This document shows, piece after piece, positions 1-64,000 of a stretch of 64,000 bases of DNA. The translations under genes were made by a program, and so were the position numbers. The stretch covers positions 14,386,501 through 14,450,500 of the forward strand of contig OY540822.1 in NCBI GenBank assembly GCA_961205875.1, written 5' to 3'. Numbering within the stretch: position 1 is the stretch's first letter; each line of letters starts with the position of its first letter. The DNA is from Sialis fuliginosa. Its lineage: Eukaryota; Arthropoda; Insecta; Megaloptera; Sialidae. Below the pieces are notes generated by a model. The model did not search any database. It saw nothing but the letters and a program-made list of their open reading frames with translations, and was not told the DNA's origin.

Positions 1-1924
1 ATATTCCGTGATACGCTATCATTTTTTAATCAAATTTGGTTTCATTACTACTATTTTTTCAAGCAAAATTATTTCTTAATTTAATTTGAAAATATCTAAA
101 TTTATATTATTGTTGGAATTGTTTAAATTTATGCATTCAAAAATAAAAACATTTAAGTACGTTTCAGTATAAGTATGCATTAAACTAAATATAAATAATG
201 TTATATTTTAGCAGAAGTGTACAGTCACTTCGTAAGAAAACTGCACACTTATTATTTAATAAATCTTTCTTCAAAATGTTTTTCTCTTTTTCGAAAGCAC
301 TGTGAGTTCCATACATCATCATTAAAATTTTGTAATTCTACCATTAAAAGAGAATTTTTTCTATGCATATTTTTTTTAAGAAAAATATGTTCTAACCAAC
401 TTATATAAATATAATCAATAATGGAAGATTTTACTTCTTTTAAATTATACTCTTTAGTAAAACTTGACATTTAAATATTTTATTAATTTTGGTTTAAATT
501 TGTTTTCCTCAATGGAATGAATAAAACTAAAATTTTATAAATTTTTTGTTGAAAGTATAGATTTAATTATTTAAGTAGCAATTAACTTAGTGTGCATGTT
601 AATAATAAAATAGCATACCACCAGAGTTAAATTTAACCAAATGTTTACAAAATTGCTACGTAGGGGCTTAAGTTTCTATTTCCCCTTTTAGTGAAACGAA
701 ACTTAAATTTGCAATTTATGTATTAAATTCTCTTATCTCACACTAATGATGTTTTAGTTTAACCCTTTCTATGCTACTGCGATTCTCAGAGATAATATTT
801 CCTGTCAACTTCCTTTATACTCTATCTAAATTTATCTAATGAAGGTTTATACTGCTATTTTTAATTTTGCACATTAGGTGATTTTAATACAGTATAGTAT
901 AACTTCTATATTTACGTTATAGTAACGAACAAATAAACAAATTTCGATACCACCCTGGTTTACGTTCGGCGTGTGAGTAATTTTTGCTCACGAATTGAAT
1001 TTTTTCTCACACCCGATCAAGTTCGTGAAACAATTTAATAATTTATGTTATAAAATAAATTTTCGATTTAGTTATTTTATAGAAAGGATATTTAATATAT
1101 AATTCTTAAACAAAAATAATAAATTTAAAAAAAATCGCAATTGCAATAACATTTTAACGAACAATTCCACGATATTAATAATGTAACAAATTAAAACAAA
1201 TAGGTTTGCATTTTCCAACTTTATTTAAATTGTATATAAATACACAAATAAATACCTACATAATATGTATACTGTGTACACATATGTACATATGTACATA
1301 CATATCATATATAACATGTAATGTATTATATTGGTATGAATAGAACGTAAAATAGCTAGAGCCGAGCTGAAAGCATTGTTGAAATGAGCAAAAGTGAAGT
1401 GTTGGTTAGCTATATAATGCATTTTTATTTGTTTTTCAAAACTAAATATAGAAAGGAATGTGGTGAACAATAAATAATTTCAGCTGGTCAAAAACAGCTA
1501 TGAAATCGATATAGCTTAAGAATATACAAGTAGTTTCACCATTTTGGATTTTATTACTGTACTCGAAATCTATTAATATTGTACGTCAACAATAAAAAAA
1601 ACTTAGGGGTTCTTTATATCTACGTTTCAGTTCAGAAACAATAAACATTTTATGTTTTTTTATTTGTATTAAGTACTTACTTTGAATTTTCAAGTTCTTT
1701 TCAAACGATCCTTTCTTTATTTTCATCTTTATTTAATTTATATTTATATTTAATTCACATTTAATTATTTATTAAAAAATCTTCACCATAATTACAAAGC
1801 AAGTCCAGGTTTTAGTTTATATTTTGTTACGTTAGATAACATAAGGAATAAGCAAAAAAAAAATTGCACCAGCGCGCTCTTTTGCAATACGCTGCTTAAA
1901 CCGTTAAATATTGAACGAGATACA

Positions 1925-2010
1925 AAGTAGCATATGTTCTTCCTCAGGATGCAAGCTATCTCCCTGCCAAATTTCATCAAAATCGGTTCAGCCGTGAAAA
2001 GTTGTTTTCG
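1925..2010 (-). repeat. RTE-like retroelement tail fragment
   Basis: On the minus strand it reads cacggctgaaccgattttg, then gaaatttggcagggagata and gcttgcatcctgaggaag. The same wording recurs at 48825-48990, so it is a dispersed family tail. Confidence 0.6.
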
Positions 2011-3117
2011 TATTTATAAAATTTGTATCTTTTCAATTTAAATTTGAAAAGTACTTACCTAAAAAAATCGATTATTTTTCAAGTTTCAAGATTCATACAA
2101 AACTTTGTATACGTTTGTAAAAATAATATCGAACATTAAAGAGATTCATGTTACACCTCTTCATGACAATTATTTCAAGAAAGTTTTGGTTTAAAAATAG
2201 ATGTGCATGTTAACTTTGAAGTTTTTTTTTCATACGTATAATGATGTGGCTCATTCTTAGTAAGTGCAGTTGTAAAAGAAAACAACTAAATATGTATAGA
2301 TAGAAATAAAAAGAGATAAATATATTTGAAATAGATTATATACATAGAATCATTAAAATACTTGCTTGTCATAATTAAAATTAACAACTAAAACAGAAAT
2401 ATAATTATAAAATTCATATATTTTTGAGATGATTAATTCGCAATTATTAAGAAGATTTCTTAAAATGCTTTGAATAGTTTATAGTAGTTCTAAATTCATG
2501 AATTTCACTAGTGTTAATGTTTTTATAGACATTGCATCATTAGGATGTTTATTTTTAGGGGGAGCTACTAAATTTACGTAACTCACCCTAGCGTAAACGT
2601 TTTTAAGAGAAAGATGTATTTTTAAAATTATTTAAGCATTTTTTACGGACGTCACAAAAAAAACTGTTCATTTAGACAAATGTTTATCTAATAATAGTGT
2701 TGATTTTGCTATTTATCATGTGTTTTTTTTTATTTACATATATTTTTCTACCCTTGAAAAGGAAATACTTAAGTGAGTTTTATTGTTTTTTACATTTAAA
2801 ATAATTAACTTTGTTCAAACTCAATTTAGAATATCCTGTTTAAACAGTTTGGGAATTTTATTTATTTAATTGTTATCATACGTTCATTTCACTGAATTAG
2901 ACCACATATACACTCACTCTACTTGCCTTACAAATTTATGGCCTTAATAACAGCAAATTTTTTTTTTACCAATACAGATTTCTGTTATGATAGTCAATAA
3001 AACAGGTTTTTAGTTTAGCATTTGTACGCTAGATGTATAATAAATTTATAAAATTTAATAATTAGGTTAAACAGGTATTAAAAAATAATTGAAATATTCT
3101 TATAAAAATGATTTCGA

Positions 3118-3150
3118 AATTAACGCGGGTGAAACCGCGAAGAATTTATC
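3118..3150. repeat. Short cgcgggtgaaaccgcg tail motif
   Basis: A GC-rich near-palindrome in AT-rich DNA, matching the 'cgcgggcgaagccgcg' end motif seen in the window at 11467, 31300, 44240 and 57925. It is probably the 3' tip of an RTE-like element. Confidence 0.4.
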
Positions 3151-4650
3151 AAAATCTAGCGATTATTTAAACATTTATCTTATTTTATATGTATATACAG
3201 TTCTATTGTATGTACGTAGAACGTAAGTATAGAAAGCCTAGAAGATCCAAATTAAATGTTCTTATAACAAGTATCAAGTTTGATGGAAATTAAACGCATA
3301 TTTGAGAGAAAATCTTGGCTACATTGAATGAATGGAGAATATCTGAGAAAATGGAAATGTAGAACAGCTAATACTAGAATTTAGTTTCAAATAGCTCATA
3401 TGTCCAAATAAGCCAATTTCAAATAGTTTCGGATAGCATGTCTTGAGTATTAGCAACCGTCTTACGATTCATCATTTTATCTTTGATTGTTTCAACTAAT
3501 AAAGCAAGGATTCTCAACTGTATATTTATCTAGACCAGGGCCGGATTAAAAATTATTTATTCGTTGACTTAAATTTTTGTTTTTAGTACAACAAAAATAC
3601 AAATATGTAAGAAAACATTTAATTCGAATAAAATGTAAACAAAGATTTTCTTCTCTAAATTTTTAGTTTCGTAAATAAGAAATCAAAGAATTGAGAGGTA
3701 GTTATATTTTTCGGTTATATTATGTTTCACTCAATAGATTTTTATAAAACTTGAAAAAAACATTTTCATAAACATGTCTACTTTCGACTCATAATCGATT
3801 TTTGCTGTTACTCATCCATATACTTTCTATTTTTCCTGTCATATTTGAAGATATTTTTTATAATAACTTTGACAAGTTGAAGTCTATCATTATTTTAACT
3901 ATGTCAATTAATTCCTTGAAATCTGTACATTAAAATGAGTTTACTTTAAGATTTCTTCCAAAGCACTCGTGTTATGTTACTCATTAAAAAAAATGTATTT
4001 ACGAAAAAACTGGAATTTCTACTAGTCAATAAATGTTACATTTGATTAAAACAGTATTCAAGTTAATTATTAACATATCGGTGTAAAATTTAATTACGGT
4101 AAATAGGGAAGTCGGTGTTATTTCGGATTAATTTATTTTAATTATAAAGGGTGTGGTGTAGTTTTAGACTAAAGCTACATTTATTATTCCAGTTGTAATA
4201 AATTGTAATTAATTTGTAAAAAGGGATATTTAGAGAACAAAAGTAAACAGTATTGTTTTCCAATGTTTCATTAACTAAAAATCGTTTGAACCTGTTTATA
4301 TTTTTTATGACAATCGAGAATTTAAAATAAATATATGTACATAAGAAAATGAGATAAACGTATAATAATAATACGTATACAATTCTCGTACAAAAAGTTA
4401 CAATATTCGTTGTAACACGTATTTTCGTAATGTATAAAACATGAATTTTCAGACATCTCATTTTCACATATATTTAACTTCTATCTGAGTTAGGATTTTC
4501 ACGTCCTTCATGGTCTCTGCTTCCAAATTTAAACTACATGCAAACACTAATTTTTATCTGTCAACTGTCATGATGAGACTTTAACGTGTTAGCACTTGAT
4601 AAACCCTTAGTTAATTTCTCATCGTTAAATGTAATGCTTAAACCAACATG

Positions 4651-4740
4651 CCAGGGGCGGACTGACCCTAAGGGCCACTCACTAAAATCCACTACCAAAT
4701 TAAATATAATCACCCGGAAAAGAAGATTTTTAAATTTACA
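4651..4740 (+). repeat. hAT-like terminal fragment (CAGGGGCGGACTG)
   Basis: Begins CAGGGGCGGACTGACCC with gggcc shortly inside, a form typical of hAT terminal repeats. No partner end was found nearby. Confidence 0.4.
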
Positions 4741-4809
4741 CTGTCATATTTTTATTATTTATATACATAGTCAAAGCACTGTAATATTTATATATACATC
4801 TATACATAG

Positions 4810-5140
4810 TATAAAATAAAGTCCTTCGACGCGTCTGTCTGTCTGTCTGCTGTAACTACTGAACGGATTTTATTTCGATTTTTACTAATGGATAGAGTGG
4901 TTAGCGATAAGTGAAAACAATGTTTAATAGATTAAATTTTTATCCCGGGTAACACCGGGTCCACGATTGCTTTTTCCGTCTTTATGTTTACACAAAATAT
5001 CCATAAATTATGCACCTAAACCTTCCTCGTAAAACACTTAATCCATTAGTAAAAACCGAAATAAAATCCGTCCAGTAGTTACTGAAAAAATCGTGCACAG
5101 ACAGACAGACAAAACAAACAGCAAAAATTTAGTGTAGTTA
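4810..5140. repeat. Two RTE/SINE-like repeat pieces in head-to-head orientation
   Basis: The left piece (4815-4960) has the tctgtctgtctg run, taactactgaacggatttta and ends in cccgggtaacaccggg. The right piece (about 5015-5125) is the same family inverted, with taaaatccgtccagtagtta and the acagacagacag run. Further copies lie at 15068, 48483 and 58377. Confidence 0.65.
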
Positions 5141-5411
5141 ATTATTTTGGCAAATGAAGTGGCCGTAGATAAGTATATATGGCCGTTTTTGCTAAATGCG
5201 TGGTAAAACAATTGAGAGAAGTAATAATACTAATTTAAGATAGGTCATTCTACCTAAAGGTACTCCAAAACCATAAATACAAGCCTAGCAAAAACGGTTT
5301 ATTTAATGAGATAGATAATTTTAACATGCCACTAAAATCGACGTGCCAAGTATAAATCAGCAGTACTCTATTTGTTTTACTAGGTAATCAAAATAAAGTG
5401 AATCAAGATAA

Positions 5412-5987
5412 GGTACTGACACCATTCTTGGCCAATACCCCAGTGTTGTTAGATTAACCTTGGGTTGCATTAAGCAAAGTTAATCACGATTAGTTAATCA
5501 GTTGTTTTAAAACCATTATTACACCAATTCTAAAAAACAATCACGGTTATGTTAAATTCTATAAGGTAAAAAATTATCATATTTAGTGAATTGTTCATCT
5601 ACAAATTGAGTTTGAAAACAACTGGTTAATTTTGCTTTATGCAATCCAAGGTAAATGTACTAAATTAGAAATATCTATAGATACTTAACTGTAAAATAGC
5701 TTAAATTAATTTTACTTATCATTTTGTAATCATTAGCAAGTGTCTATCACTGAGTACCCATTACTGGTTTTACTTTATCCATTACTGGAGAAAAAACATA
5801 AACAAAATAAAAGGCTATGATTCAAAAAATAAACTATATTTGTGAACTTTGGTAATTAAATTGATCTAATAAAGAGATACTTGTTTTATTAGTAACATGA
5901 GTTCATTAGAATTACAAAAAATAAGCCCATCAATCCCAAAAATATAGTATACCTTGCTCTTAAAGCGGCGAAGACTGGTGCCTGTAC
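5412..5987. mobile_element. GTACTGG-ended MITE, copy 1 (about 576 bases)
   Basis: Left end gtactgacaccattcttgg; right end reads in reverse gtacaggcaccagtcttc, then the shared run gccgctttaagagcaaggta. Inside, 5455-5510 and 5617-5655 form an imperfect inverted pair around ggttgcattaagcaaa. Related ends occur at 14240, 22444, 27265, 53444 and 58329. The superfamily is not identified. Confidence 0.55.
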
Positions 5988-7689
5988 ATTTATAATTCCC
6001 TATATCAACTATTTTAATAGTTTCCTAATTAAGACTTGCGGATTTTTATACTTTTTCATACTAAATGTTATTTTTTAACATTATTTTAAATAACGGTACG
6101 CCACTGCATTTTTATGAATATTCTACATTTTTAGCTTTTAAATCTTTCGTTTATAAATATCAACTATAATTTTATCTTAATACGTGCCTGTCCTATCTAC
6201 TCAATATAAGTTCTTGGTTTAATTAATTATATTAATATCACAATCGCCATTGATTTTTTTTATCATTTTTATAGATTCAATAATAATTAATAAATCTGTA
6301 TATAACATACGTTACATTCAAAATATTTAAATTATTGTCAAATACGAGTCGAGCCTCGTATATGAATGTCCCGTACCGTATAATATTTCAATTTATTCAA
6401 TTGTTTTATTTTGAATTGCACTTGAAAATATTAGGTTCGAAACTTTAACCAATTTTTAAGTTATTTTTTGATAAAAATACGTAAGATATTTTTTTTTGAT
6501 CTGGACATCATTTTTCTAGTTTTTTAGATTTTTATCACTGCTACTTTTTTATTTGATAAAATAAATACATTAAAATTCTTTGAATTGTCAGCTTTCATTT
6601 GATACACGCGGGGTTGAAAAAAAAATTAGTAACCCATTTGCCCCCATTAAAAAGTACTTAAAATTTTAATAATTAATTATAACTCAGGTATTTAACAGTT
6701 CAGTTAGAAGGGATCTCTAAAAAAATTTATAATTTAAAACAAAAGTTTTTTTAAAATTATTATACTAGAGGAAATAAACCAAACTGAAAAACGTATATGG
6801 TAGTTATATACTAGTATGCACTAGAAAATATGAAGCCATTTTTAATTAGTTTCATTCTGACAAAAGATAATGAGGTACAGGTACTACTTCAGAGTTATAC
6901 AAACATACCTACATGATTACTACTTAATTTATGATGAGATGCAATTTGTATTCTTCGCAAAAGTACGACTCTGAATTTTCCCAAAACTCGTATTGAATAT
7001 TTCATATTCGTGTAATTTGTACTTCTGTACTGTTGTCATAGATTGATTAACATCAGATGCCAACGCTTAACAATGACGAGAAGTGAGAAGTGAGTAGCTC
7101 TTCTATGAATACTGGAGTTCTATTTCGACGTGCATAGTAATATTACTCCTTTAGAACTTCATTATTATTTTAAAACTAAGACGTATAACGTCTCACAGAA
7201 GAGTTTTGGATTACGTATGCAAACAAAGATGAATTTTTAGTTTAATTAAATATCATTGAAATTACAACCAAATTTTGTCAGAGTTGAAAAAAAATGGCGA
7301 CATATTTCAGAGTTTGAAATGTATATTTCACTAACTTATATGTCATCAACTGTCAGAGTAAATTTCTTACAATTTAAAAGTTTCACTAGACCGGATTCTC
7401 TAGGGATTATTCTAGAGAAGGTACTGATTAATATATGTCTGTTCATTAAAATGACTTTAAGTGAAAGGCCCTTAACAGGATTCTAAATGTATTTATATAT
7501 ATATTTTTTATGTATATTCAGGTATAACTTCGACAAATATACACCGATTTGAATGATTTTTTATTTATTTCGAAGAGTAAATTCTCGAGGTGGTTCCATA
7601 TAAATTTTATCAGAATTTAACCATCGACTTTTAAAAGGGAAAAAACGACTTCAAAACACTGAAAAGTATATAAAAATTAAATTTAACAT

Positions 7690-8090
7690 TTATGTTGTAA
7701 GCTATATTTAAAAAAAAAGAATCGCGCCAAGCTTTAATTTAATTTTTGTTAATTTATCAATTTTAATTTGTTAACAATAGGGGAAGGAGGTTTCAACGGA
7801 TAGACTTAAAGTTAATGATGCAAGCTATATTAAAAAAAAGTTGGAGTCCTCTTCGTTAGTTTATGTGTTTTAATTTGTTTTTAAAAAGGGAAGGAGGTCG
7901 CGAGGGTCTTTAAGTGCGTGATGCTCTTAAAGATAATAGTGTAAGCTACATTTAAAAAAAAAATTGAGTCTGTAGGATCGCGCCAAGCTGAGATATTAAC
8001 TATTCAACTTATTTGTTAATTTATCAATTAAATTGACATTTTGAATATTTTTTTAGGGGAAAAGAGACTTGCTTAGGCCGGCTCTGAATA
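7690..8090 (+). repeat. RTE/SINE-like repeat ending in a hAT-like tip
   Basis: Contains gtaagctacatttaaaaaaa and gatcgcgccaagctgaga, which recur in the element at 57500-57955; parts are repeated internally near 7695 and 7818. At 8070-8080 lies aggccggctctg, the reverse of a CAGAGCCGGCCT hAT-like end. Confidence 0.5.
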
Positions 8091-8157
8091 GAATGTAGAA
8101 TACTACATTGTTCCGATTTGTATATTATCTGTTATTATCATTTTCTTTTTTTTTCAG

Positions 8158-8390
8158 CTCTACTATCGGGTACGTTGAGAACTTATCAACAGGCTGGTTG
8201 TGATGAAGAAATGGTTATATTAAATTGTCCGATCGGAACTCATGTCATAATAGAATTTGCTCAATATGGAAAGGCCGACCCTGGTACTTTGTGCCCAGCG
8301 GAAAAGGAAAAAACAGCACGAAGATCCGGATATCTGCCCGTGTCTTTTCAACACACCAATACATCTTGTTTTTGGCCCAGTGCGATGCAG
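8158..8390 (+). CDS. eva-1: eva-1-like exon 1 of those visible: first two-thirds of SUEL domain 1
   Basis: Starts after the acceptor tttttttcag at 8148-8157 and enters in phase 1 (two bases complete the previous codon). It reads LLSGTLRTYQQAGCDEE..., with NCPIG, AQYG, LCPAE and SCFWPSAMQ, the conserved spine of an EVA-1 first SUEL domain, including four of its eight cysteines. HTNTS contains an N-glycosylation sequon. It ends in phase 0 at MQ. The donor CAG|gttggt is weak compared with the gtaagt/gtgagt donors of the later exons, although it opens the longest intron. An apparent upstream extension in frame (reading through the pyrimidine tract) has no ATG and is intron. Confidence 0.93.
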
Positions 8391-11300
8391 GTTGGTGTTT
8401 TTTCTTGTTCCTTGTCCCCCTTTTATCTGCAAGTTCATTTTAATGGACCCCCTTTCAATAGTGTAATTTTTTAAATAATATTACGTATTACTACCAATTA
8501 AGGGACAAATAGTAGGGGGTGGATAGTGCTCCATTCTCCCCCCCCCTACTTTACGATTGTACTATAAAGTGACTTTTATATATTCATAAATTTTACGCAT
8601 AAATTAGATGGGAGAAATATTGATTTTGGCTCTCATTGCTTCTCAATGTTTGATTGCATTTACTTGATAGTTTGTCTTTTTTAAATCATAGTTTTATTCA
8701 AAAAATTTCAAACTATTAGAGGTCATATGTTAAATAAAAAATGAACTTTATAGATCCTAAACTTATTTTCATGATTTAAATTGACTATTCAACATTATTG
8801 ATTCCGTAACAAAAACAACTTTCAAACTAAAATACAAAAACTGATTGTGAAATGAAACTTCCATAAATAAATTTTCAAGGCTTACTCATTTTTTGTGTTA
8901 TTTTTCTACATTTATTATTTTATTATATTTTTATGACAAACTGTAAAATACGAGCAGTACCAATTACATACTGCGATATATTAAATTTTTGTTTAAGTCG
9001 AATATTTAACTTTATTATTTTATTAAATAAAATATTTTTTACTTTCTTAAAAGGCCATAGTATATATGAAAGGTGTATATACAGTATATGAATAAATAAA
9101 GCCGTATTTTTTTCGAATTCGAAATTTCGATAGAATGCTGTAACTCAAAAACGAAAAAAATACGTAATAATTTGCTATTTGGTCAGTAATAAATAAAAAT
9201 AAAAGAGTAAGCTATCAGTCATTGCTATTCAGAATCCACAGGAAACAAAAATCAAAAACTTTGTTTCCAACCACTTTTCAATTCATTCGTTCTTTTTTAT
9301 CTTCCTTGGGGGTTAGTTTCTTTTATCCACTGTGTATACACATCTAAAAAACATATGTTACAATACACAATGTTTATATTTAATTCTAAAAGGAGCGTAT
9401 TTATTTATTTTAGTTAGGGTCTACACGTGTATGCCTAATTATTGTTAGTTTAAATATAAACAATTTTTACATTCATCTTTACAAATTCTATTATTTTATT
9501 TATTTCGCCCGCGACTTCGCTTGAATTTATTTCAAAATCGGCAAATGCCGATCACATATGTATATGTATCACATACCTCTACGTCTTATTTTCTTGTATT
9601 TTAGTCGATATTTGTATGACGAGTTGAAGTTCACTGCAGGAAATTTCACTAAAAATTTTCGAATTTTTGATTTCGTTAAAAGTATGTTTATTGTATAGAA
9701 AATGACGTGAAAAGTTGTTTGTTTCAAACCGCAGGTCTGTATCTCAAACCGTTCTCGATATATAGCCTCTCAAAGTTATAGTTTTTTCAAAATTTTGAAG
9801 AAAAATGGCCCTAACTTTTGAACGCGTGGTCGGAATTGATTTTAGTTGACGGATTTGGAATCAGCGTATCAAAATCTATATAATGACATGTATAATACCT
9901 TAAAACTCGAAAAAAAAAATTTCGCGAAAAATCGAAAAAATTCAAAGGGGTATATCTTAAAAAAATGTCGATTTTTAGCAAAAATTTTTTTGTCGGATTT
10001 TAAAGTATTATACATGTCATTATATAGATTTTGACACGCTGATTTCAAATCCGTCAACTAAAATCAATTCCGACCACACGTTCAAAAGTTATGGCCTTTT
10101 TTCTCCAAAAATTTGAAAAAACTAAAACTTTGAGAGGCTATATCTCGAGAACGATTTGAGATACAGACCTGCGGTTTGAAACAAACAACTTTTCACGTCA
10201 TTTTCTAAACAATAAACATAATTTTAACGAAATCAAATATTCTAAATTTTTTAGTGATATTTCCTGCAGTCGTCATACAAATATCGACTAAAATATAAGA
10301 AAATAAGACGTAAAATCATTTAGTTACCATATAAATATATAAGAATTTATTTAAAAAAGATAAAGCTTGAACTTAAGGTATTTCATAACTAGTTTTTTTT
10401 ATTAATAGGAGGGGGAAGATTGACAAAATATGCTTCCCTTATTAAAAACTTCACGCCTCGCCACTGATTCTTATTCACAAATAATAGCTTATATTTATTA
10501 TATTAATATAATATTTATTTTCGTTATAAGTTATTTTATTACAGCAGATTTTCGAAACATACAAATAAATCATATTTTTATATAACCTAAGGCGTCAGCT
10601 TATTTTAAATTCAAACATATCATAAACATTTGTATTCAAATTAAAATGTTTTATGAAATTTTAAATAAGTATTTGTACATGTAACAAATATTATACTTAC
10701 TATATCGTAATCATTACCTATTTTTTAATCTTAAGAAATACAAATTAAGATTGTCGAATTCAGTTATTTATAATTAAAGTTGTTTGAAAAAAAAATAAAT
10801 AAAAATACAACTTATAACATTTTATCACAAAGAAATATATTTAGGATTATTTTTATCTATAAAATAAATTTAGAACTATTTTACTTTCTACGTAGACAAT
10901 ATATGTTCGTATTTCTTTTTCTGAATCAATTCGGTGAATCTTTGGTGGATAAATATTAAAATATAATTTGAGTGTTTAAAATTTCCAAAAAATGTAAATA
11001 AAAGTTTATTGTCATGTTGAAATAAATATAACAAAATAGATACGTATGTACTTTGAAGAATAAAAGAAAACATGATGTTTAAAGAAAATTTCACTGGTTT
11101 TTCACATTTCTTATAACATACATACTTGACTTTTCACACTTTTACTACACTTCTTGTAACCCTCCTGAGATACTTAGTTCCCACTTTGAGAAGCACTGGT
11201 TTAGTACACCTTTGAGACATTCAAAGACCCTACGGATAATAATTTTCAAATTTTATGTTTTCTTTAGTATCAGTTTTACCAACTCTGCTTGTATGAATTC

Positions 11301-14300
11301 ATAACTTTAAAATGTTACATTTTAAGATAAATACCTATACATTTTCATTCATGCTAATGCACTTAGTTTAATTTATTCTATATTTTTAAAGGATTTATTT
11401 TCATCTGAACTTATTTTTATAAAAGATTATATGTAATATTATCCGCAAAAATAATATTTTACTTAAATTTCCACGCGGCTTCACCCGCGCGAGTGCCTGA
11501 ATTATATTTTTATTTTATACATTTTTATATAAAAAAAATCGATTCAAAAAATATTCTCATTATATTAATTCACAATCTTTTGTGACTTTTTCGAACAAAA
11601 TGAACTTTGATATATTTCCGATATTTCGATATGGAATATTATATATATTTTACCCTCAACAATACGTAATTCTATTATAAATTATGTATCATTTTTTTCT
11701 TTACATAAATGGATTTTTCATGTCATTTAAAAAATATTCTGCGAATTCTAAAATATTAGCACGCCGGTCGTTTACACCGTAACTATACTACAATAGGGGC
11801 CAAAAATACCCTATTATATATGTCAGAATTCATGTTATTAATAGAACATTCTTGTTTTCTACAGAATCAGTACTATTATTATTAGCGTCAACGAAATAAC
11901 CTACTCAAAAGTTATTTCAACCAGTCGAAAATAGCTCCGTTAAAACTAATTAAAAATTAATCGTCAAAATTGAAATGTTAGGTATATTAAAGTGGCTTAT
12001 CGAACTATTCAATACTTATTAATAAATCTGTAGGGTCTATCTGTAAAATAAAAATATTTTGGTTTTGTGAATTATTTTATTTATTATTTCATATTTACGC
12101 GAAAACTACTGAACCGATTTTATTGAGACTTACAGTGCTAGAAACCCTAAGACCCTTGGTTTTCTAGCAGACTTGATTTATTGATTTAAAGCAGACCCGT
12201 ATTAATGGCACCTATTAAAAAAATGATAATAAAATGTATAAAAATACTTCAATTATCAAATAGATAGTTTGATATAAAAATATAAATGTATAAATAAAAA
12301 AGAGCTCGTTTTGGGTTGTCTTTTTGTTTAGTTTATTTGCTAGTAAATAAATAAATCAGAATTTAGTCTACACGAGTATTTTTGTGTCAGTAAAAGTGTC
12401 TGTAGAGGGAACAGGTTGTAGATTTATAAATTAATTTACGATCGACCAATCTTGAGGTTTCATCCCCCGCATAGTGGCACAAAGTTTTGGTAGTTTAACA
12501 ATTTATAAGATAGTGGAAATCTCTGCTAATATAGTATTTGAGACAGCCCCTTTAGGATATAAACATTTCTAACACTTAATTGGTTTGTTATCTCTAGATG
12601 CTCCAAAGATTGTTTATATATTTATTAAAATGACGAATTTATAGCTACTACTCTTCTATTGTAGATTTAACTTTTTCGAGAAATTTGTCGACATTTATTT
12701 CCTACTATTTTTTTTTAATATATACAGTAAGACCTCGTTTATTAGATATAAAACGGAAGGTCATCTTAACAATATTCAAATCTAATTTTTTTTAAATATG
12801 ATAAATTTCACATCGTATCTACTTTTCGATATAAATTCAATCACTTCTGAAAAATTCAATTACAATGAATTGAAGTAGAAAAAAAGGAAGCAAAGGATTG
12901 TAACATTTGCAGATATACATGTGAAAGAAAGTTTTAGTTATTTATTAATAAAAAAGGTAATAGTTTATAAAAGATGTTTCTATTTTGATAATATAAAAAT
13001 TATGCTTGGTGTATTAAAAAAACGTTCTCATATAAGTGCTTATATTTATTTAAAGGAATTCGATATGACTAGGTCGGACTATAAATAAATATTCGTTGCA
13101 TGTATCAAATTACTTGTAACATTTTGTGCGCACGGTAATCTTTTTAAGATTAACTTCTGTTGAATTTTGAATAGGATAAATTCCGAGTCTTTTAGACTAA
13201 GTTTGGGGTAAGAACTAAAATAATTAAATTAAAAATATATATAGGATTTTAATTGAGGGTTAAAAGAATTACGCTACTATTTGATTCGTTATTTATTTTA
13301 CATATAACATAAATTATTATTATTAAATTTTGTTTATTTTGTAAATATAAAAGAAAAGCAGCTGTTACTCTTACACAACTGAAAAAATATATTTATTTTA
13401 TACTAAATAATCATTGTATTTCACAAAAAATGTTCGTGTTTATTTTGGTAAGGTAAAAATCATAAATAACGTTGGAAATATAAAAAATAAAAGAGAACTT
13501 TATAAAATATTTGATTCCACCTGTAGATGACACAAATAGGAATGATATATTACATAAATGTTAATTTCTATTGTTTAAATGAAATCAGACAACGGAAAAT
13601 TAGATTTTTAAAAGGGCGCAACGCGTATAATTTATAGATTGTGGAAATATAAAAATCCATAAAAAGTATGTTACTTTTAAGAACATCTTATATTTATATT
13701 GTTAGCTTATCCCCGAAGTTGAGACGCTTGTTTCATAGTAACGTCTTTTTAGTAGTAGATGGCCCTAATACAATTTTGCTTAATACAGTTGTCTGAGTTT
13801 ATATTGTATTTAAAATCGAAAAGGACATAAACTTCCACAATTTTATGCTACATAAAGTAACAGATATATCAAACAAATATTGCATTTTATCGAAAGTCAA
13901 TGTTCCATCAGAGAAAAACTGAAAACGCTATAATACAAAGAGAAAAAATGTGGAAATCGAGAAAAGGGGGAAAACTTTGAATGTTCGCAGAAATGGAAAC
14001 AATAACAAAGGTGTTAATCAAAAATGACACTTGTATCCTGACATTTAACAATATATGTTCTTCTTATTTTCCTCTCTACACAGTGATCCATTTAGATTTT
14101 TCAGAATAAACCTTTTACGTTTAAGTAAACCTATATTGCAATTTATTGTTTCACCCTTTCATAGTTAACAGGTTTAAACCCTTTCATGTTTATTATTTTA
14201 ACTGACGCAAAATGAAACCATTATCAATTAACACAAATAAAGTACTGGCGCCAGTCTTGGATCATACCCCAGTGTTGGACTCTTGTTTAACTAATTCTTC

Positions 14301-17300
14301 TTAATTTGTGATTTTTAACATTTTTTAGGAGGAGAGAGGGCAGCAAAATAAATCTCGCCCAGGGCGCCAAACTTGCTAAGGCTGTCTCTTAAAGCGGCCA
14401 AGACTGGTACCAGTACTTTAACACCTTTTGTCAAAAAGTTCGAATTAACGAACTTATTCAGAAACGAAAATAATCGGAGGGAGTCACAATTTGAGTATAT
14501 TATACTCGTTTATAATTGGGATTTGAAATATTTTCATGTCATTTGGCATAGTCATGTAGTTTTATTTCTGTATTCAATTAAGCGTTATACAACACTAGAA
14601 AATGCTTTTATACTCAACGTCTGAAGATTTCCGTTCACTGTAAAATACATACTTGTAATCTAATACGTGTAGTGTAGTAAGTCAGCTAAAATAGAAGATA
14701 CTACAACTGCAGAACATATTATACAAAATGATCACTTGCGGGTTTCAACATTTTAGACTTTAGCGTTTAGAATATTGCTGTTAAATTATTTTCTTGGATA
14801 GGGAAGTTATTGTAATGAGTCCGAAAATCGAAATAAAAAATTTCAACATATTTTTATGTTTCAATGTATGTGTGTGTAATTAATTACACGAAATCTCGCA
14901 AATAAAAAAAACACTGACTTCGTCGGCATATCAATCGAAGCGTCTCGACGTTAGTATGATCTGAATAAAATTTCATCAAATTCGGTCAAGCCTTGTTTTG
15001 GTTAGAACAAAAAAGTAGATTTCAGAATTTTTTGAAAAATATCTAAATAATCTATTCATATTTTAAAACAAAATCTCCCCCCCCCGCGCCTGTCTGTTTG
15101 TCTGTGCACGAATTGTTTAGTAACTACTAAATGAATTTCATTCCGGTTTTCACTAATGGATAGGTTAACTAAAAAATTAAATAACATGTTATTATACTTT
15201 TTTTAATATTGTGAACAAATATTGAAAAAAACAATAAATAAACAGGTGGTATTCAGTATTAAAATTGGTTGTATAAAACCTCAAAGCTTGTTAATCGTTT
15301 AAATTGAATTAAATACATTTTGGAATTTAATAAATAAATGAATACATTGAAATATATGAAATAGGATAAAAAAGAAAATATTTGAACATAGTATTCATTA
15401 AAATAATCTTTAATCCTTAATTAATACTATTTAATCCTTATTGGTTTGAACTAGCAAAGCTTTACTCTATTATTATTTATTATATGTATTTGTAGATTTA
15501 GATAATAGGTAGGTATCTATTTTATTTCATATTTGAACGTTTTGTTATAATTGAAACAATTGCATGTATATTATTGATAAATATATTTTAATCAAAATGT
15601 ATACAAGTTGCTCTAAATTAATGTTACAATGCGTATTTATTTTTAATAAATATTATTCAATGAAAAATATGAACCAATGAATTTTTATGATTACTGAAAT
15701 GAAAACGAACAAAATGAAATATAGGAAAAATAATAAATATTAATTTGTGTTCGCGAAAGCGAGGTAGATTCTCTGACTACTAATGACTCCCCGACCACTG
15801 TTTGAGAACCTGTGTTACACGCAATTACGAATATTTTGAACGTGACCTAGGAAAATTCTGTTAAAGGAATGTTAAGATGGCATTCTCTATTCTACCGTTC
15901 CGAACTCTCTCAACTCCAACTTAAACTTGGGAGTAACACATTGAATGCGTAATGTCTTTGACATACCAGTTGTAAAAGTAATATTATGGATGAGGCAGCG
16001 TTCGCTACACCAGTGCTACGTAAGTAGTGGCCCGCGGGCCACTCCTGATCTCCTTAAAACTTACGAGTAATACGCTCAAAGCGAAACGTCTTTGACATGC
16101 AAGTTGCAGAGAGATTTAAAAATAATTTATATGTTATATTTTTAGTATGTACAATATCATTTTAACATATGTTTATAATTCTTTAATTTTTTTTAATTTC
16201 GCAAAAAATGTCTTAACCGACTTTTAATTCCTTTCGTTCTTAAAAAAATTCTTAAAATAACAGGATAATATTTTAGTCACGGCTTACATTTTTCGTGGAA
16301 TAATCAAAGCCTAAACAGAATTAAACTTTTTTCAAAACAAAATATGTAAACAGTAAGAAAAATATTATCTTGAAATAAAATTACAAAAACCGCAAAAGTA
16401 GGTATCCTATTCATGAAAAAATATTCCATTTCTCGTGGAGATATTATGAAAACAATTTTCATGTCACAAAATATATTTCCGAGAATAATTTCACCATAGA
16501 CTATAAGTAAGTGAATAAAGAGTTATTTCTCTTCATAAATATTCTACAGTTTTACATTAATTTGTTCCTTCATATTCTCTCTTATATGGGTAGATACTGC
16601 TGAACAAAATGTATATTGGGTATACCTCCTTTATAGTTGGAAAAGTATTAAAAATCATAGAATAATTTCACATAAATGACAACGTTTTAAATCTATCTAC
16701 TTTTACAATAGTTATTCTACATTCTATTTCATAACAATGTTTTTTTATCTTTTTAATTATTTATTTAATAACTAACCTATATTTAAATAAATCACTTTTA
16801 TATATTTAAAACGAACAGTGTATGTATTTTATATAAATAATTTTATATATCCAGTAAAATCCCTACAGTTTGTGGTTAATTAATTTCCAGTAAATGAAAA
16901 CTAGCGATCTGAATTTTCATCGATAAATCTATTTTGATAGAAAACAACTTTAACTTTAATATCAACTAATCCCAAATATTTCCATCATTAACAAAAATAA
17001 ATTATTTCCCGGAGAAACCATAATTTTATTTCGTTAATTAATTTTCTAATAATTATCTTTAAAATTATTTTCTCAGTGGATGAAAACCGATATCTAATTA
17101 TATTTCACAACGCTAACTCCAAAATCGTGAAATGGAACAACGATAAAAAATTATCTGGGAACATTTTCTTTGTCGGGTATTGCGCTATATCAAAATATTT
17201 TAGGATATATATATATAATTTAATTTAACATACATCACACATCTCTGCATTTGTACAATTATTCATTTATATTTCGCATACTGCCTTGCTTAATTATGCC

Positions 17301-20300
17301 TACGTATTTTTTGAAAACAGCTATTTTTATCACATGTCTTAAAAAATTTTACAACCTATCTAAATCTATTTCCTATCTCAAGTCATGTCAGTTGTAATAC
17401 GTATAAGAAAGTCATGTGTACTGAGTAGTTAAGGGCCCTTACATATAATGTAGCTTAAGGCCCACATTATCTTAATGCAGTCCTCTAAATAAAAAATAGC
17501 CAAATGAATTTTTCTAAAAATGTATATTTTTTATATTATTCTTTAGTTTTTATTCACCTCTAGGTATGTATCATATATATGTATTTAGTTTTGAATACGA
17601 AGAATAAGATATACATATATAAGAAATAAAGAATGTTATTAAGATTACAAACATGTTTATATTGTTTTTGGTATTTTATATCGTACTTTCCGTAGATATA
17701 TTAAGTTTTTCATATAAGCGTATTTATTATGTTAAAATATTAGTTATTCTAAGGACCGGCGTGCAGTATATTAAAACACGCAGTGTTTCTATATTGCATT
17801 TTTCATCTAGAGCTTTTTTTTTATTAAAATATTTTTTAAATATTTCTGATATTATATTGGAAATTCCTACATATAATTTATTGATCTAAATTTTCATTAC
17901 TTTAAGTGTATTTACATATTTATATATACCTACTAGGTGTAACCTACGAAAGGTGATTCGCTGAAATTTAAATGATCCTACGGACTACATTATTTTATCA
18001 CTAATGCATATAAATTAATTCTTTTTGTCAGGGGTGACCAACTAAATTCTCATTTTTATGTTCATGATTAACTCAAAAAAAATGTTTATTTTTTTAAAAC
18101 TCATAAGGTAATGACGAATGAATTAAATAGAGTAATTACTCCACTCTCCTCTATATTAGAACGTTACCCCTATTTTGTACTAAAGCGATTTTATACACAT
18201 ATGTCATGCAATTTGTGGCCTGAGATATAATAATATCTAAAATTTATTATAATTCAATTTTTTCCACCGATACAAAACAAATTCATTAAAATCAAGCGCG
18301 GCAATAAAAAATATATCTGAAAGCGATACATACATTCGAAAAATGAAATGGTTAAAACAAGCAAAACAAGATCAACTTGGGTTTAATAAAAAGTAGAAGT
18401 TTCTTATTGAAATATAACGCCGTGGAAACTGACAGAAGGCTTGCACAAGGGTACGATATAGTCAATAAGCTTCAAATCCAGTTCCCACTGTCACAAAGCT
18501 CGGTTATTACACTATGGCACCACACAACGACCCAACCAGTCAATACTACTGCCGCTTATGGAACTACGAACGTTGTAACAGAGCTACCATTATAATGACC
18601 CGTTCACGTACCGCCAACGACACAGAACTTAACAGATTTTAGTTCTTTTACTGTGTTTCCAAGGCACCTTTTAACCCAGATAAACTCGCGATATTTTTAA
18701 TAAATATATTTAAATACAAGTACAATAATTATAAATGTTATAGTAGTTCACCGTGTAAGAAAAGTCGTATAAAATATCTATTTATTTATAGTAGCTAACT
18801 TTTCGGGCTGTTGTCCACGTTGTCGTATTTTTAAACTTGACGTTTCGACTCTCATGTCGGAGTCTTCTTCAGAAGTAATTCTGAAACTCCAGTTTCAGAA
18901 TCACTTCTTAAAAATACGACAACGTGGACAACAACCCGAAAAGTTAGCTACTATGGACAACGGCCACGAAAGCCTACAGAAGAAAATCTATTTATTTATT
19001 TAATTTAAAAGTTTTATAAATTTAACACTAATTTTTAAAAAATGAATCGTGTAAAATCAAATCAAATTTATAAATTTGTATTATATTTATTTTAACTTAT
19101 TCTTATATACCAAATGGCCAAATTTCGTCTGCGAATATTTCAAATTAAAATAATAATTATACTTTTTTAAAGAAAATATCAATTGTACGTTTTCCTTAGT
19201 ATATGCCTCCTGTAAATTAATTCAAGGGTCATAAACATTCTATCAGTGAAAGTTTCGTCAAAATCGTTTCAGTAGTTTTCGTGTCAAGTCAAAACAAACA
19301 AAATTTTAAAAATAAATAATTAGATTTAAAATAATTAAAACTTAATTATTTTCATTGATGTGTAATTGTTTTTGTAATCTAATTTAAACTAAAAGATAGT
19401 ATACAAAGAGTTAGAGAAAATTCTGCAGTGTTTTGTAAACATGAAGCTTGTATAATAAATTGTGCTGAGACAAACACAAATATTTGCACATGTATTACAA
19501 AATGCATTTTCAAAGTAAATAATTTGATTTCATTTCGAAAATCTAGGTACAAATAGTAAATTTGTTGGCGCAGTTTTCATTCTACATTGCCAACAACTAC
19601 CAATCTAAGACCATTTAGAAACAAAATGTCAATAAAGCTGCTAACTTTACTTTTCATTAAGGCTCTGAAATTTTAATTTATTTAATAATGAGTTGCAAAT
19701 ATCAAAAAAATATATTTGTGATGAGAAAATAACTGTCTGTTTGTTTGTTGCATACAGTTTCACGGCTAAACCGATTTTTACGAAATTTGAAGGAGATATG
19801 TAATGAATAATGGGTTAATACATTAGTGCATAACACAGTCAAATATAGAAAGTAATACGTACAAAACGTTGTTTTAATTTTTATGGAAATCTACTATTGT
19901 ATAACATAAAAACCCAAAAGTTAAACTTTTTAGGAATCTACTTTATTATTTTACTAATGTGTATTGTTTATTTTTCACAAATGATCGCTTTAACGATCTA
20001 ACATTATTTATAAAGAGTTCCAATCTATACTGAGCTTGAAAAATTACAGGATATGGATGATCATGACATTCTATTAACTAAATTATGGTAAATGTGTTTT
20101 TCGCTCCATTTCCATTACAGCATTATCCTTTTTATTCTTAAAATTATATACGTACATCATACATACTGTGGGTGGAATTTAATTACAGACCATAGGGAAA
20201 TCAATATTATGTCAGATACTCACCTAAAAATATTTGCTCTCCTTTTGTAAATGTTTTCTTATAATTGTGAAGCTTAATCCAAAACTATTAATTTAGAATT

Positions 20301-23300
20301 TCGTCTTCAGGTTTGTACTTTCAATTCCAAGTTCTTATCAAATTGAATTGAATAAATGTAATACAGTAATTTCAACGAACTTTACTAATCCAAGAAAGAA
20401 ATTTAAAACAAATTATATACATTTTAATATAAATTTTCCTTAATGCGGGATTTCCCTCATTCAATTATCTCATTTAGGTTTCAAATAGTAAAAGATCCAC
20501 CAAAATCGGTTCAGTAATTTTCGTGTCAAGTCGGAATAAACAGATAGTCATGTTAAAGGTTATGTATATTAATACAAATTACATTTGCGGTACTCTAGTT
20601 GAGAATCACTGTTTTAGTTATTAAACAATGAAAGTTATAAAAATAATTTCTATTATCCGAATGACCTATATATTAGACACACTTTTATTTATTTATGTTT
20701 TTAGTTATTGGACAATGAGAGAAAGGGCAAAATCACGGTTTCCACATGTTTCATTTCAGTCTTTTAATTTCTTCCGCCATTGTTTTTCTGAACGACCAAA
20801 TCATAAATTTCATTTCTGTGTGTTCTACAAGCCCCAACACTCTTTGCCCAACTCTTATTTTGTTCTTTAGCTGCCATGAAACTTTGTTTTGTATTACTAA
20901 ACCACTGTTTATTAACTTTTCAACTTCATGTTTAGTCATATAAATGTTTAGTTTATTATACCATTTTTCACACCATAGAAAATCGACATTATTTTAAATT
21001 TTCTTAGTGTTTAAAAACTTGTATAAATAAAAACGTTCGTGTTAAATGACCCTAAACTCGATAATTTACGCAAATTATATGATCATTCTCGTTTTATGTA
21101 AAGTCTAAGAAGACAGTTGAACATAAATTTTGTGCTCTTTCGTCACTGTTCTTAAAACGAAATGTGTTGTTTATAGCGAGCAATATTTTTAGTAATTATG
21201 TTAAGTTTTATGGTTCGATTACAATGGTTACTTTTATCAGGCTATGTTTAAGACGCACATGTCTTATTTTAATCGATACTTAAAACTATATAACAATGAA
21301 TTGTTGATCTTAAATCTACACCATTTGTTTACATAGGGTACTTTTTATTGTTATTTCGCCTGTCTGCCTCTATTCATTTAAATCACCAATAAAATTCTAT
21401 ATCTTTATTTCATTGTACATTCAGGAGCCATTCATATGACAAAGCAACTAACTCCACATTTTACAGAAATAAAATTTTACTTTAGGCATCTTATAATCAG
21501 AGCTGTACTTATAAACTAGCTTGGGGCCTCGTAAGGCCCATATCAAATGTACTTTTTTAAATATTTTTGTACAGATAAGATAGATAGTTTAAGAATAAAG
21601 CTGCTACATTTGTAAAAAATGCTGAAATAGTTTTTATTGGATTAGGGACATTCAAAAAATCTAATTACAGTTTAATTGTAATTACGTGCATTTTTTTGTA
21701 CTTTGATCAGTGATAAAACTTTATTAGAAATATGCCTAAAGGTACCTGTCGGATTGCTGCATATAGGAATCGAATCAACCTGTTGATTATATTTTTAATA
21801 ATATTAACTATCACTAACTAAAGAAAAATACCATATTACTTTGTTTCATCTCTGTTGTATATATGAGAAACAAATTGGATATTAAAATTTTCTAAGCGAT
21901 GTATACGATGTTATAAATGGGAAATTTGATTTAATTTTTCCGCAGAAAATTTCTAAATTGATGAAAGTTAGTACTGGCACAAAAGTTTTATGTTCTTTTA
22001 AAATAGTAACCTGAGGTTACAAACAACCTTAACAACACAGTGTTTGAATTTCTCAACTCGCAAAAGGGTGGAAGTGTTTTACGCACAGTAAAATTACATT
22101 ACAAGTTACAGAGAGTTACATGTATTTTAACACTATATACCGATTATCCGGATATCGATGAAAATTACGGATAAAACGGCTACAGCAAAATCGATGTTTT
22201 TAAAAACATAATTATTCAGAATTGTATGGCGAACTACGTAAAGAATCGTCAAATTTGAATAAATGTAAAGCAGTTGCTATGACAATATAATAATTAATAA
22301 ATAAATTATACTAATAATTAGTTTAAATGTCCACCATTTTGACACCTATTGGCCGATTGTCATCAAATCACGCTGTAAGACAGTTAAATGTATATCGATT
22401 AATATTCAGAAATATCAACACATATTTCTAGTTCAATTTGCCATTACTGGGGTCCTTGCCAAGACTGGTGCCACTACCTTATATGAATTAAAAACCTCCT
22501 CGTATTTTTAAATCGGTTAAAAATCGATTACACCCTCAATTCTAAATAATATTTTCAAAGAACACTTTATTTAATTTTTTATTAATTTATTTATCAATAT
22601 TATTATTTTCATACAGGTCCAATGTTAAGCAACATTATGGAATGTAATATTACAATATATTGAACATTTTTATTTTGAACCACTTTTAAACGGATCAGTA
22701 TTGGCAAATTCGTTCAGTTTAACGATATGCCAATATTTCATATTTTTTCTTCGGCTTGGCCGATTTGACAGCTGTTAGAGTGATGCATTGACATTGATGT
22801 GGTTAGCATAAATTAAACCAGAGGTTCCCAACCTCCGGACATCGATAAATATTGTCAAATACCAAACAATAAACAATGATATAAATTTTAATTAATCTCA
22901 TTTTGTTTCTTCTATTTCGAATTCGTTTTTATTAATTGTTTTGACTCATTTATTTTTATTCAAAATCAAGTCATTGATCTTATATATTTTTATATAAAAA
23001 AAAGTAATTAAACAATTAAATATTAAGTGTTTTTTTTTTATAAAAACTCGTACATATATAAAAAGAAATGTTCTCGAACAATTTTCACAAAATAAAGTCT
23101 TGAAAAATAAAATGAGATATCATTCTTTAAAAAACAAGAAAGAAAATGCCAACAGAAAAGTTTGTTGTGCTATTACAGTTTTTCTTCTCTTTTATTTTTC
23201 ATATACACAAAAATGTATGCACATATTTTATATTTCATTACATCATTTACATTAAAATATTAATAATTTTAATCCATATTTAAAAATTCATTCGTTCTCC

Positions 23301-25444
23301 CCCCCCCCCCCCCCTCTACACCGTAACTTTGATTCAAATCAAAATTATATTGAAATTAAAAAACTTGACACATTGATAATTCAATATTTTCGTAATTAAT
23401 TTGCTATAGGTATATGTATACCCAAGTTGATTAAGCCATAGGAAATTTAACATGGTGACAATTAGAAGTGTTGTATTGGTGCATTTTGAAATGCCGCCAC
23501 AAAATTTAGTAAAAGTGTCATTAGTATTTTGTTTTCAATTTTATATCTGCCAAAAAATATTATTATAATTTTATCTAGGATGCTTACTTTAATTTCATTA
23601 ATGTATTTTAATCTTTATTGAAGTTGAAAACAAAATACTGTTGATTAATTTAAAAATTTTCAGTTAGTTTCGAGGCGGCATTTCAAAATACATCAATGAC
23701 ACATCGTTAAATTTGACCAAAGGCTACTACAACACTTCTAATTGTCCCCATGTTAAATTTCCTATGGCTTAATCAACTTGGAATACACTGTATAACTAAA
23801 TACTGCTGTGCTATTTAACAATTTGGTATAAATAGGTACTTAGTAACTTTCATATTTAAATTCAAGTATAAAATAAATTGAAGTAGGGTGAATTGAAAGA
23901 TTATATATATTAGACTGCTTTAGAAATAGCTTTCATTGAGTCAGAATGTAAATAATTTGAATATAAATGGTAATTAATGTCATACATTGGTTTCAAAGCT
24001 TCATTCTCTTTTGGATAAAGGTTGAATTGAACGAATAATAATAATAAAAAAAGAGAATTTTCAACAAAGGAAACATAAACAATATCCATATCCATATTAG
24101 AAATTTAAAAATATTTCTAAAATTATTTTAATTTAGTATCTATAAATGAAATAAATTTAAAAATAGGGCATATTTAATGGTTTATTCTCCTACTTTCTAT
24201 GTTTTTGTGGCGTTTAACAGGGCCGGTTGTATTTGTTTTTTCAAATGCTGAAAAAAATGTTTTTTTATCAAATTTTTTTTAGCAACAAAAGTTTTCTAAT
24301 AATCATATAAGGTAGGTAGTACACGATTCGATAAAAATATTGTTCATCTCAAGAATTGGAAATCGGATATTTCTGATTTGAATAACTACATAAAATTATT
24401 ATTTATTAAATAATTCATCTCATTTAACCAAATCTGTAACTCTTACCGTTACCGGACATCCTGTATATTCACACAAAGAACTATATACATAAATTAAAAT
24501 ACTTCCGGTAGCCATTTGACAGACGATACATCAATACTCTTATCTCTGAAGTAGTACATACATATATATTCGTTCGTAATAAAAACATTTTTAAATCGCA
24601 TTTTATACAAGACTTTCCTTCGACAGACTTTGTCCGTTGCAAATGAAAACAATGAAGATGCTACAAAGCATAATGTTGTAAAAATAATTGAGGATGTTGC
24701 AGGAGACATTGTTCTTCCAGCATCTATGAAAATTATATGTGTAAAATTTATTCGAATAGATAAACTGAACGACAGAAGATAAACAAATAAAATGAATAGA
24801 ATAAACTATGATCTCTCTATATATTTTTTAACCAAAAATCAAAAATAGCATTTAATATTAATTTTCATACGCTCAATTATAGAACTATAATACCTCTACA
24901 TCTTATTTTCTTGTATTTTAGTCGATATTTGTATGAATATCCGTCAACTAAAATCAATTCCGACCACACGTTCAAAAGTTATGGCCTTTTTTCTCCAAAA
25001 ATTTGAAAAAACTAAAACTTCGAGAGACTATATCTCGAAAACGGTTTGAGATACAGACCTGCGGTTTGAAACAAACAACTTTTCACGTCATTTTCTATAA
25101 ATATACTTTTAACGGAATCAAAAATTCGAAATTTTTTAGTGAAATTTCCTGCAGTGAACTTCAACTCGTCATACAAATATCGACTAAAATACAAGAAAAT
25201 AAGACGTAGAATCATTTAGTTACTATATAAATATATAAGGATTTTTTTTTTAAGTAAAAGCTTGAACTTAAGGTGTTTCATAACTAGTTTTTTTATTAAT
25301 TCTCTATAATTTTGTTCATCTTCGTAAAACCTAACGAGTGGCCTAAATTTTAATGAAACTTACCTGATCCTAGCCTCGTTTTCAAATAAATCAAAAAAAG
25401 AAAATAAACATACGTAAAAAATGCCCAAGAAAAATGATGGTTAC

Positions 25445-25480
<36 letters not shown>

Positions 25481-28400
25481 AGCCCTGTCCAAACAGAACT
25501 ACGTGCTGTGTAGATAAGCTTTAGAGCAGGACTGAGCAACGTCTGGTTAAGGACTAACAGCAGTGAGTCAGTCATTAGGGTGGCACTCGTTACAAAGATA
25601 GTATGCGATAACATCGCGCCGTCTGTTAGATTGCAAGCATAACTGAGTTGGAAAAATAAAACGCTTACAGTCAAGATAATCGTTCTATATTCGGCCAACT
25701 GGTTTGTTTTTGATCAGGGGCGTCAAAAACACAGACAGAATACTTTACCACAGAGGCGCACCCCGTCTAATTATACACTAAATTATATTTTAAAAATTAA
25801 ATACCTGTCTTATGATATATACTTGCAATTTGATTTTAAAAAAATTAGTTATATTTTTTCTTACGAAAAGATAGGAGTAATTTAAATTCCGGAGTACGGA
25901 TTAAAAATTAAATTTTTTATAAGAAAACTGTTACCAAATATGAGCATAGATCTTGGCTTCTGGCGTGTTGTCAGCCAACGTTTCGTCACACATTGCAGTG
26001 GACATTTTCAGGCCTCTTTTGGAAGAGTCCTGAAGATAACTTGACTAATTTGACGCAACCTACACCCAGAAGTCAAGATCTATAATATGCTAATGCTTAT
26101 TGAAATTTTACTATACGGGATTTATTTAATTAAAATTGGAAAAAATAACATTTTTTTCTGATTTGTAAATAGAATGATAAATTTTCAAATTATTTGAAAT
26201 TATATTAATATGTAGGTGGAATATCATCAGAAAAGTTTAATGATTTTAATTTGAGAGATTTAATACATAATTGCAACACTTAAAGAAAGTAATTATTATT
26301 ATTCTGAATTTACACTTTTTGAAAAGTTTTAGAAAGAAAGATTTCAATATAATTGGAGGTTTTTGATAATTAAATAGAGATAAAATATATTTAAGATGAA
26401 ATAAGTTTATAAACGCACTATTTTTTATCTATAATTGAAAAGAAGTGGTGTATGCTTCACCCAGATAAGCGCACGATTGAAGTGAAACTTCTTTTGTTTT
26501 CATTAACCATGAGAATTAAATAAATAAATCTTAACGTATTAAATTAATAATCAAACGTATTTTTGACGCATAAACCGATACAAAACACATCTTTCTCTTA
26601 TACTTATACTCATCGCTCTCTCACTCATATACAAAGAACGATGATCATAGGTATTTTTCATCTTGAAAAACCTGTCGTATTTTGAAACGTGTTGATGTCA
26701 TTTTAAATTTAAAAACTAGTAGTATAAGAGGCAGGGATGATTTCTGCAAAGTGGGGTGGCTGAATTTACATTTTTATATTGACATTTTAATACTGTGTAA
26801 TTTTCTGCCATCCTATTTATCGCTGAATGCCTAGAATTACTGAAATAATGTCAGTCGTTACCTACGATCTTATACCGTTATTAATTTCATAGAGATACAT
26901 AAGTTCCGCATATAGTAGATACTATGTCCATAGATAATTGAATAAAGGGGCTGCAACAGAATCAAGATTTAAGTTGATAATTACCATTGGAACAATCAAA
27001 GGTTACACAAGTTACAATGATCTCTAACTTGAACTGTTCTCTATAAGCTGCCAAATAACACAGGCTACAATATACTGCAGCAATTTACATCGTTGGTACC
27101 CATGGAGACTACTAAAACTATATACTAACTACTCTATTTGTACTGTCTAGTCGAACAGTGGCGTTTTTAGGTTACTTAAAATGAGACATGTGTGCAATTT
27201 TGTTTTTGATTCGAATATTATGAAATTCTGAACAATAATAGTGAAGGTATTTTATTGAAAAAAGGTACTGGCACTAGTCTTGTTTAATTTATTGACTACT
27301 TACATTTATCACTGATCATTTTATACATCACAGCGTGAGTGCTCGACTGTCGCAATTTTTTTAATCAAAAGATACTTTTGATTTACAGAGGTTGTGAAAT
27401 TTTTAATAAAAATGTAATATTTTACAAGTACAATAAATTTTATTCGTACATATACATGGTATATATTATTTAGGGTCAAAGCGTAGGGAGAAAATTTATA
27501 ATAAAGGGTGTAAGGACATCTAAAACAAAAAAAGAAACCAATTCTAACTGTCCTTAGCAACATAATCCTACATTATGTATTACCACAGAATAAAATGAAG
27601 CGATACTTCCCCTCGTTTATTTTACTTTATTCCTACGTTTTTTTACTAATTGTAATCTTGCTAACGCCGTTTCATTTGTTTTCATTCCTTTTAAATCTTA
27701 TATCCCGATGTTATATTTAAGCAGAAAAAGCACTAATTAAAGGGTTTTCACAAAAAAAGACGCTAAATGTAATAATGCTCGTGCACTTGTTAAATTTTTA
27801 TATTTAAATCTATCTACTCCAATTATTTTTACTTATTTACATAAATATATATGTACTGTAACTGTATATTACAATTTTAAATTATCTATTTAATTTAAAT
27901 TTTAAAATCATTTATTGTTAATAAAATGGTTTTTGTTGTAAATCCCTAATTTATAATTCAATATAAATATAAAATGAAGTTAAAATTATTTTAAAGAAAT
28001 TAATTATAAAGCTATTTATACTATACGACAAATACAATCGAAATTATTCACAATTAATTTAATTTTGAATTTAATATATTAATAAACCAGCATAATATTT
28101 TTAAACAAGATACAAACTGCTTTACCATTTGGAAAAATGACGTCATATCTGTACAGGAATAATTAATTAAAATTTTAAAAGCATGTTGTTTACCAGGAAC
28201 GGTTGATTTAAAAATCTTTAAAATCTGGTGCCAAAAAAATATATCCGGTTTTTTTGTTTTTTAATTCGAATTTAGCTCATTTACAAATGAGATTGTAATC
28301 ACACTGCAGTAATTATTACAATCCAATAATAGCATTGTCTTTGAACCATTTCATCATTATTCAATCAAAAATCACTTATTTAAATCCAAAAATCTAGTTT

Positions 28401-31400
28401 TGCGTAATACGATTTCTATTATTAAACTTTTTTAGATTTTTTTAGAAATTAAATCTGGGTACCGCGGGATTTTCTTATATGTAATACTGAGCTAACTGAT
28501 AAAATATACAGTAGTACCTCGCATTAACGGCGCTCTTAAATCTCCCTCAGCGATATTTTTTCTTCGATATTTCTAAATATATATTTAGGTAAATATTGTG
28601 TAAATTTCCCTTTCTATCATTGTTTTATAGTTAGTTTTATTGAAAACTTAATATATTTTAGTACACTGTACGTAGTTTTGATTGAAGCCACTCGTGAAAC
28701 ACAAAAAAAATCTTAATTCACTGTACAATACTGTACATAACTTTTCGCTAATAAAGAAGAATGACCCACTGTATTTTCTTAAATTTGTTTTTTTTTTATA
28801 CTTAAATCCTATTATTTTCATTTTAATTTAACGAAAAATTATGAAGTATTTCATTCCGAAGTTTAACATATTTTATATAATAGTATAATGATTTTCAATC
28901 ATAAACAAATCAGAATTTTCCCATTACCTAGATATTTTTTTTTTAATTACACAACCAATAATTATTTTTTAATTAATCAATATCACCATCATTTCCAATT
29001 CCTACCAAATTGAAAAATCATAAAAATAGGTCAATCGATTAATTTACCACATATGCATATATACAATACATACATATGTACATTAATGTACATATGTGTA
29101 TATGCTGCATACTTACATAACATATGAAGTTTAGTTTATTGAATATGAAACCAATAATTGCAATTTAAATACCACTGGCATAAATTAACCGTGACAAACG
29201 TGGAATCACAGTTTTTCCATTAAAAATTAATACGTCCATAATTACATTCTCGTATTACAGACTATTACACAAATGCATTGACGCACCACAAATAAAATCC
29301 ATAGGGGTTCGAAAATACAAATAATGTATTTATTCGATGTACAGTTTGGGTACAATTTATTTTACTTCAATGTTCTGAAAGAAATTTAAATATTGTAATA
29401 CTGTCAAAAAACCGTGATACCTTCAAAACGTAAAGAAAAGTTAATTTTCGCATGACGGCTGTACATGTGTCTGTGTGTCTGGATGTAGAATTTTCTTTCG
29501 TTTGCGATAACTACTGTAAAAATGCACCAGTTTGAATTATTTTTGGGGAAAATGTTTGTATCAGACCTCCTGAGTTTGGTGCTAATTTGGAAATATTCAA
29601 AATTTTGTACCTATTATCGTCGTTGCTAGTATCATTTAAGGGACTCTAATTTTTATATGTGCCCAAACATATTTGTGAAGTAAATTTTATCAGTTTTTTA
29701 ATTAATAAAATTTTTACTTTTTTATACAAAAAATTTCATTTGTGTCTGTACTTATCGTAAGACGATCACTACCTATGTACTCCCCGTTTACCCTGTCCAA
29801 TAGCCGTCACTGGTGTCACGCATTCCAAATCCGAATGCCTCCATTCAGTAGCTAATCAGTTATATTCAGATAATTGGTCCAAATCAACTTGTGAAATGAA
29901 AATAAATCTTTAAAAAACAGTCTGATTAAAAATATTTTCCAATTTGTTTATGTTTATCTGCGCATACACTGCTTCTCTGATTGAAATCAGAGAAACCAAA
30001 GTGAAATTATTCACATAGGGCGAGGGAGGGGGGGGGGGGTAAATTTTACTCTAACCCTTCGAAAAGTTTATTTGTTTTTAATAATTTTTGTAATAGCGGA
30101 ACAAACATGTATTTAATTATGTTTTTATATTACACTCACTTATATATTGTTCAAGAGAGGAATTAAACTAGAGCAGTGCTTCCCAAACTTTTTAGTACCG
30201 CGACCTTATGTATATAGCCAAAAAATAGTTATATATATTACATTTATAGTGAAAAAATATTGAGATGCACGGGTTTAAAATTATTTCGTTATATCTGTGT
30301 AGTTCTAAATACCTTTTTTAAATTTTTTCCCACATAATTATTTTACATCTAATGTAAGCATAAAACTGAATTACACATAATTACACTCATAAGAGAGTAA
30401 AATTTGTTTTCAAAAAGCAAGTACAAAATTCAAAGCAATGTAATTACGGTAAAAATTGTGGTACATAATATGTAGATCGACAGTTAAAATTTTAAAGTTT
30501 GAATTATTTACTTCTAAATGCATTTCACAGATTGAATTTTTATCCATTTTCCACGGAATAATGGGGTTACATAGCAATCAAAATAAATTTTACAAATTTT
30601 GTATACGTGTGCATGGGGTGAATTTTTTTTAAACTAAATCTGCTGATATTAAAAAAAAGCATTATTTTTTTAATATTCGAGTTAAATTCCGATTTTATTA
30701 TGTATCTACTTAAATAATAATAATAATCTAGAATAATCAGAATAGGCATATAATCATTCAACCCTCGCTTAACAGAAATTCATTTTACACATTTTTAGCG
30801 AATGCACTGTAAATAAATTAAAAATAATTAATAAATAAATAGACTTATGATACGAGTACATACATACATACATACACACGTATAAATTCATAAAATTTTG
30901 GTGTATTGTACCGCCCATGCATATTTAAAATTTATGAAGGTATTGCTAGTATAAACCTACCTACACTCGGGCATTATTAAAGTCACATTTAGATAATTAT
31001 CCATGTACTTTTTTAATAAAAAATGTGAACCGTAATAATTTTTGTTGAAATAAAACTTCCGTTATAATGTAAACAAAAATATATATGTATATAAGATCAA
31101 ATAATAAATATGAAACTAAGTACATATGTACCTATGTACTATATTGAAAATTACAAATTTGGTATCACTGTTTTCCGATACATGCCGTCTATAGGTACCC
31201 AATTTGTTCAAGCATGTTAATGGGATATTCTCTCAAAATCATTCATTATTGGTACATATTGAAACATTTGTTACCTTATCGACACTACTAGCTGTTACCC
31301 GCGACTTCGTTCGCGTGTAATTTGTATTTTTTTATTTAATTTATTCGAAAATTAATCAATTTCATTGTAATAAACAAGTGAAAATTGAATGCTTTACAAA

Positions 31401-34400
31401 AAAGATTCTATAAAATTTTCACGTAATATGTGTTTTTTTGAGATATCTTCAAAAAATGAATATTTTGGGGTGTCATCCCTCCCCCTTACACATTTTTAAA
31501 TGGGACTATCCTCAATCCCGACCTAACCAATCAACCAAGTTTCATTAATATCGGTTCAGTGGTGATAAGGATTCAGACACAATACAAAAAATGTTTGACC
31601 TGAAACGAAAATTTCAAGTTAATTTTTTTTAATAATTTTTAAACGATCACAAAGCTTCTCGTATCTTCTATATGGCGAGGAAGTAAAAACCTAATATCCT
31701 AATTAAATTAGGGGCCATATAAATATTATATATTATTATTGATAAAATTCAAAAACTGGTCTGATTTTTTTGGCCCATTGTGTACACAAAAAAAACAGAC
31801 ATACATGGTGTAAAATGTATTTGTGATTATTTAACAATGGACCTAATAGGGTGGAAGCACCAAACAAAATATATTATTTCACTGTTTTCATAGTTGTTAA
31901 TTGTATTAATGGTTGCGATTTTTTTTTCATACGAGCATGCGACATAAACTTTGTGGGATTATCGTTCTTTTATGTTGTATTCATGTTCGAGAACTCAACA
32001 ATTTGAAATACGATTTATTGGATGTGTGGACATTTCAGAACGGTAATTATTAAAAAATAATCCCGGATAAAAATTGTTTCTCTAAAATAAACATCCCTGA
32101 ATCCGTTTGAAATTTTCACCGAATTTCATTTCTTTACTATACTTTTTTTTAACAATAATCGTTCAATATACAGTAATCCCTCCTTTTACGCGGTTAATTG
32201 GCTCCATGAAAACAGCGCGTAAATAGAGTAATAGAGAGCTGTGTTAAAATAGATATATGTATATTCTATATTCTCAAATATTTTTAGTATTATTATTTTT
32301 AAATAAAAAACAACGGACCTATGTAATAAAAAACTTCCTATACACTTTTTTACTATGATTTTAGATTTGAATAGATTTAACAATAATACTGATGTACACT
32401 ATGAAATGTAAAAATAAAATTCGCATGCATTTATTTATAATAAAAACACTGTTTCTATACACTTCTTTACCATGATTTTAGATTTGAATAGGTTTTAACA
32501 ATAATCGTTCAATATACTCGCATTTTTCCTGAAATACCAGACATATCATAGTGTTTAACAACAATTTTCAAACTTGTAAAATGTAAAAAATAAAATTTAA
32601 ATGCACTTTTTCATAATAGAAAACTTCCTATACATTTCTTTTCTATGATTTCAGAATTGTATAGGTTTTAACAATAATCGTTCAAAATACTCGCATTTTT
32701 CCGGAAATACCAGACATATCATAGTGTACATCAGTAAAGTGTGAAAATAAAATTCACATGCATTTATATATAATAGAAAACTATTTCTATACACTTATTT
32801 ACTATGCTTTTAGATTTGGATAGAGTTTAACAATAATCGTTCAATATACTCGCATTTTTCCTGAAATACCAGACATATCATAGTGTTTAACAACAATTTT
32901 TTTTTACTATGATTTTAGATTTGAATAGATTTAACAATAATACTGATGTACACTATGAAATGTAAAAATAAAATTCGCATGCATTTATTTATAATAAAAA
33001 CACTGTTTCTATACACTTCTTTACCATGATTTTAGATTTGAAAAGGTTTTAACAATAATTATAATCGTTCAATATACTCGCATTTTTCCTGAAATACCAG
33101 ACATATCATAGTGTTTAACAACAATTTTCAAACTTGTAAAATGTAAAAAATAAAATTTAAATGCACTTTTTCATAATAGAAAACTTCCTATACATTTCTT
33201 TTCTATGATTTCAGAATTGTATAGGTTTTAACAATAATCGTTCAAAATACTCGCATTTTTCCGGAAATGCCAGACATATCATAGTGTACATCAGTAAAGT
33301 GTGAAAATAAAATTCACATGCATTTATATATAATAGAAAACTATTTCTATACACTTATTTACTATGCTTTTAGTGTTGAACAGATTTTAACAATAATCGT
33401 TCAATATACTTACATTTTTCATGAAATACCAGATATACAGTGTTTACAATAATTTTCAAACTCGTAAAATGTTAAAATAAAATTTAAATGCATTTATTTA
33501 CAATAGAAAACTGTTTCTATACACTTCATTAATATGATTTTAGATTTAAATAAGTTTTAACAACAATCGTTCAATATACTCGCATTTTTCCTGAAATACC
33601 AGAGATATCATAGTGTTTAACAATAATTTTGAAACTCGTAAATTGTAAAAATAAAATTTAAATGCATTTATGTACAATAGAAAACAGTTTCTATACACTT
33701 CTTTATTATGATTTTAGATTTGAATAAGTTTTAACAACAGTTGTTCAATATACTCGCATTTTCCTGAAATACCAGACATATCATATTGTACATCAGTAAA
33801 ATGAAAAAATAAAATTTACATGCATTTATTTATAATAGGAAACTGTTTCTATACACTTCTTTACTATGATTTTAGATTTGAATAGGTTTTAACAATAATC
33901 GTTCAATATAATATACTCGAATTTTTCCTGAAATACAATACCTACAATGTATCTCAGTGATTTTCAAATTTGTAAAACATAAAAATAAAATTAGCATGGA
34001 TTTATTTATAACAGAAAACTGTTATTTTTTATTTACATAATTTATTTCCGCTATAAAATTTACAAATCGTTTTCTTGATGTTAATAGATTCTCCCTAAAA
34101 TGCCACTACTCTATAAATTTGTAAAATGGATCCACCCGTTACTCAAATGTGTATTTTACATACAGAAATATTAATTTGGAAGGATCAGTGACCGAATATT
34201 ATAAATTAATGATCTTGGTAAAATATGCTCAATTTAGAAACGACAATATAAGATAGTAAGTTTCAGTGTAAATTAATCAAATGTACAAAAGTTAAATGAA
34301 GAAAAAATCTCAATTGATAAAACATATTGAAGATATTCAATGCAGGCAACAGGTTCCATTTTAATAAAATTATACTTTTCATAAATCGCCAGTTGAAAAC

Positions 34401-37400
34401 GTCTTTTTTATGGTAAATCCAGTTTGTAGGTAGATTTACCGTTGAGCATGTGTGGATGCACGTTGAATAGATAGAATATATACTCTACATATGTCATTTA
34501 TAAGCGACGATGGCGAAAATTCATCATAAATGCTTTGAAAATTTTCAAGGATCGAAAGGTATTTAACATTCTAAAGAACTCTCTGAAAAATCTCTCAAAC
34601 CAGTCGTATTTTTCAATATGTAACTTCAATGTACAATATTTAGCATATTTTTATACAGTGCCTTTCAAAAGTTCCGGCCCACCTAAATGACTTTTGTATT
34701 CCAAGTTGATTAAGACATAGGAAATTTAACATGGGGACAATTAGAAATATTGTAGTAACTTTTGGTCAAGTTTAACGATGTATGATTGGTGCATTTTTAA
34801 ACTAACTGATAAATTTTAAATTAATCAACAGTATTTTGTTTTCAACTTTAATAAAGATTAAAATACATTAATGAAATTAAAGTAAGCATCCTAGATAAAA
34901 CTATAATAATATTTTTTGGCAGATATAAATTTGAAAACAAAATACTTATTACTATTTTATTAAATTTTGTGGCGGCATTTCAAAATGCACCAATGACATA
35001 TCGTTAAATTTGACCAAAGGTTACTACAACATTTTTAATTGCCCCCATGTTAAATTTCCTATGTCTTAATCAACTTGGAATATACTGTATAACATAATAC
35101 ATAATATAACAGATAACAACTAGAGGCTTTGAGGCCCCTTGGCAGAAAGTGACCGAAGGGCCCTTATGATATGCAAAAAAATTAAGACCTTTTTTTTCGT
35201 TGCTACAGTTTTGTTGACCAGTATAATTAGACACAAAAATAATATTTTAAATATATCTGATTTAATTACTTCGTTTTAGATTATATTAGGGCAGTTGTAT
35301 TCTGCAAAAAATCAACTTTCCAACGATGTATAAAACGGATAAAAAACCATGAAGAATGATCCTTATTCGAAATGTCTAAGTTAATCCGTTTTCAAAAAAA
35401 AATGTGCGGTCCTTCGAAAGCGGGACATCCTGTATAGATTTGACTATTAATATCAATTAAGACTAGATAATACAGTAGAGTGTAGATTGCATGAGTCGAG
35501 GTAGTAATTTCCTATTTGTTAGTGATTATTTACTAGAAAGGATGGGGTATGTAAAGGACTATGTATTGACATTTAAGCAATATAAAATTTACATCTACCT
35601 TCAATGATAAAACGTTGCGGTTATATGTTTCCCTCTCTCTTACACTAATGGAGCCAAGGAATCCGTCTATGTCGACGCTACACTGTGAACAAGAGAGAAG
35701 TATAAATGTTTTATAGGTAAAGGAACCATTTAAATGTTTAATGGATTTAATGGTTGTTAGATTGGCGATAAAGAAATGAACATCAGTACGTAGAAATTAT
35801 TTTATTACGCACTTAAATTCTATTTTAACGTGTTTTCATTCAAATATAATAGAGTTTCATATATAAGTAAGTAACTATTCAGATATTCTGTAAATAAATA
35901 ATAAAGTGATTAAAATTGTTAGGAACGTTGATTTTGTAATTAATTATTTACTATAATTTGTTTGTTTTCTATGACGTCATACGTGTATTACAAATATACT
36001 TAACTTGGAATATGTTTATTTCCAAAAAAGACTATTTCTTGACTTTTAAGTAAATGAAATTTTAAGATAGTTACGAAATTAATAAAAGCAAATTGCGTTA
36101 AAGTCTATTTGGTATCGGAGAGGACAAATACGATGTTCAACAAATATCTAAAAAGAAAAAGAGAAAAACAGAATAAAAAACAGTCAAACCGAAGTATATT
36201 AAACAGAAATCATGAGATAGGAAAAAAGCGCTAAGCGAAAAAAGATCAAGGTATGGCATTTTATGAATTTCCAATATGGAAATATTTTTGCCAGTGTACA
36301 TTTTCGGGTAATTTAACGAAGTGCCGGATATTTGAGGGCATGTAGGGATGAAGGTGCCACAGATAGGATGGAATGGGGGGAGAGATATGGGGAGTAAAGT
36401 AAAGGGGGGAGGAGAAAGGAGTATTGTTCATGTCCCGATTACTGGAATATAGGAAAGTGAAACAAGGGGTTACTCTATAACGTCCATGTTAATCAATAAT
36501 TTAATTATAAATCCCCATTCATGACTCTAATCGTTGAATTGTAAATATCTAGTTAATCTTTGCTTATTTATTAACTTCTAAACTGACGTGGATAAATAAT
36601 TGAATTACTACAGTCGCGCCTTTATTCAATACAGTACAACAACTTGTATAAACACATTTCTTTTTTATCATACAAATTGTTTTTCTTCGACTGTCAAAGA
36701 AAAATAAAATTTCTCTCATGATATTACACAATATTATATTAAATAAACAAATTATTGTTTCCATAACAAGTAAAATATATTATCGGTTAAAAAATTGTTA
36801 TTGTATTTTTGACTTAGGTACTCCTGTTCAACAATATATTTGTTACATTTCTTATGAATCCAATAACTAAGGAAACTTTAGTTGAGAAAAATAGAGATAC
36901 AAAAAGTGAACAGAAATATTTACCTTTATTTCTACAAACATATACTATGTTATGTCGTCAAACTTTTAAAGTTTTTTATCAAGAAAAAACGTCGAAAAAA
37001 GAATAATAACATTTTTTTGTTATATAAAATACTCATATAAGAATTCTGAAAAATATATGATAAACAAGATATAAATTTTCTTGTATTTTTTTCCAAAAGT
37101 TTCTAATATTTAATTCTTTCGACAAAACTAATATTCGAAAGTATATTTTTGATAATAAAAAACTTAAATGTGATACACACGCACATTTATATTTTAATTT
37201 ATTAAAGTTTAGATTGTATACCAAAACAATTTAATTAAGTAAACAAACCTTTATCACTCTAGATCTTTTCAAGACCCTTCTAGTAAGCCTCGATGTAATG
37301 CCAAAAAAGATGGGAAAATATCAAACAAAAAATAATCCCAAATACATACATATTGGATCTGAAAATACATACCATTTTAATACATTTACCTGAGGAACAT

Positions 37401-40400
37401 AATAAAAAATAAATACAGATAATACCTTCAATATACCAGCATATTTATAAGGAAACATACAAATCTATATATATAACGTCTTACATATAAAATAGTATTG
37501 ATGAACCTTCTTTATCAATATTCCTTGATATTAAATGTAACGCATTCTACCTTTTACCACTTGAAAATTTAATAGTCCGTTTAATACATTCTTCTTTCAC
37601 CATTTTATCCCAGGTTTCCCCTACACTCTGTATTTCATCTACATCACATATGCTAATTCAAATTCGACAGTTTTTTACAATTGTCTATATATGTACCTGC
37701 ATTCATACAGATATTAGATATATGTATATAGCTCACTATATTATTAAAATTATTTAAAATTGAAACGACCGTAAGTCTAGGATTGTATATTTTCTATAAT
37801 TAGTTATACTGCCGTCCTAAGTGAACTCTTTTTAAAGTGATTTTAAGAGAAGCGTTATTTTAAATTATTTAATGAAAACTTTTATCGGTTTTTACTTGTT
37901 AAAATATTCTTGTAACATATAAACTACTACATATTTTTCATGCCTTTGAACTGGGTAATAAAGTACAATGAATTTCTTTTTTATAATTTTATTACAACCA
38001 TTAAGATGTCTTCTCTGATCATAGACAATACATTTTTTATAAACTAAACGTAATTTTTAGTAAAAGTATTTTTTTAACTTCCGTCCTTTTCACTGAGCAA
38101 AAGGAAAACAGATTCACGTTTGTATTTGTATAATAGTCCAGAAGGTAGCGTTGCATTTTTGATGATCATAGTTTAAATGAAATGATTATGTCATTTGCAA
38201 CGCTACCTCCCGGACTATAACGCAATTTAACATTTTTATAATGAAATGCTATCATAAACGCATGATTTTATCTAAATAATGAAACACATTTTATAAAACC
38301 AAATGAACAGTAAGTATTTGTAACGTAAAATAAGTTAGCTGATCTTTAATTTCCCAACAGGTTTCTATTTTTGTAACATTATCATCTTTCTGTCATTTCC
38401 TTTAATCTTATATGGCCTTCATTTCTAAATGCAAGAATCTTCAAATTAAATATATCTTTTTACGAAGAGAACCTTTTCTAACTTCATTACTCTCATATCA
38501 TCATTTATTTATTATTCTTTTGTAAGAAAAATATCGAAATTGGATATTATTGTTCCATAATAGTAATGATATAGTTACAATAACGTGATTCTTTTTTTTA
38601 GTTTTCGACTTTCATGAAATAAATAATAAATAAATAAAATATGTTTTTCTTTATTGTTTTTTTTCTAAATTATTAACTAATTAAAAGATAACATTTTCTG
38701 TACAATATTATATGAATTATTCAATGAAATTGAAAATGTAAATAAATCCGAAACAACATAAATTGCAAAGCGGTATAACTATATAATTTATAAATATGTA
38801 CTATTAATAATTCGTATTCTAGGTGCTACATCTCTTCTAGATTCTAAGAACTTTATAAGCAAAAACAAATAAAAATCATTCTGTGAAGTGTTTATAAACA
38901 ATATAATTTATAATAATTCAGTATCATGCATACATAAGTTTTCTTTTGCTTGCGAGCTAATTCTTTGTAAGATACTGAAAATATGGAATTTAATAGAATA
39001 AAAAAAAGAAAGCCGCAGTTTTCATAGCATATAAAACGAACCCGTTCCACTTTTTCCATAATAATATAAATATGTATGTAAGTAATAGAAATATAGAATT
39101 GCTGTAGAAGCTAAACAAAAGAATACTGAAAAAATAGAATTAAATGTGCGGATAGGGTGTTGCAATTTTCGCAGTATATAAAGTGGTACCCCCCCCCCCC
39201 CCTCCTCTTTCCGTAATAATATAAAAATGTGTGTAAGTAATAGAAATATAGAATTGCTGTAGTAGCTAAACATAAGAATACATTATCTGTACAGTCGGTA
39301 TTTCAGGACGCACAGAACATCGAAACGAGAAGCTATTTTACGTTCCATAAAAACTATACATGCAATCGTAAATAAAAACAATATCCTGACCTTAAAAATG
39401 AAATGTGTAATGTTATTTTTGTTTTCCCCCGTTTTATGTTCGAATGCCCTCCTACAACAACTACAATTCTGTGGTTTTGATTAGGGTTGCCAATATTTAG
39501 CGGTTTTTACATACCTGACCATTAATAACGTACAGATAAAATAATAAATAATATATTTTCCACTGAAATTTTAAATTACGAGAAAATTATCATGTACTTT
39601 TTAATATCGTTCATTACTTTTTACATATCATTATTTTTATTATAATAAATTGAGTATGTGAGACGTGGTACCACCACTGCAGGGTTAAGAGTTTTTACGT
39701 TTCGTAATTTGTTTACGTCATCATATTTGTTTTTTATCCGTTAATGTGTTTTTAGAATTACATCAAATATAGAAAATAAACAAGTAATAAGAATCGAGAA
39801 CATATTATTATGGACACCCCTAGTTTTTTCATCGTTCGCGTTGTCTGTTTTGATAACACATCAACAATAGCTGGCATATCATATATTGGAGGAGTCAAAA
39901 TCGTTTATCGATAAATTCCAATAGAAAGGAACAGATACAATACACAAATAATACAAAATAAATATATTGAAGGATAGCTGAAAGTTTAACAACATATGAA
40001 ATCTCTACGAAGATGAGATATTAAGCAATGTTTGCACTAGTCCAAATACTCGACTCGCTTCTATAATTGTGTACATAGCTTCAAGTACTTAGAAAACTAA
40101 TCATTTTATATCGATTCTCAGGCAAAACGAAAACTGATAAATGATAAATACAAATCTTGGCTTTTTATATAATAATTAAATTTAATAACTATTGAAGTCG
40201 GTTTTCTTTATTAAAAAGTTTTTTATTGGCTCAGCACCGACTTCAAAAACTGTTAAATTTAATTTTTATAGGCTTTTCAGTATTTTTAAGTTTTTTTTCA
40301 AATCGTTTTTTTATTTTTTTATTTTGAGTAGCGTATCTTCGAATTCCATGGTCAGATTTCGATAAAATTTGTATGGGATCACCTAGGGAATATACTCTTT

Positions 40401-43400
40401 CAAACAAACGTCCAAATAGATGCATATTTGTCGAAATTATGCCCAAACAATAGAATTGAAAACATCCTCCTTTTTGCTTTTTGAAGTCAACCAAAAATTT
40501 TGTTATATTTTATAAATTAAATAATTCTAGAATGTATTTGATAAATATTTGAGAATTGAATTATAACATAAGTGACAATATCTGCATCTGCTGTAGAAAC
40601 ACAAGCATAGTTCTATGAGATATTTCCAGTACGATAGATACCTGTTAAATAGATAGCAATTGAGTCCACATCCATAGAGAGCATATACCATTCAAATGCT
40701 TCGAAATTGAATCACAGTAACTTGATTCGACTAGGAATTAACGAAATTAATTTGAATCGAATAGCTAGAATCAAGTATATGTAATTTAAACAATGCAAAC
40801 TGTGCTTTAGTACAAGCAAAATCAAGTTTCTTCAATTCAATGCTCTGGTAAATACTGTTGAGTCATAAATCATTGTTATGCCTATAGCACGTAAGAAGTA
40901 TATAAAACAGCTCTTTGTAAAATATCAGGGAGTATCTCTAAAGTCAATACAGGGTGGGGCGTAATTAAATACCATCTTATATTCAATTTAGGAAAAATAA
41001 TATCGATTAAATGTATTTACTGTATCCATATACAGTGTATTCCAAGTTGATGGAAATTTAACATGGGGGAAATTAGAAGTGTTGTAGTAATCTTTGGTCA
41101 AATTTAACGACCTGTGATTGGTGCATTTTGAAATGCCGCCACAAAATTTAATAAAATTGTAATTAGTATTTTGTTTTCAAAATATCTGCCAAAAAATATT
41201 ATTATAATTTTATCTAGGATGCTTAAATTAATGAAATTAAAGTTGAGAACAAAATACTGTTGATTAATTTAAAATTTATCAGTTAGTTTCGAGGCGACAT
41301 TTCAAAATGCACCAATCACACATCGTTAAATTTGACACTTCTAATTGCCCCCATGTTAAATTTCCTATGTCTTAATAAAATTGGAATACACTGTATATTA
41401 TAAAACGCAGTATGTATGTCTGTTTGTCTGTCCGTTAGTGCGCTTATCATTCAAGAACCACTTATCCGATTTACGTGTTTTTTTTAAATTCATATAAAGA
41501 TATGTTTGCAATACTCAAAACAGTAAATTTTAATCTTATTTTATACAGTAGATTTGCACCTTTTATTTTTGAAGTGCATCACGTCAATTTTAGGAAAAAA
41601 ATGTGTTCTAATCTTCATTTTTAATTCACTAAAATAAATCGGTTAAATTTATTATAATAAATAAATTTCCAGAAACAAGTTGAATTAATACATTAACTTG
41701 ATAACTCAATAACTAAAATTGCCCGCTGCGGTTTTATACATAAAATGTAAGTTTATATGTTTACAAAAACGAATATGTACGTTAAATCTCAACTCGGAAT
41801 ACATTTATGCATGTACAGTGTATACATGCATACAACTTGACACACAGATTCACACAGAAACCATACTTGTTGCTGTAATTTTATCGTGTTAAATATTTGA
41901 ATTATTTATTTCAATATACTTTGCAAGATTGGTTTGTATTTCTAGAAAATTATAATATTTCGTAATGTTTACATTTGTAAATATTGTATTAAAAAAATAC
42001 TGGCTAATTAAAAATGAATTGCAAACAGCTACAGCAGATTTGGGTAATTTGATTACACGTGATATTTTTAACCTTTTTTGAAACAATAGATATTTTTATC
42101 AATTTATAATTCATAAGGGGTAGAAGGACCTTTTTCTTGACAGTTCTATTTTTAAAACATTGCATTAATAAAATATGCTAATGATCTCATAACATATTTA
42201 GTTTAAAGGGTCTATTTTTGTATACTTAATGACAGAAGATACTAAAAAATTAATTTTGTACGAATACATATTATTATAGTTTAACGTTAAAGAAAGTTAT
42301 AAAAATAAAGAACAATTGAACATCGTCATAGAGCTAGTTTTAATGATCCTGAAATAATTACCATTCCCAGGAACAATACGATGCTACGTAGGTAGAGAAT
42401 ATATTCACTTCTTAACTTTTATTGTCATTTAGATTTCGTTGAAATAATTCCTACATTATCTTGCTAATAACTTACGGATTATCTAGCTGTATAAAGAGAA
42501 GTCATTAAAAGCCAGTATAGAAATGAATTAGCCTACATACAGAAGATAGCATGCCAAAATGGATTATTCTATATCGACCCTATCTAATGAAATTATCGAT
42601 CTATTCATTGTAATATGAAATTCTTATAACGTTATCAGATATACATATAAACATTTAATAGTTACGGTTTCTTATATACGAGATATGTCCCGTTTTTTTT
42701 ACATTTTATCCCACTGTCAATCAAAATCGGTAAATTAATTAATGTCCGCTTTTTATGTCACAATTTGGCAACTTATTAAACACAGAATTACACCTATTAG
42801 TGTGGTGAAACGTTAGTCGAATCGAATATAAAAATTACTTTTAAAGTATTGCAGAATCTTATTTCGTCGTTTTTTTTTTCATAGTAATCCAAAATCAATT
42901 TTAAAGTGTTCAAACCAAAAATCACACATTATAACAGAGGCAAATGATCTTAAAAATAATCTAAGAGCAGATTTGAAAAGTTGAAAGTCAGCGATACAAA
43001 AATGTAAATTAGAGAAAAAATTCTGATTAATTTATTAGATTTGATCAAAATATTTATCGTAACCCGTGGGGGCTGTCAAATTTGATAGTTTTTGACGATA
43101 AAAAAAATTGTAGGTATCAGTAAACTTTTTTGTTTTTAAATTTCTTTTCAACGAGAAAAATAATCCAGTTAAAAGTACAAAATCTTTTGTTATATTGTAC
43201 TGTGTTATAAATTAATATAACTGTGATATTCGATACAGCACGAACTGCTTAAAGCGAGAAAATTACGTTTTTAAATCCTCACAACTAATTAAACGTCAGA
43301 ACTTTTTTAAAATACGCACGCCGGGGGAATTGTTTAAGTAACTCTGGTATAATATAGCGTGCTTGAAAGTGACACACCTTTGAACTGAAGTCGACATACA

Positions 43401-46400
43401 TACCTACATCGTGTGCTTGGAACAAGCTTGGGAAATCATTGCAATTAATGTTTTAGTAAACACTCAAGCTATTCAAAAGCTATTGCATTTAGCTTTTGTA
43501 GTGGGCTTGCAATTATTAATTCAGTTTATGTTACCTTTTTAATTTAATTGTAAACAAAATAAGGGAAACTCGACTTACAGTACATTTCATGAAATTAGAA
43601 AATCATACATGTGATTTTAATTGCATATAAAATATATGTATGTACTTATATTGCCTCAATTTTTGTCAAGGTTGGGGGGGGGGAGATAATCTATTGATGT
43701 TTTCTTCAATATTTTTCTAATTATAATTTTAGCGTAAATCATCATTTTAACGTAAAGAGTGTTTTGTCGCTCCCCCTCCTTTGCATATTATTCGATTATT
43801 TAAATCTTATACAAAAAGAAATTTTACAAACATTAATATTAATATTTTTTTCGTCGTCCGTGGCTTCTCTCTTTGAATACAAAGTGATTTCAAATATAAA
43901 AAGTTAAATATTCCTGCTGGCAACCGTATTATATTGAATATATTTTTCGCCAACTTTTGATGAAATTATACCTTTATTTTAAAATCTTGTCATACTTCAA
44001 AATTGAAGTTTAAAGTATAAACGTAAATAAAATCAAATTTAACTTCCTGTTTTTCACAGATCGTATACAGGGTTGGTGGGAAGTAAAACCCCCCCTTAAT
44101 TTGTTTACCTAAATATTAATTAGGTGTAAAAAGAATTCAATCGAATTTCTAAGTTATAAAAAAGTTATTTTTTATATCATTATATATATATTATTATCTA
44201 TATATATTATTTTTATATTGATATTGATTACTAGCGATTTTTCCGCGGCTTCGCCCGCGTTATATACATTTTTATGACCATATATGGACACTTATACAAA
44301 AATGTCATTTTTGAGTTATGAATGCAGTTTCAAGTTTTGCTCATATTAAATAAAAGTTGCAAATATAAGTAATATTAACAAGTTTTTTTGTTAGTAATAA
44401 CTAATGTTATATTTAGTATAATAAAGAGAGTATATTTTATGACACAGATAAAATAATTTTATGATTTTGTTATTAAAACATTAATTTATCCTAATGATGC
44501 TATAATCTAGTTTATTCATCAGATGTTACTTCTAGGGTCTAGATAATTATATAATCACTCATAATACTTGTCTAAATTTAAGCTGTTATTAATATTAAAT
44601 TATTGAATTCTCTGATAAAAAATCTTCGTATAAAATTAATTTTAAGTTCTTCACTAACCAAAAATAACATTAGTATACAATAATCGATAATATAAAATAT
44701 AATTTAAAAGAACAACTAAGAAAACAATAAGAATATAGGGTCATTAAATTTTCAAAGATGAAATTTTCAGTGAAGTTTAAAGTTTGAAGTTTGAAAATTT
44801 GTCATCGCGATCATGTAAAAATATTAGTTTTCATGAATTTCCACAGACACTTATGGAAGTTATCATCGAAAAACCTTGGGCATAACTTAGAAGTCGATGC
44901 TATCTTGAATATTAAAATAATAACAGTGTGGTATCAACATACATACATAAATTGACAACATATTTTAACTCTTATTATTTTCTTATAAAATATTTCAATA
45001 TCTACCAGCTTTTCTTCCTTCTTTCAACAATTTAAATGTTAATGACTATTAAATACATACATGAAAATTTTAATAACTATATTCAACGCCGGTTTTTTCA
45101 AATAAAAATTATTGCATTGTATTTTTTTCGTTTTGAATTATCTTTCAAACTCGACCGAATATAAATGCATTTGTAATAGCGAGAGATTCATTTGTTTTTT
45201 GATTGGCTAGCAACGTGCTATTTTTCTCATAAAATACAGCATAAACTTGAACTTTATGTATAGAAGATATAATAGAAAATAGGATGTGGTACATGGAGAG
45301 TATGTATAACATCTCTACATACGTAAATTTGTTCCTTTGCTTTGGACTTGAGGGAAAATTTCACGCTTACATAATATACTATTTATTATTATTATTTGTA
45401 ATAACATCTCAATTAATAGAAAATATTGTTTTCACCTCGATTTGCAAATATTGCATTAAGTTTTTATTATAATTCTTAAATGCTATTGTATAAGTCCCGT
45501 ACAAACATATTATTTTTTAATCAGAAGTCTCATAACCGAAATAGTTCTAACTAGGAAAAAAGTAATCTCTTTTTGTACTCCCCCCTCTGTGGTGATGCCC
45601 TAGGCAGATAGTAAAAATTGTTTCAACTCTCCAAATTTTGGTTTCAAAATACCAAAAACTTCCGAAATCACCTTTTGTTGACGAATGTTGTAAAACTTAT
45701 AGCCCTTAATGAAAAATAACGTGATAATTGTCAATCCCTTTGAGAAGCATTACCCTTAGGTTAAGGACCACTGTTCTAAATGATAAAGCACAATAACAGA
45801 CTACACTAACAATATTTAGTATTCTTTGTTGCAGAGTGTGGTAGATGTTTGCCAAAATAAACAACACTGTAAGTTTCATCCTTCGACGAAGACCTTCATG
45901 GGGGACCCTTGCCCAGGTATGAGAAAATATGTGGAGGTTGCCTACAAATGTCGACCATGTAAGTACCACCTTACGTTTTTTTTTATAAATAACAATTAAT
46001 TTATTAAATCGATCTTCAAATTGATATTTGTATTGCATGTATCTGAAACAATATTGAATTCCCTATGTAGTGTAGCTATAAGCATTGATTTTTAACAAGT
46101 ATTCCACGAAATAATGCAAATTCTAATAGAAAGAAACGACTGTTTTTAAAATACAATAAGGTTTCTTTTTACGCGGATTTGAAGTTACGTGGTGTGATTT
46201 TCATGCAAATTCAAGGCGAGTGAGGTATCTAATAAAAGCTGACAAAACGAGAAATTTAAATACGTAAAGGTTTTGTTATTATTAAAATGTTCGTTTAACA
46301 AGATTTCAAAAAATTATCATGAAAAAATATAAAAAAATTAAATAAATAAAATTGAAAAACAAACGTATTTTATTTTAAGTTTTACATCAATTTTCTATAC

Positions 46401-49400
46401 GATTTTCGATCTATTTTATGCAATGTCTTTTTTAAGCGATGTGGAACGTTTCTACCGCGTTAAAAGAGACCTTCTGTATATGAATTTAGACATGTCAATT
46501 AAGGACGTTTATTGGTAATAGAATGTTACACATTTTGATCTTGAAAATAAAAATAAAATGCACAAGGGTCTAGAAATGTAATGTGTACTAATGGCATCTA
46601 TTATTTTCCATAGATGAGTACATACAGAAAGTAGTGTGTGAAAATGATGTGATACAACTCAAGTGCGATCCATATTTCCGAATAGCCGTGCATTCTGCCA
46701 GTTATGGAAGGACTAAGTACGAAAGTGTATATTGCCCGCAACCGCAAGGAGTTGCTGAAGAAAGTGAGTATAATTTCTACATTACACTTCCAAAGATCTG
46801 TTCACTGTATACAGGTGATTACAAAGTAAGCAACGTTGATTCTACAACTTAATTAAGGGGTTACACCATAGATATAGAGAATGGACCACGCATCTGACTC
46901 GAGCAGAGTCGTGTCAAAAGAAAGAGATGGAAACAGGTTTGGAATATACTTGTCCTTTTTTTAAACAGGAGTGTAACTATTTCATTAAGTATAAAAAAAT
47001 TTTATTAAAAGAAAAACAATTATTGATTTCTAAATAATATAAGTTCCGAATTTTTGACCCAATTTTAATATCTTGTTCTTCCGTTTTCGTAGCATCGTAT
47101 ATTTAAAATTTTGTTAAGTAAATCTTGTATGTGCTGTTTGTAAGTGCAATCCACCTCATCATTTTGTAGCAACCACATAAGAATTGATTTAAAACTATTT
47201 TTTATTAATATATATTTAATATTTTTGGTAGCAAAAATGTTATTTTCCCGGAATATCCATTCATAATTTTCAATTGATGTTTTTTTTTAAATTTCCTCGA
47301 TGAAATATGAACCATTATAGTATGTTTATTGTTTATATTATTTACTTTTCTAATAAAAAACTTATTGCACAAAAATCACAAGATAGATATACAAAAATAT
47401 ATCGAACAGAAATACTACCCTGAACTATAGTAAGCTACCAATCAGATTCTTAGAAAAAGAGATAGATATAATCCAAACTACATTGCATCTCTCTCACTTT
47501 TTGAACAGATGTTACAACATTGTGTTAATACAGAATGCACTGTCCATTCTCTATGTCTATGGGTTACACTACTCTGAGATTTTCAGAAAATTAATTATTT
47601 TTTTGTTTTATTGTGTACAAAGTAGCATAGGCTGCCAAATTTCATTAATATCTATTCAGTGGTTTAGCCGTGAAAAGGTAACAGACAGAGTTTCTTTCGC
47701 ATTTATAATATTAATATTAATAGCATGGATCTGACAAGATAATTTTGATAATTCGATATTTTTCAATTCTAATTTATATGAGTTGAACTGAAATACTGCA
47801 ATATAGTATAATTTTTATAAATAAAAATGCTCTAACCTTTTTTGTTGTGCAGCGAACCGATTATTAATTTTTTTTTAATTCACATGTATTACATTTAATT
47901 ATATTTTGTATCTATATAAAAAATTACACATCTCGTACATGATAAATTATTTTATAGTCAGATCTCTCTTTGATAAAAAATTCTACGAAAATAAATAATT
48001 TAAAAATTATCAAACCTTTTAGCATTATTAAAATTCTATTTTAACTAATAGTTTTTACTCAATAGGTACTCTAAACTCAATTCATTTTCAAATTAAGCCA
48101 ATAATAATGATGAAATGTAAAATGACAAAAATTAAAACACGAAGAGCAAAAATACATACGTGAACGTTTTGATCAGATTAAATAGTAAAAAACGCTACCC
48201 AATTTTGAAAATCATTGTCAGTGCAAATCAATTTAAACTACCGACACAATAATATAATTAACCCACTTTTATTTGAAATATAATTTTGTCCATAGCTGTA
48301 ACTGCCCTATTACTTTAGTATTTATATAGGTAATTAAATTTTTTAAATTCAATAGGTAAATACTTTTTAATTACATTTAAAATTAACTACATCAAAAATA
48401 CTGTTTAAATATTATTAAATGTATTCGATTATTATATTTGAAATTAAATTAAAATGTCGGAATCTCCCCCCACAAAATATTATACTAGCGTGTTACCCGG
48501 GGAGATAAATTTAATCTGTAATAAACATTGTTTTACTCGAAAATACCTCTCCGACAAAATATGCATATATTATACACCTAAATCTTCCTCGTGAAACACC
48601 CTCTCCATTTGTGAAAACCGGAATAAAATCCGTTCAGTAGTTACTGAGAAAATCGTGCACAGGCAAACAGACAGACGCAGTGAGGGGCTTTATTTTAATT
48701 TATGTATAGATGTATAGATTTTATATTTAAAATCAGACGTTCTTCTTCTCGAATATAATTTAATGCCTCCATCCCTCAACCCTTAAATATAGTAGCATAA
48801 AAAAGATAAGGTAATATCGATAGGTTTTTGTACATATAGTCGGCCGTAACCTTTTCCCGGCTAAACCGCTGAACCGATTTTGATGAAATTTGGCAGGGAG
48901 ATAGCTTGCATCTTGAGGAAGGACATATGCTAATTGATTAGATAAAAAAATACAAATTCCACGCGGACGAAGTCGCGAGTTAACAGTCAAAAATTCGTTT
49001 AAAATTCAGGTAATTATTTTGTGCAAAAACGCTCGGACACTTCGATTAGTATTTTTAGTTGCGGATTTTTGACATAAGAAAATTGTCTCAAGAAGAACAT
49101 ATACAGTCATTATTGATTTTTTTAAATGGAATATCCTATATATTATGCCATTTTTGAATTGTACGGTATATTCTGAACACTTGTAAAACATACTATATTT
49201 CTAAAATCAGCGGTTTTCGGAATAATGATGTTTGAAAATTGACATTTTGAAATACACACAAGTCAAATAAAATGTTTAAATTGAACAAATACACCTTGAA
49301 CTTTTTTTTAAAGCCAACAAAAACAACCTGGTACAATTCAAAAATGGTATAATATATAGGGTGTTCCAATCAATGATGACTGTATATGTTCTTCTTGAGA

Positions 49401-52400
49401 CAACCTGTATACAATTTTCTTATGCCAAAAAATGCACAACTAAAAATACTAATCGAAGTGTCCGAGCGTTTTTGCACAAAATAATTACTTATAATTTATT
49501 ATTATATTTTCTATAATAAAATAGACGTAGTTCTAATATACGTTAATTACGGGGCGAGTAAAATTCTGAATACATCCCTGCACAGAATACATATCCCACA
49601 ATCTATCGTACAAAATGGTTGAAACGCATCATCTAAATATAATTGAATAACAAACCCACCCCCAAACGGTGTTGACTTTGTTATTTGTGTGTCGCAGCCT
49701 GTTTGGTGAGTTACGCAACGGAAGCTGTGATGCATGTATGTCACGGAAAGCGACACTGCACCCTGGCGGCAGACGCGGCAACTTTCGGGAACCCGTGTCG
49801 ACCGGCATCTAGGATGTACCTAAAAGTCGTCTACACTTGCAGTAAGTACTTATATTATTCATATTACATATAAACTCAATTTGGACATTTGAAATGTACA
49901 GGTATTTCCTACCTTTACGAGTGAACTGTCACATGTTCGTAAATCGCGAAATAATTAAGCAATTAAATTAAAAGAAAATTCTTCTTCAATCAGAATTTGC
50001 TCTTATTTTGGACACGAAAATGGAAGTAAAAATAATGTTTTAATCGGTTTAGTTATGCGCGAAAAACATAGGCATGAGATTTATTCGTTTAAATTTACAT
50101 AAATTGAACATTTTTTCTAGTCCCTCGACATATCCTGAAGGATACATTCAACATCCAGTTAGAAGAAGATGAAATCGAAACGACTGCAACAATCCATGAT
50201 ATGGAAGCGGGAATAGAACAAAGTACGTCTACCGACAACTTGAAGAAATTAGTAGAACCGCCGATCTACTTACATCCTGACAATTCAACGGGAGATGCCC
50301 CTCTTGTAACCAGCACGGGAACGCCCTCTCACAGAAAAACAAAGAATAAATTTACTCCCCCTGGTGAGTACACAACAATTAAATCACAGTTTTTATGTTT
50401 GCTTTATTACGCCTTAAAAACACTTTATCTTTGATACCGAAAGGAAAAAACACTATTACGGTTTATAGCTGATGTTAGTGCCATTGTTGTTGTTTTTTTA
50501 GATAAACAATAGTTCATTTATTTAAGTACAAATATGACAACTGGTTTTTACTACCTTACATTTACATAATTAATTAATAGCGGATTTATATTTTTAAAGA
50601 GTTTTTTTCCTGCAATTAACTAATGTATTATTAAGAACATATTCTTTTTAAATATTTCTTAGAGAGAGCTCAGTTTTTTTCCCTTCAATCAACTAATGCA
50701 TCACTAAGACCATATTATTTTTAAATAATAATATTTTCTATTTGTATATTTTTTACAATTAGAGAGACTTTAGTTTTTACCTGCAATCAACTAATGTATT
50801 GTTAAGAACAGATTATTTTAAAAAATATTTTATATTTGTATATTTCTTAGAGAGAGCTCAGTTTTTTTTCCTTCAATCAACTAATGTATCACTAAGACGA
50901 TATTATTTTTTAATAATAATATTTTCTATTTGTATATTTCTTACAATTAGAGAGACTTTAGTTTTTACCTGCAATCAACCTATGTATTGTTAAGAACAGA
51001 TTATTTTTAAATAATATTTTATATTTGTATATTTCTTAGATAGAGTTCAATTTTTTTCCTGCAATCAACTAATGTATTATTAAGAACATATCATTTTTAA
51101 ATAATAATATTTTCTATTTGTATATTTCTTAGAGAGACTTTAGTTTTTAACTGCAATCAACTAATGTATTGTTAAGAACATATTATTTTTATATTTCTTA
51201 GAAAATATCATTTATAAAATTTTTTTAATATGTGCTTGACTAAATTTACCGGTAAGATTCTTAATAATGTTAAATCACAACTTCCAACTAAATTTTCCCT
51301 AATCAATCAATTAGTTTATAACTATTTCTTATTAGGCCTTATGACAGCAAAAGTTCCATACAAATCGGCTCAGTTGTTATCGTATCAAAAGGAAACAAAT
51401 AAACAGTTTTTTACGTTAGTTTTATTTTTTTCTTAAAAAGATTTTTATTTTCCCTTTTGAGTAGCGTATCATTGAAGTCCATGGTCAGATTCTGAAAATT
51501 TTAACGAAAAAAATCATCCAAAGTGTCCGAACATAGATAAAATATATATATTTTTGAAGTTGGTTAAAAATGGATTATATTTTATATATTTTTATTGTTT
51601 AATGAGTAAATTTTTAGCGAGAATAGTAAGGCCCATTTAAGCTTTCCTTACTACGCCCCTGGATTATAACTTCGGCACTTATGTGCTTGGATATCGCCAG
51701 TTGTCATCAACTACGTGTGCGACCTTTGTGGACAAATCTGTTACTCGCAAATTTTTAATTAGAATTAATACTGGACAGATGTTGACATTCTAAGTGAGCA
51801 GGTGTTCTACAACTTTAACTTGTATAGCTTCAACCACTGCTGGATCCATTACAAAAATACCACTAATTATTATATTAACAAAACTAAATGCAGACTTTCT
51901 CATACTTGGAAAAATGTGAAAAGATTCAAATAAATTAGAATTTCGCCGTGTGTATTTTAAAATTAGTAAATGTTTTCTATAATATACCGGTGGCGAAGCG
52001 TCCATGGAAGCAGGAGAAGCAGTGCTTCCCTTTCTTCATGGGTAAATTAATACAAATCTGTGTTTTCAGTTAATAAATAATTTTAAAAATATTATTAGAA
52101 TATTCGTCTTTATGCGCAAAAATAGCATTTAATATTAATTTACACGCTCAGTTATTAAACTATAATACCTCTACGCCTTATTTTCTTGTATTTTAGTCGA
52201 TATTTGTATGAAGAGTTGAGGTTCAAAGCAGGAAATTTCACCAAAAAATTTTGATTTTTTGATTTCGTTAAAAGTATGTTTATTGCATAGAAAACGACGT
52301 GAAAAGTTGTTTGGTTCAAACCGCAGGTCTGTATCTCAAACCGTTCTCGAGATATAGTCTCTCAAAGTTTTAGTTTTTTCAAATTTTTGGAGAAAAAAGG

Positions 52401-55400
52401 CCATAACTTTTGAACGCGTGATCGGAATTGATTTTAGTTGACGGATTTGAAATCAGCGTGTCAAAATCTATATAATGACATGTATAATACTTTAAAATCC
52501 GACAAAAAAATTTTCGTCAAAAATCGACATTTTTTTAAGGTATACCCCTTTGAATTTTTTCGATTTTTCGCGAATTTTTTTTTTTCGAGTTTTAAGGTAT
52601 TATACATGTCATTATATAGATTTTGACACGCTGATTTCAAATCCGTCAACTAAAATCAATTCCGATCACGCGTTCAAAAGTTATGGCCTTTTTTCTCCAA
52701 AAATTTGAAAAAACTAAAACTTTGAGAGGCTATATCTCGAGAACGGTTTGAGATACAGACCTGCGGTTTGAAACAAACAACTTTTCACGTCATTTTCTAT
52801 ACAATAAACATACTTTTAACGAAATCAAAAATTCGAAATTTTTTAGTGAAATTTCCTGCAGTGAACTTCAACTCGTCATACAAATATCGACTAAAATACA
52901 AGAAAATAAGACGTAGAATCATTTTGTTACTATATAAATATATAAGGATTTTTTTTTTAAAGTAAAAGCTTTTGAACTTAAGGTGTTTCATAACTAGTTT
53001 TTTAGATAATAGGAGGGAGAGGATTGACAAAATATGCTTCCCTTATTAAAAAATTTCACGCCCCGCCACCGTAATATACTTATTTCCGGTATTATAAATA
53101 TACATTTTTTTATTAATTACATACGCATATATTTGACTCCAATACTTGGTCAATATTCAATACGCAAAATTTCTCTCACTAATGAAAAATCGTAACATCG
53201 AGTCTGGAGTGAAAATTACAAGACGTTGTCCGCGATTCTTTATTTATCATGGGACAACGTCGTTAACTTCACAGCAGTTCGCTTGTAATTATATTGTTAT
53301 ATTTATATACATATATAGTATATATCATTTCCTATTTGTCGAAGTCGTTTTTTTATATCAACGTTTTTAATTCATTGCAAACACAATTTGAAATTCTTTA
53401 TTTTAAATTTTAACAGGACTGCCAATTTAATATGACCTATTAACGTACTGATACCAGTCTTGGATCATACCCCAATGTTGAACTCTTGTTTAATTTAATG
53501 TTCTTAATTAGAAATATTTGTTGATTGTTTACTGAATCATAATCTATAGACACTTAATTTGATTTATTATTATATTTTTTATTTGAATTTCATTATTTAA
53601 ACAGAATAAACAAATTACATGTTTTTTATATTTTTTTCCACTCTGTATAAAAATAAATGAAGTTGTATAAGTATTATGTAAAAACAATGTAGGTATCTAA
53701 TTACAACTGTTTTATATATTCAAAAATGCGTTAATTTGAAATCTTCTTTAATACCTGCTCTTTGAAAATTTCGCATAATGAAAAATATTCATACGATATG
53801 TGATATACATAAAAATTGTTCGAGTTGAAACTAAAATATTTAAATCGTTTTGGTATGAATTTATTTACGCTCGTGTGAATCAGCTTTTATAAAAATTGAC
53901 GCAATCTAGTTGAGTCTGTGTGGGAAGATATTCGTTACGATATTTACGTAAATTGAATTTTTAATTGATATTTTTAGTCAACTGTACTCGATTTGCATTT
54001 ACAAATTAAAAAAAGCTACATTCTTTTGTGGCATTGTATCATGTATTTGTAATCCGATTTTCATACATTTAAAATTTACTGCTAACGATTATATGTGAAA
54101 TACAAAGTTTAACACGCGTGGACTTAGTTGTTTTGTCTCCTGAATTTATACAGTAAAAATGATTGAAGGAAAACACCGTTTTACTTCCATGTTCAAGACC
54201 CGCACCCCCTTTTAAGCTATAATACATAAATAAAACAATATTTTAAAGATAACAATGGGAAAATAAAACCAGTTTCAGGCATTTTAAATAACCCTATACT
54301 TAAAAAAAAACATTATTAAATATAGTTTGTACAAATGTGACCGCGGGCCGCACAAAAGGGCGCGGCGGGCCGCATGTAGCCCGCGAGTCCTGATTTATAT
54401 TCATATATAAATAAAATATTTTTCAAAAAATTAATATTTAAAAATTATTTAAAAAGATAGAAAGAACATGGAAGTCATGTATTTCATTTTTTGCTCAGCC
54501 TGTAAATAAAGAAAATAAACAAGTCAAATAATATTAAAACCAACTACCTATCCTGTTCTACAAAAATTACGATAAATTGTAGTTGCAGCAATAAAATTAT
54601 GTTCTTTATTTGGTTGAGTTTATTGTAGCCTTGTATAATACACGGATTTTCCACTTTAACATAAGTTGCTATTTGTGCTGTTATATATTTTTATTTTCTA
54701 CTAACAAATAAAGCTCCGTGTTTCTTAGTGTCCTCCAGACACTAAAGGTGGAATCTACAGTTCTTTTTAAACAGTTTATTAACCACTATATATCCTAAAA
54801 CCCAGAATTTCCCAACCTTTTTTACGTAACGGCGCGGCGTAATATGTAATCAATTTATAACACGTATTATTTACATTACATTTCAGTCCGGCCGAAATTC
54901 ATGATTTTATTCCGGTTCCGGTTCCAATCGGAACCGGAACCAGAGATTAGCATTACATAGGAAATAATTTCTCTAAAATATTTCCATATTTTTTTACTCA
55001 TCCTGTATTGTCTGCTCCTTAATTTATTAATTCATATGTCATTTTTTGTAATTTTCTTCGTCATTTTTGTATTAAAATAGATTTTTGTTTCTTTATGCCA
55101 TAAAAGAAGAAATAACTGTTTTTTTTAATATTCATTATATTATTATAAAATCAACAGATCTGTGTTTTACTATAATAAACATTTTACAATGCTCTTAAGT
55201 TAATTATTTCGTTTAATTTGTTTAATTTGTCTCTGGTATTTATTCATATGAAAAGACTTTTTAAAGCACTTTAATATAATTACATTTATTCAAAATCTAC
55301 AAGAATTTTTCTTACATTATACAGATAAATAAGATAAGATATATATTTTTTAAGTATAGAAATTGCAATACCTATTATAAAAATATATAACCTACTAATT

Positions 55401-58400
55401 TTCTTTAGGAACAATTAAATCGTATAAATCTACATATATTGATGAAAAAATTTACGTACAGCTCAAACCCTTGGACCTTTTTGACCACAAAACTTTAATA
55501 ATACATACTAAAATCGTCTGGAACATGTATACATAATTTAGTACTTTCTTTAAAGGCAACTGTTAATTTTGCTTTTATTTGATTCATATCCTATTTTATC
55601 CTTTGTTACGAAATATCTTTTCAGCGAACATTTCTACAAGATGTGTGTGTGTATGTTGGGCTGTAATCGCTTCTAAAATTAATTAAATTCCAGTACACCT
55701 GAATAAAATACATAAAATAGGCTAACTAGAGGCATTTAACGTCATTTACGTCAAATGTAATTCCAAGACTATGTGGTTAGACAAATTGCTTTAACCCAAG
55801 TTAGAATTTTCAAGGCTCAACAATTGGGCTAAGATTTTTTATTTTGCTCATCATAACATAAATGTGTAAGTAAGTATATTTGCGTGTCTGTCTGTCAAAA
55901 TATTTTTTTAAAACGAACTTATAACGAACTCTTTTCGAAATTCGAATTAGCCAAAAAAAATTATAATTAAAAGCACATATACTGTAAAGTCTAGGCCAGT
56001 GGTCTTCAAACTTTGTCGACTCACGGAACCCTAAGAATGTTTTTTGGGCGAATTCCTTCCCACCCTTAGAAAAATATATCTTAAAATAATATTCAAACGG
56101 ATTGCATTAATTTTCAAATATAACTAAATGTTTCTTTATATTTTTTGCTTAATAAATACACAGTTTAGGTTGTAGTCTAATGGTAAATCTGGCACTGGGA
56201 ATATTGCATTTCCTTGTTAGATCCATACTAATAGTATAAATGCAAAGTGTGTCTCTCTGTCTGTCTGTTTGTTACGTTTTCACGGCTGAACCGATCTTAA
56301 TGAAATGTGGCAGCTTAGGCTATACTTTATATTCCGAAAAAATGGGTGTGTGACATTTGTAAGATACCTGAGCTAGGGATATTTATATGTTAAGGTTTGG
56401 GGGATTAGACTGAATAGAGTAACAATATATTTAAGAATGTTAGTTGTTGACAAGATAGAAAGAATGTAATAACGAGATTTATAAGATGAATAAATAAAGA
56501 TTTATATTTAACATACAAGAGTTATAATTCAACTTAATATATTACAACATTTGTACTATTAAACTAAATTCGACGCGAACGAAGTTGCAGGTAACGTTTA
56601 GTTAAAAAATAAAGGAGATAGATAGATTTTTAATCAATCTCGAGCACTCGACTATCAAAATAGCAGCAAATAATTTTACAAGCAATTACCTCGACAGATC
56701 CAAATAATCTATTAGACAATAGACCGACTAGACGAACAGATACGCACCTAACAATAGGCACATCCGTTTACTTGGATACAAGACATCGCTCTACACTAAC
56801 ACGGGTCGTTGTTAAAGCCATTGTCGTACTCGTAAGTGAAAACAACTTTAAACATTAATTCATCTTGGGGACATATTGAAAACATCCGATGCTATCTATA
56901 CTATACAATATACAACCCCTGTACGTATTTCGGGAGCTTCTAATTTACATACACGAGTCACTCTGAAGTCGAAATAATTAACTGCAAAGCAGTGGCGTAA
57001 CGATAACAATTTATAAAAAAAAATTATTTCAGGGCTTCGAACCGGAACTGAACCGAAAAAAAAATACCGGTTTTTTCGGTTCGATACATGCTAAAATATG
57101 CGCGTTAACATGATCTTACTTTCGACTTGAATTGTCGTTCAGTTGTCATTAACGCAACACGTCTTATACGTTTTGGGTATTCGCTCTTATATTCTTGGGT
57201 CACTTACTAGTCAACTAGTCACTAAGTATTAATTTTTTTAATTGTTTTCTTTATTTCATTCATTAATACAGTGAAACCCCGTTTTTGAAGAGACTGACAG
57301 GAAAAAAACATAATTAGAGGGAAAACGACAAATCGTATAGTTTTAATAAAAGAGATCATGAAATTAAAACATACACTTAAATAAAAACAATGATACGCCA
57401 ATGCCTCATTTTAAAATTCGCTACAAGCTTCAATAGAATCATTTAAAAAATATATTTGCAATAATCACTTATTTTAATCAGTTATAATAAACATCCTTAA
57501 TATATATAAAGCTCAACGTCTCTCTGTCTGTCCGTTAGTTACCTTATCACTCGAGAACCACTTATCCGATTTACGTGGTTTTTTTTAATTCATAGGTACG
57601 TTCTCTGGCCAGGTTATAGGCTATATTTTTTTACGTTAAGTAACATAACAATTTCTTAATAATAGCCGAAGGCGGTTACGAAGGTCTTCGGGCATTAGAT
57701 AGTCTTAAAGATAATGGTGTAAGCTATATTTTAAAAAAAACTGGAGTCTCCTCGATCGCGCCAAGCTGACATATTAACTAAAATTATTTGTAATTTTTGT
57801 TCTGATTTTTTTTTTTTAAGGTACATTAGGTTTTGATTAGTTTTTATTACGATAATAATTAATCGTGTTTGTACTTAATTCAACTATATTTTTCAATAAT
57901 CCTAAACAATAATTCCGTAGTCCAAGCGGGCGAAGCCGCGCGGGCCCTGCTAGTTATACATATATTCAAAATTATACAAAATAAAAATTATGAGATATCT
58001 ATATTTATATCAAGTTTAGCAACATATTTCAATTTTATTAAAATTCCTAAAATCAAATTTTTATTTAACTGATCTAACTGCATTAGTTTGTAGTTTTGTA
58101 GAAAATATATCCGTTATATATGATATAATACCCTTGTAGAAAAATGAGGATGCGGATACAAATTTAAAAAAATAAATTATCACTCGGAGCTGAACCGAAA
58201 ATCGAAAATACCGGAAAAACCGTTATTTTCTTCGGAAAGAAACCTGAACTGAACCGATATAATTTTTTTCGCTCGAACCGAAACGAAAACCGAAACAAAA
58301 AAAATAACAGTTCGAAGCCCTGATTAATACCTTGCTCTTAAAGCGGCCAAAATTGGTACCAGTACCTTATCTATAAATAATATAAAACAAAGTCCCTCTC

Positions 58401-61400
58401 CATGTCTGTCTGTCTGTCTGTTTATGCACGATTTTCTTGGACGATGTTTAATAGGTTTATTACAGATTAAATTTATATCCCGCGGTAACACTGACTACGA
58501 TTTTTTTTCAAATAATGTAAATATTAACGTAAGAATTCTAAATTGATATTTATGATAGATAACAATTTTTTTTTTAACATTTTATGCTTTTGCTTTTACC
58601 ATATGAACATATAAAATATAAATTATTATATATCACTATAATAATACACTGTAGGGATGAACATTTGACAGCCATATTCTGTATTTGGGACATTTGTTTA
58701 TGTAACAATATACCCTCATTGCGTGTCATGCTTTTTATAAAACACAGACATATAATTTAAATTTGACATAATTACATATGTAGGTACATTTTGCAAATTA
58801 TATTGCTTTTCTTTTGTCTACATTTATGTGTATTATTTCGTTGTGAAAATTACGTATATATATACAAAATTTTACATTTTTTCGTATTTTAAATCTATAC
58901 AACAATAGTTACAAAATAAGATACAAAAAACAATGTGTACTTCGAACAGGAAATTTAAAATTAATAAATAAAGATCTTGAAATATCTTTAAAAAAAATTA
59001 TATTAATTTAAGGTAACCATAAATTTTAAAAAATACAAGTTTCATTAATATCGGTTCACTAGTTCATGAGTTATACGTGTGACAAGGATTTAGGGAACAG
59101 ACAGACAGACAGACACGGTACGAAAAGTGTTTGCCTTGACCTGAATCGAAAAAATCAAATGAAAATTTTAAAATCGATCATTTAAACATGATCACAAAGT
59201 TTCTCGTATTTTCGATATGGTAAGCAGAGGTTCCCAAAATTTCTCAGTTCACATATGTAAATAAAACTAACATTCTGTATGTCGCTTCACCCACATTATT
59301 CATCTTATATTTCTATTAAAAAGCTAATACTGAACTCATATAATGGTTCGTATTTAGATTACAACATTATTTATCAGTTGTAAATTTAAAATAAAAATAC
59401 TTTAATAGTTCTATGTATTGTACATAGTATATTTTGTAACTTTATTATTATTTCAAAATAAATTTTCTGCAATTCCGACCAACAGGTTGTAATTTTGGAC
59501 TATAATAATTAAAATGTACCTAATTCGCGACCAAAAGAAACAAGGGTTTTATTTTATTTTATGTCATTAAATAAATTAAAAAAGATATTGATAACTGTTC
59601 ATTAATACATATGAAAAACGGATTTAAGCTTACCTGTTAATTTATAACTAACTTAACTGAATTAGACACTTTCTTAAACATTTATCTAACACTTTGTATT
59701 AACAAGTCTCCATCTGATGGTTTCATACGACTAAATAATTGGCATGAGTGTAAACAAACATTTGTTGTTTTTTGATGTACGAAAGAGACATCATTTTTTG
59801 ATTTTTGAAATACATTTGCTTTGTAGATATCGTTAAATTTGAATTATTTAAAAAAAACTATACCGTTAAACTATTTCCGTTAAGTAAGTAACATAAATAC
59901 GCGATACCGCGAAAATATTCCGAGAGCGTCGCGACGTCCAAGACAATGTAATGTATACAATTATGAAGATAAAGATGTGTCATTAGCGGGACGCGCGCAA
60001 ATATTACCTAACATATATGCGTGTGCATTGCTGCGAATCAAGGAGAGCGTCGAGACGCCCGCGACGCCCATACCGCGTGGTGGGAAACACACCTTACAAG
60101 TTAGTCTCAAATTGTTCGCGAGTCAATTACATGGAAACTAGAAATCGCAGAATCGGATTCGTAGTTACAGCTCTTTAAAGTTTTTTAGTTAACTTAAGTT
60201 AATATAAAATATATGTTCTCATATATCATAATATCTTCGGCGAGGAAACAATAAACTTACTAACGTTGTATGTAAATTTATAACGCGGGTTTGCTGGGTA
60301 TAAATAAAAAACAACACATTTTTAAAATTTCTTTATTATTTTTATACATTTAATTAAATTTTATTTTTTATTTTTTTTAAGATCAACTTATATTAATTTA
60401 CCTTGCAGTGTTTTTATGTGTTTTTTACGCATAAACATATAACCGATTTCTACTGTACTTTAAATGAATATGTTTTCTAATAGTAATTATAATTTGCCTT
60501 TTCTTTTTTATTTCTTTCCTGGTTAATTGTAATAAAACTGCATTAATTTTTATTATTATAATACTAACAATAATTTAATATGTTTGTCATCGGAACATTT
60601 TTTACTTTTAATATCACAGTTCTGTTAATTATGACATTAATTACAAATATAGAAATTTTTAATTAAAAATAATTTCGTACTAATTAAAAGGTTTGTTTTA
60701 TCTTTTAAAGTCTCGTATATTTGGTACACATTTTATAGACGCTCTGTACTTTTTGTCCTAAATTTATTACCGCCTCTTGTAAAAGAGTCTTTCAGAATTG
60801 TAAAAAATAGCGCTACACAAATTACTGTCAAGATTTCACTAAGTATTTACTCTGCTTTGACATTTATTAATTAAAAGATTCAAAGAAATAACTTACGCTG
60901 GTACAAACTCAATATTCCCATTTGATATCAATTTGAAACAGACCTATGGTAAATATATAATTGTAGGGTAGACAAATGTATACGTATTGCTCTCAAGGGA
61001 TGAGATTATGTTTTATCACTGGATAATCTATTGCTGTTCAATGTAAACAATTTCCTTTACCAAATCCGTAACGTACACATAAACATGCGCACACATTCAT
61101 ACTTACAAACACACACATACATATATACAGGTGAATAAAATGTACAGAACATTGATTTTACAACCTGAAATATTAATTTCAAGTGTTTTCTTTAAAAATC
61201 TCCTTAATTAATTATCACAAATTAGTTAATTTAATTTTCTTATGTAACGTCATACTTTAGAGATATAAAATAGTCAATGTATTTGTACTGTTATACCTAC
61301 ATGTATTTCAAAATTGACGATAAATTACTCTTATTAAATTTTATAACTTCGAACTAAACCTTTTCTTATTTTGAATTATAATAAAATCTTACTTATGAAT

Positions 61401-62882
61401 AAAGTTGATAACATATCGGACTCGTCTCGACCGAATCTAAGCCAATTTCGTTCCGAGACCGATGCTTGCAACCCTATACTCTTAATATGTTGATATTTTG
61501 TTTGTTTTTAGTGTAAGTTATGTGTGACTTGGGCCAAGAAATCCTTGTTTTATATATAACGAAAACAATATTTTCTTAGTACAGCGAACTCGGTTATTGC
61601 GGCATCGGATATAACGTCAAAATTACTTCTGATAAATTAATATGTTATTTTTTTCGGTTACGTCAGCCTAACTCGGCTAAATTGGTAATAGCGACATAAA
61701 ATCTGTGGTCACAAGAGTTCGACTATATAATATATTAATCCAACTAAAAAAACAATTATATAAAACAAGGATTTCTTGACCCAAGTAATTTTTTACTTGT
61801 GTAGTATAGTTTAACGTAGTTCTCGTGCTACAGTACTATCAAAAAGTTACGCTCATAATACCATAGTAAAGTATCGAAAATAATTGCGTTGCTACAGAGA
61901 ATTTTTGATCAAGTCTATACCCAAAGCCGTCTATACAGATTATTATAAACACAATCATACTATGAATATATTTTCTTTATTTTATGACTAAGCGCTTCGA
62001 CAGATTTTGATAAAAAACTACCAAACATTAAAGGGTTATTATTCTGATATGTGATAAAAAATTTTAAATGTTTGACCGTTTTGTTTTTGAAATATAATTA
62101 AATTTCAAATACGATACGGTCAATCATTTTGTTTTTGAAATACAAGGTCAATCATTTGGAATTTTTTATCACATATCAGAATAATAAACCTTTACTATTT
62201 GATAGTTTTTTATCAAAATCTGTCGAAGTTTTTAGTCATGAGAATGGACATAATACGAACTTGATATAGTGGATACGTATAAAAGTGGCAACTTTGATGA
62301 CAATTATCTCGAGTTTAAAACGGTCGATCTTTTTAAAAATTCACGTTTGGATAGATATCATTATTCTTTTTATGCCTTGATTTTTTTTAAATTCTATCGA
62401 AATGACGTTTGCACGAGAACTACCTTAAACATAAATGTAAGAAGGTACTAAATTTGTTATTTTATATTGCAGACAACAGCCCTGATTATCTATATTTGTA
62501 CATCATCGTGAGCGTCGCCTCGGGTATCTTAATCTGCACCATCCTAATCGTAGCTCAGGTTCTGGTACGCAGACACCGGCGACGGAAAGCTGCAAAAGAA
62601 GACAACAAGTACCAGAGTAGTTCTAACGAGCATTCGTTACCAAACGGTTTCGGGGATGATATTAGTTACATAAACGACGACATAGTCTTGTCGACCCCGC
62701 TTCCGGTGCCGGTCCACCAGGACAACATGCGTGGCGTCGTGTCTGTCGTAGGCTACAGCGATCATTCTCATTGCGGGTATCAGATGAGGCAACCGCCGAC
62801 TACGTTCCACACGATCCAGAGATCAGAAGACGCTCCAAGAGGGTTGGCTAGAGCGCCAGATAGCCACTACTATTACGGCTGA
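8158..62882 (+). CDS. eva-1: EVA-1/EVA1C-like SUEL-lectin transmembrane receptor; six visible exons, 5' end missing
   Basis: Join 8158-8390, 45820-45958, 46614-46763, 49698-49841, 50121-50363 and 62473-62882. The joined exons read open for 438 complete codons after a split first codon, close to the size of EVA1C proteins (about 440 residues in human, from memory). Order of parts: SUEL domain 1 (exons 1-2, eight Cys), SUEL domain 2 (exons 3-4, eight Cys), an acidic and Ser/Thr/Pro-rich stalk (exon 5), then a single membrane helix followed by a basic stop-transfer run RRHRRRK and a cytoplasmic tail (exon 6). This is the domain plan of EVA-1, a Slit co-receptor acting with Robo in C. elegans axon guidance. 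Ligand and role here are inferred from homology. Introns are 37,429, 655, 2,934, 279 and 12,109 bases; all are phase 1 except the first (phase 0). The signal-peptide exon is not seen. Confidence 0.92.
8525..8547. repeat. Poly-C tract
   Basis: A run of about ten C just downstream of the first visible exon, in strongly AT-rich sequence. Confidence 0.6.
9502..9535 (-). repeat. RTE-like 3' tip
   Basis: tcgcccgcgacttcgcttg is the reverse of the cgaagtcgcgggcg end motif and directly precedes the fold-back at 9574. Confidence 0.4.
9574..10466. mobile_element. hAT-like fold-back element, copy 1 (left end truncated)
   Basis: Two long inverted arms (about 9575-9930 and 9960-10315) centred near 9945 share ttagtcgatatttgtatga and caaaccgcaggtctgtatct. 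The right end reads cacgcctcgccactg, i.e. CAGTGGCGAGGCGTG inward, a hAT-type terminus. The outer left end seen in the 51988 copy is absent. The 62-codon mirror reading frames on both strands follow from the palindrome and are not genes. Confidence 0.75.
11460..11500 (-). repeat. RTE-like 3' tip
   Basis: ccacgcggcttcacccgcg is the reverse of the dispersed cgcgggtgaagccgcg motif. Confidence 0.4.
12725..12790 (+). repeat. pogo/Tigger-like terminal fragment
   Basis: TA-CAGTAAGACCTCGTTTATTA is the classic start of pogo-type terminal repeats behind a TA target. No matching right end was seen. Confidence 0.4.
14240..14418. mobile_element. GTACTGG-ended MITE, copy 2 (about 180 bases)
   Basis: Ends are aagtactggcgccagtcttgg and, inverted, aagtactggtaccagtcttgg. 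The right side also has ctcttaaagcggccaag, as in copy 1. The interior contains a hAT-like remnant (gggcgccaaacttgctaagg). Confidence 0.65.
15068..15175 (+). repeat. RTE/SINE-like repeat fragment with poly-C
   Basis: tctgtttgtctgtgcacga, taactactaaatgaatttca and cactaatggata match the family at 4815 and 58377. A C run at about 15076 precedes it. Confidence 0.55.
18791..18952. repeat. Fold-back repeat with a hammerhead-ribozyme-like core on the minus strand
   Basis: Outer arms 18791-18835 and 18909-18952 share gtagctaacttttcggg and cacgttgtcgtatttttaa. Inside, 18871-18888 and 18891-18908 form a second hairpin. On the minus strand CUGAAGA (18872-18866) is followed by a 5-bp stem GACUC/GAGUC, then GAAA and CGUC (to 18839), with ACUU/AAGU able to close stem I. 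This is the CUGANGA...GAAA...NUH hammerhead pattern reported from Penelope-like retroelements. Whether it cleaves is unknown. Confidence 0.55.
19725..19840 (+). repeat. RTE-like tail fragment
   Basis: ctgtctgtttgtttgttgc, cacggctaaaccgattttta, then gaaatttgaaggagata: the recurrent 3' tail wording. Confidence 0.5.
20751..20939 (-). other. Unrecognised 62-codon open frame, possible coding fossil
   Basis: It has an ATG start and an unusually protein-like composition (basic and acidic residues mixed, with WQLKNKIRVGQR and FMIWSFRKTMAEEIKRL). I do not recognise the family. No splice context or neighbouring exon supports a live gene, so a retrocopy or transposon fragment is as likely as chance. 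Confidence 0.2.
22444..22486 (-). repeat. GTACTGG-family MITE end
   Basis: gccaagactggtgccactac is the right-end form of the family; no left partner was found near it. Confidence 0.4.
23300..23316. repeat. Poly-C tract
   Basis: About 16 consecutive C, one of several long C or G runs in this AT-rich intron. Confidence 0.8.
23418..23790. mobile_element. Palindromic Tc1/mariner-like MITE, copy 1
   Basis: Arms of about 150 bases face each other: ccaagttgattaagccatag with gcattttgaaatgccgcc on the left and their reverse on the right. The right end is caacttggaatacactg followed by TA, the form expected of a mariner-type terminus. The left outer nine bases or so are lost. Confidence 0.75.
24842..25298. 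mobile_element. hAT-like fold-back element, copy 2 (internally deleted, both ends lost)
   Basis: From agcatttaatattaatttt it follows the 51988 copy, then jumps at about 24938 from the left arm into the right arm (ccgtcaactaaaatcaattc), so most of the left arm and the centre are missing. It stops before the right terminal repeat. Confidence 0.7.
25441..25770 (-). mobile_element. Probable SINE with (TAA)n tail
   Basis: Read on the minus strand, a G+C-richer body of about 280 bases ends in about 13 TAA/ATT repeats (25441-25481). Near its start are tctgtggtaaagtattctg and tttttgacgcccc, weakly like the A and B boxes of a tRNA-derived promoter. No reading frame explains the composition; a 73-codon frame inside it looks incidental. 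It could instead be the 3' end of a LINE with a TAA tail. Confidence 0.45.
25946..26085. repeat. Second fold-back repeat with a degenerate hammerhead-like core
   Basis: Arms atagatcttggcttctggcg and its approximate reverse at 26057-26084. On the minus strand CUGAAAA, a stem bounded by GUC...GAC, then GAAACGUU resembles the 18791 element, but one invariant core base differs. Confidence 0.4.
27155..27200 (+). repeat. hAT-like terminal fragment
   Basis: CAGTGGCGTTTTTAGGTTAC has the CAGTGGCG start of hAT ends; no partner found. Confidence 0.35.
27265..27300 (+). repeat. GTACTGG-family MITE end
   Basis: aaggtactggcactagtcttg is the left-end form of the family. Confidence 0.4.
28509..28771. mobile_element. 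pogo-like MITE, about 263 bases
   Basis: Left TA-CAGTAGTACCTCGCATTAA and right, inverted, CAGTGGGTCATTCTTC...ttattagcg before TA. Both ends have the pogo form and lie on TA dinucleotides; the repeats match only imperfectly. Confidence 0.5.
30030..30042. repeat. Poly-G tract
   Basis: A run of about 11 G in a short G-rich patch (gggcgagggaggg). Confidence 0.7.
30174..30225 (+). repeat. hAT-like terminal fragment
   Basis: CAGTGCTTCCCAAACTTTTT followed by accgcgacc is a common hAT end form. A reversed similar tip (gagaatcactg) lies at about 20600, too far to pair. Confidence 0.4.
31289..31690 (-). repeat. RTE-like non-autonomous element
   Basis: The left end actagctgttacccgcgact is the reversed 3' tip. 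The right part has gtttcattaatatcggttca and gataaggattcagacac, shared with 59035-59220. Confidence 0.55.
32157..34020. repeat. Tandem array, about ten 155-175-base units with a higher-order duplication
   Basis: Each unit carries variants of taacaataatcgttcaatat, actcgcatttttcctgaaat and accagacatatcatagtg. Unit starts recur near 32157, 32500, 32670, 32830, 33060, 33230, 33390, 33565, 33740 and 33893. A block of about 550 bases (32340-32890) is repeated almost exactly at 32895-33400, showing recent unequal duplication. A pogo-like tip, TA-CAGTAATCCCTCCTTTTA, sits in the first unit at 32171. Confidence 0.85.
34656..35087. mobile_element. Palindromic Tc1/mariner-like MITE, copy 2
   Basis: The core runs from attccaagttgattaagaca (34698) to caacttggaatatactg before TA (35088-35089). 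The left outer part is a different mariner-type tip, TA-CAGTGCCTTTCAAAAG, so two related elements may be joined. Confidence 0.7.
36335..36425 (+). repeat. Purine-rich G-run tract
   Basis: About 90 bases nearly free of pyrimidines, with G runs ggggggag, ggggag and ggggggagg. It is strongly strand-asymmetric within AT-rich intron. Confidence 0.6.
38131..38220. mobile_element. Tiny hairpin MITE, about 90 bases
   Basis: Arms atagtccagaaggtagcgtt(gca) and the reverse of atagtccgggaggtagcgtt(gca), 23 bases with two mismatches, enclose about 40 bases; TA lies at both ends. Confidence 0.55.
39010..39280. repeat. Two-unit tandem duplication with a poly-C tract
   Basis: Units at about 39010-39125 and 39162-39275 share ccgtaataatataaa-type and gtaagtaatagaaatataga sequence plus attgctgtag(a/t)agctaaac. 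The second unit gained a run of about 13 C at 39187. Confidence 0.75.
40190..40495. repeat. Dispersed repeat with 'accgacttcaaaaa' ends
   Basis: gaagtcggttttctttatta and accgacttcaaaaactg form a small inverted pair. gagtagcgtatcttcgaatt and ccatggtcagattt recur at 51458-51500. It resembles LINE tails common in insects; the 83-codon minus frame is incidental. Confidence 0.45.
41033..41393. mobile_element. Palindromic Tc1/mariner-like MITE, copy 3 (both ends present)
   Basis: TA-CAGTGTATTCCAAGTTGAT at the left and aaattggaatacactg-TA at the right give complete ends with a TA duplication. Arms of about 150 bases share gcattttgaaatgccgcc and attggtgca. Confidence 0.8.
41396..41520 (+). repeat. 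RTE/SINE-like head fragment
   Basis: gtctgtttgtctgtccgtta followed by gaaccacttatccgatttac matches the start of the element at 57500. It lies directly against the MITE at 41393. Confidence 0.55.
43674..43684. repeat. Poly-G tract
   Basis: A run of about ten G after gtcaaggtt. Confidence 0.7.
44232..44280 (-). repeat. RTE-like 3' tip
   Basis: actagcgatttttccgcggc then ttcgcccgcgtta is the reversed family tip. Confidence 0.5.
45820..45834 (+). promoter_or_regulatory. Tandem in-frame splice acceptors of exon 2
   Basis: The first acceptor ends at 45819 (aatatttag) and the second at 45834 (ttctttgttgcag). They are 15 bases apart, so both keep frame. The second has the better pyrimidine tract; the first keeps the conserved YSLLQ. 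Confidence 0.5.
45820..45958 (+). CDS. eva-1: eva-1-like exon 2: end of SUEL domain 1
   Basis: Reads YSLLQSVVDVCQNKQHCKF... to DPCPGMRKYVEVAYKCRP, giving the last four cysteines of SUEL domain 1 (DVCQ, HCKF, DPCP, YKCR). The start at 45820 after aatatttag was chosen because it restores the family sequence AMQ-YSLLQ-SVV. A second AG at 45833-45834, behind a better pyrimidine tract (ttctttgttgcag), would start the exon 15 bases later, still in frame, without YSLLQ. The exon ends in phase 1 at a consensus donor, ccat|gtaagt. An open frame of about 110 codons on the opposite strand is a shadow. Confidence 0.93.
45959..46613 (+). other. Intron of 655 bases with a pogo-like MITE
   Basis: Donor gtaagt, acceptor ttattttccatag. 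About half of it is occupied by the MITE at 46154-46476; the rest is plain AT-rich sequence. Confidence 0.9.
46154..46476. mobile_element. pogo-like MITE inside the 655-base intron
   Basis: TA-CAATAAGGTTTCTTTTTACG at the left and, inverted, CAGAAGGTCTCTTTTAACGC at the right, both against TA. The pair of ACGCGG ends about 320 bases apart supports one element. Confidence 0.6.
46614..46763 (+). CDS. eva-1: eva-1-like exon 3: linker and first half of SUEL domain 2
   Basis: Phase-1 entry completes a Tyr codon, giving CRP-YEYIQKVVCENDVIQLKC... and then SASYGRTKYESVYCPQPQGVAEE. CEN, LKC, SASYGR and YCPQPQG are hallmark positions of the second SUEL domain of EVA-1 proteins. It ends in phase 1 at the donor aaa|gtgagt. 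Confidence 0.94.
47625..47720 (-). repeat. RTE-like tail fragment
   Basis: gctgccaaatttcattaata, gtttagccgtgaaaaggtaa, acagacagag and cgcatttataatatta: the reversed form of the tail at 56222. Confidence 0.55.
48483..48715 (-). repeat. RTE/SINE-like repeat, about 230 bases
   Basis: From actagcgtgttacccgggga (reversed tip) through ataaaatccgttcagtagtt to cagacagacgcagtgagggg. It is the fullest copy of the family at 4815 and 58377. Confidence 0.6.
48825..48990 (+). repeat. RTE-like tail
   Basis: ggctaaaccgctgaaccgat, gaaatttggcagggagatag, ending ccacgcggacgaagtcgcg. It is complete to its 3' tip. Confidence 0.65.
49011..49487. mobile_element. Large-arm MITE, about 477 bases, 210 bases before exon 4
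   Basis: Near-identical inverted arms of about 145 bases (49011-49155 and 49345-49487) begin taattattttgtgcaaaaac and continue gctcggacacttcgattagt. The outermost TAATTA may include the target duplication. The superfamily is not recognised. Confidence 0.75.
49698..49841 (+). CDS. eva-1: eva-1-like exon 4: second half of SUEL domain 2
   Basis: With the split Thr codon it reads TCLVSYATEAVMHVCHGKRHC..., then FGNPCRPASRMYLKVVYTC. The cysteines TC, VCHG, RHC, NPC and YTC complete the eight-cysteine pattern of SUEL domain 2. It is markedly richer in G+C than its flanks, as are the other exons. Donor a|gtaagt, phase 1. Confidence 0.94.
49842..50120 (+). other. Short intron of 279 bases
   Basis: Donor gtaagt, acceptor cattttttctag. 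No repeat recognised. Confidence 0.9.
50121..50363 (+). CDS. eva-1: eva-1-like exon 5: extracellular stalk between SUEL domain 2 and the membrane
   Basis: Phase-1 entry gives IPRHILKDTF..., then an acidic stretch LEEDEIETTATIHDMEAG and a Ser/Thr/Pro-rich part with the glycosylation sequon NST in HPDNSTGD, ending KNKFTPP. It has no cysteine and no recognised fold, as expected for a flexible stalk. The exon ends in phase 1 at ctg|gtgagt. This is the least conserved visible part of the protein; its assignment rests on the uninterrupted frame and matching intron phases on both sides. Confidence 0.88.
50606..51215. repeat. Tandem array of seven units with alternating A/B types
   Basis: Units of about 75-100 bases each carry caatcaactaatgtat and a following ttcttagagaga-type stretch. 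Starts recur near 50613, 50686, 50782, 50872, 50971, 51060 and 51151. Early units alternate between tgcaatcaac and cttcaatcaac forms, implying a two-unit repeat of about 190 bases. Confidence 0.8.
51458..51575. repeat. Dispersed repeat, second copy of the 40190 family
   Basis: gagtagcgtatcattgaagt and ccatggtcagattctg match 40326-40360; it ends in gaagttggttaaaaa. Confidence 0.45.
51988..53071. mobile_element. hAT-like non-autonomous fold-back element, complete (1,084 bases)
   Basis: Termini CGGTGGCGAAGCGT and, inverted, CGGTGGCGGGGCGT (two mismatches in 14) are flanked by identical 8-base duplications TAATATAC (51980-51987 and 53072-53079). An 8-bp target duplication with a C(A/G)GTGGCG end is the hAT signature. 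Most of the interior is two long inverted arms (about 52167-52525 and 52558-52916). It has no transposase frame; the 62-codon mirror frames come from the palindrome. Confidence 0.9.
53444..53490 (+). repeat. GTACTGG-family MITE left end
   Basis: gtactgataccagtcttgga, then tcataccccaatgttgaact, closely matching the left side of the 14240 copy. No right end lies near. Confidence 0.5.
54338..54405. repeat. CG-rich hAT-like interior fragment
   Basis: gaccgcgggccgcacaaaag and gcgggccgcatgtagcccgc resemble the 'gcgggccgc' stretch near hAT ends; a related cccgcgggccactcctg lies at 16030. Confidence 0.35.
56000..56060 (+). repeat. hAT-like terminal fragment
   Basis: CCAGTGGTCTTCAAACTTTG followed by cacggaaccc is a common hAT end form. 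Confidence 0.4.
56222..56600 (+). repeat. RTE-like element with head and tail parts
   Basis: Opens catactaatagtataaatgc with tctctctgtctgtctgtt and cacggctgaaccgatcttaa, and ends gacgcgaacgaagttgcag, the family 3' tip. The middle is AT-rich and partly unrelated. Confidence 0.55.
57030..58322. mobile_element. hAT-like element ended CAGGGCTTCGAACC, about 1.3 kb, with nested insertion
   Basis: Left CAGGGCTTCGAACCGGAACT; right end inverted CAGGGCTTCGAACTGTTA. Both ends have repeated aaccgaaa/ggttcg words inside (to about 57090 and from about 58185). An RTE/SINE-like element (57500-57955) and a pogo-like tip (57269) sit inside. Flanks aattattt and attaatac are only loosely alike, so no clear target duplication. 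Confidence 0.65.
57500..57955 (+). mobile_element. RTE/SINE-like non-autonomous element nested in the 57030 element
   Basis: Begins tatataaagctcaacgtctc with tctgtctgtccgtta and gaaccacttatccgattta, passes gatcgcgccaagctgacata and ends gcgggcgaagccgcgcggg-ccctgctagtt. Both family ends are present, giving about 455 bases. Confidence 0.65.
58329..58369 (-). repeat. GTACTGG-family MITE right end
   Basis: accttgctcttaaagcggcc then ttggtaccagtacctta, directly beside the end of the 57030 element. Confidence 0.5.
58375..58505 (+). repeat. RTE/SINE-like repeat fragment
   Basis: aaacaaagtccctctccatg, the tctgtctgtctg run, tatgcacgattttctt and tatcccgcggtaacac match the family at 4815 and 48483. Confidence 0.6.
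59035..59220 (-). repeat. RTE-like tail fragment
   Basis: agtttcattaatatcggttc, gtgacaaggatttaggg and the acagacagacag run match 31540-31620. Confidence 0.55.
59890..60130. repeat. CpG-dense patch, probably a transposon remnant
   Basis: gagagcgtcgcgacgtcc and gagagcgtcgagacgcccgc recur about 130 bases apart, with taccgcg at both sides. CpG is frequent here and rare elsewhere in the intron. It has no open frame. A TIR element end is likelier than a promoter. Confidence 0.4.
61528..61785. mobile_element. Inverted-repeat element containing a pogo-like MITE
   Basis: Outer arms cttgggccaagaaatccttg... (61528-61557) and its reverse (61756-61785) enclose a second element starting at about 61582, CAGCGAACTCGGTTATTGCG, and ending near gagttcgacta at 61727. 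This is a nested pair. Confidence 0.6.
61984..62239. mobile_element. Large-arm MITE 230 bases before the membrane exon
   Basis: Arms of about 85-95 bases: atgactaagcgcttcgacag, attttgataaaaaactacca and ttattctgatatgtgataaa on the left, their reverse on the right (62152-62239). The loop has a short direct repeat of ttttgtttttgaaatac. Confidence 0.7.
62473..62882 (+). CDS. eva-1: eva-1-like last visible exon: transmembrane helix and cytoplasmic tail, to TGA
   Basis: Phase-1 entry completes an Asp codon and reads DNSPDYLYLYIIVSV..., a hydrophobic helix of about 23 residues ending near AQVLV, followed by the basic run RRHRRRK typical of the cytoplasmic side of a type I membrane protein. The tail continues for about 100 residues with NGFGDDISYINDD, a proline run PLPVPVHQDN and SHYYYG before TGA at 62880-62882. 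G+C is high throughout, in contrast to the intron. The TGA is followed by C and the frame stays open for 82 codons; see the next entry. Confidence 0.93.
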
Positions 62883-63131
62883 CCTCAAGTTACGTCCGTG
62901 TCTTTCGGGATGTCTCCCAACACCGGTCAAGTCCCGCCTCCGTCAGGTTTGGGATCCGGTACTGCGATGCACGTCCCGCCGGCCGGACCTGCTCTTCCCG
63001 GTAACAGGATGGTACAGGCGACAGTACCGGGACATGCCGGAACTATCCCACGTGCTGGGACTAGGTATGCCCCCGCTAACGACGCGGAGAACGTAAATAT
63101 TTGTTTGGGTAACCGTACATACTGTTTTTAA
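62883..63131 (+). CDS. eva-1: Candidate stop-codon read-through extension of the eva-1-like protein
   Basis: Directly after TGA-C the same frame runs 82 codons to TAA at 63129-63131. The peptide starts PQVTSVSFGMSPNTGQ and is rich in Gly, Pro, Ala and Thr, ending NVNICLGNRTYCF. High G+C, including at third positions, continues unbroken across the TGA and drops only near 63092, which suggests coding constraint rather than 3' UTR. The sequence aac|gtaaat at 63090-63098 is also a possible phase-0 donor, so an alternative 3' exon could exist beyond it. TGA-C is a known leaky context in insects, where read-through is common. Alternatives are a pseudo-stop from sequencing error, a recent stop mutation, or a GC-rich UTR. 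Confidence 0.5.
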   Translation, partial: PQVTSVSFGMSPNTGQVPPPSGLGSGTAMHVPPAGPALPGNRMVQATVPGHAGTIPRAGTRYAPANDAENVNICLGNRTYCF

Positions 63132-64000
63132 CAAATACTTAGATGAATATTACAATTACTACATGATTGTACGTTTTTTTGTGGGGTATCGACGGTCTTA
63201 ATGCAATAACATTCATTAGGTAATTCGGGTTGATATTTTTAAAAAATTGTGTACATGTGTAACATTATGCCATTTCTATTTAAATATGTGTGTTAGTGTA
63301 TAAATGAACTTCTAATATTACATATGTGTGCGATTACAACCTAACATCTTTATAGTAAATTTTATTTTTCATAACACTGGAGATATGTTTGAATTGTTGG
63401 AAGTAAAGACATTGTTAGTATGTTTATGAGTGTGTGAGTCTAGAATCGAGCTGGTGAATATAACACGATAGTTATTAGATATTACCTATGTTGGAAAAAA
63501 TTGCTTGTTGAACTGTTATTTTCATATATGTTTAGAGTTTATGTAAAACATGTCTGTATATATGCAAGCATAGGTGCCTGCATACATTATCCAAGGGTTA
63601 ACATAATGTATACTTATATATGTATATTCATATTTGCATCGCATGGACTGGTTATTAAAAAAATATTTTAATTGAAAATCCAGGAAGAATGAAGCACACC
63701 CACCCCCCCTTGTTCTTATTTGCGGACGCCTATGAATGCAGACGAGAGAGAGAGGAGCTAACACAATCAGATCGTTCGTTTTAATGTTTATCTCACCTTA
63801 ATACGTCTTTAGAAAAATATAACAAATCTAAACCGATGATATTTTTACATGACTACAGTTTTGTAACAAATAGGAAAAGTTTTGGGTAAGGATCATGTAT
63901 ACTGCATATACATATATAGTAAATTCTCGATAATCACCATCAAACATATAAATTAGATATGCATCGCGGGGTATTTTGTACCCGGAAAAGAAAAAAGATC
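63132..64000 (+). other. 3' UTR / downstream flank
   Basis: AT-rich with TG- and TATG-rich low-complexity sequence, a short C run near 63700 and a GAGA run near 63745. I see no AATAAA; an ATTAAA occurs at about 63653. No further gene is recognised. Confidence 0.5.

Follow-up and report, generated by a model that had tools for sequence, protein, structure and literature searches.

The locus and its gene

The window analyzed here, a stretch of 64,000 nucleotides of Sialis fuliginosa DNA, carries a gene for a receptor-like protein, whose parts are listed below.

8158..8390, + strand: exon A, N-terminal half of SUEL lectin domain 1 (acceptor ttttttcag, donor cag/gttggt; frame joins exon B; Pfam SUEL match on the joined exons)
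45835..45958, + strand: exon B, C-terminal half of SUEL domain 1 (own-genome SUEL match; splice sites and frame)
46614..46763, + strand: exon C, N-terminal half of SUEL domain 2 (acceptor ttccatag, donor aaa/gtgagt; frame)
49698..49841, + strand: exon D, C-terminal half of SUEL domain 2 (SUEL 28 bits alone, below the cut-off)
50121..50363, + strand: exon E, extracellular linker (acceptor ttctag, donor ctg/gtgagt)
62473..62879, + strand: first ORF of exon F, coding for the transmembrane segment and a cytoplasmic tail with the C-terminus ...DSHYYYG (acceptor tatattgcag/ACAACAG)
62880..62882, + strand: TGA with C as the next base, first stop codon and proposed read-through site (sequence and translation)
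62883..63131, + strand: proposed read-through extension, 82 codons plus TAA, with coding signal to approx. 63091 only (codon score, shuffles, G+C, frame contrast)
63132..64000, + strand: probable 3′ UTR, AT-rich (composition)

The joined exons matched Pfam SUEL in two stretches (108.8 bits), and the match at 45799-45951 alone reached 42.6 bits, above the cut-off, with one stop within the matched stretch. Exons E and F are joined in phase 1, the junction encoding ...FTPPDNSPDYLYLY... The FAM176 match of exon F (20.9 bits, E 3.3e-4; query started 22 codons upstream of the exon, inside the intron) lies below the curated cut-off of 31.5. The label "EVA-1-type" of the preliminary description is therefore retained in the weaker form "EVA-1-like": the two SUEL domains and the membrane-spanning segment suggest that the gene is probably an EVA-1 gene, but the FAM176 score falls short. 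Searches for a credible paralogue, and for a relative in viral and prokaryote collections, found none. The first canonical AATAAA signals of the continuing contig occur at 64193-64235, past the end of the window.

The reading frame downstream of the first stop codon

The ORF 62406-62882 terminates with the TGA at 62880-62882; C follows, and the frame continues without a stop for 82 codons until TAA at 63129-63131, exactly as had been described from the sequence. The stop context differs from the UGA-CUAG motif. At approx. 62% G+C the openness of this frame is, by itself, weak evidence: the first 69 post-TGA codons stayed open in 646 of 5000 dinucleotide shuffles, the chance of 69 open codons at that composition is 0.14, and frame +1 is likewise open over this stretch. 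A second ORF of at least 65 codons (69 codons examined) also follows 3 of 28 other long ORFs, even though the sequence at their ends is AT-rich.

Two further claims, that high G+C persists beyond the TGA, turning AT-rich only near 63092, and that the extension is rich in Gly, Pro and Ala, were borne out. The G+C content of 62883-63091 is 61.7%, and it is 28-31% in 90-nt windows from 63087 onward; 32 of the 82 extension residues are Gly, Pro or Ala. Within the surrounding 302.8 kb, only 12 of 302,591 windows of 209 nt have a G+C content of at least 61.7%, and all 12 form a single block (62875-63094). The stretches following the 28 other long ORFs have G+C values of 0.17-0.42. Base use differs between codon positions (chi-square 16.6, p 0.011), with most of the bias carried by first positions (G 39%, T 11%), so the earlier wording "non-random third positions" does not describe it best.

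The in-frame codon score of the first 69 codons of the extension is +10.2 bits, whereas the other two forward frames give −12.8 and −10.5 bits. None of 5000 dinucleotide shuffles (mean −6.9, SD 4.6) matched this value, and true coding pieces typically score at this level (mean 11.4, SD 8.0, n = 74). Scores as high are found in 2.7% of 148 wrong frames, 5.6% of 3000 noncoding pieces exceed it in frame, and one of the 28 other post-stop stretches surpasses it (11.5 bits, after 95428-96087, G+C 0.23). Since high scores occasionally arise in noncoding and post-stop stretches, the case stands on frame contrast and G+C jointly. Among 3000 random genomic pieces, a set still including coding sequence, 7 attained the frame contrast of 20.7 bits, as did 14 of 73 coding pieces. 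The final 12 codons (63093-63128) are AT-rich and contribute nothing, the entire extension scoring 8.6 bits.

From 62592 across the TGA to 63131, all 30-codon windows favor frame 0 over the other two frames, the signal weakening near 63091; the two windows before 62592 do not. The codon model is weak on exon F, as the known tail itself (62472-62879, 136 codons) scores only 1.1 bits, while one stop-bearing reverse frame scores 7.1; the last 40 codons before the TGA score 2.4 bits. Exon F keeps a coding-like signature across the TGA.

Possible explanations of the extended frame

The best single explanation is programmed read-through of UGA-C, to which we assign a probability of about 0.7 from the sequence. 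It is favored because frame 0 continues over the TGA, UGA-C is the favored context in insects, and neither splicing nor selenocysteine insertion finds support; the earlier read-through reading stands to this extent, with one serious competitor. The product would be a single-pass, EVA-1-like receptor carrying a pair of SUEL lectin domains, one transmembrane segment and a cytoplasmic tail. The majority of ribosomes would terminate at UGA, giving the short tail, and some would decode the leaky UGA-C, presumably via a near-cognate tRNA, and continue for 82 codons to UAA. The long form would thereby gain a Gly/Pro/Ala-rich, probably disordered cytoplasmic extension. Occasional decoding of UGA would therefore yield two receptor forms from one mRNA, which might differ in signaling. 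RNA folding 3′ of the TGA lends no convincing support: z lies between −1.1 and −1.9 for lengths of 80-120 nt, and the best tile of 80 nt there reaches −2.5, whereas a different tile of the exon has −3.4.

The main rival is a recent nonsense mutation, in which the TGA arose lately in the lineage (e.g. by C to T) and shortened the tail, leaving a former coding stretch that has not yet decayed. We consider this distinctly less probable than read-through, yet worth taking seriously: in one genome a fresh truncation would give the same codon statistics, and the extension is at least as coding-like as the preceding tail (10.2 bits over 69 codons vs 1.1 over 136, or 2.4 over the last 40). Passages of PMC5100048 show that this class was excluded or subtracted there. 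As a rough guide, that paper uses an estimate of 17 recent nonsense cases for D. melanogaster and compares 333 read-through candidates of the species, two figures with different footings. The UGA-C context, as expected under read-through, and the 82 codons lacking another in-frame stop also argue against it.

It is improbable that a mini-intron excises the TGA, or that the extension belongs to another isoform reaching a downstream exon. Weak donors (63065, 3.1 bits; 63093, 1.3) and acceptors (62947, 2.0; 63008, 2.3) do occur, as scored with an approximate matrix on which the acceptor of exon F reaches 5.9. However, the only frame-matched, positive-scoring pair with an acceptor in the extension (62524 to 62947) is very weak, and its use would cost the protein half of its membrane segment and all of the known tail; around the TGA, frame 0 remains the best. 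Between 63132 and 70000 the + strand holds no ORF of at least 45 codons with G+C above 0.28, a scan that shorter exons escape. Splicing out of the TGA had been named beforehand as a refuting outcome; splice-site scoring and the ORF scan to 70000 gave no credible mini-intron or downstream exon.

Still less probable is a G+C-rich start of a non-coding 3′ UTR that is open and coding-like by chance. Openness is ordinary at this G+C, and equally high scores occur in noncoding pieces and after one other stop, as given above; but no shuffle of the stretch itself attains its score, its frame contrast is rare among genomic pieces, and a G+C block of this level is unique in the 302.8 kb.

Long duplexes can draw ADAR, and the last intron holds a long inverted repeat (61984-62239; 94-nt arms, 89% complementary). 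Other recoding of the UGA, whether as selenocysteine or to UGG by A-to-I editing, is nevertheless very improbable: the hairpin sits in an intron at a distance of approx. 640 nt from the TGA and belongs to a set of at least 40 near-identical genomic copies, ADAR disfavors a G 5′ of the edited A (in UGA the A follows G), and an Rfam search of the 10 kb from 62801, with SECIS families included in Rfam, returned zero matches and no SECIS.

Comparison with known read-through in insects

The remaining claim, that TGA-C read-through is documented in insects, is supported by passages of PMC5100048 and PMC7826183, in which UGA-C is the favored read-through context. Candidates tend strongly to TGA with a 3′ C according to PMC5100048, in which no names of Hemiptera turned up; for the bumblebee, PMC7826183 lists 851 candidates and estimates that 306 or more are functional. 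Our search for a prior report of read-through in an EVA-1-like gene found none. The phenomenon is thus known and abundant in insects, and the EVA-1-like gene of S. fuliginosa is a new candidate for it.

Gene structure and identity of the product

The window corresponds to C14:14386501-14450500 of a genome whose mitochondrial contig carries a COX1 that reads as insect and, on visual comparison, as Hemiptera-like. Six coding exons were recognised on its + strand and linked by inspection of their splice sites and of the continuity of the frame; the start codon would lie in a further, first exon. The features are as follows:

8158-8390, + strand, coding exon
45835-45958, + strand, coding exon
46614-46763, + strand, coding exon
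49698-49841, + strand, coding exon
50121-50363, + strand, coding exon
62473 onward, + strand, terminal coding exon, with the in-frame TGA at 62880-62882
62883-63131, + strand, in-frame extension beyond the TGA

The joined product (433 residues) contains two tandem SUEL lectin domains (Pfam, 108.8 bits against a cut-off of 31.4), a region whose solved relatives include rhamnose-binding lectins and latrophilins. Downstream of these domains there are a single hydrophobic segment and a basic stretch. EVA-1/EVA1C proteins have two SUEL domains and one membrane segment, a layout that the product fits, and the gene is here called EVA-1-like. The FAM176 family matches weakly over the membrane segment: the terminal exon scores 20.9 bits (E 3.3e-4; the top of nine families, below the curated cut-off of 31.5) and the joined protein 16.2 bits, slightly lower than TMEM154 and EphA2_TM. 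The predicted product fits an EVA-1-like receptor, with FAM176 below its cut-off.

Within the genome (392 Mb, 20 contigs), searches for paralogues with the terminal exon and with the extension each returned the query itself as the sole match (E up to 1), and no relatives of the exon holding the first ORF or of the extension were found in the viral contigs and prokaryote genome contigs scanned. The second SUEL locus of the genome (L003 and L002, C14:15.77 Mb) is flanked at L003 by a translation whose motif and family we take to be those of latrophilin; this latrophilin-like appearance led to its rejection as EVA-1.

The last intron carries a hairpin element at 61984-62239 (256 bp, arms of 94 nt, 89% complementary), approximately 230 bp upstream of the terminal exon. 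All 40 places scored out of 551 first-look candidates, its own copy included, were 97-100% identical and nearly full length, which points to a recently active MITE-like family. A second inverted repeat (61527-61786; arms of 30 nt, 97% complementary, spacing 200 nt) is present in the same intron.

The reading frame beyond the stop codon

The preliminary description had proposed that the TGA is followed by C and that the same frame continues for 82 codons to a TAA, that the G+C content stays high beyond the stop, and that the extension encodes a Gly/Pro/Ala-rich tail. All of this was borne out. Sequence and translation place the end of the first ORF (...SHYYYG) at TGA 62880-62882, with 82 open codons before the TAA, and Gly, Pro and Ala together make up 39% of the extension, which ends in ...TYCF and in which no Pfam match was found. 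The local 302.8 kb has a G+C content of 28.4%, and only 12 of its 302,591 segments of 209 nt reach at least 61.7%; all of them fall at 62875-63094, the sole such block. The 207 nt downstream of 28 other long ORFs have G+C fractions of 0.17-0.42, a comparison in which not every ORF end is a true gene end, since some of these ORFs are probably internal exons entering introns.

The codon model was built from these 28 ORFs (at least 150 codons each; 7199 codons before trimming) in the 302.8 kb of contiguous sequence and adjusted for local base composition. For 62883-63091, the frame continued from the first ORF (frame 0) scored +10.2 bits, frames +1 and +2 scored -12.8 and -10.5 bits, and the top reverse frame, which contains two stops, reached 3.7 bits. 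None of 5000 dinucleotide shuffles (mean -6.9, SD 4.6) matched 10.2 bits, a value reached in leave-one-out tests by 58% of 74 true coding pieces of 69 codons (mean 11.4 bits) and by 2.7% of 148 wrong frames; it was also attained by 5.6% of 3000 noncoding pieces. The frame contrast of 20.7 bits was equalled by 14 of 73 coding pieces and by 7 of 3000 random pieces, the latter still including coding ones. Among the stretches that follow the 28 other long ORFs, one exceeds 10.2 bits in frame (11.5, after 95428-96087), and three open a second ORF of at least 65 codons; 646 of the 5000 shuffles of 62883-63091 likewise stayed open. Taken singly, the openness of the frame and the raw score do not settle the matter, so the case is made jointly by the score, the frame contrast and the G+C content.

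In sliding segments of 30 codons, frame 0 outscored the other two frames between 62592 and 63131, a stretch that spans the TGA; it did not do so in the two segments preceding 62592 or in 63087-63176. The segment with the TGA near its start scored 2.7 bits (other frames -2.7 and -3.8), and its neighbours 5.1 and 7.5 bits. The codon model performs poorly on the established coding part of the terminal exon (62472-62879), which gained just 1.1 bits in frame while one reverse frame with five stops gained 7.1. By the codon statistics of this single genome, a protein-coding signature is present past the stop in the in-frame second ORF, and ribosomes probably translate the extension as a continuation of the receptor frame, or did so until recently.

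Probable read-through and its alternatives

Programmed read-through at UGA-C is the best reading of the sequence data, with a probability that we put at about 0.7. The leaky stop context is present (UGA with C next, 62880-62883), and leaky termination there would yield two cytoplasmic tails from one mRNA. The main rival is a recent nonsense mutation in a longer reading frame, which would likewise account for an extension translated until recently; we consider it improbable, though it is the strongest of the alternatives.

Splicing that removes the stop is unlikely to explain the signature. With an approximate splice-site scoring matrix, the sole frame-matched, positive-scoring pair with an acceptor in the extension was 62524 to 62947, but it is very weak and its use would destroy the membrane segment. 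A search for a downstream exon found no + strand ORF of at least 45 codons with G+C above 0.28 in 63132-70000, a threshold that shorter exons could escape, and the earliest canonical AATAAA signals lie at 64193-64235. Decoding of the UGA as selenocysteine is also unlikely, as no Rfam match was found in the 10 kb from 62801, and editing of the stop codon is likewise an unlikely explanation.

The RNA 3' of the TGA gave z values of -1.1 to -1.9 for folds of 80-120 nt (35 tiles in all), and the best tile after the TGA (z -2.5) is not exceptional within the exon; this modest folding was not counted in favour of read-through. Conserved RNA structure, an optional feature, is predicted in 9% of Anopheles read-through candidates (PMC5100048), so that an unconvincing fold is not strong counter-evidence here.

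As a control within the same genome, we used three POU gene ends out of five POU matches, leaving out the minus-strand L032 and L033. The names vvl-like (L029) and acj6-like (L030) are our assumption.

POU gene ends used as a control (end; stop; in-frame continuation)
vvl-like (L029); TAG-C at 2125; second ORF of 24 codons
acj6-like (L030); TGA-C at 1978; 21 more codons, 70% G+C
third POU end; TGA-C; 12 more codons

Their in-frame codon scores (-1.0, -0.7 and 1.2 bits, that of the acj6-like end not being positive) give no clear signal, and frame 0 was the top in one of the three. Because the pieces are short, the control speaks neither for nor against read-through in Sialis fuliginosa.

If programmed read-through takes place, leaky termination lets an axon-guidance receptor gene yield two cytoplasmic tails, and 82 residues are lost from any annotation closed at the first stop codon. 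More speculatively, and with the odds against it, this could be an old and regulated UGA read-through in an insect Slit-receptor gene, giving neurons a second form of the receptor, in which the cytoplasmic tail would be long and disordered and its ...TYCF end might serve as an interaction motif, and tuning axon guidance at the level of translation.

Comparison with known systems

The literature searched, judged in part by title, contained no report of read-through of EVA-1 or EVA1C (supplementary gene lists lay outside the search), no report linking CG42402 with read-through, nothing relevant on eva-1 in Hymenoptera and no report of stop-codon read-through in Hemiptera; no Hemiptera species name was found in the main text of PMC5100048 either. 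Drosophila melanogaster CG34377 may be a SUEL-lectin gene, and its link to the EVA-1-like gene is a lead only. PMC4528330 describes two read-through sites in CG34377, independent of each other and located in alternative exons. In PMC8735623, CG42402 is among the Fos targets and Eva1c among the mouse orthologues of such targets; we infer that the two may correspond.

The extension is a new candidate of an already known phenomenon, insect stop-codon read-through. If real, it would bring a probable neuronal receptor into a group that is documented chiefly by statistics and has few functionally tested members. According to the reports cited, most insects tested show abundant read-through with a strong bias to TGA and a 3' C (PMC5100048), bumblebees have 851 candidates, at least 306 of them estimated to be functional (PMC7826183), and the extensions of flies show much disorder and low-complexity sequence and lack Pfam entities (PMC4999894). 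The present case resembles the pancrustacean candidates (Drosophila, Anopheles, bumblebees) in its UGA, the C next to it, the coding-like in-frame second ORF and, as in the fly, the Pfam-free extension, whereas those candidates are based on PhyloCSF and this one on the statistics of a single genome.

In Drosophila vvl/Dfr, UAG read-through produces a mostly disordered C-terminal extension that is functional in the fly (PMC8417969). The likeness lies in the C-terminal extension, mostly disordered there and Gly/Pro/Ala-rich here; the difference is UAG and a transcription factor there versus UGA and a receptor here. With EVA-1/EVA1C, a Slit receptor (PMC3767613, PMC5844316) and co-receptor with Robo, the product shares two SUEL domains and one hydrophobic segment flanked by basic residues, and it matches FAM176 weakly over the membrane segment. 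It differs in that FAM176 is under the cut-off and is slightly outscored on the joined protein by two further families of membrane segments, and in that there is a candidate second form of the tail.
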